Source: Candidatus Puniceispirillum sp. (GTDB taxonomy: Bacteria; Pseudomonadota; Alphaproteobacteria; Puniceispirillales; Puniceispirillaceae). Taken from it: a stretch of DNA of 64,000 bases. This document shows positions 1-64,000 of the stretch, piece after piece (the first letter of the stretch is position 1; every line of letters starts with the position of its first letter). Below the pieces are notes generated by a model. The model was not told the origin of the DNA. It worked only from the letters and a program-made list of their open reading frames with translations, and searched no databases. The position numbers were made by a program, and so were the translations under genes. Where the stretch lies: assembly GCA_028382965.1 (NCBI GenBank), contig JAOEUK010000001.1, forward strand, positions 469,001 to 533,000, in the 5' to 3' direction.

Positions 1-804
1 ATAGATTTGAGCCAGCCACTTGATGCAAAAGCTATTGACTTCATTAAAAGCAGTTGGAGTGAGCACTTAGTCTTACGTTTTAGAAATCAGCGTTTAAATG
101 ACGATGAATTGGCACGATTTAGTAAATATTTTGGTGAATTAGACCCTCCTGGTCCAAATCCATATGGAATTAATTTTTTGCCTGACCACCCCGAGATCAA
201 TGTAATTTCAAATGTAAAAGATGAGGGGGGTACCCCAATTGGCAACCTTGGTGATGGAGAGGCGGTTTGGCATGCAGATATGACTTACATTGACAATCCG
301 CCTGAAGCAGGAGTTCTATATGCGATTGAAGTGCCCGCTGGGCAAGGTGATACCCATTTCGCCAACATGATTGCTGCTTATTCAGAATTGGACTCAGAGT
401 TGCTTTCACGCATTGAAGGAAAAACGTTAATTCATGACGCGGCACATAATAGTGCAGGAATGTTGCGAAAGGGATATCAGGAAATCTCAGATGTTACACT
501 TACGCCAGGGGCAAGACACCCAATTGTTGTGACAGACGCCCTTGGTCGAAGGGCCCTTTTTTTAGGACGAAGGCCCTATGCATATATCATGGGACTTGAT
601 GTTGATGAGAGCGATGCTTTGCTAGATGCATTATGGAAGCATGTTAGTCAGTCAAAATTTAATTGGAAAAATGAGTGGCAAAAAGGTGACGTTGTTATGT
701 GGCAAAATAGAATGGTTTTGCACCGACGTGATGCTTTTGATCCAGCGGCTCGCAGAATCATGCACCGAACACAAATCAAAGGGCTGAGTCCAATAGTAGC
801 GTAA
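1..804 (+). CDS. TauD/TfdA-family 2-oxoglutarate-dependent dioxygenase (5' end cut by window)
   Basis: Fe(II)/2-oxoglutarate-dependent oxygenase of the TauD/TfdA family; such enzymes hydroxylate small organic substrates and often release sulfite, amine or similar groups, but the substrate cannot be read from sequence. Counting from the TTG codon at position 7, the metal-binding HxD pair is at about H89/D91 (motif VWHADMTY). The distal histidine is at about H239 (MVLHRRDAF), followed by the 2-oxoglutarate-binding Arg around 249-250. The frame is open to the first base and reads IDLSQPLD, matching the conserved interior of the family (usually GVDLS then a helix), so the true start lies upstream and about 20-30 residues are missing. 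It is followed 41 bp later by the thioesterase and the CoA-ester operon, so it probably heads or belongs to that operon. Confidence 0.88.
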   Translation: MDLSQPLDAKAIDFIKSSWSEHLVLRFRNQRLNDDELARFSKYFGELDPPGPNPYGINFLPDHPEINVISNVKDEGGTPIGNLGDGEAVWHADMTYIDNPPEAGVLYAIEVPAGQGDTHFANMIAAYSELDSELLSRIEGKTLIHDAAHNSAGMLRKGYQEISDVTLTPGARHPIVVTDALGRRALFLGRRPYAYIMGLDVDESDALLDALWKHVSQSKFNWKNEWQKGDVVMWQNRMVLHRRDAFDPAARRIMHRTQIKGLSPIVA

Positions 805-845
805 ATGCTTTAACTTCAATTTTTGTCTAATCAGGAGCCCATGTT

Positions 846-1307
846 TTGTCTGAAACACGTAAACTGAATCCGCAAAAAGTACGTGACCACGTTGACTCAA
901 TTCTTGAAAGTTATGAGCAGGTATTTGAAAAGTTTTTTCTCGCAAAATTTTTAGGTTTGAATTTTGAATATATGCCGCTTGAGGCTAATAACAGTGACAA
1001 AGAGTTTTCGCGCTTCACATTTGAGGTGAATGAAATGCTGATGAACCCACAAGGTTTCTTGCACGGTGGGATTATGGCAACCGTTATGGACATTTCGATG
1101 GGGCATTTGCTCCGCAAAGTCATTGGACCTGGCATTACTATTGAGATGAAAACGCAATTCCTTCGATCTGCATCGAAGGGGCTGACAACGGTTGAAGGGC
1201 GTTTTATCAAAAAGGGCAGGGAATTGTCATTTATGGAAAGCAGGCTATGGGGGTCTGATGGCAAGTTGGCAGCGCTGACAACCGCAACTTGGAAAATGCT
1301 AGATTAA
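846..1307 (+). CDS. PaaI/4HBT-type hotdog thioesterase
   Basis: Single hotdog domain protein of 153 aa, the usual size for PaaI-like acyl-CoA thioesterases. The active-site loop is visible at residues 68-82 (NPQGFLHGGIMATVMD), with the HGG motif at 73-75 and the conserved Asp at 82. It would hydrolyse a CoA thioester and could release or recycle CoA from intermediates of the adjacent CoA-ester operon (inference). I chose the TTG at 846 because AGGAG at 833-837 sits 8 nt upstream. The ATG at 841 is in another frame and stops after 8 codons. The next gene begins about 20 bp downstream, so the genes are likely cotranscribed. Confidence 0.85.
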   Translation: MSETRKLNPQKVRDHVDSILESYEQVFEKFFLAKFLGLNFEYMPLEANNSDKEFSRFTFEVNEMLMNPQGFLHGGIMATVMDISMGHLLRKVIGPGITIEMKTQFLRSASKGLTTVEGRFIKKGRELSFMESRLWGSDGKLAALTTATWKMLD

Positions 1308-1329
1308 TGGGTGTTAGGAGATGCGGGCT

Positions 1330-2670
1330 ATGGCTTTAACTGGATTACTCCCGCATATTCTTGATTTAGCAGTTGTGGAACCATCAAAACTGCCGAACGA
1401 AGCCCGTAAAATGGCACAATTATCATTGATGGACTGGCTGTCGGTCAGTTTGGCTGGTGCTAATGAACCGCTTGCCAGAATTGTTCGCGACTTTGTGGCA
1501 GCTGATGGTGGCATGCCGATGGCAACGGTAACGGGAAGTGATTTTCTGCTGCCAGTTAGATCGGCGGCGTTAGCGAATGGCACGATTTCCCATGCGCTGG
1601 ATTATGACGATACGCATTTTGCTTATATTGGTCATCCCTCAGTGGCAATTTATCCGGCGGCGCTTGCCGTCGCCGAGGAAATAGGTGCCACTGCCGATGC
1701 CGCGGTGGATGCTTTTCTAGTTGGAGCAGAGGCTGCTTGCAGGATTGGAATGGTGCTTGGACGGGATCATTATGATGCTGGGTTTCATCAAACCGCTACC
1801 TCGGGGGCATTTGGATCAACCGTGGCTGCTTGCAGGCTTTATCAGATGGACCGTGAGCAAACTTCGATGGCACTTGGACTTGTTAGCACACTTGCTTCAG
1901 GGCTAAAATCCCAGTTTGGCACGATGACAAAGCCCTTTAATGCAGGCGCGGCGGCGGCAAATGGTGTTGATGCGGCAAGGCTTGCTAGGAATGGATTTAC
2001 GGCTAGTGATGATGCGTTCGCCGGACCACAAAGCTTTATGGCGGCGCATCATGCCAGCTTTCATGCTGGCTCAAATGTTGGTGATATGATTGCCACTTGG
2101 GCGCTGGATAGATTTATGTTTGCGGATGTGCGCCACAAACTGCATGCATGTTGCCATGGCACTCATGCTATGATTGAAGCCCTTTTAAGATTAAAAGGGG
2201 GTCATAAATTTGATACTGGAAATATTGCTTCGATACACGTCCATACGCCTCAATTCTGGTTAAATGTGTGTGATGTGAAGACACCGCGTACTGGCCTCGA
2301 AATTAAATTTAGCTATGTGTTTCTGGCAGCAATGTTGCTTGAGGAGAAAAATCTTGCCGCTTACGAAACTTACAATGATGCCGTGTGCACTGACGTTGTT
2401 ATTAAAGCGCTTGCTAGCAAGGTTCAGGTGGTTGGTGATGAAACCATAGCTGATACTGCTAGCCTTGTGCGGATTGTGTTTCATGATGGACGAAGCATAG
2501 AGGATAGTTTTGATTTGTTGGCACCTCTTGATCTAAACCTTTTGACGCTGCGGCTAAAGGCTAAGTCAACAGGATTAATTGGGGCTAACAAAACGGATCA
2601 GATTTGGGCAGAAATAACTGATGGGGGTGACGTGTATGCCGCAGATATTGCACGTTATCTCAAAGGTTAA
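1330..2670 (+). CDS. MmgE/PrpD family protein
   Basis: About 446 aa, full length for the MmgE/PrpD family, which includes 2-methylcitrate dehydratase and cis-aconitate decarboxylase. Family hallmarks are the N-terminal run around residues 20-50 (LPNEARKMAQLSLMDWLSV), the ALDYDDTHF segment near 95 and the KLHACCHGTHAMIEAL segment near 280. The ATG at 1330 is preferred over the in-frame ATG at 1321: AGGAG at 1316-1320 abuts 1321 but is spaced 9 nt from 1330. No citrate synthase or 2-methylisocitrate lyase accompanies it, so a methylcitrate cycle role is not supported. Its neighbours are an itaconyl/mesaconyl-CoA hydratase-like protein, a citramalyl-CoA lyase-like protein and a CoA-transferase. 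This recalls the Pseudomonas aeruginosa itaconate operon, which as I recall also carries a PrpD-like gene. Exact reaction unknown. Confidence 0.85.
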   Translation: MALTGLLPHILDLAVVEPSKLPNEARKMAQLSLMDWLSVSLAGANEPLARIVRDFVAADGGMPMATVTGSDFLLPVRSAALANGTISHALDYDDTHFAYIGHPSVAIYPAALAVAEEIGATADAAVDAFLVGAEAACRIGMVLGRDHYDAGFHQTATSGAFGSTVAACRLYQMDREQTSMALGLVSTLASGLKSQFGTMTKPFNAGAAAANGVDAARLARNGFTASDDAFAGPQSFMAAHHASFHAGSNVGDMIATWALDRFMFADVRHKLHACCHGTHAMIEALLRLKGGHKFDTGNIASIHVHTPQFWLNVCDVKTPRTGLEIKFSYVFLAAMLLEEKNLAAYETYNDAVCTDVVIKALASKVQVVGDETIADTASLVRIVFHDGRSIEDSFDLLAPLDLNLLTLRLKAKSTGLIGANKTDQIWAEITDGGDVYAADIARYLKG

Positions 2671-2705
2671 TGTTATATTGTGTGATATAAAAAAGGTTGG
2701 GTTTA

Positions 2706-3542
2706 ATGGAATTCTCAGAATGGATTGGCAACTGCATCACGAGAAATGATGTGATTACTGAGCGGATGGTGGACCATTTTCGACTCACTCTAGGCCAGCA
2801 TTGTTTTGCAGATGGTGAGGTCCCTGCTGGCTTGCACTGGTGTTTATCGCCCGAGGCTGTTGATCCTGTCGAACTGGGGCCGGATGGGCACCCTAAACTT
2901 GGCGGTTTTTTGCCAAATATCCCTTATCCACGCCGAATGTGGGCGGGGGGTTGGCTTGAATTTGAAGCTGATTTCAGAATTGGCGACAAGGTGCAACGAC
3001 TCAGCCGGATCGATGACATTACTTTCAAGAGTGGTAATAGCGGCAATCTTTGCTTTGTTTCTATTACCCATGAATTCACTGTTGATGGCGAACTAAAATT
3101 GCGGGAGAGACATAATGTTGTTTACCGTGAAACTGTGACTTTACCTGCGCCGTTGGCGCCGCAGCCAGATACTGAGGCTGCGTTCCGCTGGCATGTTGAT
3201 GCGAATGAGGTAATGTTGTTTAGATATTCTGCGCTAACCTTTAATGGTCATCGAATTCATTATGATCTTCCTTACTCAACAGATGTTGAAGGGCATGGTG
3301 GGCTGCTGGTGCATGGCCCGTTGCAGGCAACGCTGATGTTGAATATTGCATGTACTAAAGCCGGACGGGCACCGCGCCGCATGGATTATCGTGGAGTTCG
3401 GCCCCTTGTATGTGGCGAACTAATCATGGTTGATGCTAACCTTGAAAAGCGAACGAATGAAACCTTACAGGAGGGAAATATTGCCACTTGTGTCAGGAGT
3501 CCTGATGGCAATGTTACCATGCAGGGCACTGTTAGTTTTTAA
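2706..3542 (+). CDS. MaoC-like acyl-CoA hydratase (mesaconyl/itaconyl-CoA hydratase type)
   Basis: About 278 aa double-hotdog protein of the FAS1-like dehydratase/HTD2 group. The C-terminal hydratase signature SALTFNGHRIHYDLPY (about residues 178-193) is the hallmark of mesaconyl-C4-CoA hydratase and itaconyl-CoA hydratase (Ich). A second conserved block, GLLVHGPLQATLM, follows. The N-terminal half contains the LSPEAVDPVELGPDGHP and FLPNIPYPRRMWAGG segments typical of this group. The likely reaction is hydration of an enoyl-dicarboxyl-CoA, for example itaconyl-CoA or mesaconyl-C4-CoA to citramalyl-CoA. The ATG at 2706 is preferred to the TTG at 2697; the upstream AGG is weak. It lies directly upstream of the lyase that would cleave its product. 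The family is clear, the substrate is inferred. Confidence 0.82.
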   Translation: MEFSEWIGNCITRNDVITERMVDHFRLTLGQHCFADGEVPAGLHWCLSPEAVDPVELGPDGHPKLGGFLPNIPYPRRMWAGGWLEFEADFRIGDKVQRLSRIDDITFKSGNSGNLCFVSITHEFTVDGELKLRERHNVVYRETVTLPAPLAPQPDTEAAFRWHVDANEVMLFRYSALTFNGHRIHYDLPYSTDVEGHGGLLVHGPLQATLMLNIACTKAGRAPRRMDYRGVRPLVCGELIMVDANLEKRTNETLQEGNIATCVRSPDGNVTMQGTVSF

Positions 3543-3575
3543 AATTAAAGCTAACACTAGATTAATTTTTTTAGG

Positions 3576-4397
3576 ATGGCGGTGAATGTCTTGAAACCAT
3601 TATCAGTACCTCTTTTTGTTCCGGGGCACCGTGTCGAATTACTGCTAAAAGCAGCGGCCAGTGGTGCTGATGCCGTAATTATGGATCTTGAGGATGCGGT
3701 ATCTCCGGCGGACAAACCGGCAGCTCGTAACGCGGTTCTTGAGCGCCCTAAAATTTTGGTTCCGTTGGTTGTTCGTGTAAATGCATTTGATAGCGAATGG
3801 TTTGCCACTGATCTTGACTGTCTTAACAAAAATCGACCATCTATGGTGATGTTACCGAAGGCTGAGGCAGCTAGCCATATTGAACTAATCAGGCAAGTTC
3901 TGGGTAGTGAGATTCCGGTTTTGCCCATTGTAGAAAGTGCCGTTGGCCTTGCTGCGCTTGCTGAAATTCTGCGCCACCCATCAGTCGTACAAGTTGCCTT
4001 TGGCCATCTAGATTTTGCGCTTGATATTGGAGCTGAGCCAAATTGGGAGTGCTTACACTATGCCCGAGGAAAAATGGTGGTTGAAACTCGGCTAGCTGGG
4101 AAAGCAGCTCCATTGGACGGTGTTGCTGTGCGGTTTGATGATACTGAAATTGTAACGCTTGAATCAACCTGCGCGAAAGCGATGGGATTTGGTGGAAAGT
4201 TGTTGATTCATCCAAAACAAATAGAGCCAGCAAAAGCAGTGTTCCAGCCAAGTGCCAAGGACTATGAATGGGCTCAGAGAGTTATGGTGGCGGTGGCTGA
4301 TAACGCATCAGCAGTTCAACTGGATGGGGCTATGGTGGATGTGCCGGTAATCAAGCGTGCCGAGGTTATTATCCGTACATTTGAGGCGCTTCGTTAA
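3576..4397 (+). CDS. HpcH/HpaI aldolase, citramalyl-CoA lyase-like (CitE family)
   Basis: 273 aa, the length of stand-alone CitE-like lyases. These use Mg2+ to cleave 3-hydroxyacyl-CoA esters such as citramalyl-CoA (to acetyl-CoA and pyruvate) or malyl-CoA. Visible motifs are PLFVPGHRVELL at the N-terminus, DAVIMDLEDAVSPADK near 30-46 (metal/CoA region), VVRVNAFDSEW near 65, the catalytic-region Glu in IVESAVGL near 115, and FGHLDFALDIGA near 143. Start: ATG 3576 directly follows AGG, so the GTG at 3582 is an alternative. Between a citramalyl-CoA-forming hydratase and a CoA-transferase, (S)-citramalyl-CoA is the most economical substrate guess; human CLYBL and Pseudomonas Ccl have this activity. 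Malyl- or methylmalyl-CoA lyase remains possible. Confidence 0.83.
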   Translation: MAVNVLKPLSVPLFVPGHRVELLLKAAASGADAVIMDLEDAVSPADKPAARNAVLERPKILVPLVVRVNAFDSEWFATDLDCLNKNRPSMVMLPKAEAASHIELIRQVLGSEIPVLPIVESAVGLAALAEILRHPSVVQVAFGHLDFALDIGAEPNWECLHYARGKMVVETRLAGKAAPLDGVAVRFDDTEIVTLESTCAKAMGFGGKLLIHPKQIEPAKAVFQPSAKDYEWAQRVMVAVADNASAVQLDGAMVDVPVIKRAEVIIRTFEALR

Positions 4398-4439
4398 ACT
4401 AGCTTGCACGCCTAAAGAGTGTTTAATGGGAGACGAGTG

Positions 4440-5573
4440 ATGAGTGACAATATAAGCCGCGATCTGGATGGGCTTTTGGTGGTTAGCTTAGAACAAGCAG
4501 TAGCAGCGCCCTATGCTGCGAGTCGCCTTGGTGATGCAGGCGCGAGGGTGATCAAGGTGGAACGGCCAGAGGGGGATTTTGCCCGCGGTTATGATGCTGA
4601 TGTTAATGGCCACAGCTCATACTTTGTTTGGTTAAACCGAGGTAAGGAATCGGTTTCACTTGACCTAAAACAAGTTGGTGATTTGGTAATTTTCAAGAAT
4701 ATGCTGGAGCAGGCCGACGTGTTTATCCAGAATCTTATGCCGGGCGCTCTTGATCGGCTGGGAGTTTCGATGGAGGCTTTGCGGCGCGATAATCCAAGGA
4801 TCATAACCTGTGATATTAGTGGTTATGGTGCTGGTGGGCCGTTTGCCCAGATGAAAGCCTATGATTTTCTGGTTCAGGCAGAGGTTGGACTGGCGCAAAT
4901 CACTGGCGCGCCGGAACAGCCGGGTCGAGTTGGTGTGTCAATTTGTGATATTGCTGCTGGAATGACTGCGCATGCGGCGATTTTACAAGCACTAGTGGCG
5001 CGGTCACGAACTGGTAAGGGGCGTGGCATAGAAGTATCCCTCTTTCATTCATTGGCTGACTGGATGAATGTGCCGTACCTGCAACATGAGTATGGCGGGC
5101 GAGAGATTATACGTCCAGGTTTGCATCACCCAACAATCGCGCCTTACGGCGCCTATTGCTGCGGTGATGATAAGTTGCTGTTGATTTCTATACAGAACGA
5201 GCGTGAATGGATGCGCCTGTGTGTTGAAGTGCTTGAAGCGCCAAATATGTATAATAATCCAAAATTTGATAGTAATATTAATCGAGTAAAAAACCGAATT
5301 GAGCTTGATGTGATTATGAACAGCTCTTTTGGCAAACATTCGATTAATGAGATTGTAAAAAAATTGCAAGCTGCACAAATTGCGTTTGGTCGATTAAATA
5401 ATATGGAAGCATTCGCACAGCACCCCCAAAACAGGTTTGTTGCGGTCCGAACATCTGGTGGGGATGTACAATTATTATCCCCGGGTGCGGTGGTCAATGG
5501 AACACTGCCACAGCTTGGTGAGGTGCCAGACCTAGGTCAACATTCAGCTGAGATCCGTCAAGAGTTTTCTTAA
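4440..5573 (+). CDS. CaiB/BaiF family (class III) CoA-transferase
   Basis: 377 aa class III CoA-transferase. These form an aspartyl-CoA anhydride or thioester intermediate and move CoA between carboxylic acids. The N-terminal motif LEQAVAAPYAASRLGDAGA, then VIKVERPEGD and YFVWLNRGKESVSLDLK, is diagnostic. The nucleophilic Asp is in SICDIAAGMTAHAA at about residue 170. Start ATG 4440 is supported by GGGAG at 4428-4432. As the last gene of the operon it would activate the acid that the hydratase and lyase then process, by analogy with itaconate CoA-transferase (Ict). The donor is unknown; succinyl-CoA is typical. Transcription ends against the convergent LysR gene after about 108 bp. Confidence 0.85.
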   Translation: MSDNISRDLDGLLVVSLEQAVAAPYAASRLGDAGARVIKVERPEGDFARGYDADVNGHSSYFVWLNRGKESVSLDLKQVGDLVIFKNMLEQADVFIQNLMPGALDRLGVSMEALRRDNPRIITCDISGYGAGGPFAQMKAYDFLVQAEVGLAQITGAPEQPGRVGVSICDIAAGMTAHAAILQALVARSRTGKGRGIEVSLFHSLADWMNVPYLQHEYGGREIIRPGLHHPTIAPYGAYCCGDDKLLLISIQNEREWMRLCVEVLEAPNMYNNPKFDSNINRVKNRIELDVIMNSSFGKHSINEIVKKLQAAQIAFGRLNNMEAFAQHPQNRFVAVRTSGGDVQLLSPGAVVNGTLPQLGEVPDLGQHSAEIRQEFS

Positions 5574-5681
5574 TCATGTGGTCTTATTTTGGTCTACATG
5601 GATTAATTTGGCTGGCTTCTTTTATATAAAAAATTGGCTGGTGAAATATTTTATTATCCATTAATTGATTTGCGACCTTCT

Positions 5682-6569
5682 TCAAGGCTTAAGCTCACCG
5701 CGCTTTACTGCATCCAAAAGTGTTAGGTGAACTTCTTTGATCACATCTAATTTTGGATGATCATTATTGTATGCTAGCCCAAGTTGACGCATTGGGGCGT
5801 TAGCGCCAAGTGAAAGCCGCTGGATTGGCAGGGGATTCACACTACGAACACAGCTTTCTGGAACTATTGATACGCCAAGATTTGCGAAAACCATGCTTGA
5901 TATTGCTTCTAACCCATCTAGTTCCATAGATTCGTTGACTTGTATATTATTCTTTTGAAGCCATTTCTCAACCATCTGACCGAAAAGAGCATCCCTGTCG
6001 AATCTGATGAAAGGAAGTGCACGCAGTAAGTACATTGGATCATCACTTTGAGTGTTTGGTGGCGCAAGTAATTGCATTGGTTCGGCTGCTATGTCTAAGC
6101 AATTAAGTCCGTTTGGAAGTAAATCAGGTTTCCCAATGATTCCAGCATCGATTAAGCCTCTATCTATTTGTGTCATTAGTCGCGTTGATGATGCTGGGTA
6201 GATTACTACTCGGAGATTTTGGTAACGTTGTTTTAACAAGTGCACTGCCATTGGCATCAGGCCCGTCAATGTTGTGGGTACTGCGCCAAGTATTAGCTTC
6301 CCTTTAAAGCTGTCACCAAGAAGTGCAGAACTTACGATGTTATCATAAGCTTTAATCGTTGCCTCTGCTTCAGTGGCTAGAGCCTTTCCAACTGATGTCA
6401 TCTGTGGACTACGCTTACTGCGGTCAAAAATTTCTTTATCCCACATTTCTTCCAAAGATTTGATTTGCTGACTTACAGCGGGCTGGCTGAGGTACAATGC
6501 CTTCGCTGCAGCTTGAAAGCTTCCATATTTTTTAATCGCAACAAGTGTGCGCAGATTTCTTATACTCAT
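5682..6569 (-). CDS. LysR-family transcriptional regulator
   Basis: 295 aa, standard LTTR length. The N-terminal winged HTH spans residues 1-60 (IRNLRTLVAIKKYGSFQAAA, then LYLSQPAVSQQIKSLEE), and the effector-binding periplasmic-protein-like domain follows from about residue 90. It is divergent from the TauD2-fumarase operon across a 183 bp gap containing an LTTR-like palindrome, so it most likely controls that operon and itself. It could also influence the upstream CoA-ester operon, which ends convergent to it. The effector is unknown; a dicarboxylate or 2-oxoacid is plausible given the targets. Confidence 0.9.
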   Translation of the reverse strand: MSIRNLRTLVAIKKYGSFQAAAKALYLSQPAVSQQIKSLEEMWDKEIFDRSKRSPQMTSVGKALATEAEATIKAYDNIVSSALLGDSFKGKLILGAVPTTLTGLMPMAVHLLKQRYQNLRVVIYPASSTRLMTQIDRGLIDAGIIGKPDLLPNGLNCLDIAAEPMQLLAPPNTQSDDPMYLLRALPFIRFDRDALFGQMVEKWLQKNNIQVNESMELDGLEAISSMVFANLGVSIVPESCVRSVNPLPIQRLSLGANAPMRQLGLAYNNDHPKLDVIKEVHLTLLDAVKRGELKP

Positions 6570-6752
6570 CAGAAGATTTCCTATAAATTAAAAGCCTAAT
6601 ACTTAAAAAAAATTTAAGCAAATTGTTATTTTTTTTTACTATACTTAAAAAAAATAAATGATTAAGATAAAAATTGTTGGCTTGTAATACTAAAAAGTAA
6701 TTCGCTCAAATAGGCCTGATTTTAATATTTGGATCAAAAGTTAGGGTTTCCA
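6570..6752. promoter_or_regulatory. Divergent promoter/operator region of LysR and the TauD-TtdAB operon
   Basis: Very AT-rich divergent intergenic region. It contains a perfect palindrome at 6602-6618, CTTAAA-N5-TTTAAG, which includes the T-N11-A core (T6604, A6616) typical of LysR-type boxes. The sequence ACTTAAAAAAAAT occurs at 6601-6613 and again at 6643-6655. The 42 bp offset is about four helical turns, so two regulator dimers could sit on one DNA face. Assignment as the operator of the adjacent LysR is inference. Confidence 0.55.
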
Positions 6753-7601
6753 ATGCTCGATACGGTAAAAAATGATTATCAATTAATTTCAGTTAAACGT
6801 TTTGCTCCAAATTTAGGCGCAGAGATATCTGGAGTTGATTTGTCAAAAAGCATAACAGATGCTCAATTTGCAGAGATTTTTACGGCTTTTCACAATCATC
6901 AAGTTCTGTTTTTTAAAGATCAAAAAGAGATTTCTCCTGAAATGCAGGTTATGTTTGGCAAGAGATTTGGTGAACTTCATGCGCACCCTGCTGCGCCAAC
7001 AATGAAGGGTCATCCTGAAGTTTTTGAAATTCACGCGACTAAGGACTCAAAAGTTGCAAATGGTGAGTTTTGGCACTCTGATGTGTCTTGTGATGAAACC
7101 CCGCCTCTTGGCACTATGCTTCAAATACATATTCTCCCACCTTGTGGTGGTGATACAATGTTCAGTAATATGTACTCTGCTTATGAGTCATTGTCAGAAT
7201 CCCTTAAAAAACTTTTGTTGGGTATGACTGCAACTCATGAATCGGAACATATTTACAAAGGCCGTTACAGTGACCGTGGCAAAGATGACTCAGATATTGA
7301 TTGTCCGAGGGCAGTTCACCCCGTTATTCGAACTCATCCAGAAACGGGTAGGAAGGCACTATTTGTTAATAGGACCTTTACTACTAAAATAAATGAACTA
7401 ACGGTTCATGAGAGTAATAACATTCTTGAAATGCTGTTTCAGCATGCGGAACATATTGACCACCAAATCAGGTTTCGCTGGTCATTAAATGATATGGCGT
7501 TCTGGGATAACCGTTGCTGCATGCATCGGGCGATATGGGATTACTGGCCCGAGGAGAGAAAAGGTAGAAGAGTTACTATACTTGGTGATAAACCGAGGTA
7601 A
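6753..7601 (+). CDS. TauD/TfdA-family 2-oxoglutarate-dependent dioxygenase
   Basis: 282 aa, complete TauD/TfdA dioxygenase. The metal ligands are H108/D110 (GEFWHSDVS) and H258 (RCCMHRAIWDY), with the 2-oxoglutarate Arg near 273 (GRRVTI). The N-terminal APNLGAEISGVDLSKSI block is the typical family start. ATG 6753 is chosen because the family alignment begins there and an AGGG-like site precedes it; a TTG at 6729 in the same frame is possible. It is first in a likely operon with the two-subunit hydratase (37 bp to the next gene) and divergent from LysR. It is the second TauD-type enzyme in this window, and only distantly similar to the one at 1-804 by eye. The substrate is unknown; taurine itself is not indicated. 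Confidence 0.88.
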   Translation: MLDTVKNDYQLISVKRFAPNLGAEISGVDLSKSITDAQFAEIFTAFHNHQVLFFKDQKEISPEMQVMFGKRFGELHAHPAAPTMKGHPEVFEIHATKDSKVANGEFWHSDVSCDETPPLGTMLQIHILPPCGGDTMFSNMYSAYESLSESLKKLLLGMTATHESEHIYKGRYSDRGKDDSDIDCPRAVHPVIRTHPETGRKALFVNRTFTTKINELTVHESNNILEMLFQHAEHIDHQIRFRWSLNDMAFWDNRCCMHRAIWDYWPEERKGRRVTILGDKPR

Positions 7602-7638
7602 AATTCGACGCCGCCTTTTATAACGGAAAGATTTCTAA

Positions 7639-8601
7639 ATGATATCCATAGAGGTGGTTGAAAAAACAGCTCAAATCCTAATGAAAAAAGCAGCGATTGA
7701 GATTCCAGATGATTATCATTCTGGACTAAAAAAAGCAGCGATTGAGGAAGATGGAGATTTATCCAGTTTTGTGCTTGAAGCTATGCTGGAAAACTATGCA
7801 GCGGCCAAGGAAGATGGCCGCGCCATGTGCGGTGATACTGGATGTCCGCGTTGGTATGTGAAAATGGGCAATGAAGCGCAAATTATTGGTGGCCCTGTCG
7901 CACTAGAATCAGCATTAAGGAGGGCTACTGCAAATGCAACCCACTCAGTTCCATTACGTCCAAATCGTGTACACCCTTTGTGGAGAACAGACCACGATAA
8001 CAATGTTGGCATAGGTGCGCCAGAAATTGAGTATGCTTTTGAACCTGATGGGGATTGGATTGACCTTATTACTGTTCATAAAGGAGGTCTTTTTGGCACT
8101 GATTACCGCATGCTTTTCCCCAGTGATGGCATTGAGGGTATAAAACGATTTTATTTAGACTCTCTTGTTGCTTTTGGAAAGCGTGGGCTGGCCTGTCAAC
8201 CCGCTATCATTGGAATTGGCCTTGGTGGTTCAAAAGATAGCTGCATGGTACTTGGCAAACGAGCGGCATGTCTCCGAATAGTTGGAAATCGGAATCCTGA
8301 TCAAAAAATTGCTAAACTAGAAGATGAGTTTAAAATTCTTGGCAATAGCATTGGCATGGGTGCAATGGGGTTTGTGGGCAAATCCATGGTTATCGATTGC
8401 AATATAGAAGTTGGCTATTGTCACACTGGTGGAATGCAGATGAGTGTGCATGCATTCTGTTTATCATCACGTCGGGCAGTGGCCCGTATCTTTGGGGATG
8501 GTCGGGTGGAATATCGAACCGATCCAGCATGGTTTACTAACTATCAGCGGCGGGAGACAGTTGAATGGCAAATGCCAACGGCCCAAGAAAAATCAACCTA
8601 A
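7639..8601 (+). CDS. Class I fumarase/L-tartrate dehydratase alpha subunit (TtdA-like)
   Basis: 320 aa catalytic alpha subunit of a two-subunit, oxygen-sensitive [4Fe-4S] hydro-lyase (fumarase class I, L(+)-tartrate dehydratase or mesaconase type). Candidate cluster cysteines are C64 (MCGDTGCPRW), C202 (GGSKDSCMVLG) and C261 (GYCHTGG). The family segments RPNRVHPL and GAPEIEYAF are also present. It forms an operon with the dioxygenase upstream and the beta subunit downstream. Fumarate, tartrate and mesaconate enzymes are hard to tell apart by eye. The nearby C5-CoA operon makes mesaconate/citramalate interconversion an attractive possibility. The N-terminus carries an 18 bp direct repeat encoding KKAAIE twice. 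Confidence 0.85.
   Translation: MISIEVVEKTAQILMKKAAIEIPDDYHSGLKKAAIEEDGDLSSFVLEAMLENYAAAKEDGRAMCGDTGCPRWYVKMGNEAQIIGGPVALESALRRATANATHSVPLRPNRVHPLWRTDHDNNVGIGAPEIEYAFEPDGDWIDLITVHKGGLFGTDYRMLFPSDGIEGIKRFYLDSLVAFGKRGLACQPAIIGIGLGGSKDSCMVLGKRAACLRIVGNRNPDQKIAKLEDEFKILGNSIGMGAMGFVGKSMVIDCNIEVGYCHTGGMQMSVHAFCLSSRRAVARIFGDGRVEYRTDPAWFTNYQRRETVEWQMPTAQEKST
7684..7746 (+). repeat. 18 bp direct repeat inside the ttdA-like gene
   Basis: AAAAAAGCAGCGATTGAG occurs at 7684-7701 and exactly again at 7729-7746, offset 45 bp (15 codons), in frame, encoding KKAAIE twice. It looks like a small internal duplication or chance convergence. Slippage between copies would delete or add 15 codons without a frameshift. 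Confidence 0.8.
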
Positions 8602-9242
8602 GCGCAAACCCAACTCCAAAAGCACTGGCTGAATTAATGATTGGTGATATCGTATATTTATCTGGAGTGGTTTATACTGCCCGGGAAGGTATCTATGCTC
8701 GAGTTTTAGAAAATGGTGAGGCCATGCCATTGGATTTACCAACAGAAAGTGCAGCTAATTTTCATTGCTCGCCTGCTGCAACACAGAATGAAGATGGCAG
8801 TTTTGTTCTAGGCGCAGTAACCGCAACCGCTTCATTTCGCTTTTCAAAATGGATTGGGGCTTGGCTGAAAGCCTCAGGCGCAAAGCTTATCATCGGCAAG
8901 GGTGGTATGTCACCAGCAGATTACCGTGATCATTTTGTTCCCAACGGCGCAGTCTATCTTACTACTGTTGGTTATGGCACTGGTGCTTTGCTTGGGCGTG
9001 GCGTGAAAAAAGTGCGGGACCTACACTGGAAAGCAGAATTGGGATTGGCGCAAGCGATGTGGGTGTTGGAGGTTGATAAGTTTGGGCCATTTATTGTGGA
9101 AAGTGACCTAATTGGGAATAGCTTGTTTGAGCGTGAAAATGCACGCATCGCTGAAGGGATTAGCAAGGCTTATGAGGGAACACGCCCGGCTGTTTTGAAA
9201 CGGTTTGGTGAAACTGATGACCGTACGGATGAGCTTATTTAG
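8565..9242 (+). CDS. Class I fumarase/L-tartrate dehydratase beta subunit (TtdB-like)
   Basis: 225 aa beta (swivelling) subunit partner of the preceding gene, overlapping it by 37 bp, which implies translational coupling and equimolar expression. Typical segments are IGDIVYLSGVVYTAREGIYAR near residues 27-48, the GKGGMSP substrate loop near 108, and a C-terminal KFGPFIVESD block. Length agrees with stand-alone TtdB or C-terminal fumarase domains. Together the two subunits form one hydro-lyase; substrate uncertain as for the alpha subunit. Confidence 0.85.
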   Translation: MANANGPRKINLSANPTPKALAELMIGDIVYLSGVVYTAREGIYARVLENGEAMPLDLPTESAANFHCSPAATQNEDGSFVLGAVTATASFRFSKWIGAWLKASGAKLIIGKGGMSPADYRDHFVPNGAVYLTTVGYGTGALLGRGVKKVRDLHWKAELGLAQAMWVLEVDKFGPFIVESDLIGNSLFERENARIAEGISKAYEGTRPAVLKRFGETDDRTDELI

Positions 9243-9302
9243 CTTAATCTAGCTTGAGCTAAAGCAACTTAGGTCAAGAGCGATATTTTTGGTTTTTGTT
9301 AC

Positions 9303-11393
9303 TTAATCGATTGGCTCAAAAATCATTATGGTAGAGTCAACGCCAAGAATATCACCTTCATTGAATTGCAGTGATTGCACTCTACACCGCTTTTCTGAAG
9401 TTAACGCATTCTCCATCTTCATTGCCTCGACGATGCATAAAGTTTGTCCAGGTTCAACTATATCCCCCTCGCGTACTAAGATTTTTACCAAGCTGCCAGG
9501 CATTGGACATAGCAGCATATTGGAGAAGTTTGGGCGGGTAACTGGCTTCATATAATGCGCAAGGGCAGCAGCATGTGCCGAACGAACATGCGCCGACAGG
9601 TTGCACCCGCGATAATAGATATGCCAGCAATCCTGATGCCGCCAGAGCTCAGCAGTATAGGTATAAGCTTTTCCATCTTCAACTAGTTTTGCATGGACTT
9701 TGGGGTGGTCAGGGGCAAGATCAAGCTGTAGTGAAATTTTGTCCTTGTTAATAGTTTCTAAAGTAAACTCGTAGGTCGAGTTTTTTTTATTAATCAAGTT
9801 AACCTGAATTTGTATATCATCTTCAATGCTGCCCCCAGGGGGAGTGCGCTGATCCACCATTGTATTAAATTGTACTACCTTTGTTCTATAATTAGTAGAC
9901 AATCTTTTATCGAGTATATCAATTTGAATATGTTTAAAGCTTTGTAGGCGTGCAGTTTCTACCTCATGGGCGGCGGCGATAATCATCCCAAGATGTTGTT
10001 GGCGTGTTGTGTCAGGCTTCACACCGTTGAAACCGGTTTGATACTCTTCTTCAATAAACGCAGTTGAAATTTTGCCACTGATAAATCGGGGATGCTCCAT
10101 TACTGCGGACAGGAACGGAATATTGTGACCAATGCCGCGGAGGGTGAATGCGTCGAGTGCAACCTGCATCCTCTCAATCGCACTGGCCCGGCTTGGTCCC
10201 CAACTGCATAGCTTAGCGATCATTGGATCATAATAGATTGAGATTGTGTCACCTTCCTTAACGCCAGTATCATTTCGGGTCAGCGTGCCATCATCATGCA
10301 TGGTTTCTTTGGGTGGACGGTAAAGTGATAGACGTCCAATGGCGGGCAAGAAATTGCGGTAGGGGTCCTCAGCATAAAGCCTGCTTTCCATCGCCCAACC
10401 ATTGATTTTAATTTTGTCTTGCTGATGACGTAAACTTTCACCAGCTGCAACCCTTATCATCTCCTCTACAAGGTCTAGACCGGTAATAAGCTCAGTAACT
10501 GGGTGCTCCACCTGCAGACGCGTGTTCATTTCTAAAAAGTAGAAATTACGGTCAGCATCAACAATGAACTCGACTGTTCCAGCGCTGTAATATCCAACTG
10601 CTGCGGCTAGCTGGACTGCCTCAGCACCCATTGCTGCTCTGGTTACATCATTTAGAAATGGTGACGGAGCTTCTTCAATAATTTTTTGGTTACGACGTTG
10701 AATTGAACATTCGCGCTCATTCAGATGAATTATGTTGCCAGCTTTGTCACCTAAAACCTGGATTTCAATATGGCGCGGAGTTGTGATAAATTTTTCGATA
10801 AAAACGCGGTCATCGCCAAAGCTGGCGGCGGCCTCGCGCTTCGCCGTGGCATACCCGTCAGCAACTTCTGCTGACGAATGAGCAATTCGCATGCCTTTGC
10901 CGCCGCCCCCTGCGCTGGCTTTGATCATCACTGGGTAACCAATCTCACCAGCAATCTTTAAGGCTTCATCGGCGTTGGCAATAACCCCAATATGTCCTGG
11001 CACGGTACTGACATCATGAGCTTTGGCTAACTTTTTTGACTTGATCTTGTCGCCCATCGAAGCAATAGCATCTGCTGGTGGGCCGATGAAAGTGATGTTT
11101 TCTGATTCTAACTGGTTAACAAATGTTGCTTGCTCTGATAAAAAACCATAACCTGGATGAACTGCATCAGCACCGGTCTCTTTGCAAGCTTGAATGATCT
11201 TGCTAGAGATCAAATAGCTCTCTGCAGCTGTTAGGCCATCAAGTGCAATCGCCTCATCAGCTAGCTGAACATGTTGTGCTGAACGGTCGGCATTAGAATA
11301 AACCGCCACTGTTGCAATGCCCATCTGTTTAGCTGTTCTGATAATACGACAGGCAATTTCTCCACGGTTTGCAATTAAAATTTTTGTAAACAT
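9303..11393 (-). CDS. pccA: Propionyl-CoA carboxylase alpha subunit (biotin carboxylase + BCCP)
   Basis: 696 aa. Residues 1-450 are the biotin carboxylase domain: MFTKILIANRGEIACRI at the start, the GGGGKGMRIA ATP-grasp loop near 165, and MNTRLQVEHPVTE near 290. A BT-like linker follows. The last 70 residues are a biotinyl domain with the biotinylation motif EAMKMEN. It carboxylates biotin with ATP and bicarbonate; the neighbouring carboxyltransferase then makes methylmalonyl-CoA from propionyl-CoA. PccA is favoured over methylcrotonyl- or acetyl-CoA carboxylase by the PccB-like partner 42 bp away. Transcribed second in a pccB-pccA order. Confidence 0.85.
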   Translation of the reverse strand: MFTKILIANRGEIACRIIRTAKQMGIATVAVYSNADRSAQHVQLADEAIALDGLTAAESYLISSKIIQACKETGADAVHPGYGFLSEQATFVNQLESENITFIGPPADAIASMGDKIKSKKLAKAHDVSTVPGHIGVIANADEALKIAGEIGYPVMIKASAGGGGKGMRIAHSSAEVADGYATAKREAAASFGDDRVFIEKFITTPRHIEIQVLGDKAGNIIHLNERECSIQRRNQKIIEEAPSPFLNDVTRAAMGAEAVQLAAAVGYYSAGTVEFIVDADRNFYFLEMNTRLQVEHPVTELITGLDLVEEMIRVAAGESLRHQQDKIKINGWAMESRLYAEDPYRNFLPAIGRLSLYRPPKETMHDDGTLTRNDTGVKEGDTISIYYDPMIAKLCSWGPSRASAIERMQVALDAFTLRGIGHNIPFLSAVMEHPRFISGKISTAFIEEEYQTGFNGVKPDTTRQQHLGMIIAAAHEVETARLQSFKHIQIDILDKRLSTNYRTKVVQFNTMVDQRTPPGGSIEDDIQIQVNLINKKNSTYEFTLETINKDKISLQLDLAPDHPKVHAKLVEDGKAYTYTAELWRHQDCWHIYYRGCNLSAHVRSAHAAALAHYMKPVTRPNFSNMLLCPMPGSLVKILVREGDIVEPGQTLCIVEAMKMENALTSEKRCRVQSLQFNEGDILGVDSTIMIFEPID

Positions 11394-11435
11394 TCGTAAT
11401 CTCTATCTTTTACTTTTTTGTAAAATAAGGTTTGG

Positions 11436-12980
11436 CTAAAGTGGTATATTACCAAACTTTTTAGGTGGATTTTGTTGACGTTTACCTCGTAATTTTGAAA
11501 AAGCCTGAATCAGTCGAAACCGACTGTTATGTGGGATGATCACATCATCTATAAAGCCACGCTCTGCGGCAATGAATGGGTTGGCAAATCGGTTTTCATA
11601 GTCAGCTGTTCTCTTTTTTATTTTGTCGGCGTCGTTGAGTTCAGAGCGATATAAAATCTCAACTGCACCCTTTGCTCCCATCACCGCAATTTCTGCCGTT
11701 GGCCATGCATAATTGGCATCACCTCGCAAATGTTTTGAACTCATCACATCATAAGCTCCACCATAAGCCTTGCGGGTAATCAGTGTAACCTTTGGAACTG
11801 TCGCCTCAGCATAGGCGAATAAAAGCTTTGCGCCATGTTTTATGATCCCGCCATACTCTTGGGCGGTGCCTGGCATAAATCCTGGCACGTCGACTAGAGT
11901 TAGGATTGGAATATTAAAGGCATCACAAAACCGCACAAATCGAGCTGCTTTCCGACTTGAATCAATATCAAGACACCCTGCGAGAACCATCGGCTGATTT
12001 GCAACAACACCAACTGGACTCCCGTTTAATCGAATAAAACCGGTGAGAATATTCTTTGCAAAATCAGCTTGTAGCTCAAAAAAATCGCTGTGATCAGCAA
12101 CATTAATTATGAGCTCTTTCATGTCGTACGGGCTATTCGCATCTTCTGGCACCAGACTATCGAGTGCTGGAATGGTACGCGCTAGGTCATCATCTGCGGG
12201 TAATTTTGGCAATGGAGCTGCGTTATGCGCAGGTAAAAATCTTATTAAGCGACGAATTTCGGCAAGTGCTACAAGATCATTGTCGAAGGCGCCATCTGCT
12301 ACCGATGATATTTGCGTATGCGTATCCGCTCCACCAAGCTCTTCGGCCGTCACCTCTTCACTTGTGACTGTTTTGACAACATCAGGGCCGGTCACAAACA
12401 TATAGCTGCTGCCCCGGACCATAAAGGTAAAGTCAGTCATAGCAGGTGAGTAAACTGCTCCGCCGGCGCATGGGCCCATTATGACAGAGATTTGGGGCAC
12501 TACTCCAGATGCTAAAACATTTTGTAGGAACACATCAGCGTAACCACCAAGTGAGTCAACGCCTTCTTGGATGCGAGCCCCACCACTATCATTTAGTCCA
12601 ATGACAGGTGCCCCATTTTGAATTGCAAGTTTTAATATTTTGACAATTTTGCTAGCGTGTGCGGCTGATAATGATCCGCCAAAAACTGTAAAGTCCTGCG
12701 AAAAAATATAAATTAATTGACCGTGAATTAGCCCTGACCCGGTAACAACGCCATCACCTGCAATAGTATTGCCATCCATCCCAAAATCCCGAGTTCGATG
12801 CACAACAAACATGTCTGTTTCTTCAAAGGATCCAGGATCCAGCAGAACATCAATACGTTCGCGAGCGGTTAGTTTTCCAGCAGCGTGCTGCCGGTCAATC
12901 CGCGCAGCTCCCCCGCCAAGTCGTGCTTGTTCGCGCCGGTCTTGAAGCTCGTTGATAATATCTTGACCTGTAAGTTTCAT
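11436..12980 (-). CDS. pccB: Propionyl-CoA carboxylase beta subunit (carboxyltransferase)
   Basis: 514 aa from the ATG at 12980, the usual length of PccB (about 510). The N-terminus reads [19 protein letters not shown] and then [20 protein letters not shown]. Two oxyanion-hole glycine clusters are visible: [18 protein letters not shown] and [17 protein letters not shown] in the N-half, and [18 protein letters not shown] in the C-half. The reading frame is open 32 codons further upstream, but AGGA 6 nt before 12980 and the family alignment support the internal start. It transfers CO2 from biotin to propionyl-CoA. Methylmalonyl-CoA epimerase and mutase are not in this window. Confidence 0.87.
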
Positions 12981-13187
12981 AACATGTCCTGCGGCAATTG
13001 CATTTTGAAGCTTATTCAATGGGTGATAGCTATTACTTACAGCTTTCCCAAAAGAGAATACAAAGTGGGAGGCCAAAGGTCACTCATTTATTATATTGTT
13101 CGACAATTGTTAAAGCGCTAGGTGATAGCTTCATTGATTTTCAATCGTAAAAGCGCCATTCTCAGTTAATTATTTAGGGAACGATTT

Positions 13188-13967
13188 ATGCTAAGGTTTT
13201 CTGCTAACCTGGGATTTTTATGGACAGAGTTTGCTCTGCCAGAGGCTATTGATGCTGCCGCAAAATCTGGATTTGATGCGGTTGAGTGCCATTGGCCCTT
13301 TGAGGTGCCGTCAATTGAAGTTAAGGCTGCTTTGAGAAAAGCAAATGTTAAAATGCTGGGTTTAAATACGCGGCGGGGGAACGTTGAAGCGGGTGATTTT
13401 GGCATTGCAGCTTGCACTGGGCGTGAAGGTGAAGCACTTGTCTATATAGACGAGGCGATAGGCTATGCCGCCCAGATTGGCTCATCTGCAGTTCATGTGA
13501 TGGCTGGGCGGACTGACCAAGGGTCTAAGGCGGAAACAACGTATTGTGAGGCACTTGCCTATGCTGCTGATTTAGCTGCTAAACATAACATTATGATCTT
13601 GATCGAACCAATCAATCAGCGGGATGTTCCGGGATATCATCTCTCTACTGTTGAAGCTGGTATTTCAACGATCAAGCGTGTGGGCCTGAAAAACCTTAAA
13701 TTAATGTTTGATTGTTATCACATTCAGATTATGCAAGGTGATCTAATCCGACGATTAGAAAATAATATTGATTTTATTGGCCATGTGCAAATTGCTGGCG
13801 TGCCAGACCGATGCGAACCTGACAATGGAGAACTCGCTTTTAAAGATATTCTCACAGCTTTGCATTTGGCTGGTTATGAAGGTTACATAGGAGCCGAATA
13901 CCGTCCACGTACTACAACCAAAGCAGGGCTTGGCTGGCTTTCTAAAGCAAAGGCTTGGCGGGCATGA
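13188..13967 (+). CDS. hyi: Hydroxypyruvate isomerase family protein
   Basis: 259 aa TIM-barrel sugar isomerase of the Hyi/OtnI family, which interconverts hydroxypyruvate and tartronate semialdehyde (or 2-oxo-tetronate for OtnI). It begins MLRFSANLGFLWTEFALPEA, has the AGDFGIAA loop, and carries the active-site signature LIEPINQRDVPGYHLS at about residues 140-155. Metal-binding residues lie in that region and in LMFDCYHIQIMQGD. ATG 13188 follows AGGGAACG. It overlaps the glucokinase by the ATGA tetranucleotide, so the two are translationally coupled. No glyoxylate carboligase or tartronate semialdehyde reductase is present here. Confidence 0.85.
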   Translation: MLRFSANLGFLWTEFALPEAIDAAAKSGFDAVECHWPFEVPSIEVKAALRKANVKMLGLNTRRGNVEAGDFGIAACTGREGEALVYIDEAIGYAAQIGSSAVHVMAGRTDQGSKAETTYCEALAYAADLAAKHNIMILIEPINQRDVPGYHLSTVEAGISTIKRVGLKNLKLMFDCYHIQIMQGDLIRRLENNIDFIGHVQIAGVPDRCEPDNGELAFKDILTALHLAGYEGYIGAEYRPRTTTKAGLGWLSKAKAWRA

Positions 13968-14938
13968 CAAGGCTTGTTGTTGATATTGGTGGTACGTCTA
14001 CACGTGTAGCCTACAAGTTTAGCAATGACTCTGATGTAAAAAATGCAGAACAGTTTTTATGCGCTGATTATGAGGTTGTGGATGTCTTGCTGGCCCAATA
14101 CTGTGCACGTCACAAACTTATTGTTGATGAACTTGTTCTGGCTGTTGCTGGACCAGTTAGTGGTCCAAAAGTTGATATTACAAACAATCATTGGCATTTT
14201 GATGCTGGATCTTTGGCGGCCACTCTTGGGGCGCAGAGTTACCTTTTGATTAATGATTTTACGGCACAGGCGTTGGCTCATTGCAACGTATTCTTTGGAA
14301 AAAAAATCTCTACCAATCAAGATTTGAAATGTCTGCGGAAGGGTAAAGAAGACCTAGCGACGCCTATAATCGTGATTGGTCCAGGTACTGGCCTTGGTGT
14401 TGCAGCGCTGGTCTGTGTGGGTTCTGATGTAAAGGTTATTGAGGGTGAGGGTGGCCATGTAAGCTATTCGCCAAGAACGCTAGCTGAGACGCTAGTGTTT
14501 TCTACTTTACAAAAACAATTTGGCCATGTTTCTGCTGAAAGAATTGTCAGTGGACCTGGGTTAGAAGCAATATATAAGATTCAAACTAGTGAATCAAAAC
14601 TGGCCCCAGAAATTGGAGCTTTGGCACTTGCTGGTAATGGATACGCTCTAGCTGCTGTCAATTTAATGTTGCAAAGTCTTGCAACAGTCGCGGCAAATGT
14701 AACAATAAGCTTTGGCGCGAAGGCAGGAATTGTCATTGCTGGCGGTATTGTTCCAAAATTGGCCCCGCTTCTCAACTCAAGCGGCTTCATTGACCGTTTT
14801 AACGATCATGGTCGCCGCAGTTCATACTTAGAACCTATACCTGTTTATTTATCTACAAATCCTTTTGCCGCTTTACGCGGTGCTTCAAATGCTTTTGAGA
14901 ATAAATATCTCAAAAGTAAGATCTGCCATCTCGTTTAG
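13964..14938 (+). CDS. glk: Glucokinase (Glk family)
   Basis: 324 aa ATP-dependent glucokinase of the bacterial Glk (COG0837) type. The phosphate-1 motif VVDIGGTSTRVAY is at residues 5-17, the substrate loop LLINDFTAQA near 93, phosphate-2 GPGTGLGVAAL near 138, and GEGGHVSYSPRT (substrate-binding Glu/His) near 160. The start ATG overlaps the stop of the isomerase gene (ATGA at 13964-13967). The product phosphorylates glucose to glucose-6-phosphate. It ends convergent with the DUF4396 gene, overlapping by 4 bp. Confidence 0.87.
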   Translation: MTRLVVDIGGTSTRVAYKFSNDSDVKNAEQFLCADYEVVDVLLAQYCARHKLIVDELVLAVAGPVSGPKVDITNNHWHFDAGSLAATLGAQSYLLINDFTAQALAHCNVFFGKKISTNQDLKCLRKGKEDLATPIIVIGPGTGLGVAALVCVGSDVKVIEGEGGHVSYSPRTLAETLVFSTLQKQFGHVSAERIVSGPGLEAIYKIQTSESKLAPEIGALALAGNGYALAAVNLMLQSLATVAANVTISFGAKAGIVIAGGIVPKLAPLLNSSGFIDRFNDHGRRSSYLEPIPVYLSTNPFAALRGASNAFENKYLKSKICHLV

Positions 14939-15381
14939 TGACATGCTTTTCCGAGCGCCTTTAGTCGCCAGTAATTGTAGGGCAATGGAGTTAAAAACCC
15001 TGCGAGGAGCATAATAGGAAGTGCTACTGGGGTGATTTTAGCACCGCCTGTAATTGCAATATCAGTTAAGTTCATTGCCAATTCCATTGCGATCATTGAT
15101 ATCAGTGACATACCCAAAGCAGTCTTCATCGCAAGGGTAAAAGTCATTTGTCGGCAAAGAATAAATGTTTCAAGAACTATTGATGTTAATAACCCATTCA
15201 TAATGGCAAGTGCCATTATACTCGAAGTTGGCCAAGCAATATTGTAGACATCAAAAATTGCTATAGTTCCAATATCACCTATTGAACAACCTATTAGACA
15301 CCAAACGGTGTTGTAAGAGGCGCTTTGCCATGTTTGACGACATTGCCAATTAATATTTAATATTGCAGCAGCTGATTCCAT
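14935..15381 (-). CDS. DUF4396 membrane protein, probably copper-induced
   Basis: 148 aa from the ATG at 15381, with about four hydrophobic segments (including IAWPTSSIMALAIMNGLL and PVALPIMLLAGFLTPLPY). This resembles DUF4396 proteins, whose function is unknown. The frame is open 37 codons further, to 15492, but that extension covers a CueR-type promoter (15455-15485), so translation must start downstream of it. AGAGG 11 nt before 15381 supports the chosen start. Because the promoter is a MerR-family Cu(I)-sensor type and the divergent gene encodes a CueR-like regulator, a role in copper handling is inferred. A conserved NWQC segment near the N-terminus might be relevant to metal contact. 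Confidence 0.7.
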   Translation of the reverse strand: MESAAAILNINWQCRQTWQSASYNTVWCLIGCSIGDIGTIAIFDVYNIAWPTSSIMALAIMNGLLTSIVLETFILCRQMTFTLAMKTALGMSLISMIAMELAMNLTDIAITGGAKITPVALPIMLLAGFLTPLPYNYWRLKALGKACH

Positions 15382-15454
15382 TTTATTGTTTGCCTCTATT
15401 GTAGTTGTTGATGGTAGACCAACCTTGCCATTAAAAATTTTTATAACTAAAGTA

Positions 15455-15485
15455 TGAATAAACCCTCCTCCTACTGGAAGGTCAA
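15455..15485 (-). promoter_or_regulatory. CueR-type promoter with 19 bp spacer and inverted-repeat operator
   Basis: On the minus strand a -35 TTGACC (15480-15485) and a -10 TATTCA (15455-15460) are separated by exactly 19 bp. This over-long spacer is the hallmark of MerR-family-controlled promoters. Within it lies an imperfect dyad, ACCTTCC-N7-GGAGGGT on the minus strand (15462-15482), close to the CueR box consensus ACCTTCC-N7-GGAAGGT. It drives the DUF4396 gene leftwards. Confidence 0.82.
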
Positions 15486-15538
15486 GGGTCACGCTTTATG
15501 GTTTACATAATAACTAGAGATTAACTGGAGATCAGATT

Positions 15539-15937
15539 TTGTACAAAATCAGTGAGGCTGCGAAAAGGGCTAATTTACCAGTTAAAACCGTTCGTTATTA
15601 TGGTGATATTGGACTCGTTATTCCAGCGGGCCGTTCCAAATCTGATTACCGAATCTATATGGACGCTGATGTTGCAAAGCTCTCATTTGTTGGTAGAGCC
15701 CGGCGTTATAATTTTTCAATTAGTCAATGTCGCGACCTTTTAGACCTTTATGAAGATGAGCAGAGGCCAAGTGCTGTGGTGAAAAAAATTACTTTGGAAA
15801 AGATAGCTGAGATTGACTGTAAACTTAGAGAGCTGCAAGAGCTGCGGGACGATTTGCAGCATTTGGCTGGAAATTGTTGTGGCGATGCTCGACCTGATTG
15901 TCCAATTATAGATAAACTCGCAACGGGTCATGATTAA
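15539..15937 (+). CDS. cueR: Cu(I)-responsive MerR-family regulator (CueR-like)
   Basis: 132 aa MerR-family activator. The N-terminal winged HTH is at residues 1-70 (ISEAAKRANLPVKTVRYY), and the dimerisation helix is at 80-110. The metal loop NCCGDARPDCPII holds C113 and C121, spaced like CueR C112/C120. Ser78 occupies the position that is Ser in monovalent-ion sensors and Cys in Hg/Zn/Pb sensors. The start is a TTG at 15539 with CTGGAG 8 nt upstream; no ATG fits. Divergent from DUF4396, whose promoter carries a CueR box. No copper ATPase CopA is in the window. Confidence 0.85.
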   Translation: MYKISEAAKRANLPVKTVRYYGDIGLVIPAGRSKSDYRIYMDADVAKLSFVGRARRYNFSISQCRDLLDLYEDEQRPSAVVKKITLEKIAEIDCKLRELQELRDDLQHLAGNCCGDARPDCPIIDKLATGHD

Positions 15938-16145
15938 AATGGAGGTAGAGGCTGAACTTCAGATGGATAAGTTTTGATATCAATGTGTTAATCTAATTGT
16001 GTTTTTGAGTAATTTTTTTCATTCAATTGGCGTTGACCTTAGATAATTATATCTATTAATTAAGATTACCTTTTAACTTTACCAGCCTATTTCGACAACC
16101 AATTTTGATATTGCTTTTATAGTGAAAAGTCCTTTTGGAGTTTAA

Positions 16146-17657
16146 ATGGATCTGCAAACTTTCAACAGGCTGTCACTAACGATGCAAGTGGACAATGACA
16201 TAGAACCCCCTCTAAATAATGGCAGGGTCGCGGTTATAGATATTGGTTCAAATTCACTACGATTGGTTGTTTATGACAAAAATGGTGCATACCCTGCTCC
16301 TCTTTTTGATGAGCGTGCAAATTGCCGATTGGGTGAGGGGTTAGATCAAACTGGGGAATTGAACCCAGAACGTGTTCAGTATGCTTTGGAAACTTTAACT
16401 AGGTTTTCAGCCATTATTAAGGAGTTGACAGTTAATAGTTGTTATCCGATTGCAACCGCTGCAGTTCGGCGTGCCAAGAATGGCGCAGAGTTCACAAAAC
16501 CAGCTCAAGATATACTCGGTCACCCTGTGAAAATTCTTTCACAAGCGGATGAGATAAACCACGTTTCACGCGGGCTCACTTTAAATCTACCTGAAGCCAG
16601 TGGCTTGATTGCTGACCTTGGTGGAGGCAGCATTGAAATAATAGCTTTAAGGCGCGGGAAGGTCTGCCACTCTGTTAGTTTGAATTTTGGGCATTTATCC
16701 AGCTTAACAGATCAAGAGATCATGAGCGCGTTAAGAGAGCACTCTTGGATTAGGAATTTTGGCGCTAAACAGCTTTTTGGCGTTGGTGGTAGCTTTAGAT
16801 CGATTGGTTCAGCTTTTATTAGCCGGACGGGCTATCCCTTGCGGGTTTTGCATGGACTGAAGATTAAACGAAGGAATGTCTTAGAAGTCTGCAATGACTT
16901 AACTGCGAATGAACCCAATTTAGAGGGTGTGCCGCCAACACGTGTGAAAACAATCCCGGTTGCTGCAATGATTATTCATGCACTGGTTGAGTTTTCACGT
17001 GTTTATCGAGTCACAATAAGCGGTACCAGTGTTCGTGATGGTGTAATTGCCATCAACGAACTAAATGCCGATCAGCAGGCTGACTTCTTAATGGCAGTAA
17101 GTGAAGAAATTGCAGGTTCAACGGGAAGAGTTGCTAACGTTTCAACCTTATTACAACAATTTTTAAAGCCTCTCTCCAAAATTTGTCTGGCTGGCTCGGA
17201 CAGATTAATTAAAGTGGCTGCAAATATGGCTGATCTGGGTTGGCATGAGCATGGCGACTTGGGGGGGGATATAGCGTCGCGGCATGTTCTGAGTTTGCCT
17301 GTTAACTGTGTTACGCATAAAGAGCGCGTGTGGCTTTCTACAGCTCTTTACCACCGACATTTCGGCTTGAAGGTAACAAAATTACGTCCACAAGATTTGG
17401 ACATGCTTCTGAGTAAAAAGCGAATTGCAGATGCCACAATCATTGGCTTGGCAATGCGGTTTGCATTGGTGTTTTCTGCTGGCGCGACTGCTCCTTTAAA
17501 TTTTATAAGATTGAAATTGAAAGACAAAACTCTGACTTTAATAGTTGATCCGTTGATTGAGGATCTGTTTGATCGTCGGTGTAGAAGTAGGTTTAAACAA
17601 TTGGCGGAGCATGCTGGCTGTGTTCCAAAAATTATTATCAAAAAAACACTTCTATGA
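16146..17657 (+). CDS. ppx: Exopolyphosphatase / Ppx-GppA phosphatase
   Basis: 503 aa Ppx/GppA family protein of the actin-like ASKHA fold. The phosphate-binding loops are AVIDIGSNSLRLVVYD at residues 28-43 and GLIADLGGGSIEIIAL near 155-170. An extra C-terminal helical (HD-like) region fills out to Ppx length. It hydrolyses terminal phosphates from polyphosphate (or pppGpp for GppA). The neighbouring PiT transporter and PPK2 favour exopolyphosphatase. The start has GGAG about 8 nt upstream. The 208 bp before it (15938-16145) is AT-rich and shows nothing else recognisable. Confidence 0.85.
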   Translation: MDLQTFNRLSLTMQVDNDIEPPLNNGRVAVIDIGSNSLRLVVYDKNGAYPAPLFDERANCRLGEGLDQTGELNPERVQYALETLTRFSAIIKELTVNSCYPIATAAVRRAKNGAEFTKPAQDILGHPVKILSQADEINHVSRGLTLNLPEASGLIADLGGGSIEIIALRRGKVCHSVSLNFGHLSSLTDQEIMSALREHSWIRNFGAKQLFGVGGSFRSIGSAFISRTGYPLRVLHGLKIKRRNVLEVCNDLTANEPNLEGVPPTRVKTIPVAAMIIHALVEFSRVYRVTISGTSVRDGVIAINELNADQQADFLMAVSEEIAGSTGRVANVSTLLQQFLKPLSKICLAGSDRLIKVAANMADLGWHEHGDLGGDIASRHVLSLPVNCVTHKERVWLSTALYHRHFGLKVTKLRPQDLDMLLSKKRIADATIIGLAMRFALVFSAGATAPLNFIRLKLKDKTLTLIVDPLIEDLFDRRCRSRFKQLAEHAGCVPKIIIKKTLL

Positions 17658-17744
17658 CAGGTAAAAATTTCTTTGATTGATATGAATTATATGTTAGCTC
17701 CTCTTCAATATTTAATGTTCAAATATTATTGAGGGTTAAAGTTC

Positions 17745-19238
17745 ATGTCTAACAGTTCTCCTTCGAGTAAAGACCGATACGTTAGAGATTTGCAGCGATT
17801 AGACTCGCAGCAAACACAAGTGCGCACATTTTTGGCCAAGCTTTTCCCTTTTTTCATAGCATTGATTTTTCTTGCACTTGTCGGAGTCTACGGCGGGCTC
17901 AGTTTGCAAGTTGCTGATGAGAATTTGATCATGCTTGTTACAGCTGCCATTATTGGGGGCTATATGGCTCTCAATATTGGCGCCAACGATGTAGCTAATA
18001 ACATGGGCCCTGCTGTTGGTGGTCGAGTGCTCACAGTTATGTCAGCAGTTTGCATAGCCGCTGTTTGTGAGAGCGCGGGAGCGTTACTGGCCGGTGGTGA
18101 CGTTGTCAAGACTGTTGCGAAAGGGATCATAAGTCCTGGTGAAGGACTAAGTATAGCCGATTTTAGAGATTTAATGCTAAGCGCTTTGTTTGCAGCGGCG
18201 TTGTGGGTGAATTTGGCGACCTTTTTAAATGCTCCTGTTTCGACTACGCACTCTATTGTGGGTGGTGTATTGGGGGCAGGAATAGCTGCAGCCGGCTTTG
18301 GCCTAGTTAATTGGATTACGATGTCAAAAATTGCTGCTAGCTGGGTGATTTCTCCTGTCTTTGGTGGCATAGTAGCCGCAGTTCTGCTGCTATTTATTCA
18401 GTTAAAGGTCTTTAATGCTGAAGATCGCATAAAAGCATCAAAAAGGTGGGTTCCAATTTTAATTGGCCTGATGGCTGGAGCTTTTTCCGCATACATGGCA
18501 ATGAAGGGGTTGAAAAAGATTTGGAGGCCTTCCTCGGTCGAGATTACTTTTTATTCATTATTTAGCTTTTTAATTTTTTGGGTTATTTCAATTCCATATA
18601 TTTCAAGTTTGAGCAAATCTTTAACCAGTAGTAAAAAAGACGTAAACTCTTTGTTTAACTTGCCACTGATCCTTGGTGTGGCACTTTTAAGCTTTGCCCA
18701 TGGAGCAAATGACGTTGCTAATGCGATTGGCCCATTGGCTGCAATTGTTTCAACCTTTAGCGATACATCTGTTGCGGCAAAAGTGTCTATACCATTTTGG
18801 GTTATGGTAATTGGAGCGGTTGGTTTGGCACTGGGGTTGCTCTTATTTGGCCCTAAATTAATTCACACTGTGGGCGATCAAATAACACGACTGAATGCCC
18901 CTCGTGCTTATTGTGTGGCGCTTGCATCGGCGACCACAGTATTAATTGCGACTACGCTGGGCTTACCTGTTAGCTCAACTCATATAGCGATTGGTGCGAT
19001 TTTTGGAGTTGGGTTTCTAAGAGAGTTTCTGGAAAACCCAAATAAAAGACGATTGAGGCCTGGCCACCAACTCAATGCAACCTCAAGCGACGCTTTTGGT
19101 AATGTTAATGCAAGATTGAGACGTAAATTAGTCCGACGTAAATTTGTTTTAAGCATTGCTGCCGCATGGGTAATTACCGTACCAGCCTCTGCTACCATTG
19201 CTGCTATACTTTTTTTCGCCTTACATGCTTTAATATAA
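17745..19238 (+). CDS. pit: PiT-family inorganic phosphate transporter
   Basis: 497 aa integral membrane transporter with the duplicated PiT signature. The first copy is ALNIGANDVANNMGPAVGG near residues 75-93 and NAPVSTTHSIVGGVLGAG near 162. The second copy is SFAHGANDVANAIGPLAAI near 317 and LPVSSTHIAIGAIFGVGF near 407. It takes up phosphate or metal-phosphate with H+ or Na+. The N-terminus has a short soluble segment before the first membrane span. No PhoU-like partner gene is adjacent. Its 3' end overlaps the convergent Nudix gene by 35 bp. Downstream of ppx, it probably feeds the polyphosphate pool. Confidence 0.9.
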   Translation: MSNSSPSSKDRYVRDLQRLDSQQTQVRTFLAKLFPFFIALIFLALVGVYGGLSLQVADENLIMLVTAAIIGGYMALNIGANDVANNMGPAVGGRVLTVMSAVCIAAVCESAGALLAGGDVVKTVAKGIISPGEGLSIADFRDLMLSALFAAALWVNLATFLNAPVSTTHSIVGGVLGAGIAAAGFGLVNWITMSKIAASWVISPVFGGIVAAVLLLFIQLKVFNAEDRIKASKRWVPILIGLMAGAFSAYMAMKGLKKIWRPSSVEITFYSLFSFLIFWVISIPYISSLSKSLTSSKKDVNSLFNLPLILGVALLSFAHGANDVANAIGPLAAIVSTFSDTSVAAKVSIPFWVMVIGAVGLALGLLLFGPKLIHTVGDQITRLNAPRAYCVALASATTVLIATTLGLPVSSTHIAIGAIFGVGFLREFLENPNKRRLRPGHQLNATSSDAFGNVNARLRRKLVRRKFVLSIAAAWVITVPASATIAAILFFALHALI

Positions 19239-19692
19239 GAGGCTTTAAAGACGCAAACAGATTAATTACTCTTAAAAAATCCTCTCGGTCTGTGACTCTG
19301 TCGGCACTATCTAAAAGAGCCCAGTGCCTCTGCCGCTTTTTAAATTCAGGCCATTCATCTAATTGCTCTTCAACCAACATCGGATAGTAGGTCACTGCAA
19401 CATTTTTTGTAGCACCAAAATCACTCTTTGTGATCACATTAGTCATGGGAATTTGTTCAAGCAGTGACCCCTTCACCCCTGCTTCGTCAAAGGCACATCG
19501 TAAGCAACCTTTTTTATGACTTTCTTTCAACTCTAAATCACACTTGGGCAATATCCACCGCCCTCTTCCTATTGATGTTACAAACAACACTGCAATATTT
19601 CCTTCTTTTACATCAAAAGGAATAATCCCAACTTTATGATCCATAATATTTATTTCTTTCAGTCTTTTTGGTTGGTTAGGCATAATGGGCAT
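19204..19692 (-). CDS. Nudix-fold protein with degenerate Nudix box
   Basis: About 162 aa. The fold matches the diphosphoinositol polyphosphate/diadenosine polyphosphate hydrolase-like Nudix proteins: GRWILPKC before the box, then YYPMLV, DEWPEFKKRQRHW and EDFLRVINLF. The Nudix box is damaged. Where the consensus is G-x5-E-x7-REUxEExGU, this protein has C-x5-E-x7-RCAFDEAGV, so the leading Gly and the Glu after Arg are Cys and the next catalytic Glu is Asp. Metal-dependent hydrolysis may be weakened or lost. Starts at 19692, 19683 or 19644 are all possible, with no strong ribosome site. It follows PPK2, suggesting a polyphosphate or nucleotide polyphosphate link. Confidence 0.72.
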   Translation of the reverse strand: MPIMPNQPKRLKEINIMDHKVGIIPFDVKEGNIAVLFVTSIGRGRWILPKCDLELKESHKKGCLRCAFDEAGVKGSLLEQIPMTNVITKSDFGATKNVAVTYYPMLVEEQLDEWPEFKKRQRHWALLDSADRVTDREDFLRVINLFASLKPLILKHVRRKKV

Positions 19693-19758
19693 TGCTTGAA
19701 AAATTGGTATAAAAATGTGCAGTAAATTGTTAGTTTTATCAGCGTAGCAAATCAAGTT

Positions 19759-20679
19759 TTAGAACATTTTTGGAACATAAAGCTCATTTTGAAGTGTTTG
19801 CCTTTCGTAATCGGGGTCAAAAAGCCGTTCAGGCAATGTAACCCTTTTTTGATCAACTTCAGCGTAAGGGATTCTTGAGAGGATATGAGCCATACAATTG
19901 AGTCGCTCTCGCCGTTTATCATTTCCCTCCACAATATACCATGGGGCCTCAGTTATTGAAGTCCGTTCAAACATTTCTTCCTTGGCTTTTGTGTATTGTT
20001 CCCAGCGAATGCGACTTTGCAAGTCCATCTCAGATAACTTCCATTGCTTCATTGGGTCGTGAATGCGCATGAGGAAACGCAACTGTTGCTCCTCATCGCT
20101 AATTGAAAACCAGTATTTGAGTACAATAATACCCGAGCGTACCAGCATCTTTTCAAATTCAGTCACGTCTTGAAAAAACTGCTCAACCTGTAGTTCGGTT
20201 GCAAACCCCATAACACGTTCAACACCTGCGCGGTTGTACCAGGATCGATCAAATAATATGATTTCGCCGCCAGCTGGCAAATAAGGAACATAACGCTGAA
20301 AGTACCATTGCGACATTTCTCTTTCTGTCGGCTTAGGCAGAGCGACTGCACGTGCAACACGTGGATCCATCCGCTGTGTTATTCGTTTTATTACGCTGCC
20401 TTTACCAGCGCTATCTCTTCCCTCACAGATTATCAAGATCTTGGCGTTTGTTTCCTTTACCCAATCTTGTAATTTTATCATCTCAGCCTGAAGCGAAAGT
20501 AAGCTATGATAGTATTCACGGCTGGGCATGTCGGATGGGTGTTTTTCTTGATACGCTTGACGAAGTTTTTTGGATGTCACCATATCTTCAAAATCAAGTT
20601 CTAGGATTTCATCAATTAAATCATTTGTTGCCTGATCAGGGTCAAAAGGGTCATTCATAGTGAAATACATTTCTGCCAC
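19759..20679 (-). CDS. ppk2: Polyphosphate kinase 2
   Basis: About 300 aa PPK2 of the single-domain class, which transfers phosphate between polyphosphate and nucleoside diphosphates. Walker A GRDSAGKGS is at about residues 88-96, the lid region includes PKPTEREMSQWYFQRY, and Walker B is LFDRSWYNRAGVE near 143. The signature WKLSEMDLQSRIRWEQYTKAKEEMF is split along 230-255. Start choices are GTG 20679, ATG 20670 or ATG 20658, without a decisive ribosome site. It is transcribed with the Nudix gene (66 bp gap from the chosen Nudix start) and faces ppx-pit, so making, degrading and supplying polyphosphate are grouped in about 4.5 kb. Confidence 0.9.
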   Translation of the reverse strand: MAEMYFTMNDPFDPDQATNDLIDEILELDFEDMVTSKKLRQAYQEKHPSDMPSREYYHSLLSLQAEMIKLQDWVKETNAKILIICEGRDSAGKGSVIKRITQRMDPRVARAVALPKPTEREMSQWYFQRYVPYLPAGGEIILFDRSWYNRAGVERVMGFATELQVEQFFQDVTEFEKMLVRSGIIVLKYWFSISDEEQQLRFLMRIHDPMKQWKLSEMDLQSRIRWEQYTKAKEEMFERTSITEAPWYIVEGNDKRRERLNCMAHILSRIPYAEVDQKRVTLPERLFDPDYERQTLQNELYVPKMF

Positions 20680-20870
20680 TGTTCTATGGCATTTATATGG
20701 TGAAACTTATTTGAAATTAGCACTACAGTGGCTGATGAGCAATAATATGAGGCCATCTCATATAAATTTTTAAACGTTGGTGATTTTGACTTATGTAAAA
20801 ATGTTGTTTGTCTGATATAATTTTTCGTTGGTAAAAGGCTGCTTAGTAATGACTGGCCCAATAGCCTGAC

Positions 20871-21126
20871 TTGGTCTGGATTGAAGGTTCTGATGTCACA
20901 AAACGAGGCTACGCAAAAGCAGACCAGCTTTTATCAATTCTAACAGAACGGCCTGGACAGGTGTATAGTTTTGCGCGAAGATTTAGATCTTTTTTGAGGA
21001 CATTTTGTCTATGTTGAAGAACGCTCTGTTGATGCGCATTTTAGCCATCTTCGTAAAGCTCTGAATCAATCAGAAGAAAGAGCCTTGTCAAACCCTATAC
21101 GAACGGCTTGGGGTAACGTTATTCAT
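20871..21126 (+). pseudogene. Remnant of an OmpR/PhoB-type response regulator DNA-binding domain
   Basis: The first frame reads ADQLLSILTERPGQVYSFAR (about 20919-20978), like the first helices of an OmpR winged helix. A shift near 20976-20979 moves to the frame reading EDLDLF, a TGA at 20995 (in place of the usual Trp), GHFVYVEERSVDAHFSHLRK (20998-21057), ALNQSE, then IRTAWGN and a stop at 21124-21126. These match the recognition helix and the IRTVWGVGY end of the domain. The receiver domain is absent: a stop at 20862 closes the frame upstream. So at least one frameshift, one nonsense change and a 5' deletion have inactivated it. No histidine kinase is nearby. Confidence 0.75.
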
Positions 21127-21263
21127 TGAAAAGGCCAAAAACTTAATCGCAAAAAATTGTACTATGCCCTTTAAAATATTGTATGACCAGATTAGGGATG
21201 TGTTGGCAGGCTATCGGTCGGCATCATAGCAACCTAATTACGTATCAGGGTAAACGGCTAAAA

Positions 21264-21704
21264 ATGGCTAAAAATTTTAAACATGGGAAGCAAAATTCAA
21301 CTGTGGATGCTCCGGCCCATTTTGTTCCACTGGGTGTCATTATAAATGAATACTCAGGCAAACTAGAGCGCTATATGATAAAAAATGTTACAAGAGACGT
21401 CGTTATCACAATGCCAGTCTCAGTTGACGTGGCAAATAAAGGTAAACAAAAATTCTTTGTAGCAGTTGCCGTAACAACTCGTTTTGATGGGCCGGAGGCT
21501 TTGTCAGATGAAATAGGACGTACGTCCCCCAAAGGCCATATACCATTGTTTGCATGGGTGCCTGCTAATTTATATAACAGTGACGAGTTTGGCATTTTTA
21601 TTGATGAATTACCGATTGGTGAAGTGCTGAAGAATGGCCTGGTGAATGAGTTGATTGAACAGGCTGATATTGAGAAAACGGTGATTGCGCTAAGCCAACA
21701 ATAG
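21264..21704 (+). CDS. Hypothetical protein, family not recognised
   Basis: 146 aa from the ATG at 21264 (MAKNFKHGKQ). The frame extends to 21183, but that stretch looks non-coding. The protein is soluble with no signal peptide or membrane segment. It has a basic N-terminus, a central VPLGVIINEYSGKLERYMIK segment, a hydrophobic beta-rich KFFVAVAVTT stretch and an acidic C-terminal helix with EVLKNGLVNELIEQADIEK. I cannot assign it to a family. It lies between the response-regulator remnant and yaiI (13 bp gap) and may be cotranscribed with yaiI. Confidence 0.6.
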   Translation: MAKNFKHGKQNSTVDAPAHFVPLGVIINEYSGKLERYMIKNVTRDVVITMPVSVDVANKGKQKFFVAVAVTTRFDGPEALSDEIGRTSPKGHIPLFAWVPANLYNSDEFGIFIDELPIGEVLKNGLVNELIEQADIEKTVIALSQQ

Positions 21705-21717
21705 AGGCAAGGGCTGG

Positions 21718-22194
21718 ATGATAAAGTCAACTATCTACATTGATGCTGATGCTTGCCCAGTAAAAGCTGAAGCAGAGCAGATTGCCACGCGCCACCAATT
21801 AAGGCTTGTGATAGTTTCTAATGGTGGAATTCGTCCATCGACTAATCCATTGGTACAGCTTGTGATTGTTGCTGAAGGACCAGATGTTGCCGATCAATAT
21901 ATTGCTGGTCATTCCGAAATTGGTGACATTGTTGTTACTGGCGATATCCCTTTAGCCGCTAAAGTGCTTGCCAACGATGTTGTTGCTATCCGCCATAATG
22001 GTGATGTTTTTACAAAGGATAATATTGGCGGACAGCTTGCAACACGTGACTTAATGACTGATATTCGTGCAGCTGACCCATTCCTCGTTCAATCCAGTCG
22101 TAAGGGTGGGAATGCAGCTTTTACAGATAAGGATCGGTCTAGATTTCGAAACGCGCTTGAAGCAGAAATCCAAAAAATTCAGAAGCGTAGTTAG
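21718..22194 (+). CDS. yaiI: YaiI/YqxD (UPF0178) family protein
   Basis: 158 aa, the family length. Opens STIYIDADACPVKAEAEQIA, with the conserved acidic IDADACPVK motif of the PIN/NYN-like UPF0178 fold, followed by IVSNGG, GPDVADQYI, VVTGDIPLA (second acidic motif) and DVFTKDNIG. The fold suggests a metal-dependent nuclease, but no activity is established that I know of. Starts at ATG 21718 with GGGCTGG upstream. Ends before a rho-independent terminator. Confidence 0.88.
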   Translation: MIKSTIYIDADACPVKAEAEQIATRHQLRLVIVSNGGIRPSTNPLVQLVIVAEGPDVADQYIAGHSEIGDIVVTGDIPLAAKVLANDVVAIRHNGDVFTKDNIGGQLATRDLMTDIRAADPFLVQSSRKGGNAAFTDKDRSRFRNALEAEIQKIQKRS

Positions 22195-22293
22195 TTGGGC
22201 CCTGATTATTATTGTGCTCCCCCAGACTGGCATCTTTTTGAGCAGTATTTCACCTGATCCCAATCACGAGACCATTTTTTTCGCCATTGAAAT

Positions 22294-22341
22294 GGCCGAC
22301 CACAAAACTTACATATTTTTTCTGGCAAGTCGGCCTTTTTT
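22294..22341 (+). terminator. Rho-independent terminator downstream of yaiI
   Basis: GGCCGAC at 22294-22300 pairs with GTCGGCC at 22329-22335, followed by six T residues (22336-22341). The 28 nt loop is longer than usual. It separates yaiI from arsC; the remaining 22195-22416 shows no gene. Confidence 0.7.
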
Positions 22342-22416
22342 AGCATTTTTGTCATCTTTACACCTTAGAATAATAGGCCGTAGAAATCTCCGCATAGTTT
22401 GCATAGAGGATTATTA

Positions 22417-22920
22417 ATGTCATCACCTCTTTTGAATGTTTTATTTTTATGCACCGGCAACTCAGCTCGATCGATAATTGCTGAGGGAATATTGCGCAAA
22501 AAGGGTGGCAGTGATTTTCAGGCTTATTCGGCTGGTTCACAGCCGGCAGGTCAGCCTAATCCATATGCGTTGGTAGTGCTTCGTAATCATGATATTGATA
22601 CCGGATTTGCAAGGTCAAAGCGTTGGGATATATTTGCGGATCCAACTGGCTTAAAAATGGATTTAATTATCACGGTCTGTGATAATGCTGCTGGTGAGAC
22701 GTGCCCAGTATGGCCGGGCCATCCATCCAGTGCGCATTGGGGTGTTGCCGATCCGGCTGCGATACGAGGCAGTCGTGCAGATATTGCAACTGCCTTTCAG
22801 ACAACCTATCGAGAAATGACAACGTGGATTGGCTTGCTGATAGAGGCAAATCCGACTTCACAAACTATAGGGAGTTTAGCTCGGTCAATAGGTCAACGTG
22901 AGGCAAAAAAGTATGAATGA
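22417..22920 (+). CDS. arsC: Arsenate reductase ArsC (low-molecular-weight phosphatase fold)
   Basis: 167 aa. The phosphatase loop LCTGNSARS (C12-x5-R18) is near the N-terminus. Two further cysteines in TVCDNAAGETCPVWPGHP (C88, C96) provide the redox relay of the thioredoxin-coupled ArsC group, separating it from plain tyrosine phosphatases. It reduces arsenate to arsenite in the cytoplasm. ATG 22417 has AGAGGA 6 nt upstream; a TTG at 22399 is less likely. It overlaps the aquaporin gene by 8 bp, so the two are coupled. Confidence 0.87.
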   Translation: MSSPLLNVLFLCTGNSARSIIAEGILRKKGGSDFQAYSAGSQPAGQPNPYALVVLRNHDIDTGFARSKRWDIFADPTGLKMDLIITVCDNAAGETCPVWPGHPSSAHWGVADPAAIRGSRADIATAFQTTYREMTTWIGLLIEANPTSQTIGSLARSIGQREAKKYE

Positions 22921-23596
22921 TATCTCAAAACGGTTGTTTGCAGAATGGTTTGGCACATTGGCTTTAGTTGCAACTGTCGTCGGGTCAGGCATTATGGCCG
23001 AAACACTCTCAAATAATAATATTGCGCTTGCCTTACTTGGAAATACAATTGCAACAGGCGCTATACTTGTCGTTCTGATTACTATGCTTGGTCCCGTGTC
23101 TGGCGCGCACTTTAATCCGGCAGTAAGTGCCGCTTTTGCTCTCCGTGGCGAATTATCCGGCATGCTGGCTATTAAATACATTACATGCCAATTTTTAGGT
23201 GGTATTTGTGGTACCTTTATGGCGCACTGGATGTTTGCGGCTCCCATCATTCAAGAGGCAACACACTTTCGAAGTGGTCTCAATCAATATGGGTCTGAGT
23301 GGGTGGCAACTTTTGGACTTTTGATGGTAATTTTTGGAGGTATTAGGTATCGGCCAGATGCTGTGCCATGGATGGTTGGGCTTTATATAATGGCTGCTTA
23401 TTGGTTTACAGCATCAACAAGCTTTGCCAATCCAGCAGTTACTGTCGCCCGTTCATTAACGGATAGCTTTTCTGGCATCTATATGGGTGACATGCCCTTT
23501 TTTATTTTTGCACAAATGCTTGCTGTCTGGCCGGCTTATCGCCTTGCTAGCTGGCTATTTTCATGCGATCAGCCTAGGAGTGATAGGACAAGCTGA
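22913..23596 (+). CDS. aqpS: MIP/aquaporin family channel (AqpS-like)
   Basis: 227 aa channel with six membrane segments. The two half-helix motifs are SGAHFNPAVS near residue 60 and SFANPAVTVARS near 175, with the conserved Arg after the second NPA. Coupling to arsC by an 8 bp overlap mirrors the arsC/aqpS arrangement of Sinorhizobium meliloti, where arsenite made by ArsC leaves through the channel. ATG 22913 is chosen (AGG about 9 nt upstream); GTG 22898 is an alternative. No ArsB/Acr3 pump or ArsR repressor is adjacent. Confidence 0.85.
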   Translation: MNDISKRLFAEWFGTLALVATVVGSGIMAETLSNNNIALALLGNTIATGAILVVLITMLGPVSGAHFNPAVSAAFALRGELSGMLAIKYITCQFLGGICGTFMAHWMFAAPIIQEATHFRSGLNQYGSEWVATFGLLMVIFGGIRYRPDAVPWMVGLYIMAAYWFTASTSFANPAVTVARSLTDSFSGIYMGDMPFFIFAQMLAVWPAYRLASWLFSCDQPRSDRTS

Positions 23597-23676
23597 TAAA
23601 ATAATGCTTCCCATCTTAGCGGTTTAGCTATAGGAATGCGGCGCGGATACAAATCCCTAACCCAAGAGACATTCAG

Positions 23677-25491
23677 ATGACCCAAGAGCTACGTAATATA
23701 GCTATAATAGCCCACGTTGATCATGGCAAGACAACGCTAATTGACTCGATCATGAAACAAAGTGGTATGTTTCGGGAAAACCAGCAGGTTGATGAACGGC
23801 TTATGGATTCAGGTGATCTTGAAAAAGAGCGCGGCATTACTATTCTTGCCAAACCAACTTCTGTCACATGGAAAGATGTCCGGATCAATATAATTGACAC
23901 ACCGGGCCATGCTGATTTTGGTGGTGAGGTTGAGAGAGTTCTGGGAATGGCTGATGGTGTCATTCTGCTCACTGACGCTGCTGAAGGGCCGATGCCGCAG
24001 ACAAAATTTGTTCTTGGTAAGGCATTAGCTCAGGGGTTGCGGCCCATTGTGATTATTAACAAAATTGACCGCAGCGATGGTCGGCCAGAAGAGGTGGTTG
24101 ATGAAGTCTTTGATTTGTTTGTCGCTCTTGACGCCAATGAAAACCAGCTTGATTTTCCAATTCTCTACGCATCGGGCCGCAATGGCTGGTGTGTTTGTGA
24201 ATTAGATGATCCAAGAGATAATTTGCACCCACTTCTTGACGTTATCCTTGATCACGTAAAGCCCCCGCAGGTGGATCAAAGCGCCCCTTTCGCGATGCTG
24301 GCAACATTGCTGGACTCTGATCCTTATCTTGGCCGGTGCCTTGTTGGGCGTGTTTTTCAAGGTAGTGCAAAGGTCAATGACAGTGTGAGGTCTATTGATC
24401 TCAATGGAGCTGTAGTTGAAACTGGGCGTTTAACAAAATTGATGATGTTTGAAGGTGCGGATCGTCGACCAGTGGAAACGGTTCATGCTGGCGACATTGT
24501 GTGTATCGCGGGCTTAACTAAAACATCTGTGGCGGATACGATTTGTTCAGTTGCCGTAACGGAACCAATTAAATCAACACCTATTGACCCACCTACAATG
24601 TCGGTGACCATCATGGTTAATGATTCCCCACTAGCAGGGCGCGAGGGTAAGAAAGTGACCTCCACGGCAATCCGCGAGCGTCTGCTGGCTGAAGCTGAGA
24701 CTAATGTAGCAATAACTTTTGCTGAAAGTGGCAACAAAGACTCTTTTGAAATTGGTGGTCGAGGTGAATTGCAATTAGGGGTATTAATTGAAACCATGCG
24801 GCGTGAAGGATTTGAATTAACTGTTTCAAGGCCAAAAGTCCTTTACAAAGAAGATGACACTGGTGCGCGTCTAGAGCCAATGGAAGAAGTTACCATTGAC
24901 GTTGATGAAGAATTCTCCAGCACGGTAGTTGATAGCCTAAATCGCCGAAGAGGCGAAATGTTGGACATGCGAGCAGCTGGTGCTGGCAAAACTCGATTAA
25001 TGTTTAAGGCTCCTTCTAGAGGATTAATAGGCTACCAAAGCCAGTTTTTGACACAAACCAGGGGCACAGGGGTTTTGAACCGAATTTTTGACTCCTATGC
25101 TCCTCATAAAGGGGCAATTGAAGGGCGTCGAAATGGTGCTTTGATCTCAACTGATTCCGGTGTTGTAGTTGCTTATGCACTTTTTAATTTGCAGGACCGC
25201 GGACAAATGTTTGTCACCCCGCAGACACCTGTTTATCAGGGTATGATTGTTGGGGAGCATAATCGAGACAATGATTTGGAGATCAATGTCTTGAAAGGAA
25301 AGCAACTCACAAATGTTCGATCATCGGGAACAGATGAGGCGGTTAAGCTTGTCCCGCCTCGGGTGATGTCGCTTGAACAAATGATGGCTTATATCAATGA
25401 AGATGAATTGCTTGAGGTCACACCGCAAAATCTTCGGCTTCGCAAGATGCACCTTTGCCCTCATGAGCGTAAACGAGCGGCTCGCGCCTAG
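23677..25491 (+). CDS. typA: Translational GTPase TypA/BipA
   Basis: 604 aa, the standard length. G1 AHVDHGKTTLID is at residues 12-23, the G2 region contains ERGITILAK, G3 is DTPGHADFGGEVERVLGM and G4 NKIDRSDGRPEEV. The typical EF-G-like domain follows (GRGELQLGVLIETMRREGFE), then the BipA C-terminus with LTNVRSSGTDEAVKLVPP. It is a ribosome-associated GTPase involved in 50S assembly and stress or cold growth. Monocistronic by spacing. Confidence 0.96.
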   Translation: MTQELRNIAIIAHVDHGKTTLIDSIMKQSGMFRENQQVDERLMDSGDLEKERGITILAKPTSVTWKDVRINIIDTPGHADFGGEVERVLGMADGVILLTDAAEGPMPQTKFVLGKALAQGLRPIVIINKIDRSDGRPEEVVDEVFDLFVALDANENQLDFPILYASGRNGWCVCELDDPRDNLHPLLDVILDHVKPPQVDQSAPFAMLATLLDSDPYLGRCLVGRVFQGSAKVNDSVRSIDLNGAVVETGRLTKLMMFEGADRRPVETVHAGDIVCIAGLTKTSVADTICSVAVTEPIKSTPIDPPTMSVTIMVNDSPLAGREGKKVTSTAIRERLLAEAETNVAITFAESGNKDSFEIGGRGELQLGVLIETMRREGFELTVSRPKVLYKEDDTGARLEPMEEVTIDVDEEFSSTVVDSLNRRRGEMLDMRAAGAGKTRLMFKAPSRGLIGYQSQFLTQTRGTGVLNRIFDSYAPHKGAIEGRRNGALISTDSGVVVAYALFNLQDRGQMFVTPQTPVYQGMIVGEHNRDNDLEINVLKGKQLTNVRSSGTDEAVKLVPPRVMSLEQMMAYINEDELLEVTPQNLRLRKMHLCPHERKRAARA

Positions 25492-25666
25492 TTTTCTGTC
25501 TAATATAAAATTGGATATGTTGATGACTGCTCGTGTTACAGCTAACTGGCGTGATGACAAGTAGCTAGTTAGCCGATATGATCCATCAGCATGGTTAGGC
25601 CAGGATAACTGATAATACCTGCAGTTGTTAGGTCTATTAATTGAAAGATAGACTGAGGAAGAGCAG

Positions 25667-26356
25667 ATGGTAATTGAAAATTTCACACATGTTTATGATA
25701 GGGCGTCGATGGCACGCTCAGTGGCGCGGATGCTTCTTGAAATTGAAGCGGTTCTGTTTCGTGCGGATGAACCATTCAAACTTACCTCCGGAATGATGAG
25801 TCCTGTCTATATAGACTGCCGCAAAATCATTTCATTTCCGCGAATGCGTGCCGCAATGATGGATTATGGTGCAACAGTAATTTTAAACGATATTGGCTAT
25901 GAGTCGCTTGATGCGCTTGCGGGGGGTGAAACTGCAGGCATTCCTTTTGCGGCATGGCTTGCTGAGCGAACCCATCTTCCGATGCAATATGTGCGTAAAA
26001 AACCAAAGGGTTTTGGCCGTGACGCCCGAATTGAAGGAGATATCACTGAGGGTCAGCGTATTCTCCTTGTTGAGGATCTTACAACTGATGGTGGCAGTAA
26101 GTTGAATTTTGTTGATGCCATGCGTACTGCAGGGGCTGATGTTGCCCACGCATTCGTAATTTTTTATTATGACATTTTCAAAAATACTCCAGCCCGTCTT
26201 GCTGAGCACGGAATCAAACTTCATTACCTGGCAACTTGGTGGGACGTCCTGTCTGAATGTAAGGACTCTGAAAAATTTGATCCAAAAACTCTTTTGGCTG
26301 TTGAGAACTTCCTTAATAACCCCGGTGAATGGTCAAAGGCTCATGGTGGAGTCTAA
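25667..26356 (+). CDS. pyrE: Orotate phosphoribosyltransferase
   Basis: 229 aa. The type I phosphoribosyltransferase PRPP loop is [13 protein letters not shown] at about residues 131-143. The N-terminal [21 protein letters not shown] and the [16 protein letters not shown] hood loop are typical of PyrE. It forms orotidine 5'-phosphate from orotate and PRPP in pyrimidine synthesis. Start ATG 25667 follows GAGGAAGAG. The 175 bp gap upstream holds an inverted repeat (GCTAACT 25541-25547 with AGTTAGC 25567-25573) without a T run. pyrC lies 20 kb further in the window. Confidence 0.92.
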
Positions 26357-26397
26357 AAGACTGGGGAGATTTTGAACGTTGTATTAGCAAGGCAAAA

Positions 26398-27507
26398 ATG
26401 ATGAAAATAAAGTCCTCTTACTTATTAGCTGGTGTTGTCGCACTAGCCGTTACTGGCTGGATGCTGTCAGACAATGTGGTGAATAAATTTCAAGGTCGAG
26501 ACCCGGCTATAATTAAGCTTGCCGATACCAAAAAAACTGATAAAAAAATGACTGGTGCACTGCAGCTGGGCTTTAAAGTGTCAGCCGTCCAAGTCAAAAA
26601 TAAACCAGTGAAACGTGTTATAAGAGCGAGTGGCGTCAGTGAGGCCAGTTTTGAGATGACAGTCTCTTCCACTGCGTCTGGCCAAATTGTGGCTTTGGGC
26701 GCAATTGAGGGCAACAAGGTGAAGACAGGAGATGTCCTTGCCCGCCTCGATCAGGGCACTCTTATAGAACAAATCAATGCGGCTAAAGCTAACCTTGAGG
26801 TGGCAAAAAGAAGGCGGGAAGTGACTGAGCGTCTTGCCAAAGAAAATTTTAGTGCACCTCTCGAGCAAGCAGAGCGTGCTGCTGCCTTCGCAGTGGCAAA
26901 GTCCAAACTACGCCAGCTCCAACAACAGCTTGCGGACACTGTGGTTTTTGCGCCAGTGTCTGGCCATCTGGAGACATTACATATTGAAAAGGGCGAAAGA
27001 GTTAGTCGTGACATGGCGATAGCAACAATTATGGGGCTTGATATCCTGTCAGTTGTGGTTGCGGTGCCGCAGAGTGAGGTGGCACGCATTAAGATTGGAA
27101 GAAATGTTACAGTTACTTTTGCCGGCAATGGATCACGAAAAGGGCTTGTTAAAAAAATTGCTGCTAAATCTAATTCTGAAACGCGAACATTTGATGTTAA
27201 AATTGAGCTACCAAACAAAGATCGTAAGCTACGCGCTGGCATGAGTGTGGAGGCCATGATTAATGCTGGCACAACTCAAGCATTTGCCATGTCGCCAGCG
27301 CACCTGTCTGTTTCTGGCGATGGTGCTTTGACTGCCAAAATTGTAGTTAAGGGTAGGGTGGTTATGGTTCCAATTGATATGATCCAATCGGGAGAAGAAA
27401 TGGTTTTTGTATCAGGGCTGCCAAATGAGGCAATCTTGCTTACCGTAGGACAAGGCTTTGTCGAGGATGGTGCTAGGGTAGCATATAAGCTCACGGACGC
27501 ATCATGA
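26398..27507 (+). CDS. RND efflux periplasmic adaptor (HlyD/AcrA family)
   Basis: About 369 aa membrane-fusion protein. An N-terminal membrane anchor (SSYLLAGVVALAVTGWML), a lipoyl half VSSTASGQIVALGAIEGNKV and its matching half VFAPVSGHLETLHIEKGERV bracket a short helical hairpin, followed by a beta-barrel. The frame continues upstream to 26329, overlapping pyrE, but the ATG at 26398 (or 26401) directly precedes the membrane anchor and has an AAGG site. It links the inner-membrane pump to an outer-membrane channel. It overlaps the pump gene by ATGA. Confidence 0.86.
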   Translation: MMKIKSSYLLAGVVALAVTGWMLSDNVVNKFQGRDPAIIKLADTKKTDKKMTGALQLGFKVSAVQVKNKPVKRVIRASGVSEASFEMTVSSTASGQIVALGAIEGNKVKTGDVLARLDQGTLIEQINAAKANLEVAKRRREVTERLAKENFSAPLEQAERAAAFAVAKSKLRQLQQQLADTVVFAPVSGHLETLHIEKGERVSRDMAIATIMGLDILSVVVAVPQSEVARIKIGRNVTVTFAGNGSRKGLVKKIAAKSNSETRTFDVKIELPNKDRKLRAGMSVEAMINAGTTQAFAMSPAHLSVSGDGALTAKIVVKGRVVMVPIDMIQSGEEMVFVSGLPNEAILLTVGQGFVEDGARVAYKLTDAS

Positions 27508-30500
27508 ATCAAATTATTGAGGCTGCTTTTTCACGAACTGGCGCTGTTCTTGTGGCAATGTGTATGTTGTTTGCGGTTGGCATCTCATCATACATAGATA
27601 TCCCAAAAGAAGCTAAACCTGATATTGATATTCCTGTTGCATATGTCTCTGTCCCCTATGATGGTATCTCACCTGAAGATGCGGAAAGACTTATTGTTAA
27701 ACCACTAGAGAATCGTCTTCGTTCAGTTGAGGGCCTTAAAAAGATGACATCTGTATCTTCTGAGGGATATGGATCAGTGTCTTTGGAGTTTGCTGCTGGA
27801 GAGAATATTGACAAAGCGATTGCTGATGTCCGAAAAGCTGTTGAAGATGCAAAACCTGATCTGCCGCCAGATGCGGATGAACCGAAAGTGATTGAAGTAA
27901 GCCTTTCATTATTTCCTGTATTGACTGCAGCACTATATGGTCCAGTCCCAGAACGTGAAATGGTTCAAGCTGCGCGGCGGCTCAAAGACAAGCTTGAAGC
28001 TTTGCCTGGTGTTTTAGAAGTTGATATTGGTGGAGACCGAAAGGAAGTATTGGAAATCCTCATTGATGCTGGTGCCATTGAAGCCTATGGGCTTGATCCA
28101 TCAGCGTTAAGTCAGCTCATGCAGAGTAATAATCAGCTTGTGACTGCCGGCGCCATTGATGATGGCGGTGGTCGTCTTGTTGTTAAGGTGCCCGGTGTCT
28201 TGGAGTCAGTTGATGATTTGATTAACATGCCAATCAAGGCGAAAAATGGAAACAGTATTCGTTTTGGTGATGTGGCATCTGTACGTCGTACTTTTCGACA
28301 GGCACAAGGATGGTCACGAGTGAATGGTGAGCAGGCCATTGTTTTGGATATACGGAAGCGTGTTGGCTCAAATGTGATTGAAGTAGTTGAGTCTGCGCGG
28401 ACTATAATTGATTCAGCAGCTCCAAAGATTGGGCCAGACGTCAAAGTCAGCTATCTTTTTGATGATTCTAAAGAAGTTCGGCGGATGTTAAGTGACCTTG
28501 GCAATAACGTTGGTGCTGCAGTAATAATTGTGATGGTTGTCGTTTTGGCAAATTTGGGCCTCCGAAATGCAACCCTTGTTGGGTTGGCGATACCTGGTTC
28601 ATTTTTTGTTGGTATTACGGCATTAAATGCGCTGGGTATCACAATGAATATTGTGGTTCTGTTCTCTCTTATACTTGTGGCTGGCATGCTTGTTGATGGC
28701 GTCATTGTAACGACTGAATATGCAGACCGACAAATTGCAATGGGGATGGATCGCCGTGACGCATACAAGATTGGAGCCCAGCGCATGGCATGGCCAATTA
28801 TTTCGTCAACTATTACAACGCTTATGGTATTTATGCCACTATTGTTCTGGCCCGGTATTGTTGGTCAATTTATGCAATATTTACCTATGACGGTGATCGC
28901 AGTTCTTACTGCCTCTTTGGTAATGGCCTTAATTTTTGTTCCGGTTCTTGGCAGTTTGATTGGAAAGCGACGTGTAGACTATAAGACAATATCGTCTACA
29001 GCACCTCGTTTTTACCGCCATGTTCTAAAGTTTTCTGTGCGACAACCAGTAATTGTGATGGTGGCTGTGATTGGCTTTATGTGTGTGTCATTCTTTGGTT
29101 ATGCCTCCGCTGGTCTTGGGGTGTCTTTCTTTCCTGATATTGAGCCTGATCAGGCTCAAGTTCAGGTTTTGGCGCGCGGTGATCTATCAGCGAAGGAGCG
29201 TGATGCGTTGGTTCAAGACGCTGAAGATAGTATTTTAGCACAGCCTGGCATACGTGATTTGTATGGCAAGTCATTCAGGTCTGGTGGTGGTGGTAACCAG
29301 GTACCAAGAGATTCAGTGGGCACTATTCGTACGGTGTTTGCTGATTGGCAAACACGTGAAAAAGCTACGGTTTTGATTGATCAGATGCGCGGTCGAATGG
29401 CGACACTTTCTGGCGCTGAATTTAGTATTCAAAAACAGCAACAAGGACCTGGATCTGCTCAGCCAATTCGAATTGATGTTGTAGGAAAATCACTTGTCGA
29501 AATTGGTGATGCGACAAGTGAAGTTATTAGTCGGATGAACAAAATTGGTGGGTTTGTTGATGTGACAGATAGTCGACCCTTACCAGGTACTGAATGGTCT
29601 CTGATCACAGACCGTGATGCCGCTAGCCGGCATGGAGTTTCAATCTCTGGCCTTGGTATGATGATTAAAATGTTAACTCGTGGATTGCGTATTTCAGACT
29701 ACCGACCCGATGACACTGAAGAGGAGCTTGATGTTGTCATGCGTTTCATGGGAGACCAACGTAACCTGGATCGGCTAAAAGAACTCCGTGTGCCAACGGT
29801 TAGTGGGTCCTATGTACCTTTGTCAGTTTTTGCCAGTCTTGAACCACGCGTAAAAGGGGGTGACATTGAACGTAAAGATGGACAGCGATATATGTATATC
29901 AACTCTAGTGTTGATTCAGCATTCCTGCCAGCAGACTTAATTGCATTATTGCGTCAATCTTTGGCCGACTATCCAATAGAGGGAGATGTTGTTGTCCAGT
30001 TTGGGGGTGAAGATAAGGACATTGCTGAAACGGGCGCCTTTTTGGGAAAGGCATTTGGTGTTTCACTGTTGTTAATGGTGATTGTTCTAATGATCCAATT
30101 TAATTCTGGTTGGCAGGCGATTGTTACAATGTCAGCAATCGTTCTATCTACTGGCGGAGTATTCTTGGGTTTGTGGGTTAGTGGCCGTCCGTTTGGAATA
30201 GTGATGTCTGGGCTAGGTGTGATCGCGCTTGCCGGTATTGTGGTGAATAACAACATTGTGCTTATTGACACATTTAACGAATATCAGAAACGTGGCTATG
30301 GAGCTGCGCAAGCAGCTTTTAGATCTGGCCTCGTTCGATTTAGGCCAGTAATATTGACTGCAATTACTACCATTTTAGGTCTGGTTCCTATGGTGTTTGA
30401 AATGACAATTTTACTGGTGGAGCGTAAAATACTTGTTGGTGCGCCATCGTCGCAGTGGTGGACGCAGCTTTCGAGTACTATTGCTGGTGGTCTGATGTTT

Positions 30501-30593
30501 GCAACTATTCTAACTCTTTTGGCAACACCAGCAATGTTAGTGGTTGGATCTTATGTTGCTGTTAAATTGCGCCGTCTTCCTGCCGCTACATAG
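27504..30593 (+). CDS. RND family efflux pump permease
   Basis: 1029 aa AcrB/MdtC-like transporter with the usual duplicated six-helix plus large periplasmic loop layout. TM4 carries AGMLVDGVIVTTEYADR, so only one of the two adjacent proton-relay Asp residues (DD in AcrB) is kept; the second is Gly. I recall this variant in other alphaproteobacterial pumps. TM10 contains ALAGIVVNNNIVLIDTFNEY. Motifs PDIEPDQAQVQV and FLGKAFGVSLLLMVIVLMIQF are family-typical. Substrate unknown. Translationally coupled to the adaptor; no TolC-like outer-membrane gene follows. Confidence 0.9.
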   Translation: MNQIIEAAFSRTGAVLVAMCMLFAVGISSYIDIPKEAKPDIDIPVAYVSVPYDGISPEDAERLIVKPLENRLRSVEGLKKMTSVSSEGYGSVSLEFAAGENIDKAIADVRKAVEDAKPDLPPDADEPKVIEVSLSLFPVLTAALYGPVPEREMVQAARRLKDKLEALPGVLEVDIGGDRKEVLEILIDAGAIEAYGLDPSALSQLMQSNNQLVTAGAIDDGGGRLVVKVPGVLESVDDLINMPIKAKNGNSIRFGDVASVRRTFRQAQGWSRVNGEQAIVLDIRKRVGSNVIEVVESARTIIDSAAPKIGPDVKVSYLFDDSKEVRRMLSDLGNNVGAAVIIVMVVVLANLGLRNATLVGLAIPGSFFVGITALNALGITMNIVVLFSLILVAGMLVDGVIVTTEYADRQIAMGMDRRDAYKIGAQRMAWPIISSTITTLMVFMPLLFWPGIVGQFMQYLPMTVIAVLTASLVMALIFVPVLGSLIGKRRVDYKTISSTAPRFYRHVLKFSVRQPVIVMVAVIGFMCVSFFGYASAGLGVSFFPDIEPDQAQVQVLARGDLSAKERDALVQDAEDSILAQPGIRDLYGKSFRSGGGGNQVPRDSVGTIRTVFADWQTREKATVLIDQMRGRMATLSGAEFSIQKQQQGPGSAQPIRIDVVGKSLVEIGDATSEVISRMNKIGGFVDVTDSRPLPGTEWSLITDRDAASRHGVSISGLGMMIKMLTRGLRISDYRPDDTEEELDVVMRFMGDQRNLDRLKELRVPTVSGSYVPLSVFASLEPRVKGGDIERKDGQRYMYINSSVDSAFLPADLIALLRQSLADYPIEGDVVVQFGGEDKDIAETGAFLGKAFGVSLLLMVIVLMIQFNSGWQAIVTMSAIVLSTGGVFLGLWVSGRPFGIVMSGLGVIALAGIVVNNNIVLIDTFNEYQKRGYGAAQAAFRSGLVRFRPVILTAITTILGLVPMVFEMTILLVERKILVGAPSSQWWTQLSSTIAGGLMFATILTLLATPAMLVVGSYVAVKLRRLPAAT

Positions 30594-30616
30594 AGTTATC
30601 TATACAAAATTTCGTT

Positions 30617-31981
30617 TTATTCGCCAGCCATAGTTGCCTCGCAGGCTTTGGCAATTGCCAAAAGCCGGCGATCATGCTGGCGTGATCCCACAAGTGACAA
30701 ACCAACTGGACCAGTGCCGGGCTCATGGCAGGGGATACTTATTGTCGGTCTATCTAAATAATTAAAGACAGACGTGTTTCGGAGGCTTTTTGCGCTCTGT
30801 AAGATTTTAGACTCAATGTTGGTCAATGATGATAATTTTGGAGGCAATATTGGCGCAGTTGGTAAAACCAAGGCATCAAAACCTCGAAACTTTGCCTGTA
30901 CTTCCGCCCAGACTTGTTTTCGCGTTTCAAACATTTCGATGTATTCACTTGCCAAGATATTTTTTCCACTTTGAAGACGGTATGCGACGAAGGGGTCATA
31001 ACTACTGCTCATCCCAGATTCAAGGCGGGTTTTATGGACTTGATAGGCTTCTGCCGCGACAATGCTTTTTGGGTTGTTGCTTGGCCGGAGATTCTCAATT
31101 GCTGCAAATGTAACGTCTACAATCTCTGCGCCGGCTGCTGCGAGCATATCAATTGCGCAGTCAAAACTATGGGCCACATGCGGGTCAAGATCTTCAAATA
31201 AGTACCCTTTTGGTATAGCTAGCCGCAAACCTTTTACTATAGAATGCAATTCATCTTCACCGGGCCCACCTGCCATTAGGCTATCCAAAATTGCACAGCA
31301 TGAGACACTATTAGCCATTGGTCCGGCGGCGTCAAATGATTGGGAAAGGGGATAAACCCCTTCAGATGGTATACGTGTTGTTGTTGGTTTAAATCCAACA
31401 ATCCCACAAAAGGCTGCAGGAGTACGGGTCGAGCCACCGGTATCAGAACCGATTGAGGCTGCAGCCATATGGTCGCTGATTGAAACTGCGCTTCCAGATG
31501 ATGATCCGCCAGCAACACGACCTTTATGAATATCATTTTTGTCACGTTCAAAAGGGCTTCTGGGGTCTCCATAGTGGGCATTTGTACCGATACCAGAGAA
31601 GGCAAATTCTGTCATATTGGTACGTCCAATAACAATAAACCCTGCAGCTTTTAACCGTGTTAGCACTGTAGCGTCTTTCTTCGCGGGTGCAGCTTCATTT
31701 AAGACCTTCGATCCTGCACGCGTTACAATTCCTTCCTCATCAAATAAATCTTTAATTGACAACGGTATGCCGGCAAAGGTGGGAAGGGACCAACCTTCTT
31801 TTCGAGCTTTATCAAAGTCATTTGCTTGTAATCGGGCACGGTCATGATAGACTTTTATAAACGCCCGTGTGCCCTCACCATCTTGTTTGTCAATCGCTGC
31901 AAGGCAATCATCTAGCAGTTTGCGAGCAGTCAGAGTGCCAAGCTCGAGCTGTGCAGTAAGGTCTTTTATTAAATAAGTCAT
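30617..31981 (-). CDS. Amidase signature family protein
   Basis: 454 aa. The Ser-cisSer-Lys catalytic triad is visible: Lys in PLSIKDLFDEEG near residue 75, cis-Ser in AGGSSSGSAVSI near 157-168, and nucleophile Ser in IGSDTGGSTRTPAAFCG near 176-192. The C-terminal LPTAPILPP is also typical. It hydrolyses an amide; substrate not predictable, and without GatB/GatC neighbours it is probably not GatA. ATG 31981 is chosen over TTG 31987. It runs convergent to the RND pump, leaving 23 bp. Confidence 0.85.
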   Translation of the reverse strand: MTYLIKDLTAQLELGTLTARKLLDDCLAAIDKQDGEGTRAFIKVYHDRARLQANDFDKARKEGWSLPTFAGIPLSIKDLFDEEGIVTRAGSKVLNEAAPAKKDATVLTRLKAAGFIVIGRTNMTEFAFSGIGTNAHYGDPRSPFERDKNDIHKGRVAGGSSSGSAVSISDHMAAASIGSDTGGSTRTPAAFCGIVGFKPTTTRIPSEGVYPLSQSFDAAGPMANSVSCCAILDSLMAGGPGEDELHSIVKGLRLAIPKGYLFEDLDPHVAHSFDCAIDMLAAAGAEIVDVTFAAIENLRPSNNPKSIVAAEAYQVHKTRLESGMSSSYDPFVAYRLQSGKNILASEYIEMFETRKQVWAEVQAKFRGFDALVLPTAPILPPKLSSLTNIESKILQSAKSLRNTSVFNYLDRPTISIPCHEPGTGPVGLSLVGSRQHDRRLLAIAKACEATMAGE

Positions 31982-32306
31982 TATCAATTATGAACGTGTT
32001 AAAATAGAAATCCATGTTTTTCTTTGTTTTGATGACATCCCTCTTCAGCAGTCTTAAAAGTGCGAGCGGTAATGCCCGTTTTGTTTCTATTACCTGTGGC
32101 TGCCATTATAAGCGCAGTCATTATAATTGGCTAGAGTTCAGATATAGTTGTGCTTACAGGTGGCGGGGTGTTGGTTTTAGGTGTTAGGGCTGTGATACCT
32201 AACCTAACTTATTTTTTTGTGACGGCAGAAAAAACTTAGTTGACTATGAGAGCCTGGATCTTCTTGCGCCTTGCAGGCATGGATAATCAATAGGCTGAAC
32301 CTACTA
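31982..32306. other. Intergenic gap with an orphan hairpin
   Basis: No gene is seen in this 325 bp. At 32177-32188 (TTAGG-TG-TTAGG) and 32198-32207 (CCTAACCTAA) is a bulged hairpin followed by TTATTTTTTT, resembling a plus-strand terminator, yet no plus-strand gene ends just upstream. Confidence 0.5.
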
Positions 32307-33500
32307 TTAAGTGCCAGTAAAGGCCTCGAGTCCAGTTTGTGCTCGACCAAGGATCAACGCATGAACATCATGAGTGCCTTCATAGGTGTTGACTGTTTCC
32401 AGGTTGATCATATGTCGCATTACATGATATTCTTCGGCGATACCATTACCACCATGCATGTCACGCGACATCCGGGCGATGGCTAGCGCTTTACCGCAAT
32501 TGTTGCGCTTTACCAATGAAATATTTTCTGGCGCACAATTATTCTCATCAAGCAATCGACCCACCCGAAGTGCAGCTTGCAAACCAAGTGTGATCTCAGT
32601 TTGCATATCTGCAAGTTTAAGCTGAATAAGCTGATTTGCAGCCAATGGTCGGTTAAATTGTTTGCGATCAAGCGTATATTGACGGGCAGCATGCCAGCAA
32701 AATTCAGAAGCGCCCATTACTCCCCAAGAAATACCGTAACGTGCTTTATTAAGGCATGAAAATGGACCCTTAAGGCCGACAACATTTGGTAAAATATTTT
32801 CGTCTAAAACAAAAGCGTTATCCATTTGAATAGAGCCTGTTACGGAAGCGCGCAGTGATAACTTACCTTCAATTTTTGGCGTACTAAAGCCACTTCCAGC
32901 AGTGGCGCGCTCGATTATGAAGCCGCGAATAATCCCATCTAGTTTGCCCCAAATAATGGCAATGTCAGCATAAGGAGCATTCGAGATCCAGGTTTTTGAT
33001 CCTGAGAGGTTATAACCTCCATCGACTTTTACAGCTTTTGTTGCCATGCCACCCGGGTCTGAGCCAAAATCAGGTTCAGTGAGGCCGAAGCAGCCAATCA
33101 ATTCGCCAGCAGCCAATCTTGGTAAAAATTTGTGCTTTTGTTCATCACTCCCAAAACTGTAGATTGGATGCATAACCAGTGACGACTGAACCGACATAGC
33201 TGAACGGTATCCAGAGTCAACTCGTTCAATCTCACGAGCGGCAAGGCCATAAGCAACGTGATTAACGCCGGCACCACCAAACTCTTCTGGGATTGTTGGC
33301 CCAAGAAGCCCGAGAGCACCCATGTCTTTTAACAATGCTGGATCAAAGGACTCGTCGCGATAGTCACTGATTACGCGTGGCATCAAAACATCATCTGCAA
33401 ACGCTTTGGCGGCGTCACGAACCATTCGCTCTTCATCACTCAGCTGAGCTTCAAGGAAAAAAGGGTCATCCCATTGGAATTGAGGTTTGGAAGAAGTCAT
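32307..33500 (-). CDS. gcdH: Glutaryl-CoA dehydrogenase
   Basis: 397 aa acyl-CoA dehydrogenase with the glutaryl-CoA dehydrogenase pattern. It has [13 protein letters not shown]-like N-terminal text, [19 protein letters not shown] near 95-113, [15 protein letters not shown] near 138 (FAD contact), and [14 protein letters not shown]. The C-terminal [20 protein letters not shown] holds the catalytic-base Glu. It oxidises and decarboxylates glutaryl-CoA to crotonyl-CoA in lysine/tryptophan degradation. Monocistronic here. The 265 bp gap downstream of its start codon side (33501-33765) shows only AT-rich sequence shared with the rpe promoter. Confidence 0.92.
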
Positions 33501-33765
33501 ACAATTGTCCTTAGGATAAGTTTTGCTATCATATAAATACAGATTTAAAATTAATATTACCTTACTTTTGAGTCGTTTGTCATTGCATTATCTATATTTT
33601 TTTCTAAAAAGCTCAGCCATTTTGTCACAGCGATGTTTGAAAAAAATAGGTTGCAATTGCTTGGTGACTTGTAATTTCCTGCGATTGACCTATTGATCAA
33701 CGTAGCATCAGTGCTAGAGTGTATGGACTATATGTATAGGAAGGCTTCGAGCTGGAACGAGTAGA

Positions 33766-34422
33766 ATGAACGATGATCTAATTATTTCGCCTTCCATACT
33801 GGCTGCTGATTTCAGCCGAATAGGTGATGAAGTTGCAGCTGTTGATGCTGCGGGTGCTGATTGGATTCATCTTGATGTAATGGATGGCCATTTTGTACCC
33901 AATTTGACCTTTGGTCCACCACTGATCGAAGCCCTGCGTCCGCATAGTAAGAAGAATTTTGACACACATTTAATGGTTTCAAACCCTGATTCAATGCTTG
34001 CTGACTATGCAGCTGCTGGGTCAGATATCATTACCGTTCATATGGAAGCTTGCACACATCTCGACCGGACTCTTAGTCACATTCGAGAACTTGGATGTAA
34101 GGCGGGTGTTTCCCTAAATCCACATACTGCGATTGACGGCTTGCAACATGTGCTTGACCGGTTGGACTTGATCCTTGTAATGACTGTCAACCCAGGATTT
34201 GGTGGGCAGAGTTTTATCAAGGCCATGCTTGAAAAAATAACTGCTGTCAAATCGATGATAGGGCATCGGCCAATTATCATTGAGGTTGACGGAGGGGTGA
34301 CAGCCGATAATGCAGGCCAAATTGTTAACGCTGGTGCGCGAGCATTGGTTGTGGGATCAGCCGTTTTCAAAGGATCGGAGTATGCAAAAAATATTGCTTC
34401 CATTCGAGCGGCTAACCTGTGA
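33766..34422 (+). CDS. rpe: Ribulose-phosphate 3-epimerase
   Basis: 218 aa TIM barrel. Opens with SPSILAADFSRIGDEVAAVD, followed by DWIHLDVMDGHFVPNLTFGP (metal His/Asp), DTHLMVSNPD, MTVNPGFGGQSF and EVDGGVTADNA, all signature blocks of Rpe. It interconverts ribulose-5-phosphate and xylulose-5-phosphate in the pentose phosphate pathway. Followed after 39 bp by a glutathione-dependent reductase gene, probably cotranscribed but functionally unrelated. Confidence 0.95.
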   Translation: MNDDLIISPSILAADFSRIGDEVAAVDAAGADWIHLDVMDGHFVPNLTFGPPLIEALRPHSKKNFDTHLMVSNPDSMLADYAAAGSDIITVHMEACTHLDRTLSHIRELGCKAGVSLNPHTAIDGLQHVLDRLDLILVMTVNPGFGGQSFIKAMLEKITAVKSMIGHRPIIIEVDGGVTADNAGQIVNAGARALVVGSAVFKGSEYAKNIASIRAANL

Positions 34423-34461
34423 AATCATAATTTACGCGGTATTTTCGATTGGCTTGATTCG

Positions 34462-35463
34462 TTGCCATTAGAACTAAAGAGGCCCCAATGGGATTGCTCG
34501 ATTAATGGGGCCTGGTCAACAGCGTGGTATGATACCGAAAAATTGGATGGAAAATTTGTGCGAGAGGATGCTGGGTTTCGTCATTGGGTGACAGCAGACG
34601 GTAGTGCAGGGTGTAGTGGTATGGGTGGTTTTCAGGCTGAGTCTGGGCGTTACCATCTTTATTTATCTCATGCCTGTCCGTGGGCGCATCGCGCAATGAT
34701 TTTTCGCCAATTAAAGGCGCTGAATGACCATGTCGCTATTTCAATTGTACATCCGTTAATGTTGGAAAATGGCTGGAGCTCTTTGACTGATGAATTTGCC
34801 ACAGGTGACAGGCTGTATGGGTGCGAATTTCTGCATCAGATTTATCAAAAAGCGCAGTCAGACTTTATGGGCCGTGTCACAGTTCCACTGCTATGGGATA
34901 AAAAAACTCAACAAATTGTATCCAATGAGTCATCAGAAATTATCCGCATGTTCAATTCAGCCTTTGACTCAATCACTGGTAATGATTTGGATTTGTGGCC
35001 GGTTGCTAAACGAGAGGCCATTGAAAGCGTGAATGATGATGTTTATCACAATATAAATAATGGAGTTTACAAGGCTGGTTTTGCTACTCAGAGTAGTGCC
35101 TATGAACAGGCGGTTGTCGCCTTGTTTGATGCGCTTGATAGGATTGAGTCACGTCTGACTGTCAATCCGTATTTGATGGGAAATGACCTTACTGAGGCCA
35201 ACTGGCGGCTTTTTACTACACTGGTGCGGTTTGACCCTGTATATGTGGGGCATTTCAAGTGTAATCTGAGGCGTATTTCTGAATATCCAGCGTTATCAAA
35301 TTATTTGCGTGAGCTTTATCATGTGCCAGGCATTGCTGAAACAGTGGTCATGCCACACATTAAAACCCATTATTATGCGAGTCACCGAAACTTAAACCCG
35401 ACTGGTATTGTGCCAAAAGGCCCTATTTTAGATTACGGGGTTCCCCATAGCCGTGTGGATTAG
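34462..35463 (+). CDS. yqjG: Glutathionyl-hydroquinone reductase (Xi-class GST, YqjG-like)
   Basis: 333 aa, the length of Xi-class glutathione transferases. The catalytic Cys is in SHACPWAHRAMIF (C72); the thioredoxin-fold VTVPLLWDKKTQQIVSNESSEIIR follows, and the C-terminal domain contains the VRFDPVYVGHFKCN motif characteristic of the family. It reduces glutathionyl-hydroquinones to hydroquinones. No ATG fits the N-terminus, so a TTG at 34462 is proposed without a good ribosome site. It converges on trhO with a 4 bp overlap. Confidence 0.88.
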   Translation: MPLELKRPQWDCSINGAWSTAWYDTEKLDGKFVREDAGFRHWVTADGSAGCSGMGGFQAESGRYHLYLSHACPWAHRAMIFRQLKALNDHVAISIVHPLMLENGWSSLTDEFATGDRLYGCEFLHQIYQKAQSDFMGRVTVPLLWDKKTQQIVSNESSEIIRMFNSAFDSITGNDLDLWPVAKREAIESVNDDVYHNINNGVYKAGFATQSSAYEQAVVALFDALDRIESRLTVNPYLMGNDLTEANWRLFTTLVRFDPVYVGHFKCNLRRISEYPALSNYLRELYHVPGIAETVVMPHIKTHYYASHRNLNPTGIVPKGPILDYGVPHSRVD

Positions 35464-36464
35464 ACTTTTGGTTTAGCATGTTTCTGACGTGGGTTGCGCC
35501 CCAGGTGCATTTCACCGCGCTCTTTTGCCAGCCGAATCTGTTTCTGTCGTTCTGCAAAACGAGCAGCTCGATTAAGGTCAAGCGTTGGCTTGCAGCGAGA
35601 GCAACTAATTCCATCTTCAAAGTCTGGGTGGTCTAGATCAACAGCAGATAGAGGCATCCGACAAGCATGACACATTGCATAGCTGCCAGGTTTTAAGCCA
35701 TGGTCGACAGCAACCCGCCCGTCAAAAACAAAGCACTCACCTTGCCATTTGCTGTCAGAAGTTGGCACGTCTTCCAGATACTTTAATATTCCACCTTTTA
35801 AGTGATAGACTTCGGCAAATCCAAGATCCTTCATTAGTGCGCTGGCTTTCTCGCAGCGGATACCGCCCGTGCAATACATAGCAATTTTCTTTGGGTGCTG
35901 ATTGGGGGGCTGATTTGCGAGTGACTGAGCCCATTCAGGAAAATCACGGAAATTTTTGGTCATTGGATCAATCGCGTTAGCAAACATTCCAATGGCTGTT
36001 TCGTATGTGTTGCGTGTATCAATGAGAAGCACGTCTGGGTCGGCGATCACTTTGTTCCAATTGATGGGATCAACGTAAGTGCCTGTGATTTTGGCGGGAT
36101 TAATTTCTGGATACCCCATTGTCACAATCTCGCGCTTTGGACGGACTTTCATACGTAAAAATGGTTGTGCTGGACTATAGGAAAATTTTAGGGATAAATT
36201 GTCAAAGCGACCATCGGCTTCTATCCAATTGAGCCAACTTGCCATCGCGTCACGTGGTGCGGAGATGGTGCCATTAATGCCTTCATCTGCAAGCAGTATA
36301 GTGCCTAAAATCTTATTCTTATCACACACTTGCTGGACTTGTATGCACAGCAAATCGACTTGGTCAATGTGTACAAACTTGTAGAAGGTAGCTATAACAT
36401 AACCACATTCTTTTGTTTTGAGCCGATTAAGCATTCTGATCATATCGGCCACAAGCACAGTCAT
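35460..36464 (-). CDS. trhO: tRNA uridine(34) hydroxylase TrhO (rhodanese-related)
   Basis: 334 aa YceA/TrhO family. The N-terminal acylphosphatase-like domain contains GTILLADEGINGTISAP. The central rhodanese domain has LIDTRNTYETAIGMF, followed by the active-site loop MYCTGGIRCEKAS and the VYHLKGGILKYLE segment. The C-terminal CHACR ... CSRC cysteines look like a small metal-binding knuckle. It makes 5-hydroxyuridine at tRNA wobble position 34 from prephenate-derived intermediates. Divergent from the TauA-like gene. Confidence 0.93.
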   Translation of the reverse strand: MTVLVADMIRMLNRLKTKECGYVIATFYKFVHIDQVDLLCIQVQQVCDKNKILGTILLADEGINGTISAPRDAMASWLNWIEADGRFDNLSLKFSYSPAQPFLRMKVRPKREIVTMGYPEINPAKITGTYVDPINWNKVIADPDVLLIDTRNTYETAIGMFANAIDPMTKNFRDFPEWAQSLANQPPNQHPKKIAMYCTGGIRCEKASALMKDLGFAEVYHLKGGILKYLEDVPTSDSKWQGECFVFDGRVAVDHGLKPGSYAMCHACRMPLSAVDLDHPDFEDGISCSRCKPTLDLNRAARFAERQKQIRLAKERGEMHLGRNPRQKHAKPKV

Positions 36465-36699
36465 GGATTTTTCTCTAACGATTTAGTTTAAAATTTGCAA
36501 ACAATTTAGCATTGCTAGGTAAACAAGCCAATATTAATGATTCACTGTCTTGGAATATTTATACTTGTTTATTTCATTTTCCTATTACGTCATTCATCAA
36601 ACATGCTATTTATAAAATGATAGTACGAGGAATGATAAAGTTACTGTCCACTCAATAATTATGCGAGGCCAAATTGTGTCTGGCGATAAGGAGACTAAA

Positions 36700-37680
36700 A
36701 TGAAGAGATTTACCAAGAATATTGTATCTGCCAGTGTTGCCGCAGTAATGATGGGCGGCGCAGCAGCTGCTCAAGCGGCCGATAGTGTGAATGTCGCCTT
36801 TTTTTTAGAATGGGCAACGCCAAACCAGATTGCAAAAGTTGATAAAGCTTATGATGATGCAATGGGTGTTAACGTTAACTGGACCAATTTTTCTACAGGT
36901 GTCCAGATGACTGAAGCAATGCTAGCTGGTGATATTGATATTGCTTACTCGCAGGGACTTGCACCATTTATAACAGCAACGCAGCAAGGTGCACCAATCA
37001 AGATGGTATCTGTGGCTGTGATTTATGAAGCTAATGATTGTTTTGTTAAAAATGACCTTGGCATAAGCTCTTCTAATGCATCAGAGCTTGAGGGCAAGAC
37101 TGTTGCTGTGCCGCTTAACACAATGGCTGACTTTGCTTTCCGCAAATATATGCAGGCTTTAAACATCAACACATCAACTATGAAAATTGTTGATCAAGCG
37201 CCAGCTGATGGTGCGGTATCGCTAGCAGATGGTTCAGTTGATATGGCTTGTATTTTTGGCGGTGATTCAGCGAAGAAAGCTGGTGAAGTTGGCACACCGA
37301 TAATGTCATCCCAGCAAAAGCGTGATGCTGGCATTGGGTCATTCGACGTTGTTTCTGTAACTGAAAAATTTGCCACTGAAAATCCAGGTCTGCTGCGTAC
37401 CTTCCTTGAAGTAACGCATGAAGCAAACGCTAATTGGACAGCTAGCGCATCCCAGTTAAAGAAAGTTGCTTCTGATGCTGGTATGGATGTAAGCACAACC
37501 AAAAATCAAATGGCTGGTTTTATTTTTCCAACAGCAGCGGAACAAAAAGAGCAGTTCTTTGGTCCAAAAGGGGTTGCAGTGTCAGCAGCAGAGTCACTGG
37601 GTCTGGTCTTTAAAAAGCCTGGAGCTTGGAACGTTGACCAAAAGATCAGTAAAGTGATCACTGGCGAATATCTTGACTAA
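36700..37680 (+). CDS. ABC transporter substrate-binding protein (TauA/NrtA-like)
   Basis: 326 aa periplasmic binding protein. The Sec signal peptide is at residues 1-27 (basic KRFTKN, then a hydrophobic stretch ending AAAQAA). The mature protein starts DSVNVAFFLEWATPN. Motifs AGDIDIAYSQGLAPFI and VPLNTMADFAFRKYM resemble taurine/nitrate/thiamine-precursor binding proteins. ATG 36700 is supported by AAGGAG 7 nt upstream; the frame is open to 36661. It leads an ABC operon with ATPase and permease genes. Ligand unproven: an aminosulfonate or similar small compound is the best guess. Confidence 0.85.
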   Translation: MKRFTKNIVSASVAAVMMGGAAAAQAADSVNVAFFLEWATPNQIAKVDKAYDDAMGVNVNWTNFSTGVQMTEAMLAGDIDIAYSQGLAPFITATQQGAPIKMVSVAVIYEANDCFVKNDLGISSSNASELEGKTVAVPLNTMADFAFRKYMQALNINTSTMKIVDQAPADGAVSLADGSVDMACIFGGDSAKKAGEVGTPIMSSQQKRDAGIGSFDVVSVTEKFATENPGLLRTFLEVTHEANANWTASASQLKKVASDAGMDVSTTKNQMAGFIFPTAAEQKEQFFGPKGVAVSAAESLGLVFKKPGAWNVDQKISKVITGEYLD

Positions 37681-37700
37681 ATAACAATCTTAAGAACAAA

Positions 37701-37730
37701 GAAAACAGGGCTTTTTAGGGCCTTGTTTTC
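37701..37730 (+). terminator. Intercistronic hairpin after the binding-protein gene
   Basis: GAAAACAGGGC (37701-37711) pairs with GCCTTGTTTTC (37720-37730), one mismatch, 8 nt loop, followed by TAGTTTT. This could be a partial terminator or an mRNA-stabilising stem that keeps binding-protein mRNA in excess of the ATPase and permease, as in many ABC operons. Confidence 0.6.
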
Positions 37731-37753
37731 TAGTTTTAATAAGGATTTTTGTT

Positions 37754-38551
37754 ATGGCAAACCTTATGTGCAAAGATCTATGTATGACCTTTGTGAACCA
37801 GCAAACTGGGGCAAAGGTTGAGGCATTGAAGAATATCAACTTCACCCTTAAAAAAGGTGAATTACTGAGTATTCTTGGGCCATCGGGCTGTGGGAAAACT
37901 ACCTTATTAAATATGGTTGCAGGGTTTATAACCCCGACCAGTGGGGTCATGTCTCTTGGAGATTATTTTATTGAAGGTCCAGGGGCTGATCGTGGAATGG
38001 TGTTTCAGCAAGGTGCACTGTTTGAGTGGCTGACTGTTGCTCGAAATGTTGATTTCGGATTACGGATGCAAGGAGTTGCTGAGGATAAGTCACGTGAGCA
38101 GGTAAACAAATGGTTGACTACTGTTGGGCTGCAAGGTTTCGCTGATACCCCAACCTATCAGCTGTCGGGAGGTATGCAACAGCGGGTTGCGCTGGCCCGT
38201 TGTTTGGTCAACGATCCAGATGTGATTCTGATGGATGAACCGCTTGGTGCATTGGATGCACTTACACGGGAGAAAATGCAATCCCTGATCCTTGAGCTTT
38301 GGAAGAAAACCGGTAAGACAATTATAATCATTACGCACTCGGTTGAAGAGGCGCTGTTGCTTGGTGAGCGACTGTTTGTTATGGCGCCGCGGCCGGGCAG
38401 AATTCAAAAGGAATATGAGCTGCCTTTTGCTGAATGGGGTTTAGAGAGGTCATTGCGTGACATAAAGTTGGAAAGTAAATTTTCTGAAGTACGTGAAGAA
38501 ATTTTGACCATGATCTGGAATATGGAAGAGGAGATCATGGGTGGTACTTGA
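37754..38551 (+). CDS. ABC transporter ATP-binding protein (TauB/SsuB-like)
   Basis: 265 aa ATPase. Walker A GPSGCGKTT is near residue 38, the Q-loop is in MVFQQGALFEWLTV, the ABC signature is LSGGMQQRVALARCL near 135-149, Walker B is VILMDEPLGALDALTR, and the switch His is in IIITHSVEEALLL. The pattern matches the nitrate/taurine/sulfonate import subfamily. It overlaps the permease gene by 11 bp, so the pair is coupled. Confidence 0.9.
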   Translation: MANLMCKDLCMTFVNQQTGAKVEALKNINFTLKKGELLSILGPSGCGKTTLLNMVAGFITPTSGVMSLGDYFIEGPGADRGMVFQQGALFEWLTVARNVDFGLRMQGVAEDKSREQVNKWLTTVGLQGFADTPTYQLSGGMQQRVALARCLVNDPDVILMDEPLGALDALTREKMQSLILELWKKTGKTIIIITHSVEEALLLGERLFVMAPRPGRIQKEYELPFAEWGLERSLRDIKLESKFSEVREEILTMIWNMEEEIMGGT

Positions 38552-40472
38552 ATGGTTATCTGAAAACAGAGCGATTGTTGCTGCAATAATCATTTTGTTG
38601 CTTGCCAGCAGTTTTCTTGTATCCATTATTTATGGTGTTCAGCAGACGAGGTTACGAGAAAAGGATCAGGTTTTTGGAGATCCAGAGCGGACTGTTGGGG
38701 GCTGGTTTTGGTCAATTTGTGGTGTGTCAGTTTTATTGCTTATCTGGTTTTACTTTTCGTGGGGTGCAGCACGCGCCTTTTTTCCACAAGCAGCAAACGA
38801 GTTATGTCAGGTTGGTAAGCTGCATGAAGCTATATCACCTGTTACTGCATCTTTAGCTATTCAGTCACGTTACTCAAAATCTAAAACGTTGCTTGTTCGC
38901 AACTCTAAACAGCTTAGAGAATTAAAAGCCCGATTGCCTGTCGATGCTTTTTTAGAAAATGATAAAGTGCGTGTCTTAAAGGTGATAAATAATACACAGA
39001 AATTGATTAATATGATGGCAAATCCTGATTTTGTGGGTCAAAAGACAATCCGTGAAATTGAAAAGGTTAAGTCTAGATTTGCGGCAATTACAAATGAGTT
39101 AAAAACCCCACTCCAATCGTGGTCACCCAGCCAAAAAGCTTTGCAGCAGCCATCCTGGGGCATTAGCGAACCAGAAATACCAATGCTCCCAATTTCAGCA
39201 AAAGGGGCGCTGTTTGACCTGGTTTCTAGCGAGGCAAAAAGTATTTCAAATGACTTTTTAGGCATTCGCAATTTGTCACCAATAGCTAAAGATCTAATCT
39301 CTGAAACTAAGGCAATGATCGCAAATTTGAAAAAGTTATCATCAGCGAGTGATAGGGATCCAAGAATTGTTAAAACACGTGCAGACTACATGAAGGCCGT
39401 CGACCGAATTTTTAAACGGATTGACGATGGTAAAATATTTCCAGCATCAGTAATGACAGACATACAGGGTTCTGTGCGAACGATGCTTCAGCAATTAGAA
39501 AAATCAAAAGGTGCTTTAAGCATTGTTGAAATATTGTTTTTTCCTGGTGGTGATATTATAAAATCACGCACTCAATGTACTGAGCAGGGGCCGGGACGTT
39601 GGTTGCCAAAACCAACCGATGTTGTTGCAACATTTCTTACATTAGCCAACCCAGATGTTGAGAATGGTGGAGGTTATAAAGGCACTACCTTGTTGTGGTG
39701 GAAATGGCTTCCAATATCAGATGTCGTATCACTTCTCGTTCCTGATGGTCTTGTGGACTTGCTTCCTGGAGATTATGGAACACTTAATAAACAGGGAAAT
39801 TTTCAACCAAATTACAAAGATTGGGTCCTTTTATTCGCCCAAGGTGATGTTTACTTGGGAGCATTACCAATGCTGGATGGCCATATTTGGGACTCCCTGT
39901 TCCGAGTTCTTGTGGCTATGTTCTTTGGCGTTTTACTTGGCGTACCACTTGGAATCTACATGGGAGTTTCAAGATTTTGCAAATCGTTCTTTGATCCGTT
40001 GATTGAGCTTTATAGGCCTGTCCCACCGTTGGCATGGGCACCATTGATTTTGACAATTTTTGGTATACAGGATGATGGAAAAATATTTCTTCTGTTTATG
40101 GTTGCTTTCGCAATTATGGTCATTTCAGCCCGTACGGGTGCGTCGGGGACACAACTGTCAAAAATCCGTGCCTCACATTCATTGGGAGCAAGTGACAGAC
40201 AAATTCTACGCTACGTAATTTTGCCAAACGCTCTGCCAGAAATTATGACGGGCATACGTATTTCAATTGGGGTGTGTTGGGGTACGCTTGTAGCGGCTGA
40301 AATGCTGGCAGGGACAACAGGTGTTGGGTTTATTGAAAATGTTGCGCGAACGGTGTCTGATTATGAGCTGATATGGGTAACTATTTTGATTATGGGCAGT
40401 TTAGGGTTAATCTTTGACCTAATGATGAGATGGGTTATTGCACGGCTTATTCCATGGCGGGGTAAAGGGTAA
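38541..40472 (+). CDS. ABC transporter permease with long N-terminal extension (TauC-like)
   Basis: 643 aa, more than twice the usual 250-290 aa of TauC/SsuC permeases. The conserved permease core is only the last 200 residues or so: DSLFRVLVAMFFGVLLGVPLG near 448, ELYRPVPPLAWAPLILTIFG, and the EAA-type loop IRASHSLGASDRQILRYVIL with LPNALPEIMTGIRIS. In front are two extra membrane segments (about 11-32 and 51-71). These are followed by a predicted soluble, mostly helical region of about 280 residues (75-360) rich in Lys/Ser and without a recognised domain. Start GTG 38541 has GAGGAG 8 nt upstream and overlaps the ATPase gene. The extension is open from start to core with no frameshift, so it appears to be expressed. 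Confidence 0.85.
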   Translation: MVLEWLSENRAIVAAIIILLLASSFLVSIIYGVQQTRLREKDQVFGDPERTVGGWFWSICGVSVLLLIWFYFSWGAARAFFPQAANELCQVGKLHEAISPVTASLAIQSRYSKSKTLLVRNSKQLRELKARLPVDAFLENDKVRVLKVINNTQKLINMMANPDFVGQKTIREIEKVKSRFAAITNELKTPLQSWSPSQKALQQPSWGISEPEIPMLPISAKGALFDLVSSEAKSISNDFLGIRNLSPIAKDLISETKAMIANLKKLSSASDRDPRIVKTRADYMKAVDRIFKRIDDGKIFPASVMTDIQGSVRTMLQQLEKSKGALSIVEILFFPGGDIIKSRTQCTEQGPGRWLPKPTDVVATFLTLANPDVENGGGYKGTTLLWWKWLPISDVVSLLVPDGLVDLLPGDYGTLNKQGNFQPNYKDWVLLFAQGDVYLGALPMLDGHIWDSLFRVLVAMFFGVLLGVPLGIYMGVSRFCKSFFDPLIELYRPVPPLAWAPLILTIFGIQDDGKIFLLFMVAFAIMVISARTGASGTQLSKIRASHSLGASDRQILRYVILPNALPEIMTGIRISIGVCWGTLVAAEMLAGTTGVGFIENVARTVSDYELIWVTILIMGSLGLIFDLMMRWVIARLIPWRGKG

Positions 40473-40532
40473 GATTAAAGAAATTGGAAGCAATTTGATT
40501 AAGAGTTGTGAGGCTGATCCCAGACAAATGAC

Positions 40533-41654
40533 TTAGGTAGTAGCCCAAACCTCCGCAAGCCAGGCGTTAAGCATTTGCGAACCACCAAGGCTAATTGCAA
40601 TGCTGCGTGCTTTTGCAGCTGGCCCGTTAATTGCCATGATTTTACTACTGATAGTCGCCTTTTTAAATATTTTTGAAACAGCCTGTGATCGCTCTTGTGC
40701 ATAGCCTGATAGCGCCTGATTGATATCGTTGAAGCCTAGCCAATATTTTAGGCTAGCTGCGTCAGCAAGGCTTTGACCTGCTCCTTGCGCAAGGTTGGGT
40801 GGTATTGGGTGAGCTGCGTCACCAGCAAGTACAGCTGTGCCTCGCCGCCAGCAATCACTAAAGGGCATTGTGGGCAGTGTTGTTTTTGTCCAACTGATAT
40901 TGTCGCATTTGCAAATTTCACCAAGAATTAAATTTTTCCCAAAATAGCGCTCTTGCCAATCATCATATGCGCTTGTGGCATCAAGTGTGAATACGAGGTT
41001 AATATCATTTCCGCTGTTGATTGGGTAATGTACAAAATGTGAGCCAGGCCCTAGCCACAAATTGCAAAAGGGTTGAGAAAAATGTTTGGGCAGACTTTTA
41101 GCTTTAACGACAGCTCGCATGGCAACACGCTTGGTGTTATTTGGAGTTTGCACGTTAAAGTCCGGCCCGTTGATGTATTTGCGCCCAAATCCTTTGGGGC
41201 CATCGGCAGCAATTAATGCTTCAACCTGATGTGTTGAGCCACAATCAGTAGCAATATCTAAGTTTTGGTTGGCTCCGCGTTGAACCGCATGTGTAATATT
41301 TGCAGCAACATGCTCAGTAACTCCAATACTCAAGATTTCATTCTTGAGTAATCTGGTAATATCAGCTCGCGAGATGCTGCCATAATTTTCTGAGCTAAGG
41401 TCAAGGCTGGCTAATGTAGCACCAGTGTCCATGTTACGGACAGTAATTGATCTTAATTTAGTCGAAAGGGATTTGGCGACGTCCCCTACTCCAAGTTTAT
41501 CCAGAGCTGCCCAGCCATTTGGCGCAATTTGCACTCCACCAATCTCTACTGCTGTTGGAGCAGAGCCGGCAACAAATAAAAGTGATTTTTGATTTCGAAG
41601 AACGGAAAGTGCGGCAGCTAATCCGGCAATACCGCTTCCGCTGACCGCAATCAT
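40533..41654 (-). CDS. FAD-dependent monooxygenase (group A, UbiH/salicylate hydroxylase-like)
   Basis: 373 aa flavoprotein hydroxylase. The N-terminal Rossmann motif MIAVSGSGIAGLAAALSVLR binds FAD, and an IGGVQIAPNGWAALDKLG block follows. The second FAD motif, TAVLAGDAAHPIPPNLAQGA followed by GQSLADA, is near residue 290. It would hydroxylate an aromatic or similar ring using NAD(P)H and oxygen; substrate unknown. Its start overlaps the stop of the aminotransferase gene (TGATG), so the two are translationally coupled and probably act in one pathway. Confidence 0.85.
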   Translation of the reverse strand: MIAVSGSGIAGLAAALSVLRNQKSLLFVAGSAPTAVEIGGVQIAPNGWAALDKLGVGDVAKSLSTKLRSITVRNMDTGATLASLDLSSENYGSISRADITRLLKNEILSIGVTEHVAANITHAVQRGANQNLDIATDCGSTHQVEALIAADGPKGFGRKYINGPDFNVQTPNNTKRVAMRAVVKAKSLPKHFSQPFCNLWLGPGSHFVHYPINSGNDINLVFTLDATSAYDDWQERYFGKNLILGEICKCDNISWTKTTLPTMPFSDCWRRGTAVLAGDAAHPIPPNLAQGAGQSLADAASLKYWLGFNDINQALSGYAQERSQAVSKIFKKATISSKIMAINGPAAKARSIAISLGGSQMLNAWLAEVWATT

Positions 41655-42979
41655 CAGACCGTAGCTTCGAGCGTATCGTCCAAGGTTTTACGGAATTTAT
41701 CAACAATCTCATCAATATGCTTGCGCTCTGCAACAAAGGCTGGCGCAACAATACCATTATCTCCTGTCCATTTCACGTGAAGCCCATTCCAGAACATATC
41801 TTTTTGCATCTGAGTTCCGCGGCGGCCTGGAACACCATCGGAATGGACTTCAATCCCAGCCATCAAACCAATACCGCGAATGTCAGCAACTAGAGGGTGA
41901 TCCTGAAGTGTCCAAATTGCATCTAGGAAATAATCTTCAAGGGCGGCTGAACGGTTGAAAATATCTTCATTTTCATAAATCTTTTGAGTAGCAATACCCG
42001 CGGCGCATGCAGCAGGATGTGCCGAATAAGTGTAGCCATGAAAAAACTCAATTGCATTCTCAGGAGATGCATCTGTAATCGTATTGTAAATTTCATCAGT
42101 GACGGCAACTCCACCCATTGGGATAGCGCCATTAGTCAATGCCTTTGCCATAGTTATGATGTCAGGCTGGACATTAAACTTTTGTGTTGCAAATGGTGTC
42201 CCCATCCGACCAAAGCCAGTGATAACCTCATCAAAAACAAGCAAAAGCCCATGCCTGTCACAAATCTCACGGACTTTTTCAAGGTATCCAACTGGAGGTA
42301 CGAGGGTACCCGTTGACCCTGCCACGGGTTCAATAAATACAGCTGCCAGGGTTGAGCCGCCAAGATTTTCCGCAATCCGCTCAAGGTCCATAGCAAGCTC
42401 AGCCCCTTTTTTTGGCTGGCCCTTTGAAAACCGCTGATCTTCCTGCCATGTGTGGCGAATAAGAGAAATATTGGGCAAAGTTAAACCAAATGTTTCTCGA
42501 TTGCGAACCATGCCAGCAAGTGAAACACCACCCATGTTTACTCCGTGATATGCGCGCTCGCGGCTGATCAACCGGTTGCGCTGCGCTTGTCCGGCAGCTC
42601 GCTGATAAGCCAACACTACTTTGATTGCTGTCTCAATGGATTCAGACCCTGAATTGGTGAAAAATACGTGGTTAAATTGATCAGGAAGCAATCGGCATAC
42701 ACGTTCGGCTAAATCAAAAGAGCCCGGATGGCCAAGTTGAAAATGTGGGGTGTAATCATTTGTGAGCATTTGCTGATAAACTGCTTCAGCAATTTCTCTA
42801 CGGCCATGGCCCAGTGGAGTACAGAAAAGAGCTGACGAACCATCAATGACCTCACCACCCTTGTAGTCCCACATATACATGCCTTCTGATTTTACAACAA
42901 TGCGAGGCTCTTTTTTGAAATCACGATTTGCCGAAAACGGCATCCAATGTGCTTCGAGTGAGTTAACATCATATGACAT
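41654..42979 (-). CDS. Class III omega-aminotransferase (omega-amino acid:pyruvate type)
   Basis: 441 aa PLP enzyme. It opens SLEAHWMPFSANRDFKKEPR, a hallmark of beta-alanine/omega-amino acid:pyruvate aminotransferases. The PLP site is built from TNSGSESIETAIKV, LVFDEVITGFGRMG (Asp to the pyridine N) and the Schiff-base Lys in DIITMAKALTNGAIPMGG. Substrates could be beta-alanine, hypotaurine, taurine or other omega-amines. It is placed opposite a TauABC-like importer, but without sulfoacetaldehyde acetyltransferase (xsc) a taurine assignment is not justified. First gene of a two-gene operon with the FAD monooxygenase. Confidence 0.87.
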   Translation of the reverse strand: MSYDVNSLEAHWMPFSANRDFKKEPRIVVKSEGMYMWDYKGGEVIDGSSALFCTPLGHGRREIAEAVYQQMLTNDYTPHFQLGHPGSFDLAERVCRLLPDQFNHVFFTNSGSESIETAIKVVLAYQRAAGQAQRNRLISRERAYHGVNMGGVSLAGMVRNRETFGLTLPNISLIRHTWQEDQRFSKGQPKKGAELAMDLERIAENLGGSTLAAVFIEPVAGSTGTLVPPVGYLEKVREICDRHGLLLVFDEVITGFGRMGTPFATQKFNVQPDIITMAKALTNGAIPMGGVAVTDEIYNTITDASPENAIEFFHGYTYSAHPAACAAGIATQKIYENEDIFNRSAALEDYFLDAIWTLQDHPLVADIRGIGLMAGIEVHSDGVPGRRGTQMQKDMFWNGLHVKWTGDNGIVAPAFVAERKHIDEIVDKFRKTLDDTLEATV

Positions 42980-43208
42980 TTTGCATCTCCATCTAAAACC
43001 TGAGTGTTGTGATTAATTTATATTATCGTGTTTTGGCAGAATTGGCAAAGAAAGATGTTGTTCTAATAGTGCCTTTTCCAATAGTTGTTAATATGGCATA
43101 TAGAGTGATGTGATGAAGAGAGGTGAAACCCGTGTCCGGTTAACGCTAAACCACCTCTTTAAAAGCAGGTATATATGTTTTATCTCTAATTATTGGTATT
43201 GGAATGGA

Positions 43209-44171
43209 ATGTCAAAGCGGGTTGAACCTACTGGCTTGTCGCCAAGCGGATTTTTAGCCAATACGCCTTCAAATTGTCCGCGTGATTTGTTAGCGTTGGC
43301 CGCATCTTTTGATCCAAAACCGTTTGTCTTTGTTCGTGCGACTGGAGCTGCAACACTGGAGACTGCTCGGGATGCTGCGCTTGCAAAGCTGGCTGTTCCA
43401 ATCTTGGTTGGAGAGCCAGACATTATTGCGAAGGATGCTGCTGCTATTGGGTGGGATCTCGCTGGTGTTGAAGTTATACCAACCATCGGTGAAGAGGCTG
43501 CAATTGCAGCAGCGATTGCGTTATTTGCAGAAGGTCGTGTTTGTGGCCTTGCCAAAGGACAACTGCATACCGATGTATTCATGGGTGGCATTGTTAAACG
43601 TGCATCTGGTATTCGAATTGGCAAACGATTGGTACACGTGTTTTTAATGATACCCCCCGAGGGTGGGCGATCATTGATGATAAGTGATGCTGCTGTCAAT
43701 GTTGCGCCGGACATTGAAACCCGGGTTGAAGCAGCATTGCATATGGCTGAATTGAGCCGTAAACTGGGGCAATCTAGGCCCCGTATAGCTGTTTTGTCGG
43801 CAACTGAGTCTATTTTACCGGCGATGCCATCTAGCGGAGAGGCTGCAGAAATAGCGCTTAAAGCTTCAGAACTTGACTCGCGTGCTGATTTTGCTGGGCC
43901 GTTGTCCTTTGATCTGGCCATTGCACCACAAGCTGTTGCAATCAAGGGAGTTGGAGGTGCGGTTGCTGGGATGGCTGACGGTCTAGTTGTTCCAGAAATT
44001 GTTTCAGGGAATATTCTGTTTAAATCTCTTGTTTGGTTTGGTGGTGGATTGGCGGCTGGATTGGTTCTTGGTGGTGCAATTCCCATTGTATTGACAAGCC
44101 GATCTGATCCACCTGCTGCTAGATTGGCGTCTTTGGCATTGGCTGCTATTGCTAGGGGTAATGCTAAATAG
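43209..44171 (+). CDS. pta: Phosphate acetyl/butyryltransferase family protein
   Basis: 320 aa from the ATG at 43209 (MSKRVEPTG). The frame extends to 43110 but that part is unlike the family. It has a PTA/PTB fold with LETARDAALAKLAVPILVGEPD near 45-65, GLAKGQLHTDVFMGGIVKR near 115, the KGVGGAVAGMADGLVVPEIVSGNILFKSL region near 250-280, and GAIPIVLTSRSDPPAAR near the end. It interconverts acetyl-CoA (or a related acyl-CoA) and acyl phosphate. No acetate kinase is adjacent. Ends at a strong bidirectional terminator. Confidence 0.83.
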   Translation: MSKRVEPTGLSPSGFLANTPSNCPRDLLALAASFDPKPFVFVRATGAATLETARDAALAKLAVPILVGEPDIIAKDAAAIGWDLAGVEVIPTIGEEAAIAAAIALFAEGRVCGLAKGQLHTDVFMGGIVKRASGIRIGKRLVHVFLMIPPEGGRSLMISDAAVNVAPDIETRVEAALHMAELSRKLGQSRPRIAVLSATESILPAMPSSGEAAEIALKASELDSRADFAGPLSFDLAIAPQAVAIKGVGGAVAGMADGLVVPEIVSGNILFKSLVWFGGGLAAGLVLGGAIPIVLTSRSDPPAARLASLALAAIARGNAK

Positions 44172-44313
44172 TAGCTCAAATGCTGATGCTGTCTTGTATT
44201 TTTACCTATCGATGTCTGGTGTGTAACACACTATTTTGGAAGCTTAGACACATTCTTTTAATTAGTGTCATCCATATTTTAGCTAAGAAATAAAACTGGT
44301 TAGCCCAGTTTTA

Positions 44314-44349
44314 AAAAAAGCCGGCCCTTTTACCAAAGCCGGCTTTTTT
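44314..44349. terminator. Bidirectional rho-independent terminator between pta and hppA
   Basis: Perfect 12 bp arms AAAAAAGCCGGC (44314-44325) and GCCGGCTTTTTT (44338-44349) around a 12 nt loop. A and T runs on both sides let it work for both converging genes. Confidence 0.92.
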
Positions 44350-44365
44350 AAAATGTATAATTTTA

Positions 44366-46375
44366 TCAAATTAACAGCGGTGCAATTACAAGGCTAACAA
44401 TTGCCATAACGTTGATAAGAATATTCATTGCCGGACCAGACGTATCTTTAAGCGGATCGCCAACAGTATCGCCGACAACAGCTGCTTTGTGAACATCAGA
44501 CCCTTTGCCACCAAGGTTTCCTTTTTCAACATATTTCTTCGCGTTATCCCAAGCACCCCCGGCATTTGCCATCATTAGTGCCATCATCACACAGCAAACC
44601 AAAGCACCTACAAGCATGCCGCCAAGTGCTTTTGGCCCAAGTCCAAAACCAATAACTACTGGGGCAAGCACAGCCATTGAACCTGGTAGAATCATTTTTC
44701 TGAGTGCCGCTTGGGTTGCAATTTCCACACAACGAGCTGTATCTGGTTTTGCTTTACCTTCAAGAAGCCCGGGGATTTCTTTGAATTGGCGACGAACTTC
44801 CACGATCATATCAAAAGCTGCATCTCCAACAGCAGTCATAGTCATAGCACTAACAAGGAATGGAAAGATGCCACCAATAAACATACCACAGAGAACCATG
44901 GGGTCATTAATTGCGAGCACAAAGTCTGGATCGCCATTGCTTACTTTCGCGATATAAGCGCTGATTAGAGCTAACGCTGCGAGTGCAGCTGCACTAATGG
45001 CAAAACCTTTTCCAATCGCCGCAGTTGAGTTACCAACCTCATCAAGCGAGTCAGTAATTTCGCGGGTTTCTTTTCCCATTTTAGCCATTTCAGCGATGCC
45101 ACCAGCATTGTCAGCAACAGGGCCATATGCGTCGATTGCCATCGTTATACCAACAGTCGACAACATACCAACAGCTGCTAGGCCTACTCCATAAAGACCG
45201 GCAGCTTCATTTGCGCAGTAGATAATTGCTACAATTGTTAAAACTGGTATGGCAACGGATTGCATGCCGAGGGCTAAGCCTGAAATCAATACTGTTGCGG
45301 GGCCGGTTTCACCATCCTTGGCAATTTTGCGGACTGGCGCGCCGCCAGTATAATACTCAGTTACTAAGCCAACAACAATTCCTCCGATTGCGCCAACTAA
45401 AACCGCTACCCAGATGCCATTAGCTCCGCCCATAGTTTCAATTAAGAAATAAGCCGCACCAATAAAGATAACAGCCGAACCAATTGTGCCAAAGCGAAGC
45501 GCTACATCAGCGCTTTTACTGGAAAACAGCTTCACTGCAAAAATGCCCAAAAGTGAGCATAGTAGACCAAGAGACGCAAGCGCCAGCGGCATAAATTGTA
45601 AAACTGTCTGATCCCCTCCTAGTTTTTGAATATTTTCAAGTGACATTGAAGCTGCAAGTGCAATCGACGCAATCATCGCGCCGCAGTAAGACTCAAAAAT
45701 GTCAGAACCCATGCCGGCAACGTCACCAACATTATCACCAACGTTATCAGCAATAACTGCGGGGTTTCGCGGGTCATCTTCTGGAATGCCGGCCTCAATC
45801 TTGCCCACAAGATCTGCGCCTACATCAGCACTTTTAGTAAAAATGCCGCCCCCAACGCGGCTGAATAATGCAACTGATGAACCTCCCATGGCAAACCCTT
45901 CAATGGCTTCCAGCCCATGCGAAGTGCCACCCATAAAGTGGTAAAGAACACCAATGCCCAAGAGTCCCATGGACGCAACAGTAAGCCCCATGATCGATCC
46001 GCCAAAAAATGCCACATTTAATGCAGCTGCTGCACCCCTTGTGTTTGCGGCAACTGCTGTTCTGACATTAGCTTTGGTTGCTGAATACATACCTATATAA
46101 CCAGCAGTACCTGAACATAGGGCACCGAGAGTGAACGCTATCGCTGTTTCAACGCCAAGGCTGGCATAAAGCGCAACAATACAAATTACACAAAATATAG
46201 CTAAACGTTTGTATTCGCTTGCCATAAATACCATTGCGCCAAGGTGGATTTCATCGGCAATTTCTTTTACTCGACCTTCACCAGATGGAGTTTTAAGAAT
46301 ATTGAGATATATTAAAAAGGCAGCGACCATGCCCAGCGCACCAAAAGCTATTGGCAGAATTGCATTTGTAAGCAT
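44366..46375 (-). CDS. hppA: Membrane-bound ion-pumping pyrophosphatase, K+-dependent type
   Basis: 669 aa with about 16 membrane segments. The catalytic loop contains [21 protein letters not shown] and [22 protein letters not shown]; later loops hold [16 protein letters not shown] and [20 protein letters not shown]. It hydrolyses pyrophosphate and pumps H+ (or Na+) out of the cytoplasm. The [11 protein letters not shown] stretch has Ala and Gly where K+-independent enzymes have Lys and Thr (TKAVTKG type), so it should need K+ for full activity. Monocistronic, ended by the shared terminator. Confidence 0.95.
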
Positions 46376-46718
46376 TCCTAGATCCTCTTACTTGCTAAAA
46401 TTATGAACGACAGTCAGGGCGAACCCATCAGGCGGGGAGTCGCGGCGTTTATAGCGGCTATGTGGCACACTGTAAACCCAAGAATATCAGGGAGTTTTCT
46501 GAGGTTTGAATGTCTAGTAATTGCCCCTAAAGAATGTCATAATTCTTTACGCCGCTATCTTTAGACTATGACTTAAATAATATTTTTGTTGGTGTGATGG
46601 AAAGCAAAAAAAAACCAACCAAATAGTTGATGTTTTTTGGCCTGTTTTGCGCCATTGACTACCGGCTATTTATTATATCAAAATGTTGTCTAATATTTTT
46701 TTAGTAAGAAAGGCTGTA
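46376..46718. promoter_or_regulatory. Divergent hppA-pyrC promoter region with palindrome
   Basis: No gene seen in this 343 bp. A perfect 8 bp inverted repeat TAAAGAAT-N6-ATTCTTTA lies at 46528-46549, without a T run, so it is more like an operator than a terminator. The bound factor is unknown. Confidence 0.45.
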
Positions 46719-47759
46719 ATGACTCGACTAACTATCCGCCGCCCAGATGATTGGCATCTGCATCTTCGGGATGGGGCCTTATTGGGCGCAGTGATCAATG
46801 ATTCAGCCCGCCATTTTGGCCGTGCGATTATCATGCCAAACCTTGTTCCACCAGTGATAACTGGAGATGACGCAGTAGCATATCGCGATCGCATTTTGGA
46901 TTGTGTCGACCCAAATTATGATTTTACGCCGTTGATGACTTTATATCTTACTGAAACCACTAAGGCTGATGATGTTACTTCTGCGGTAAAAGCTGGCATC
47001 ATCTATGCAGTAAAACTATACCCGGCAGGCGCAACAACTAATTCAGCATCAGGTGTGCGTGACTTGGATAAGGTGCTCCCAGTACTTGAGACCATGGCAG
47101 ACCTCGGATTGCCACTTTGTGTTCATGGTGAAGTTGCGGATCCTCAAGTTGATATTTTTGACCGTGAGGCAGTGTTTATTCAAACGGTGCTTGATCCGTT
47201 GAGGCGCCGTATACCAAAATTAAGAATAGTTTTGGAGCATGTAACTACGAGTGACGGCGTTGATTATGTTAGAACTGGTGGTGCTAATATTGCGGCCACT
47301 ATCACAACACATCATTTGTTTATCAATCGTAACCATATTCTGGCAGGTGGTATTCGGCCTCATTATTATTGCTTGCCGGTGGCTAAAAGAGAGAGCCATC
47401 GTCGCGCATTAATTGCGGCAGCAACCTCAGGAGACAGTAGTTTTTTCCTTGGTACAGATAGCGCACCACATTTGGACTCAGCAAAACTAACTTCTTGTGG
47501 CTGTGCAGGGATTTACACATCTCCAAACACTTTGTCGTGTTTAGCACACGTTTTTGACGTTGAAGACGCACTTCACCATTTAGAGGGCTTTACTTCAGTG
47601 CACGGACCAAAGTTTTATTGTTTACCAGTTAATAAGGCTCAGATCACGCTCGTAAAAAAAATTGAGCCGGTGATTTATCCCCAAAGTCGAAATACAGATG
47701 AAGGGCCCGTAACTATTTTTGATTGTGGTACACCTCTCTATTGGGCAGTTGAGGTTTAA
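46719..47759 (+). CDS. pyrC: Dihydroorotase (class II)
   Basis: 346 aa from ATG 46719 ([19 protein letters not shown]), with AAGAAAGG upstream; the frame runs back to 46683. The metal-binding HLHLRDG is at the N-terminus and the carboxylated Lys is in [15 protein letters not shown] near 100. The metal His residues are in [10 protein letters not shown] and [14 protein letters not shown], and the catalytic Asp is in FLGTDSAPH. It converts carbamoyl aspartate to dihydroorotate in pyrimidine synthesis. Converges on a DMT transporter gene with 11 bp between. Confidence 0.95.
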
Positions 47760-47770
47760 GATAGGTAGCA

Positions 47771-48691
47771 TTATAATTTGGTTTCACGAGGGCCAGCATT
47801 GGGACGTAACGATGTCTTTGTTTTTGCTTCTCGCTTCGTAATATAGACAGATGAGGCAAAAATTACTGCGCCGCCAATCCATGTCCATAATCCTGGCAAT
47901 TCAGAAAATACAACCCACGCCAGAATCACTGCAAAAGGCAATTTGATAAATTCCAGTGGCTGAAGCGCGGTTATATCGACAAGCCGATAAGCGCGTGTAA
48001 AGCAAAGATGTGCGATTGTTCCAGTCAGTGCCATTGCCCAAAGGTATCCCCAAGCTTCTAATGATGGCCACTCCCAAACGCCAATTGCTGGAATAAGGGC
48101 CAATGGTGCTTGCATGGCAACCATCCATGTTACAATTGCCTCGGGTGTTTCTGTGGCTGTTAATTTTTTAACAATAAGAGAGGCCATTGCAATTGATAGA
48201 GCGCTTACAAGGGCCAAAATCGATCCAACTGAAATTTCAGTAAATCCTGGTTGTAAAATAATGATTGTTCCCAAAAACCCAACACCAATTGCTAAGATGC
48301 GCCGTAAACGAATAACCTCACCGAGAAAAAATACTGCTCCAATGGTCACAAATATGGGGCCTGTAAATCCAAGGGCTGTCATTTGTGCTAATGGAATTAA
48401 TGTTAGTGCAGTAAATCCACAAAACATGCCTCCAATATTGATCAATGCCCGCACAAAAAATAATTTTGGTTTGTTCATATATAAACTTGACCAGCCAGTG
48501 CGCATAATTATTGGGAGTAACAGCAGCAATGCCAGTGCATTACGAAAAAAAATCACCTCAAAAACTGGCAAACTGTCTGCTGAAAGGCGTATGAAGATCC
48601 CCATGCATGTGAACATAAACAAGGTTACAATCATCAAAATTGTAGCACGTACTTGTGATGATAAAGTTTGAAAGACAAGAAATAATTTCAT
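47771..48691 (-). CDS. EamA/DMT family transporter
   Basis: 306 aa with ten predicted membrane helices in two EamA repeats. The first repeat includes ADSLPVFEVIFFRNALALLLLL-type helix 2 text (split), and the second AIVTWMVAMQAPLALIPAIG. The second copy contains the conserved LQPLEFIKLPFAVILAWVVF. Such proteins export small metabolites, amino acids or S-adenosylmethionine-like compounds; substrate unknown. Distinct from the second DMT transporter at 61401-62270. Confidence 0.85.
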   Translation of the reverse strand: MKLFLVFQTLSSQVRATILMIVTLFMFTCMGIFIRLSADSLPVFEVIFFRNALALLLLLPIIMRTGWSSLYMNKPKLFFVRALINIGGMFCGFTALTLIPLAQMTALGFTGPIFVTIGAVFFLGEVIRLRRILAIGVGFLGTIIILQPGFTEISVGSILALVSALSIAMASLIVKKLTATETPEAIVTWMVAMQAPLALIPAIGVWEWPSLEAWGYLWAMALTGTIAHLCFTRAYRLVDITALQPLEFIKLPFAVILAWVVFSELPGLWTWIGGAVIFASSVYITKREAKTKTSLRPNAGPRETKL

Positions 48692-48803
48692 AAAGTACCG
48701 ACATGGTATGCGTTTGGTGCCATTAGGACTTTGCGCATCAGGTTTTAAAATGAACTCTTATTAGAGTTAGACCTGAAATAAAACTCACGTCAATTGATGA
48801 TGA

Positions 48804-49457
48804 TTATCCATTGGCTAGTTTGTCTTCGCTCCAATTGGCTAATACATCTATGTAGTTGGTATATTCATAATGAACTGATGGATGCGTAATCAAAGCTTTT
48901 TTATATGCTTGCAATGTTGTTGGAAGTTTAAAATCAAACGCAAACAAAGACTGTAAAAGGTTTAAAATGGCAAAGCTAGGTGCAAAGCCGCAATCGGCAA
49001 GACTGAGGCTTTCACCTGTTAATAGAGGCGAGGGCTTTACCATCTGCTCAAGCTGATTAAATCGTCGTTGCAAAAGGGTTGCATTTTTGGCGATGAAAGT
49101 TGGATTCCGAGTGGTTGGATTAACTTGCGCAAAGTAAGAGCGAAGTAAAGGTTCGATGCTGGTGTCATGAAAGCGGGATAGCGCACGTGCTGTTGCGCGT
49201 TCCTGAATATTAGTTGGCAGCATTGCTGGCTGTGGTTTAAACTCATTGAGATATTCTGCAATCGCGTCAGATTCGCTTAGGATTAATTCATTATGCACCA
49301 GTGCCGGTATGGTTCCAGATGGAACAATCTCACAATAAGTAGGGCTCCCATAGCCATTAGGTGGGGCATTGCTTGTCCACTCAAGCCTTTTGTGTCGAAG
49401 CAGAATGCGGGTTTTGCAGCCATAACTGCTAATGGCAAGGTCATACAATAAAATCAT
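48804..49457 (-). CDS. Glutathione S-transferase family protein
   Basis: 217 aa with an N-terminal thioredoxin fold (MILLYDLAISSYGCKTRIL), the conserved cis-Pro/glutathione-contact segment PSGTIPALVHNELILSESDAIAEYL near 47-71, and an all-helical C-terminal domain ending around 200. A Ser-Tyr-Gly-Cys site near residues 10-14 takes the place of the catalytic residue. Probably detoxifies electrophiles. Partner unknown. Confidence 0.83.
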   Translation of the reverse strand: MILLYDLAISSYGCKTRILLRHKRLEWTSNAPPNGYGSPTYCEIVPSGTIPALVHNELILSESDAIAEYLNEFKPQPAMLPTNIQERATARALSRFHDTSIEPLLRSYFAQVNPTTRNPTFIAKNATLLQRRFNQLEQMVKPSPLLTGESLSLADCGFAPSFAILNLLQSLFAFDFKLPTTLQAYKKALITHPSVHYEYTNYIDVLANWSEDKLANG

Positions 49458-49494
49458 GGCACCACATTTCCCTTGATTTTGGAACTGGACGGAT

Positions 49495-49529
49495 AAAAAA
49501 AGAGGAGTAAATATCTACCCCTCTTTTTT
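49495..49529 (-). terminator. Terminator downstream of the binding-protein gene
   Basis: On the minus strand AAAAAAGAGGGGTA pairs with TACTCCTCTTTTTT around a short AT loop (plus-strand 49495-49529). The T run ends transcription of the gene at 49551-50327; the A/T symmetry may also act on the other strand. Confidence 0.8.
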
Positions 49530-49550
49530 AAATATTTGTTGTACCAGTTA

Positions 49551-50327
49551 TTAATTAGATAGCTGCCATTTCCGCCCAAGATCAGCAAAAAAACCGCGCT
49601 CAGTTTTTAGGGTAATCCATGTGTTGACATAATTAATCCATATCTGATCTGCTTGCGGCAGCAACATTGCAATAGGTGTTGGAGCTTTTGGAGCTGACAC
49701 CGGTACCACCATCATTTGTGGATATTTTGCAACCAGTTTATAGGCTTCAACGTTTGATGTGATGTGCGCATCAGCTCTGCCGGAGAGCACTTCCTGAAAG
49801 TCGCGAGCAGGAGATTCTACTATTTTGTACATGGCATTTGGGAAAAACTGTTTGACTTGCTTTTCTTGTGTTGTGCCGAGGGTTGCAGCGACAGTCACTG
49901 ATGCTTTGTCAAGATCCGCCCAATCAGCGAATTTGCCGGCATTCTTTTTTAACGTCAGTGGAACAGTGGCTAATGAAAAATAGCTGTTTGAATAACCAGT
50001 AGCTTTTGCGCGTCCTGGTGAAATTGAGGCTGAACCTGTCATATGATATTTGCCAGAAGTCACACCGCTGACCAATGTTTTCCAATCTGTAGGTACAAAC
50101 TCAACTTTAACACCCAAGTCTTTTGCAAGTTCATTCATTACATCGATATCATACCCAGTGTAGGTGTTTGTGGCGATGTCTTTCATCGTCATTGGGTTCC
50201 AGTCACCTGTTGTTCCCACTTTTAGAACACCTTCAGACAAAATTTCTTTAAGAACGCTTTCTGAATGGGCCGGGCTGGCTAACGTTGCAAATGCAAAAAG
50301 AACTGTTAACACCTTAAAAATTTTCAT
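49551..50327 (-). CDS. Amino acid ABC transporter substrate-binding protein
   Basis: 258 aa, family 3 solute-binding protein. The signal peptide is at residues 1-22 (KIFKVLTVLFAFATLASPAHS). The mature protein has LKVGTTGDWNPMTMKD, GYDIDVMNELAKDLGVKVEFV and DWKTLVSGVTSGKYHMTGSA typical of polar amino acid or PheC-like binding domains. The cyclohexadienyl dehydratase PheC is a near relative, so an enzymatic role cannot be excluded. Divergent across 251 bp from the ATPase-permease pair that it most likely serves. Confidence 0.84.
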   Translation of the reverse strand: MKIFKVLTVLFAFATLASPAHSESVLKEILSEGVLKVGTTGDWNPMTMKDIATNTYTGYDIDVMNELAKDLGVKVEFVPTDWKTLVSGVTSGKYHMTGSASISPGRAKATGYSNSYFSLATVPLTLKKNAGKFADWADLDKASVTVAATLGTTQEKQVKQFFPNAMYKIVESPARDFQEVLSGRADAHITSNVEAYKLVAKYPQMMVVPVSAPKAPTPIAMLLPQADQIWINYVNTWITLKTERGFFADLGRKWQLSN

Positions 50328-50578
50328 TTTCCGTCTCCTCGGACAGGTCGCTTACTGGACAAAAATTGTCCGTCTTGGATTGCTGATAGATAAGTGGCCA
50401 ATTGCGGTTTACAAGATGCATTTAAAACTTCTTAGATAAGAATATACAAAAATGTAGCGCAAAATCGAGGAATACGATAAAAATTTTACTGCGGCAAAAG
50501 CTCTCACTGTTTAATCTTGTGGTCTTGCACGATATATGGTTTGTCCAATAACCAAAGTGACACTAGGTAGATATTAGT

Positions 50579-51331
50579 ATGACGGATCCAGTGACGCAGC
50601 CATTTATTCAAGTTAGAAATGTTTCGAAATATTTCCAGGATTTTTGTGCTCTTGATTCAGTGTCACTGGATATTGAGCTTGGCCAAAAACTGGTGATTTG
50701 CGGTCCATCTGGTTCTGGAAAATCAACACTTATCCGATGTATAAATAGGTTAGAACAGCATGAACATGGGCAAATCCACATTGACGGCCAATTAGTTGAT
50801 AGTAGTCCAAGCGGACAAGATGTACTCCGAAATAATGTTGGTATGGTCTTTCAGCAGTTTAATCTTTTTCCACATTTGACCATTATTGAGAACTTAATGC
50901 TGGGTCCTGTTCGAGCCCGACAGATGCAAGAATCTGAAGCGCGTGAACTTGCAATGATATACCTTGAACGGGTTCAGATTTCTGATCAACTTAATAAATA
51001 TCCAGCTCAATTGTCGGGCGGCCAACAGCAGCGGGTGGCCATCGCGCGAGCATTGTGCATGACGCCAAAAATCATGTTGTTTGATGAGCCAACATCTGCT
51101 CTAGACCCTGAAATGATCGCTGAGGTTCTGGATGTCATCGAGGAGCTTGCAGACAGTGGTATGACAATGGTTTGTGTAACCCATGAAATGGGATTTGCGC
51201 GACAAGTTGCAGATGTGATGTTGTTTATGGATCATGGAAAAATTGTTGAAATGGGGCCGCCCAAAACATTTTTTACGGCTCCCAAAAGTGATCGATGTAA
51301 ATTATTTCTCAGTCAAATTCTTCGGCATTAG
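50579..51331 (+). CDS. Polar amino acid ABC transporter ATP-binding protein (GlnQ-like)
   Basis: 250 aa. Walker [19 protein letters not shown] is near residue 42, Q-loop [18 protein letters not shown] near 93, ABC signature [15 protein letters not shown] near 144, Walker [15 protein letters not shown] near 166, and switch [21 protein letters not shown] near 200. These match the GlnQ/HisP amino acid subfamily closely. Followed by its permease after 7 bp. Confidence 0.93.
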
Positions 51332-51338
51332 AGGTGGT

Positions 51339-52118
51339 GTGGCTTTGCTTTTAAACGCTTTACTAATCCGTTTTCTCTCTCCTTCGTTTTGGTTGCGCCT
51401 TGCCGGGGTGCTCTGCTTTGCTGGTCTTGGGGGCTGCTCCGATAACTGGGGTTGGTATGTTGTTAACCCAGCAACTGAGTCTGGCCGTCAGAATCTATTT
51501 TTTCTGATTGACGGGCTTTATTTCACAATAGGCTTATCAGTAACGGCTATTCTCATATCAATTTGTGTTGGGTTACTGGTTGCTTTGCCAGGCATATCAT
51601 CGCGGCGTGCACCAAAAGTGATCAACCGTGTTTATGTCGAATTGGTAAGGGCAATTCCAATTTTGGTATTAATTTTGTGGGTCTATTATGGGCTCCCGCA
51701 AGTTGCTAGTATTTCAATTTCAGTTTTTTGGGCTGGCGTTTTAGCTTTGGCAATCTCCGATAGTGCATTTCAAGCAGAAATTTTTCGTGCTGGGATACAG
51801 TCAATTGATCGTGGTCAATATGAAGCAGCCCGATCTATCTCACTAAGTTATCGCGACACCATGCGTTTTGTTATATTGCCTCAAGCGATCAAACGGATTT
51901 TGCCGGCGCTTGGCAACCAGCTTGTCTACATGCTGAAAATGTCCTCACTAGTATCAGTGATTGGCATGCAAGAACTAACCCGCCGTGCAAATGAATTGGT
52001 TGTTACTGAATACAGGCCGTTGGAAATTTACACGGTTCTTGTGCTGGAGTATTTGGTGGTGATCCTAATTGTGTCGGCTGGAGTCCGCTGGCTTGAACGC
52101 CGACTTGAAACAAGCTGA
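51339..52118 (+). CDS. Polar amino acid ABC transporter permease (HisM/GlnP-like)
   Basis: 259 aa from GTG 51339, preceded by AGAGG at 51330-51334; the frame is open further upstream inside the ATPase gene. Several membrane helices flank the conserved loop EIFRAGIQSIDRGQYEAARS, with LPQAIKRILPALGNQLVYML and SLVSVIGMQELTRRANEL completing the family core. Only one permease gene is present, so the channel is probably a homodimer. The N-terminus carries FAGLGGCSDNWGWYV, an unusual cysteine-containing stretch resembling a lipobox but within a membrane protein. Confidence 0.87.
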   Translation: MALLLNALLIRFLSPSFWLRLAGVLCFAGLGGCSDNWGWYVVNPATESGRQNLFFLIDGLYFTIGLSVTAILISICVGLLVALPGISSRRAPKVINRVYVELVRAIPILVLILWVYYGLPQVASISISVFWAGVLALAISDSAFQAEIFRAGIQSIDRGQYEAARSISLSYRDTMRFVILPQAIKRILPALGNQLVYMLKMSSLVSVIGMQELTRRANELVVTEYRPLEIYTVLVLEYLVVILIVSAGVRWLERRLETS

Positions 52119-52226
52119 ACTTTTGCGTAAAATATCTTGAGGATTCTTTGATTGTATTTTCTACAAATTTTGAGTTGAATGGTTTATTAAGAAAGCATTT
52201 GAATAGTAAAAACTTGATAAAGTAAT

Positions 52227-53012
52227 ATGGCAGAACTGTTACAAATAACGCACGAACCACATGGCATTTTGCGGGTTACGTTAAATGATCCGGCACGTCG
52301 CAATGCTTTGTCAGAAGCAATGCTTGATTATCTTTCGAACGCTTTAAAGATTGCGGCTGATGATGCCAGTGTTAGAGTCATCATATTGGCGGCGCATGGC
52401 CCGGCTTTTTGTGCTGGCCATGATTTAAAAGAACTTACGGCAGGCCGCGCTAATGATGATAAAGGCAAAGCCTATTTTGCTATGGTCATGAAGCGCTGTT
52501 CATCAGTTATGCAGGCAATTATGCAAATCCCTAAACCAGTGATTGCTGAAGTGGCTGCAACAGCGACTGCTGCTGGCTGCCAGCTTGTTGCAAGTTGTGA
52601 CCTTGCTTATGCTGCGAGCACCGCAAAATTCAGTACCCCTGGGGTTAATATTGGGTTGTTTTGCTCAACGCCAATGGTTGCGCTATCACGCAATGTTCCA
52701 GCAAAACATGCAATGGAAATGCTTCTTACTGGTGAAATGGTGACAGCTGAGCGAGCTGCTAAGATAGGGCTTGTAAATACTGTGATTGATACAGCTAGCC
52801 TCCGTGAACATGTGACTAGTGTTGCCAAAAAAATTACGAGTAAATCTCCAGTAACACTGGCCATGGGCAAAGCTGCTTTTTATGCCCAGCGTGAATTGTC
52901 AATTGCTGATGCGTATGATTATGCGGCAAAGGTGATGGTTGAAAATATGTTGCATCGTGACGCTGCTGAGGGGATCAATGCATTTATAGAAAAACGTGAT
53001 CCAAAATGGTAA
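52227..53012 (+). CDS. Crotonase-fold protein, ECHDC3-like, without hydratase glutamates
   Basis: 261 aa enoyl-CoA hydratase/isomerase fold. CoA-binding motifs are clear: NDPARRNALSEAML and GPAFCAGHDLKELTAG near 58-73. Both catalytic glutamates of classical crotonase are missing: GCELAMMCD is GCQLVASCD (Glu to Gln) and the PEILLG region is TPGVNIG (Glu to Gly). The text KFSTPGVNIGLFCSTPMVAL matches my memory of ECHDC3-like proteins, whose reaction is unclear. Starts ATG 52227. Likely cotranscribed with the acyl-CoA synthetase 35 bp downstream. Confidence 0.85.
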   Translation: MAELLQITHEPHGILRVTLNDPARRNALSEAMLDYLSNALKIAADDASVRVIILAAHGPAFCAGHDLKELTAGRANDDKGKAYFAMVMKRCSSVMQAIMQIPKPVIAEVAATATAAGCQLVASCDLAYAASTAKFSTPGVNIGLFCSTPMVALSRNVPAKHAMEMLLTGEMVTAERAAKIGLVNTVIDTASLREHVTSVAKKITSKSPVTLAMGKAAFYAQRELSIADAYDYAAKVMVENMLHRDAAEGINAFIEKRDPKW

Positions 53013-53046
53013 GTTAAAAAGCTGTTTTTCAAGGGAATGAATAATA

Positions 53047-54672
53047 ATGACCAATCCATATGATATAGGGCTTGATCAGAATACAGCCAATTATCAGCCC
53101 CTGACACCGTTGACATTTCTTGAGCGTGCGGGAGTGGTGTCGCCGAAACAGACAGCTATTATACACGGTGAACTGCGGCGTGATTATATCGGACTTTATG
53201 AACGGTGCCGCCAGTTAGCAAGTGTGCTTAAAAGCGCGGGTTTAGGGCGTGGTGACACGGTATCTGTTATGCTACTGAATACACCAGCCATGATTGAGGC
53301 TCATTATGGTGTGCCAATGTCGGGTGCAGTTTTGCATTCGCTGAACACCAGACTCGACGCCACAACCATTGCTTTTCAATTAGATCATACAGAAGCAAAA
53401 ATTCTTATTGCTGATATTGAACTATTACCCCGTATTCGTGAGGCGCTTGCTCTTGCTAAGGGCAGCCCATGTTTGATTGTTTATGATGACCCTGAATTTG
53501 TTGGCACTTCTGTGCCTTATGATGAAATTGAATACGAGGATTTTATTGCGGCTGGTGATACTAATTTTGCTTGGCAGATGCCTGCTGATGAATGGGATGC
53601 AATCTCCATCAATTATACATCTGGGACAACTGGAGACCCCAAAGGGGTGGTGTATCATCATCGTGGAGCATACCTATTAGCGCAGGGAAATGCGCTTACA
53701 GCATCGATGAAGAAGCGGTCTGTTTATTTATGGACTTTACCAATGTTCCATTGCAATGGTTGGTGTTTTCCATGGACAATTTCCGCCATTTCAGGAACTC
53801 ATGTCTGCCTTCGTGATGTGCGTGCTGAAGAAATTTGGAAAGCTATTTTAAACCATCGAGTCAGCCACATGTGCGGTGCACCAATCGTAATGTCAATGGT
53901 GGCTTCTGGTAAACCTGAGACTGCACAATTAGACTATGAAGTTGAGTTTTTTACTGCAGCAGCACCGCCACCGGAAGCAGTATTGGCGACCATGAAGGAT
54001 GCAGGTTTCAATGTAACTCATCTTTACGGCCTGACTGAAACCTACGGGCCTGCTGTGGTAAATGACTGGGACCCATCATGGGATGCTTTGGATAATGCCG
54101 AGCAGGCAGCTCTGAAAGCACGTCAAGGAGTTCGATATCTGGCTCTGGAAGGCCTTGATGTTGTCGATCCTGACAGCATGGTACCAGTGCAGCGTGATGG
54201 TGCCAGTATTGGCGAGGTGGTGATGCGCGGTAATGTTGTGATGAAAGGGTATTTTAAAAATGTTGTTTCAACAGAGCGCGCTTTTTCGGGTGGTTGGTTT
54301 CATTCCGGTGATTTGGGTGTTGTCCATCCAGATGGTTATGTTCAGCTCAAGGACAGATCGAAAGACATCATTATTTCTGGAGGAGAAAATATTTCCTCGA
54401 TCGAGGTGGAGGACTCTTTACATAAGCATCCTGCGGTGGCAACCGTGGCTGTTGTAGCGATGCCGCATGAGAGATGGGGGGAAACTCCGTGTGCTTATAT
54501 TGAACTTGTTGACGGAGAGAAGGTGACTAGTGCTGAGTTGCGCGATTGGTGTCGTAAGAACCTTGCCAGCTTCAAAGTGCCAACGGAATTTCGTTTTGAG
54601 CCTATTCCAAAGACATCTACCGGTAAAATTCAAAAATATGCACTTCGTCAGCGGTTAACTAATAAAGGCTAG
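53047..54672 (+). CDS. Acyl-CoA synthetase (AMP-binding family)
   Basis: 541 aa ANL-superfamily ligase that activates a carboxylic acid to acyl-CoA via acyl-AMP. The P-loop is INYTSGTTGDPKGVVYHH near 176-193; LYGLTETYGP near 320 and the hinge GWFHSGDLGVVHPDGYVQLKDRSKD are also visible (A8 region, split). The C-terminal Lys is in PKTSTGKIQKYALRQ. Opening text ANYQPLTPLTFLERAGVV is typical of the medium-chain fatty-acid type. Similar ligases work on methylmercaptopropionate, but nothing here proves that. Downstream of the ECHDC3-like gene. Confidence 0.9.
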   Translation: MTNPYDIGLDQNTANYQPLTPLTFLERAGVVSPKQTAIIHGELRRDYIGLYERCRQLASVLKSAGLGRGDTVSVMLLNTPAMIEAHYGVPMSGAVLHSLNTRLDATTIAFQLDHTEAKILIADIELLPRIREALALAKGSPCLIVYDDPEFVGTSVPYDEIEYEDFIAAGDTNFAWQMPADEWDAISINYTSGTTGDPKGVVYHHRGAYLLAQGNALTASMKKRSVYLWTLPMFHCNGWCFPWTISAISGTHVCLRDVRAEEIWKAILNHRVSHMCGAPIVMSMVASGKPETAQLDYEVEFFTAAAPPPEAVLATMKDAGFNVTHLYGLTETYGPAVVNDWDPSWDALDNAEQAALKARQGVRYLALEGLDVVDPDSMVPVQRDGASIGEVVMRGNVVMKGYFKNVVSTERAFSGGWFHSGDLGVVHPDGYVQLKDRSKDIIISGGENISSIEVEDSLHKHPAVATVAVVAMPHERWGETPCAYIELVDGEKVTSAELRDWCRKNLASFKVPTEFRFEPIPKTSTGKIQKYALRQRLTNKG

Positions 54673-54751
54673 TCTGGTTGCTAAAACAATATCATAGCAA
54701 AGCTTAACAGAAGCGGCTTTGATGGCTAACCCATAATAAAGGGATTGAAAA

Positions 54752-55603
54752 ATGCGTCTTGTTCGATATGGCCGCGCTGGAGAGGAAAAACCTGGCCTTG
54801 TTGATGATGGTGGGGTGGTGCGAGACTTGTCTGGCTATATTAGGGACATCGACGCTTCAACTCTTGGCGACGTCAGCTTAAATGCTTTGCGAGGATTAAA
54901 AACAAATAGTTTACCTCAGGTTTCAGGAGCGCCTAGGTTTGGTCCATGCGTCAGTGGCGTTGGAAAATTTATTTGTATAGGATTAAATTTCCATGATCAT
55001 GCGCGCGAAACAAGGTTGCCGATTCCTACGCATCCAATTGTTTTTTTGAAAGCAACATCATCAATTAATGGACCAGACGATGACATTTTTATGCCCCGTG
55101 GGTCAGCACACAGTGATTGGGAAGTCGAATTGGCGGTGGTTATTGGTAAAAAGTGCAAATATGTTTCCCTTAAAACTGCGCTGGATTATGTGGCGGGGTA
55201 TTGCATTGTGAATGACGTTTCTGAGCGCCATATGCAAATGAATTTATCAGGACAATGGACCAAGGGTAAGTCATGTGATCACTACGGACCAGTTGGGCCT
55301 TGGCTTGTGACTCGCGATGAGGTGTCTGATCCACAATCTTTATTTATGAAGTTAGCGGTAAATGACAAAGTGATGCAGAGTGGCACTTCAGCCGATATGA
55401 TTTTTTCAGTTGCTGAAATCATTGCGCACCTCTCTGATTTGATGACGCTGCACCCTGGTGATATCATTGCTACTGGTACTCCTGCAGGGGTTGGTATGGG
55501 ACAAAGTCCCGAAGCAATTTATCTAAAAGATGGTGATGTTATGACGCTGGAAATTGAGGGGCTTGGTCGCCAGAAACAGAGAATTTTTGCTGATCCTAGC
55601 TAG
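54752..55603 (+). CDS. Fumarylacetoacetate hydrolase (FAH) family protein
   Basis: 283 aa. An N-terminal small domain (MRLVRYGRAGEEKPGLVDDG) is followed by the FAH catalytic fold. It has CIGLNFHDHARET near 75-87, PIVFLKATSSINGPDDDI, the metal-binding SDWEVELAVVIGK, YCIVNDVSERHMQ, the KSCDHYGPVGPW loop, and GDIIATGTPAGVGMG near 238. Members act as acylpyruvate hydrolases, ureidoglycolate lyases or 2-oxo-hept-3-ene-dioate hydratases/decarboxylases. The substrate is unknown. 79 bp after the ligase. Confidence 0.86.
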   Translation: MRLVRYGRAGEEKPGLVDDGGVVRDLSGYIRDIDASTLGDVSLNALRGLKTNSLPQVSGAPRFGPCVSGVGKFICIGLNFHDHARETRLPIPTHPIVFLKATSSINGPDDDIFMPRGSAHSDWEVELAVVIGKKCKYVSLKTALDYVAGYCIVNDVSERHMQMNLSGQWTKGKSCDHYGPVGPWLVTRDEVSDPQSLFMKLAVNDKVMQSGTSADMIFSVAEIIAHLSDLMTLHPGDIIATGTPAGVGMGQSPEAIYLKDGDVMTLEIEGLGRQKQRIFADPS

Positions 55604-55712
55604 TGGTTCTGCTAATTACTTGTCCTTCTTGACAGTCTTTTTGATTTGCGTTTGATGCAGGGAATGCTTATGTCTTCAAGAGTTTATTTTCGGATTTTTT
55701 GTATAAGTTAGG

Positions 55713-57164
55713 ATGACGATGTCAGGCCCAATTCATGTTCACTGGTTTCGTCAGGACCTAAGACTTGCAGATAATCCGGCATTGTCGGCGGCGGCATCAC
55801 AAGGTGCGGTGCTTGGGGTTTACATTCTTGATGATGTTAACTCGGGGAATCACAGTATGGGCGAAGCAAGCCGTTGGTGGCTACATCACTCCTTAACTGC
55901 TCTGGATCAAGCACTTGGTGGAAAATTGTTAGTGATGGCCGGGAATCCGGCGGAAATCCTGCCTCGTCTTGTCAAGACTGTTTTGGCCAAATCCATTCAC
56001 TGGAATCGTGCTTATGAGCCATGGCGTATTGAGCGTGATGCCGCGATCAAGGCGCAACTTGTGGAACACGGGTTGGTGGTCCAAAGTCATAATGGATCAC
56101 TATTATGGGAGCCTTGGGATGTGCTAAAAAAAGACGGAACGCCCTATAAGGTCTTCACTCCCTTTTATCGGCGTGGCTGTCTTGGAACGACTCCGCCGCG
56201 CCGCCCTTTAACAGTTCCTCCCAAATTAAACATTGTTGACATAGGCAATGCTGACTTGGGAGCGTTGGCCATTGCCCAGCTAGGACTATTGCCTGAACGT
56301 GACTGGAAAGATGGGCTTGCCGCAACATGGCGTATTGGCGAGGTAGCAGCTTATGAACGGTTGACAACTTTTCTTGATGACGGGCTTGATGGTTACAAGG
56401 AAGGCCGTAATTTTCCATCTAAGCGGAATGTATCGCGTCTCTCAGCTTATTTGCATTGGGGTGAAATTTCCCCCAACACTGTTTGGTACGCTGCCAAGGA
56501 TCGTTTGGATGCGGGCTTTGGTCAAGATGGTGATTGTGACAATTTCCTATCTGAACTTGGTTGGCGCGAATTTTCTTACTCCCTGTTATATCACTTTCCT
56601 GAATTGCCTCGCAAAAACCTGAATCCACGATTTAACGGCTTTGACTGGTGCAATGATCCTGCCTTGCTGAAATGCTGGCAAAAAGGGAAGACTGGCTATC
56701 CAATAGTGGATGCTGGCATGCGAGAGTTAAAGCAAACTGGATATATGCATAACCGTGTACGAATGGTTGTGGGGTCTTTTTTGGTTAAAAATTTGCGTCT
56801 TCACTGGCATCATGGCGAGGCATGGTTTTGGAAGAGTCTGGTGGATGCTGATCTTGCAAGTAACAGTGCTGGTTGGCAGTGGATTGCTGGTTGTGGTGCG
56901 GATGCGGCGCCTTATTTTCGCATTTTCAACCCAATTACCCAGGGCATAAAGTTTGATGCTGATGGGGATTATATTCGGCGCTATGTGCCTGAACTTGCCA
57001 AGCTTCCTAACGTCTATTTATGCAAACCTTGGGAGGCACCGAATGTCATATTGGAAGGGGCTGGTGTGCGGCTTGATGAGACCTATCCCAGGCCTGTTGT
57101 CGATGTAAAGGTATCACGTGAGGCGGCGCTGGCGGCCTTTTCGGCCTTGCGTAACGCATCGTGA
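55713..57164 (+). CDS. phrB: Deoxyribodipyrimidine photolyase (class I CPD type)
   Basis: 483 aa. The N-terminal Rossmann antenna domain opens VHWFRQDLRLADNPALSAAA. The C-terminal FAD domain has RLSAYLHWGEISPNTVW, LGWREFSYSLLYHFPELPRK, TGYPIVDAGMRELKQTGYMH, and the tryptophan-rich WHHGEAWFWKSLVDADLASN followed by WQWIAGCGADAAPYFRIFNP. These identify a class I CPD photolyase using FADH- to split cyclobutane dimers with blue light. Its stop overlaps the GTG start of the next photolyase gene (GTGA), so both are made together. Confidence 0.93.
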   Translation: MTMSGPIHVHWFRQDLRLADNPALSAAASQGAVLGVYILDDVNSGNHSMGEASRWWLHHSLTALDQALGGKLLVMAGNPAEILPRLVKTVLAKSIHWNRAYEPWRIERDAAIKAQLVEHGLVVQSHNGSLLWEPWDVLKKDGTPYKVFTPFYRRGCLGTTPPRRPLTVPPKLNIVDIGNADLGALAIAQLGLLPERDWKDGLAATWRIGEVAAYERLTTFLDDGLDGYKEGRNFPSKRNVSRLSAYLHWGEISPNTVWYAAKDRLDAGFGQDGDCDNFLSELGWREFSYSLLYHFPELPRKNLNPRFNGFDWCNDPALLKCWQKGKTGYPIVDAGMRELKQTGYMHNRVRMVVGSFLVKNLRLHWHHGEAWFWKSLVDADLASNSAGWQWIAGCGADAAPYFRIFNPITQGIKFDADGDYIRRYVPELAKLPNVYLCKPWEAPNVILEGAGVRLDETYPRPVVDVKVSREAALAAFSALRNAS

Positions 57165-58684
57165 AAACACTGCGTCTTATCCTTGGTGACCAGCTTGATC
57201 GTGATCTGCCCTCATTGCGGGATATTGACCTAGCGCAAGATATTGCCTTGATCGCTGAGGTGATGGCGGAAGTTACCTATGTCAAACATCACAAGCGTAA
57301 GGTTGCTTTTTTGTTTTCGGCAATGCGTCATTTTGCCAAATCTCTTGAGGATGACGGGATTCAGGTTTCTTATCGGCGGCTTGATGATCCTGAAAATGTG
57401 GGCAGTCTTGCGGGTGAAATCATTTCTTCTATCAGCACTTTTAGCCCTGACCGCATTGTGGTAACAGCGCCCGGTGAATACCGGCTGGTTTCAGAAATGC
57501 TCAGCTGGCAAGACCAGTTTAATCTACCGGTTATTATTTTGCCCGACACACGGTTTTTGTGCAGTCTTGATGATTTCTCAGCATGGGCAGATGGCCGCAA
57601 ATCCTTAAGGATGGAGTTCTTTTATCGTGAAATGCGTAAGCGCTATAATATTCTTATGGATAAGGACAAGCCGATTGGTGATAAGTGGAATTATGACGCT
57701 GATAATCGGCAACCACCTAAAGCTGGATTGCACATTCCAACACCAAGCCAATTTAAACCAGATGCCATCACAGTTGAAGTTCTAGCGCTTGTTGAGAAAC
57801 GCTGTGCTGACCATTTTGGTCAGCTAGATGCATTTGATTTTGCAGTAACTCGTGAACAGGCTATGTCTGTGCTCAATCAGTTCATTATGGAAAGGTTGCC
57901 ATATTTTGGCACTTATCAAGATGCAATGGTAACTGATGAGCCGTGGATGTACCACAGCCATATAGGCCTGTACTTGAACGCTGGGTTGCTGAGACCACTT
58001 GAGGTGATAACAGCGGTTGAAGCTGCTTATCATGCTGGTGCTGCACCTCTTAATGCGGTTGAAGGTTTCATTCGGCAAATTCTTGGTTGGCGTGAATTTG
58101 TACGCGGTCTTTATTGGTTAAAGATGCCTGAATATGCTGAATTTAACTTTTTACAAGCGAGCAAACCTTTGCCAGATTTTTTCTGGACTGGTAAAACTGA
58201 TATGCGATGTCTCAGCCAGTCGATTCAGCAAACAGATGCATTTTCATATGCACATCATATTCAGAGGCTTATGGTGCTTGGTAATTTTGCTCTTCTTGCT
58301 GGCCTGTCTCCAAAAGAGGTCAATGAATGGTTTTTGATTGTTTATGTTGATGCTTATGAATGGGTTGTGCTGCCAAATGTTTCTGGCATGGCATTATTTG
58401 CTGATGGTGGTTTTCTGGCCAGCAAGCCATACGCAGCGGGGGGAGCTTATATTAACAGGATGTCAGATTATTGTAAAAGTTGTTATTATAATGTGGCAGA
58501 AAAATCAGGCGAAAAGGCTTGCCCTTTCAATTATCTCTATTGGAATTTTTTGGCCCGAAATCGAGAGAAAATTGGTGGTAACCCGCGCCTTGGGATGATT
58601 TACCGGACTTTTGACAGGATGAGCCCAGAAAAGCAGGCCACTGTCACAATTGACGCTGACCGGTTTATAGCAAAATTAGCCTAA
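57161..58684 (+). CDS. Fe-S bacterial cryptochrome/(6-4) photolyase, PhrB-like
   Basis: 507 aa, the same length as I recall for Agrobacterium PhrB, the [4Fe-4S] (6-4) photolyase. The four cluster cysteines fall at C350 (DMRCLSQSI), C438 and C441 (DYCKSCYYN) and C454 (EKACPFN), the same numbers I recall for PhrB. It starts LRLILGDQLDRDLPSL, typical of the FeS-BCP/CryPro group, and has GWREFVRGLYWLKMPEYAE near 307. It should repair (6-4) photoproducts, complementing the CPD photolyase just upstream. GTG start at 57161, coupled by a 4 bp overlap. Confidence 0.93.
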   Translation: MKTLRLILGDQLDRDLPSLRDIDLAQDIALIAEVMAEVTYVKHHKRKVAFLFSAMRHFAKSLEDDGIQVSYRRLDDPENVGSLAGEIISSISTFSPDRIVVTAPGEYRLVSEMLSWQDQFNLPVIILPDTRFLCSLDDFSAWADGRKSLRMEFFYREMRKRYNILMDKDKPIGDKWNYDADNRQPPKAGLHIPTPSQFKPDAITVEVLALVEKRCADHFGQLDAFDFAVTREQAMSVLNQFIMERLPYFGTYQDAMVTDEPWMYHSHIGLYLNAGLLRPLEVITAVEAAYHAGAAPLNAVEGFIRQILGWREFVRGLYWLKMPEYAEFNFLQASKPLPDFFWTGKTDMRCLSQSIQQTDAFSYAHHIQRLMVLGNFALLAGLSPKEVNEWFLIVYVDAYEWVVLPNVSGMALFADGGFLASKPYAAGGAYINRMSDYCKSCYYNVAEKSGEKACPFNYLYWNFLARNREKIGGNPRLGMIYRTFDRMSPEKQATVTIDADRFIAKLA

Positions 58685-58784
58685 TTAGTAATGCCGGTCT
58701 TGACCAGTAGGCCAATTGTTACGAGTACAGATTCGTTCTAAATTGGTATGATTTCAACTTAGATTAAATAGTGAGGATATTAAA

Positions 58785-59435
58785 ATGGGGCGAAGACAAA
58801 GGCCAACAATAATAACAGCATTGAGTAGTGGATTGTTGCGATTAAGCCTGACGGCAGGATTGCTGATTGCCGTGTTTTATGGGCTTTCAGCCTGTGCCAA
58901 GCGCGATGTCACGCATCTTGCAGATCGCCAGCCAGTACTTGTGTTGGAACAGTTTTTTTTGGGGGACAGCGTTGCTTTTGGTATTTTTGAAGACCGGTTT
59001 GGAAACTTGCAGCGCCAGTTTAGGGTAAATCTGCGTGGCTCGGTCACCGGCAGCCGGCTGGTTCTTGACGAAACATTTCTATATGAAGATGGTGAAAAGG
59101 CGCAGCGTATTTGGAACATCGATAATCTTGGTCCTGGCGAAGATGGCACAATCCGCTATCAAGGTCAGGCTAGCGATATTGAGGGACGGGCCAATGGACG
59201 TATTTCGGGTAACGGGTTACAATGGAGCTACGATGTTGCCCTTGAAATGAATGGGTATGAATTTGAGGTTCATTTTGATGATTGGATTTATAGGCAAAGC
59301 GAAGATGTTGCTATTAACCGCGCCTACGTAAGTAAATTTGGTGTTGAAATTGGGTCGGTCACAATTGTGTTTTTACGCGGAAAAGCGGCGGCGGCGGCTG
59401 GCCCGCTTGATCTTGATAAATGGGTTGCAAAGTAA
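58785..59435 (+). CDS. DUF3833 lipoprotein
   Basis: 216 aa. Residues 17-36 are hydrophobic and end in a lipobox YGLSACAKR (Cys37), so it is a predicted lipoprotein with a soluble beta-rich domain: FFLGDSVAFGIFEDRFGNLQ, then WNIDNLGPGEDGTIRYQG, WSYDVALEMNGYEFEVHFDDW. It matches DUF3833, a family of unknown function often found beside photolyase and SDR genes in light or photooxidative stress clusters. 100 bp after the (6-4) photolyase. Confidence 0.85.
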   Translation: MGRRQRPTIITALSSGLLRLSLTAGLLIAVFYGLSACAKRDVTHLADRQPVLVLEQFFLGDSVAFGIFEDRFGNLQRQFRVNLRGSVTGSRLVLDETFLYEDGEKAQRIWNIDNLGPGEDGTIRYQGQASDIEGRANGRISGNGLQWSYDVALEMNGYEFEVHFDDWIYRQSEDVAINRAYVSKFGVEIGSVTIVFLRGKAAAAAGPLDLDKWVAK

Positions 59436-59450
59436 AGGATTGATTGGCAA

Positions 59451-60032
59451 ATGACATCCTATCCACCCATGAAATTACTGTCGTTCTTTCTAGAAATTCT
59501 GCCACTTGTGGGATTTTTTATAGGGTTTGAATTATATGGCCTTTTCAGCGCTGCAATGATTTCAATGGCACTTGGGGCGCTAGTCATGGGCGTGAACTGG
59601 TTTAAAACACGCCGGCTTGCCATATTTGCGCTGTTTTCATTGATTATGTCGGGTGGGTTAACCCTTGCTGCCTTATATTTCAATGCTGCTATTTTTATCA
59701 AAATCCAGCCAACCATTTTTAATGGGATTTTTGCTATTGTCTTGTTAGGTGGGGTAGTGGTTGGCAAGGCCATGATGCAGAAATTTTTTGGTACACAATT
59801 TCAGCTGACAACGCCAACCTGGTTTCTTTTAAGCCGCCGGTGGGGACTGTTCTTTCTATGTTTGGCGATTGCCAATGAGATTGTTTGGCGGAATGCAAGT
59901 GATGCTGATTGGGTGGCGTTCAAAACTTTTATTGCTGCCCCTGCTAGCGTCCTGTTCATGATGGCGCAATTGCCGCTGACTTTGCGTGGTAGGATTACTA
60001 ATGATAGGCTGATTAATAGATTTCAGAAGTAA
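59451..60032 (+). CDS. yciB: YciB/IspZ-like inner membrane protein
   Basis: 193 aa with five or six membrane segments. It has LEILPLVGFFIGFELYGLFS at the N-terminus, the KIQPTIFNGIFAIVLLGGVV loop, and RRWGLFFLCLAIANEIVWRN, which is diagnostic of intracellular septation protein A (YciB). The family affects envelope and septum integrity. The terminal segment differs from the standard YciB ending, and its position in the photolyase/DUF3833 cluster may reflect a membrane role in light stress. AAGGA upstream of ATG 59451. Confidence 0.82.
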   Translation: MTSYPPMKLLSFFLEILPLVGFFIGFELYGLFSAAMISMALGALVMGVNWFKTRRLAIFALFSLIMSGGLTLAALYFNAAIFIKIQPTIFNGIFAIVLLGGVVVGKAMMQKFFGTQFQLTTPTWFLLSRRWGLFFLCLAIANEIVWRNASDADWVAFKTFIAAPASVLFMMAQLPLTLRGRITNDRLINRFQK

Positions 60033-60035
60033 TGC

Positions 60036-60770
60036 CTAGAACGGGATAGGTCGGCCATCATAGGCGTAAAAGCCTCCACTATCATCTGGCGACAATTGAT
60101 CAAGAGTGGCCCACATTTCATCAGCGCTTTCTGCAGCGCTTTTCAACACACCTTCAGCTAGGTTGGGGCGGAATGGCTGTGATAGATTAGTTTCCACGGT
60201 ACCTGGGTGCAATGTAACCATTTTAGCCTGATCATTGTAGCGTGCCAGCTCAATTGATAGGGTGTGTATATACTGGTTCAAGGCTGCCTTGCTGGCCCGA
60301 TAGCTATACCAGCCGCCAAGCCGGTTATCTGTAATTGAACCAACCCGCGCCGAAAGGCTGGCTACTGTTACTGGACGGGCCCGCCGCAACGCAGGCCAAA
60401 GGGCTTTTAGAAATAGCACCGGTCCCATCGCATTGACCTGATAAGTATGTAGCATTGCTTCTGGATCAAGCGCGCCAATTTGCTTTTCAGGCTGAATTTT
60501 AGCATCATGCAGCACGCCAGCTGTGGTGATGATACGGTCAATGTGCGGGGCAGTGTCAAGTATGGCCTTACCGGTGCTGGCAATTTGCGCTGGTTGAAGA
60601 AAATCCATATTAAACCAATGAATACTTGCCGATGGCATTAGCTGGCTATAGCCTTCCGAGGCTTTTGGGTTACGTGCAGTTAAATATAGGTCAGTTGCGC
60701 CAGCTTGGATTGCGTGGTGAGCAAATGCAAGGCCAAGGCCGCGGCCTGCTCCTTGAATAACGATATGCAT
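60036..60770 (-). CDS. Short-chain dehydrogenase/reductase (C-factor-like)
   Basis: 244 aa SDR. The cofactor motif is IQGAGRGLGLAFAHHA (Gly-rich, residues 5-20). The catalytic elements are ASLSARVGS and YSYRASKAALNQY (Tyr-x3-Lys near 170), and TLHPGTVETNLSQPF follows. It belongs to the CsgA/C-factor-like SDRs that appear beside photolyase and DUF3833 in other proteobacteria. Substrate unknown. Convergent with the yciB-like gene, 3 bp apart. Confidence 0.88.
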   Translation of the reverse strand: MHIVIQGAGRGLGLAFAHHAIQAGATDLYLTARNPKASEGYSQLMPSASIHWFNMDFLQPAQIASTGKAILDTAPHIDRIITTAGVLHDAKIQPEKQIGALDPEAMLHTYQVNAMGPVLFLKALWPALRRARPVTVASLSARVGSITDNRLGGWYSYRASKAALNQYIHTLSIELARYNDQAKMVTLHPGTVETNLSQPFRPNLAEGVLKSAAESADEMWATLDQLSPDDSGGFYAYDGRPIPF

Positions 60771-60887
60771 TGGATATTTTACCTTTAAACGAGATATAAC
60801 TATTGGAGACGTTTTGCCGCAATTGCTTTTTCAGAAATAAGTTGTCACTTAATTACAATCTAACAATGGATGTGAGTATGAGATTGA

Positions 60888-61391
60888 ATGATGATTAAAT
60901 ACCAACGTTTTCTGATAAGAGTTCTAGTTATTATAGGTTGTTTACTATGGTTTCCAGTTCAGGCAGATGATCTTGTAAGGCCTGATCCGTCAATTGGGCC
61001 TGATGAAGTTGTGGCCATTCAGCTGATGGGCCTTAAGAACAATGATATTATTGAAACTGATTTTGGAATTCGTCAGGCATGGAATTTTGCGCATCCAAGA
61101 AACCGCATGACTACTGGCCCCTTTCCAAATTTTTTGAAAATAATAAGAGGGCCAGGTTACTCTTCCTTGCTGAATCACAAGTCACATGAAATTCGAACTG
61201 GCAGGGGTTTGTCAGAGGGCAAGACAGATAATGGGGAGATGTGGCAACAGTTTGATGTGCTTATGGAGACCGTTAATGGTGATATATTGTATTTTTCATG
61301 GATGGTACAAAAGGTTGTTTCAGGGCAGTTTCAAGATTGTTGGATGACGATCTCTGTTTCGTCACCCCGGCCAGCAGGACAATCAGGGTAG
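60888..61391 (+). CDS. DUF4864 exported protein
   Basis: 167 aa with an N-terminal signal peptide (LIRVLVIIGCLLWFPVQA, about residues 8-26). The mature part matches DUF4864: DEVVAIQLMGLKNNDI, ARNFAHPRNRMTTGP-like text (here AWNFAHPRNRMTTGPFPNFL) and GPGYSSLLNHKSHEIR. Function unknown; common in alphaproteobacteria and probably periplasmic. A second ATG at 60891 is equally possible. Ends 9 bp before the convergent DMT gene. Confidence 0.83.
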   Translation: MMIKYQRFLIRVLVIIGCLLWFPVQADDLVRPDPSIGPDEVVAIQLMGLKNNDIIETDFGIRQAWNFAHPRNRMTTGPFPNFLKIIRGPGYSSLLNHKSHEIRTGRGLSEGKTDNGEMWQQFDVLMETVNGDILYFSWMVQKVVSGQFQDCWMTISVSSPRPAGQSG

Positions 61392-61400
61392 TTTTGCCGG

Positions 61401-62270
61401 CTAGTTCACTTCAGCGATACGGGACCGTTGTAACGCAAATAATCCTGAAACAATAATTACAGCACTGCCAATAAGGAGCATTTGATCAAGTTTATCAGCA
61501 AAGATTATAATTCCAATGCTAGAGGAAAAAATAAGCTGTAAGTAGGCAAAAGGCTGAGTTGTTGATGCTTTGGTGGCATTAAGGGCTTTTATCAATAGAT
61601 AATGTCCGCCGGTGCCAGTGAGGCATAATAGACCCATCCACCCCCAGTCACTGCCAGTAGGCGGGAGCCAAAAAAATGGTCCAATAATTAACATTGCTGC
61701 ACCGCCAGCTATGGCAGTCCAAAAAAAACTGGTTTGTGCTGTATCTTTACGTGCAGCAAAACGTGTCATCAGGCCATAAGAGGCCATCATTATAGCAGCC
61801 AAGACAGGCAATATGCTAGAGCTGTTGAACATCTCTGATCCTGGGCGCAAAATTAGTAACACGCCAGAAAATCCCATTAAAACAGCCAGCCACCGCCGCC
61901 AGCCAACGACCTCGCCAAGAAGTGGAACAGAAAGAGCCATTACAATCAGAGGGTAGCTTGCAAAAACGGCATGAAAATGAACCAGGCCAACTTTAGTAAA
62001 ACTCAGGATTGCGACACAAATTTGAGAAACAAGAAGCAGTCCACGTCCGATTTGTAAGGGTAATTGCTCGCTACTGGCCACAGCCTTGACCCCACCTTGC
62101 TGCCTTGCGCTATAGGCAAGCACAAAACACATAAAGAAAATGTAACGTATTGTGACAACGGTGATTACATTATAGTTCTCAGCAAGGTATCTTGAAATAC
62201 CGTCTTGAATAGCAAAAACAATTGTTGTGGCAATCATTAATATTATACCAAGGCGCGGGTTATCTTGCAT
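61401..62270 (-). CDS. EamA/DMT family transporter
   Basis: 289 aa with ten predicted helices in two EamA repeats: GIILMIATTIVFAIQDGISR at the start, VPLLGEVVGWRRWLAVLMG and, in the second half, TQPFAYLQLIFSSSIGIIIF. Resembles the RarD/SAM-exporter-like alphaproteobacterial group. Substrate unknown. Stands alone. Confidence 0.86.
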   Translation of the reverse strand: MQDNPRLGIILMIATTIVFAIQDGISRYLAENYNVITVVTIRYIFFMCFVLAYSARQQGGVKAVASSEQLPLQIGRGLLLVSQICVAILSFTKVGLVHFHAVFASYPLIVMALSVPLLGEVVGWRRWLAVLMGFSGVLLILRPGSEMFNSSSILPVLAAIMMASYGLMTRFAARKDTAQTSFFWTAIAGGAAMLIIGPFFWLPPTGSDWGWMGLLCLTGTGGHYLLIKALNATKASTTQPFAYLQLIFSSSIGIIIFADKLDQMLLIGSAVIIVSGLFALQRSRIAEVN

Positions 62271-62438
62271 GACAGGATATTATCCTCGTTATTAAGCAGC
62301 ATCGGTCTCTGTGTTTTTTCAAGACAGGATGAACGATACAAGAGCATTTAAAAGTAAGCGCTATGATTGTGTATTGATAATTTTTTGGTTTTACTTGTTA
62401 AACAGGTGTGGAGAAAATACTCTCCTACGTGATTTTTT

Positions 62439-63116
62439 TTACAGTGACCAGTCAACTGGCATGATATTATGACGAGCGAGATAATCGTTAGTTCGAGAAA
62501 AAGGCCTACTGCCATAAAAACCATTATAGACTGATAACGGTGACGGGTGTGCAGATTTAATGACCATATGCCGCTGTGGATCGATCATGACGCTTTTTAG
62601 CTGGGCTTTGCGTCCCCAAAGAATGAAGACCAAGTGTTTGCGCTCTGTGTTCAATTTAATGATGGTAGCATCAGTAAATTTTTCCCACCCTTTCCCAGCA
62701 TGGGCACCAGCTTTTCCAGCTTCAACTGTCAGGCTGCTATTCAACAGTAAAACACCTTGTCGGGCCCAAGCTTCAAGACTGCCATGTCCTGGATGCGGCA
62801 AGTCTAGATCTCTGCTCATTTCTTTGTAGATATTTTGCAATGAAGGTGGTGGCGCAAAGCCGTAGGGCACTGAAAAACTTAATCCGTGCGCTTGCCTCGG
62901 TCCATGATATGGATCCTGGCCCAAAACAACCACTTTTACTTTGTCAAAGGGTGTTAGGTTGAAGGCTGCAAAAATGTCGCTATCTGTTGGATAAATTAGT
63001 TTTCCAGCAGCTTTTTCTTCATGTAAAAATTGACTGAGATTCGCCATGTATTTAGAAGAAAATTCATCTTTAAGTCTAAGTTTCCAACTCTCTTCAACCA
63101 TCTCCTTAATCATCAT
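62439..63116 (-). CDS. ung: Uracil-DNA glycosylase
   Basis: 225 aa family 1 UDG. The catalytic water-activating motif VVVLGQDPYHGPRQAHGLSF (Asp in GQDPYH) is near residue 62, the WARQGVLLLNSSLTVE block follows, and the DNA intercalation loop SAHPSPLSVYNGF (His-Pro-Ser) is near 190. It excises uracil from DNA in base excision repair. Starts at 63116, 63113 or 63104 cannot be told apart. It lies 3.8 kb from the photolyase pair. Confidence 0.95.
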   Translation of the reverse strand: MMIKEMVEESWKLRLKDEFSSKYMANLSQFLHEEKAAGKLIYPTDSDIFAAFNLTPFDKVKVVVLGQDPYHGPRQAHGLSFSVPYGFAPPPSLQNIYKEMSRDLDLPHPGHGSLEAWARQGVLLLNSSLTVEAGKAGAHAGKGWEKFTDATIIKLNTERKHLVFILWGRKAQLKSVMIDPQRHMVIKSAHPSPLSVYNGFYGSRPFSRTNDYLARHNIMPVDWSL

Positions 63117-63203
63117 CCACCTCTAAAATAAATAGAGGATGCCATTAGTTTTTGGCTGGATTTAATTGGGCACGGTGGAAGACATTGTTTCAGAATTAGT
63201 CCT

Positions 63204-63839
63204 CTATTCAGCAGCAGCATAAATTTCATGTGAAGCAACCGTTTGGCATATCGAGAGAATTTTGTCATGTGCGTTGGCTAAAACGCTTGCCTTGTCGTTT
63301 GCAAGCCCTGTTGCGTCGACCACGTTGATTTCAGTAAACCCAATAAAAATAAGAATAAATTTTAAAAATTCACTAGCAAAATCGTCGTTAGCTCCAGCCA
63401 GGGTATGATTCGACGTCAAAAGTATAATCGCATGCTTTGGCTTTTTCGGTGACGGCTTTGTTTGAGCTGTTGCTCCATCAACGTTTTTCCGACACACCAT
63501 GTCAACCCATGCCTTGAGCGCTGCAGGAATGCTAAAATTGTATATGGGGACTGCAAGAACAATAATATCAGCACTTTCTGCTTCCGCTCCTAAAGCCTCA
63601 GATTGAGCAAGTAAGGCTCTATCTTCAGCGGATCGCGATTTAGGCGCTTCAATGCGTGCTTCACGCCATGCACTCGATACGTGTCCAACTCCTGCTGTAA
63701 GATCGCGCAGGAGGACCGTCGAGTTTGGCAGATTTTTGTGCAATTCTGATACGGTGGCGTCGGCGAGAAGGCGGCTTATTGAACCGCCGTGTCTCATACT
63801 AGAGTCTACACGTAATATAGTTTGATGGTTAACGCTCAT
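63204..63839 (-). CDS. azoR: FMN-dependent NADH-azoreductase/quinone reductase (AzoR-like)
   Basis: 211 aa flavodoxin-fold reductase from ATG 63839 (MSVNHQTILRVDSSMRHGGS); the frame extends to 63950 but the extra 37 residues are not family-like. The FMN phosphate loop is SSMRHGGSISRLLAD, and VLAVPIYNFSIPAALKAWVD near 100 and ILLTSNHTLAG near 155 complete the pattern. It reduces quinones and azo compounds by two electrons, protecting against quinone stress. The last 160 bp of the window hold no further gene. Confidence 0.87.
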   Translation of the reverse strand: MSVNHQTILRVDSSMRHGGSISRLLADATVSELHKNLPNSTVLLRDLTAGVGHVSSAWREARIEAPKSRSAEDRALLAQSEALGAEAESADIIVLAVPIYNFSIPAALKAWVDMVCRKNVDGATAQTKPSPKKPKHAIILLTSNHTLAGANDDFASEFLKFILIFIGFTEINVVDATGLANDKASVLANAHDKILSICQTVASHEIYAAAE

Positions 63840-64000
63840 AACATCCAACCTACTAGTTTCTTTTTTGGCTATTATGAGAACCAAAAAGTGATGAAATGCT
63901 GTGAGAGGGGGGAGATCTCTCACAGCATTATTATTTCTATTCTTCTGCACTTTGACAATAAAGAGCCAAATTTGAAAAATATATTTCTAATAAATAGAAA

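Follow-up and report, generated by a model that had tools for sequence, protein, structure and literature searches.

CueR senses Cu(I) in the cytoplasm, and its usual target is CopA. The CueR signal and its 19-bp promoter spacer are described in the sections on CueR of Permina et al. 2006 (PMC1526738), which also predict CueR sites upstream of Vibrio genes for cytochrome c. Passages of PMC7558416 name copA, cueO and copZ as targets that mostly serve detoxification, their promoters being turned on when Cu(I) is in excess, and list oprC of P. aeruginosa, an uptake gene, as CueR-regulated too. The DUF4396 family is almost without literature: among 5.39 million papers searched, none names PF14342, and a single one mentions the domain, in a passage where it flanks a metal-resistance island.

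We analysed a stretch of 64,000 nucleotides (the window) from Candidatus Puniceispirillum sp., a SAR116-type ocean bacterium with a genome of 2,377,654 bases (2.38 Mb), in which a gene for a short DUF4396 protein and a divergent cueR gene flank a promoter that reads into DUF4396 (Table 1). Our main reading, to which we assign a probability of roughly 0.6, is that the DUF4396 product is a CueR-induced membrane protein that handles Cu(I) and probably exports it in place of CopA. At its 3' end the DUF4396 gene overlaps a convergent glucokinase gene by 4 bases (14935-14938), and on the far side of cueR lies a phosphate block (16146-20679) comprising genes for Ppx/GppA (16146-17657), a PHO4 phosphate transporter (17745-19238) and, on the minus strand, PPK2 (19759-20679).

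Table 1. Features of the cueR-DUF4396 locus, in coordinates of the window.
Feature	Position	Strand	Details
DUF4396 gene, short type, 148 aa	14935..15381	minus	ATG at 15381, stop at 14937-14935; PF14342
Leader between -10 and ATG	15382..15454	minus	taken to be wrongly part of the longest reading frame
Probable ribosome-binding site GAGG of the DUF4396 gene	15393..15396	minus	11 nt before ATG; inferred, read from sequence
CueR-type promoter	15455..15485	minus	-35 TTGACC at 15485-15480, 19-bp spacer, -10 TATTCA at 15460-15455
CueR dyad ACCTTCC-N7-GGAGGGT	15462..15482	minus	1 mismatch
Probable ribosome-binding site GGAG of cueR	15527..15530	plus	inferred, read from sequence
cueR, predicted Cu(I)-responsive MerR-family activator	15539..15937	plus	TTG start; TIGR02044; C113/C121/S78

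The promoter had been proposed by an earlier sequence-only reading of this DNA, and its elements, their spacing and their position inside the longest DUF4396 frame were all confirmed by reading the sequence. The dyad differs at one position from ACCTTCC-N7-GGAAGGT and sits inside the spacer. When the full promoter pattern (21 specified bases) was scanned across the genome allowing up to 3 mismatches, this site, with 1 mismatch, was the single occurrence, and a reversed control pattern gave 0 occurrences at the same threshold. The dyad by itself, again at up to 3 mismatches, was found 51 times per strand vs 67 for its control, and is no better than chance; the whole promoter carries the evidence.

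The longest DUF4396 frame starts at 15492, upstream of the -35 element, a start that the same reading had judged wrong. Two results bear this out: there is no in-frame ATG, GTG or TTG between the -10 element and the ATG at 15381, and in G013 and G014, the nearest relatives examined (protein 84% identical), two in-frame stops separate the promoter from the aligned ATG, the promoter lying 104 bases upstream of that ATG as it does in the window. Since the leader thus carries stops in these relatives and offers no other start codon here, the start is placed at 15381; in many relatives, too, an ATG stands at the corresponding position. The divergent gene, described earlier as CueR-like, does carry the three named residues, which we take to be equivalent to C112, C120 and Ser77 of E. 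coli CueR. Its product scores 147.6 bits against TIGR02044 as a protein (cut-off 147.4) and 146.9, just below, in the genome scan, and we assign the gene as cueR, borderline by score.

Conservation of the promoter was assessed across two overlapping sets of loci. DUF4396 was matched in 105 of 151 genomes in a search of relatives and was over the cut-off in 28 of 397 genomes of a phylum sample. Among the best 80 of 570 relatives, which make up our locus set, the closest named one is the SAR116 cluster single cell AG-325-I21 (84% identical), followed by other SAR116 and Puniceispirillum records. After 3 loci with short upstream sequence were dropped, 50 of the remaining 77 carry the full promoter within 150 bases upstream at up to 6/21 mismatches, and in 47 of the 50 the distance from promoter to aligned start is 44 to 72 bases, gene starts in this set being extrapolated from the alignment and not annotated. 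The corresponding controls gave 0.0048 matches per shuffled upstream region and 3 among 526 other reading frames of these loci, one of the three overlapping DUF4396. The promoter is present in 38/40 loci with an adjacent cueR and in 12/37 without, and the 27 loci lacking a promoter at 6 mismatches include 25 without an adjacent cueR. In the source's own family the promoter precedes 36 of 41 DUF4396 genes (26/28 cueR-linked, 10/13 unlinked), drawn from 40 of 53 family genomes with a DUF4396 match; because this set and that of 77 loci overlap, the two counts are not independent, and the upstream sequences of L082 and L211 are identical.

Within the genus, all nine genes without an adjacent cueR (9/9) keep the promoter at up to 4 mismatches; cueR lies elsewhere in 8 of these 9 genomes, and none was found in the ninth (G009). 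Because the promoter is kept in all nine, it belongs to DUF4396 independently of whether cueR is next door. The earlier proposal that CueR control links DUF4396 to the Cu(I) response is thus supported beyond the window, and copper induction of the gene is, on sequence grounds, very likely. Two other origins of the box were considered and set aside: chance, rejected on its uniqueness in the genome together with conservation relative to shuffles and other frames, and a role only as cueR's autoregulatory site, rejected on its facing DUF4396 and persisting there without an adjacent cueR.

Several arrangements among the relatives are worth recording in their own right. In sister species whose cueR lies away from DUF4396 (L173, also L230-L233 and L175), a CueR-like dyad is kept upstream of cueR with 1-2 mismatches by eye. 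One of these genomes, G003 (L173, 2017-2044), holds a nearly intact divergent CueR promoter (3/21 mismatches) that faces no gene and was perhaps left behind after DUF4396 moved; G004 and G015 have a weaker version only, and G002 and G020 none. The cueR genes of L173 and L175 adjoin a frame whose product resembles polyphosphate kinase 1. A record titled as a Pelagibacteraceae single cell (L160) has a short DUF4396 and neither CueR promoter nor cueR in the locus.

The window protein matches PF14342 at 114.4 bits (cut-off 27) and has no match to either TIGR01511 or PF00122. Its short subfamily is marked by the motifs WCLxGCxIGD and GKxCH; many other types have N-terminal extensions, with no copper context seen. 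Across 49 aligned proteins, C28, C32, M79, M91, M96, M99, M103, M124 and C147 are identical in all 49, as are the acidic residues D36, E71, E100 and D107, and C14 is identical in 46. Four long helices are seen in the AlphaFold model (mean pLDDT 85), spanning residues 15-45, 52-75, 91-111 and 120-142, of which the fourth is divided into two segments. Both ends would face the cytoplasm, judging from positive charges at the two termini and in the loop between them, a pattern that K115 does not follow. Cu(I) could then plausibly enter from the cytoplasmic side at C14 and C147/H148 and pass to C28/C32 and the methionine ladder in the membrane.

Foldseek against the PDB returned nothing with E up to 0.001. 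Its best row, at a non-significant E of 0.75, is NqrD, a subunit of the Na+-pumping NADH dehydrogenase, and viral structure models gave no match at the same threshold; the resemblance to NqrD/RnfE (Z about 5-6) and to an Mtr subunit is in a range common for helical bundles. A profile search of PDB sequences gave 0 matches and a single-sequence search one at chance level (E 0.75). No exporter family was matched in Pfam, where only PF14342 matches all 16 members and other families match one member (best E 0.0023). As there is no significant resemblance in the PDB, the fold gives no indication for or against transport.

The lack of CopA, noted earlier for the window, holds for the whole genome, which has no P-type ATPase match. 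The Cu-ATPase model TIGR01511 was over its cut-off in 0 of 37 family genomes including the source's own (G028 yields a 17.8-bit scrap), and the P-type ATPase domain PF00122, of any kind, was likewise found in 0 of 37; 25 of these genomes are at least 90% complete, and both models match all 14 control genomes. A set of family genomes (G000-G036) without any P-type ATPase domain is unusual in itself. A CusA-type RND pump was over the cut-off in 0 of 61 relatives, but in only 3 of 14 controls, with weaker RND matches in 60 of the 61, and another RND copper pump may be present. Cu-ATPase is over the cut-off in 12 of 50 genomes with a short DUF4396 (L082-L130 and L133, a named isolate, out of 80) vs 85 of 142 genomes in a sample of the class, a comparison that is confounded by kinship and by unknown completeness and is only supportive. 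Two cultured isolates of the locus set, Hirschia maritima and Sneathiella sedimenti, have a Cu-ATPase besides DUF4396. Because these 12 genomes keep CopA, short DUF4396 is not a strict replacement for it.

Taken together, these features are consistent with the following course of events. As cytoplasmic Cu(I) rises, CueR at 15482-15462 would take it up and distort the promoter with its 19-bp spacer, switching on the DUF4396 gene. The product, a predicted inner-membrane protein of 148 residues and four long helices, would bind Cu(I) via Cys28/Cys32 of helix 1, Met91/96/99/103 of helix 3 and, at the two termini that are probably cytoplasmic, Cys14/Cys147. It would most likely carry the ion out, perhaps in exchange for protons through D36, E71, E100 and D107. 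In this way it would fill the role of CopA, whose gene was not found in the source's family, and periplasmic Cu(I) would be oxidised by a multicopper oxidase and cytochrome c, which are frequent partners in relatives and are encoded elsewhere in the source genome. Export of cytoplasmic Cu(I) is the most parsimonious mechanism, and we put its chances at somewhat better than even; the residue path and the proton coupling are speculative. The broader proposition, that short DUF4396 proteins are a family of small, probably proton-driven Cu(I) exporters that replaced the copper P-type ATPase, widespread elsewhere, as the effector of CueR in the source's family, is tentative and falls a little short of even odds.

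The genes around DUF4396 in relatives bear on the copper role itself and on the reading that competes most directly with export. Neighbour clusters were identified by Pfam on one representative per cluster. Cytochrome c occurs in 27 of 80 loci, where 27 of the cluster's 28 members are on the same strand and typically the next gene; multicopper oxidase occurs in 15 (11 on the same strand), and CopC, CopD and cytochrome c' are present in 15, 14 and 5 loci, respectively. Of the 80 loci, 38 have one or more of these partners nearby and the other 42 have none within 3.5 kb; in 25, DUF4396 has no labelled neighbour, and 14 contain only cueR and DUF4396. Fusions extend the association: two DUF4396 proteins of other types are joined to a multicopper oxidase and have CueR promoters nearby. 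One of these fusions is divergent from copA, with a CueR promoter facing each gene (the one facing the fusion ~350 bases from its start) and cueR downstream of copA. The idea that DUF4396 itself takes part in copper handling gains support from the operon partners, the oxidase fusion, the lack of a P-type ATPase match and the invariant cysteines and methionines, and a copper role for the protein is, judged from sequence, highly probable.

The same partners are what would be expected under the main rival to the exporter reading, namely that DUF4396 accepts Cu(I) within the membrane, or acts there as a redox partner, and presents it to a multicopper oxidase in the periplasm, while cytochrome c receives the electrons. 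The frequency of both neighbours, the oxidase fusions and the NqrD row, non-significant as it is, all point this way, as does a single frame in L067 (553-1956, reverse strand) in which a c-type cytochrome and a long-type DUF4396 are fused. However, four family genomes (G017, G018, G024 and G027, 91-99% complete) have no oxidase match and yet carry DUF4396 with its promoter (3 to 6 mismatches), and a regulator that senses the cytoplasmic pool favours a protein acting on that pool; we consider the acceptor role unlikely. In the source genome, multicopper oxidase, cytochrome c and cytochrome c' form a cluster of their own on contig 9, where no CueR promoter precedes them in a 10 kb stretch, the best match having 6/21 mismatches and lying on the strand opposite those genes.

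A less probable alternative casts DUF4396 as a supplier of copper for cuproenzyme assembly, in the maturation of oxidase or cytochrome oxidase, with CueR adjusting delivery. ATPases of the CcoI/FixI type feed cytochrome oxidases, and the family genomes without a P-type ATPase match are also without this type; CopC and CopD among the partners would fit as well. CueR promoters, however, respond to a surplus of Cu(I), and most targets given in passages of PMC7558416 belong to detoxification, which makes a supply role improbable.

How far the copper link reaches across the domain was surveyed in 20 of the 27 phylum-sample genomes, besides the source's own, with DUF4396 over the cut-off. Of these loci, all with other types of DUF4396, 13 have neither copper-gene neighbours (tblastn, eight queries) nor the promoter. 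Another short type, which carries an HCLSGC motif, does have a CueR promoter. The question raised by the sequence-only reading, whether DUF4396 genes generally carry CueR boxes, is thus answered affirmatively for close relatives and negatively for most other types examined: the copper link would seem to cover the short subfamily together with certain fused or short forms, and DUF4396 at large may not be specific to copper. A search of plasmids returned only two Streptomyces records, ~32% identical. These 13 loci would suit a reading in which the gene is copper-regulated while its own function is not copper-specific, or in which the promoter serves the regulator alone, but this reading is very improbable for the window gene, whose promoter faces DUF4396 and stays in the nine congeners without an adjacent cueR, and whose subfamily has many copper proteins as operon partners and an invariant Cys/Met pattern.

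The exporter reading can be set against described systems at several levels. The window protein is a member of Pfam DUF4396 (PF14342), but of a short subfamily with its own two motifs. Small multidrug resistance exporters of the EmrE-like kind are small, four-helix proteins in which an intramembrane acidic residue is conserved; they have no sequence match to DUF4396 and serve as a possible working analogue only. A link to Cu(I) sensing gives one DUF4396 subfamily a testable function, and it points to a way in which bacteria of a family with no P-type ATPase match might deal with copper. The predicted Vibrio sites (PMC1526738) likewise place CueR control beyond copA and cueO, including at cytochrome c genes; here the first gene is DUF4396, with cytochrome c often next in relatives, and neither DUF4396 nor an unnamed membrane family appears in the sections of that paper on CueR. 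Also close are CueR with copA/cueO of the E. coli type and HmrR with actP (sections of PMC1526738), which share with this locus the regulator family, the dyad, the promoter with a 19-bp spacer and a membrane protein as main target; in a genome without a P-type ATPase match, that target is here a DUF4396 protein instead of a P-type ATPase.
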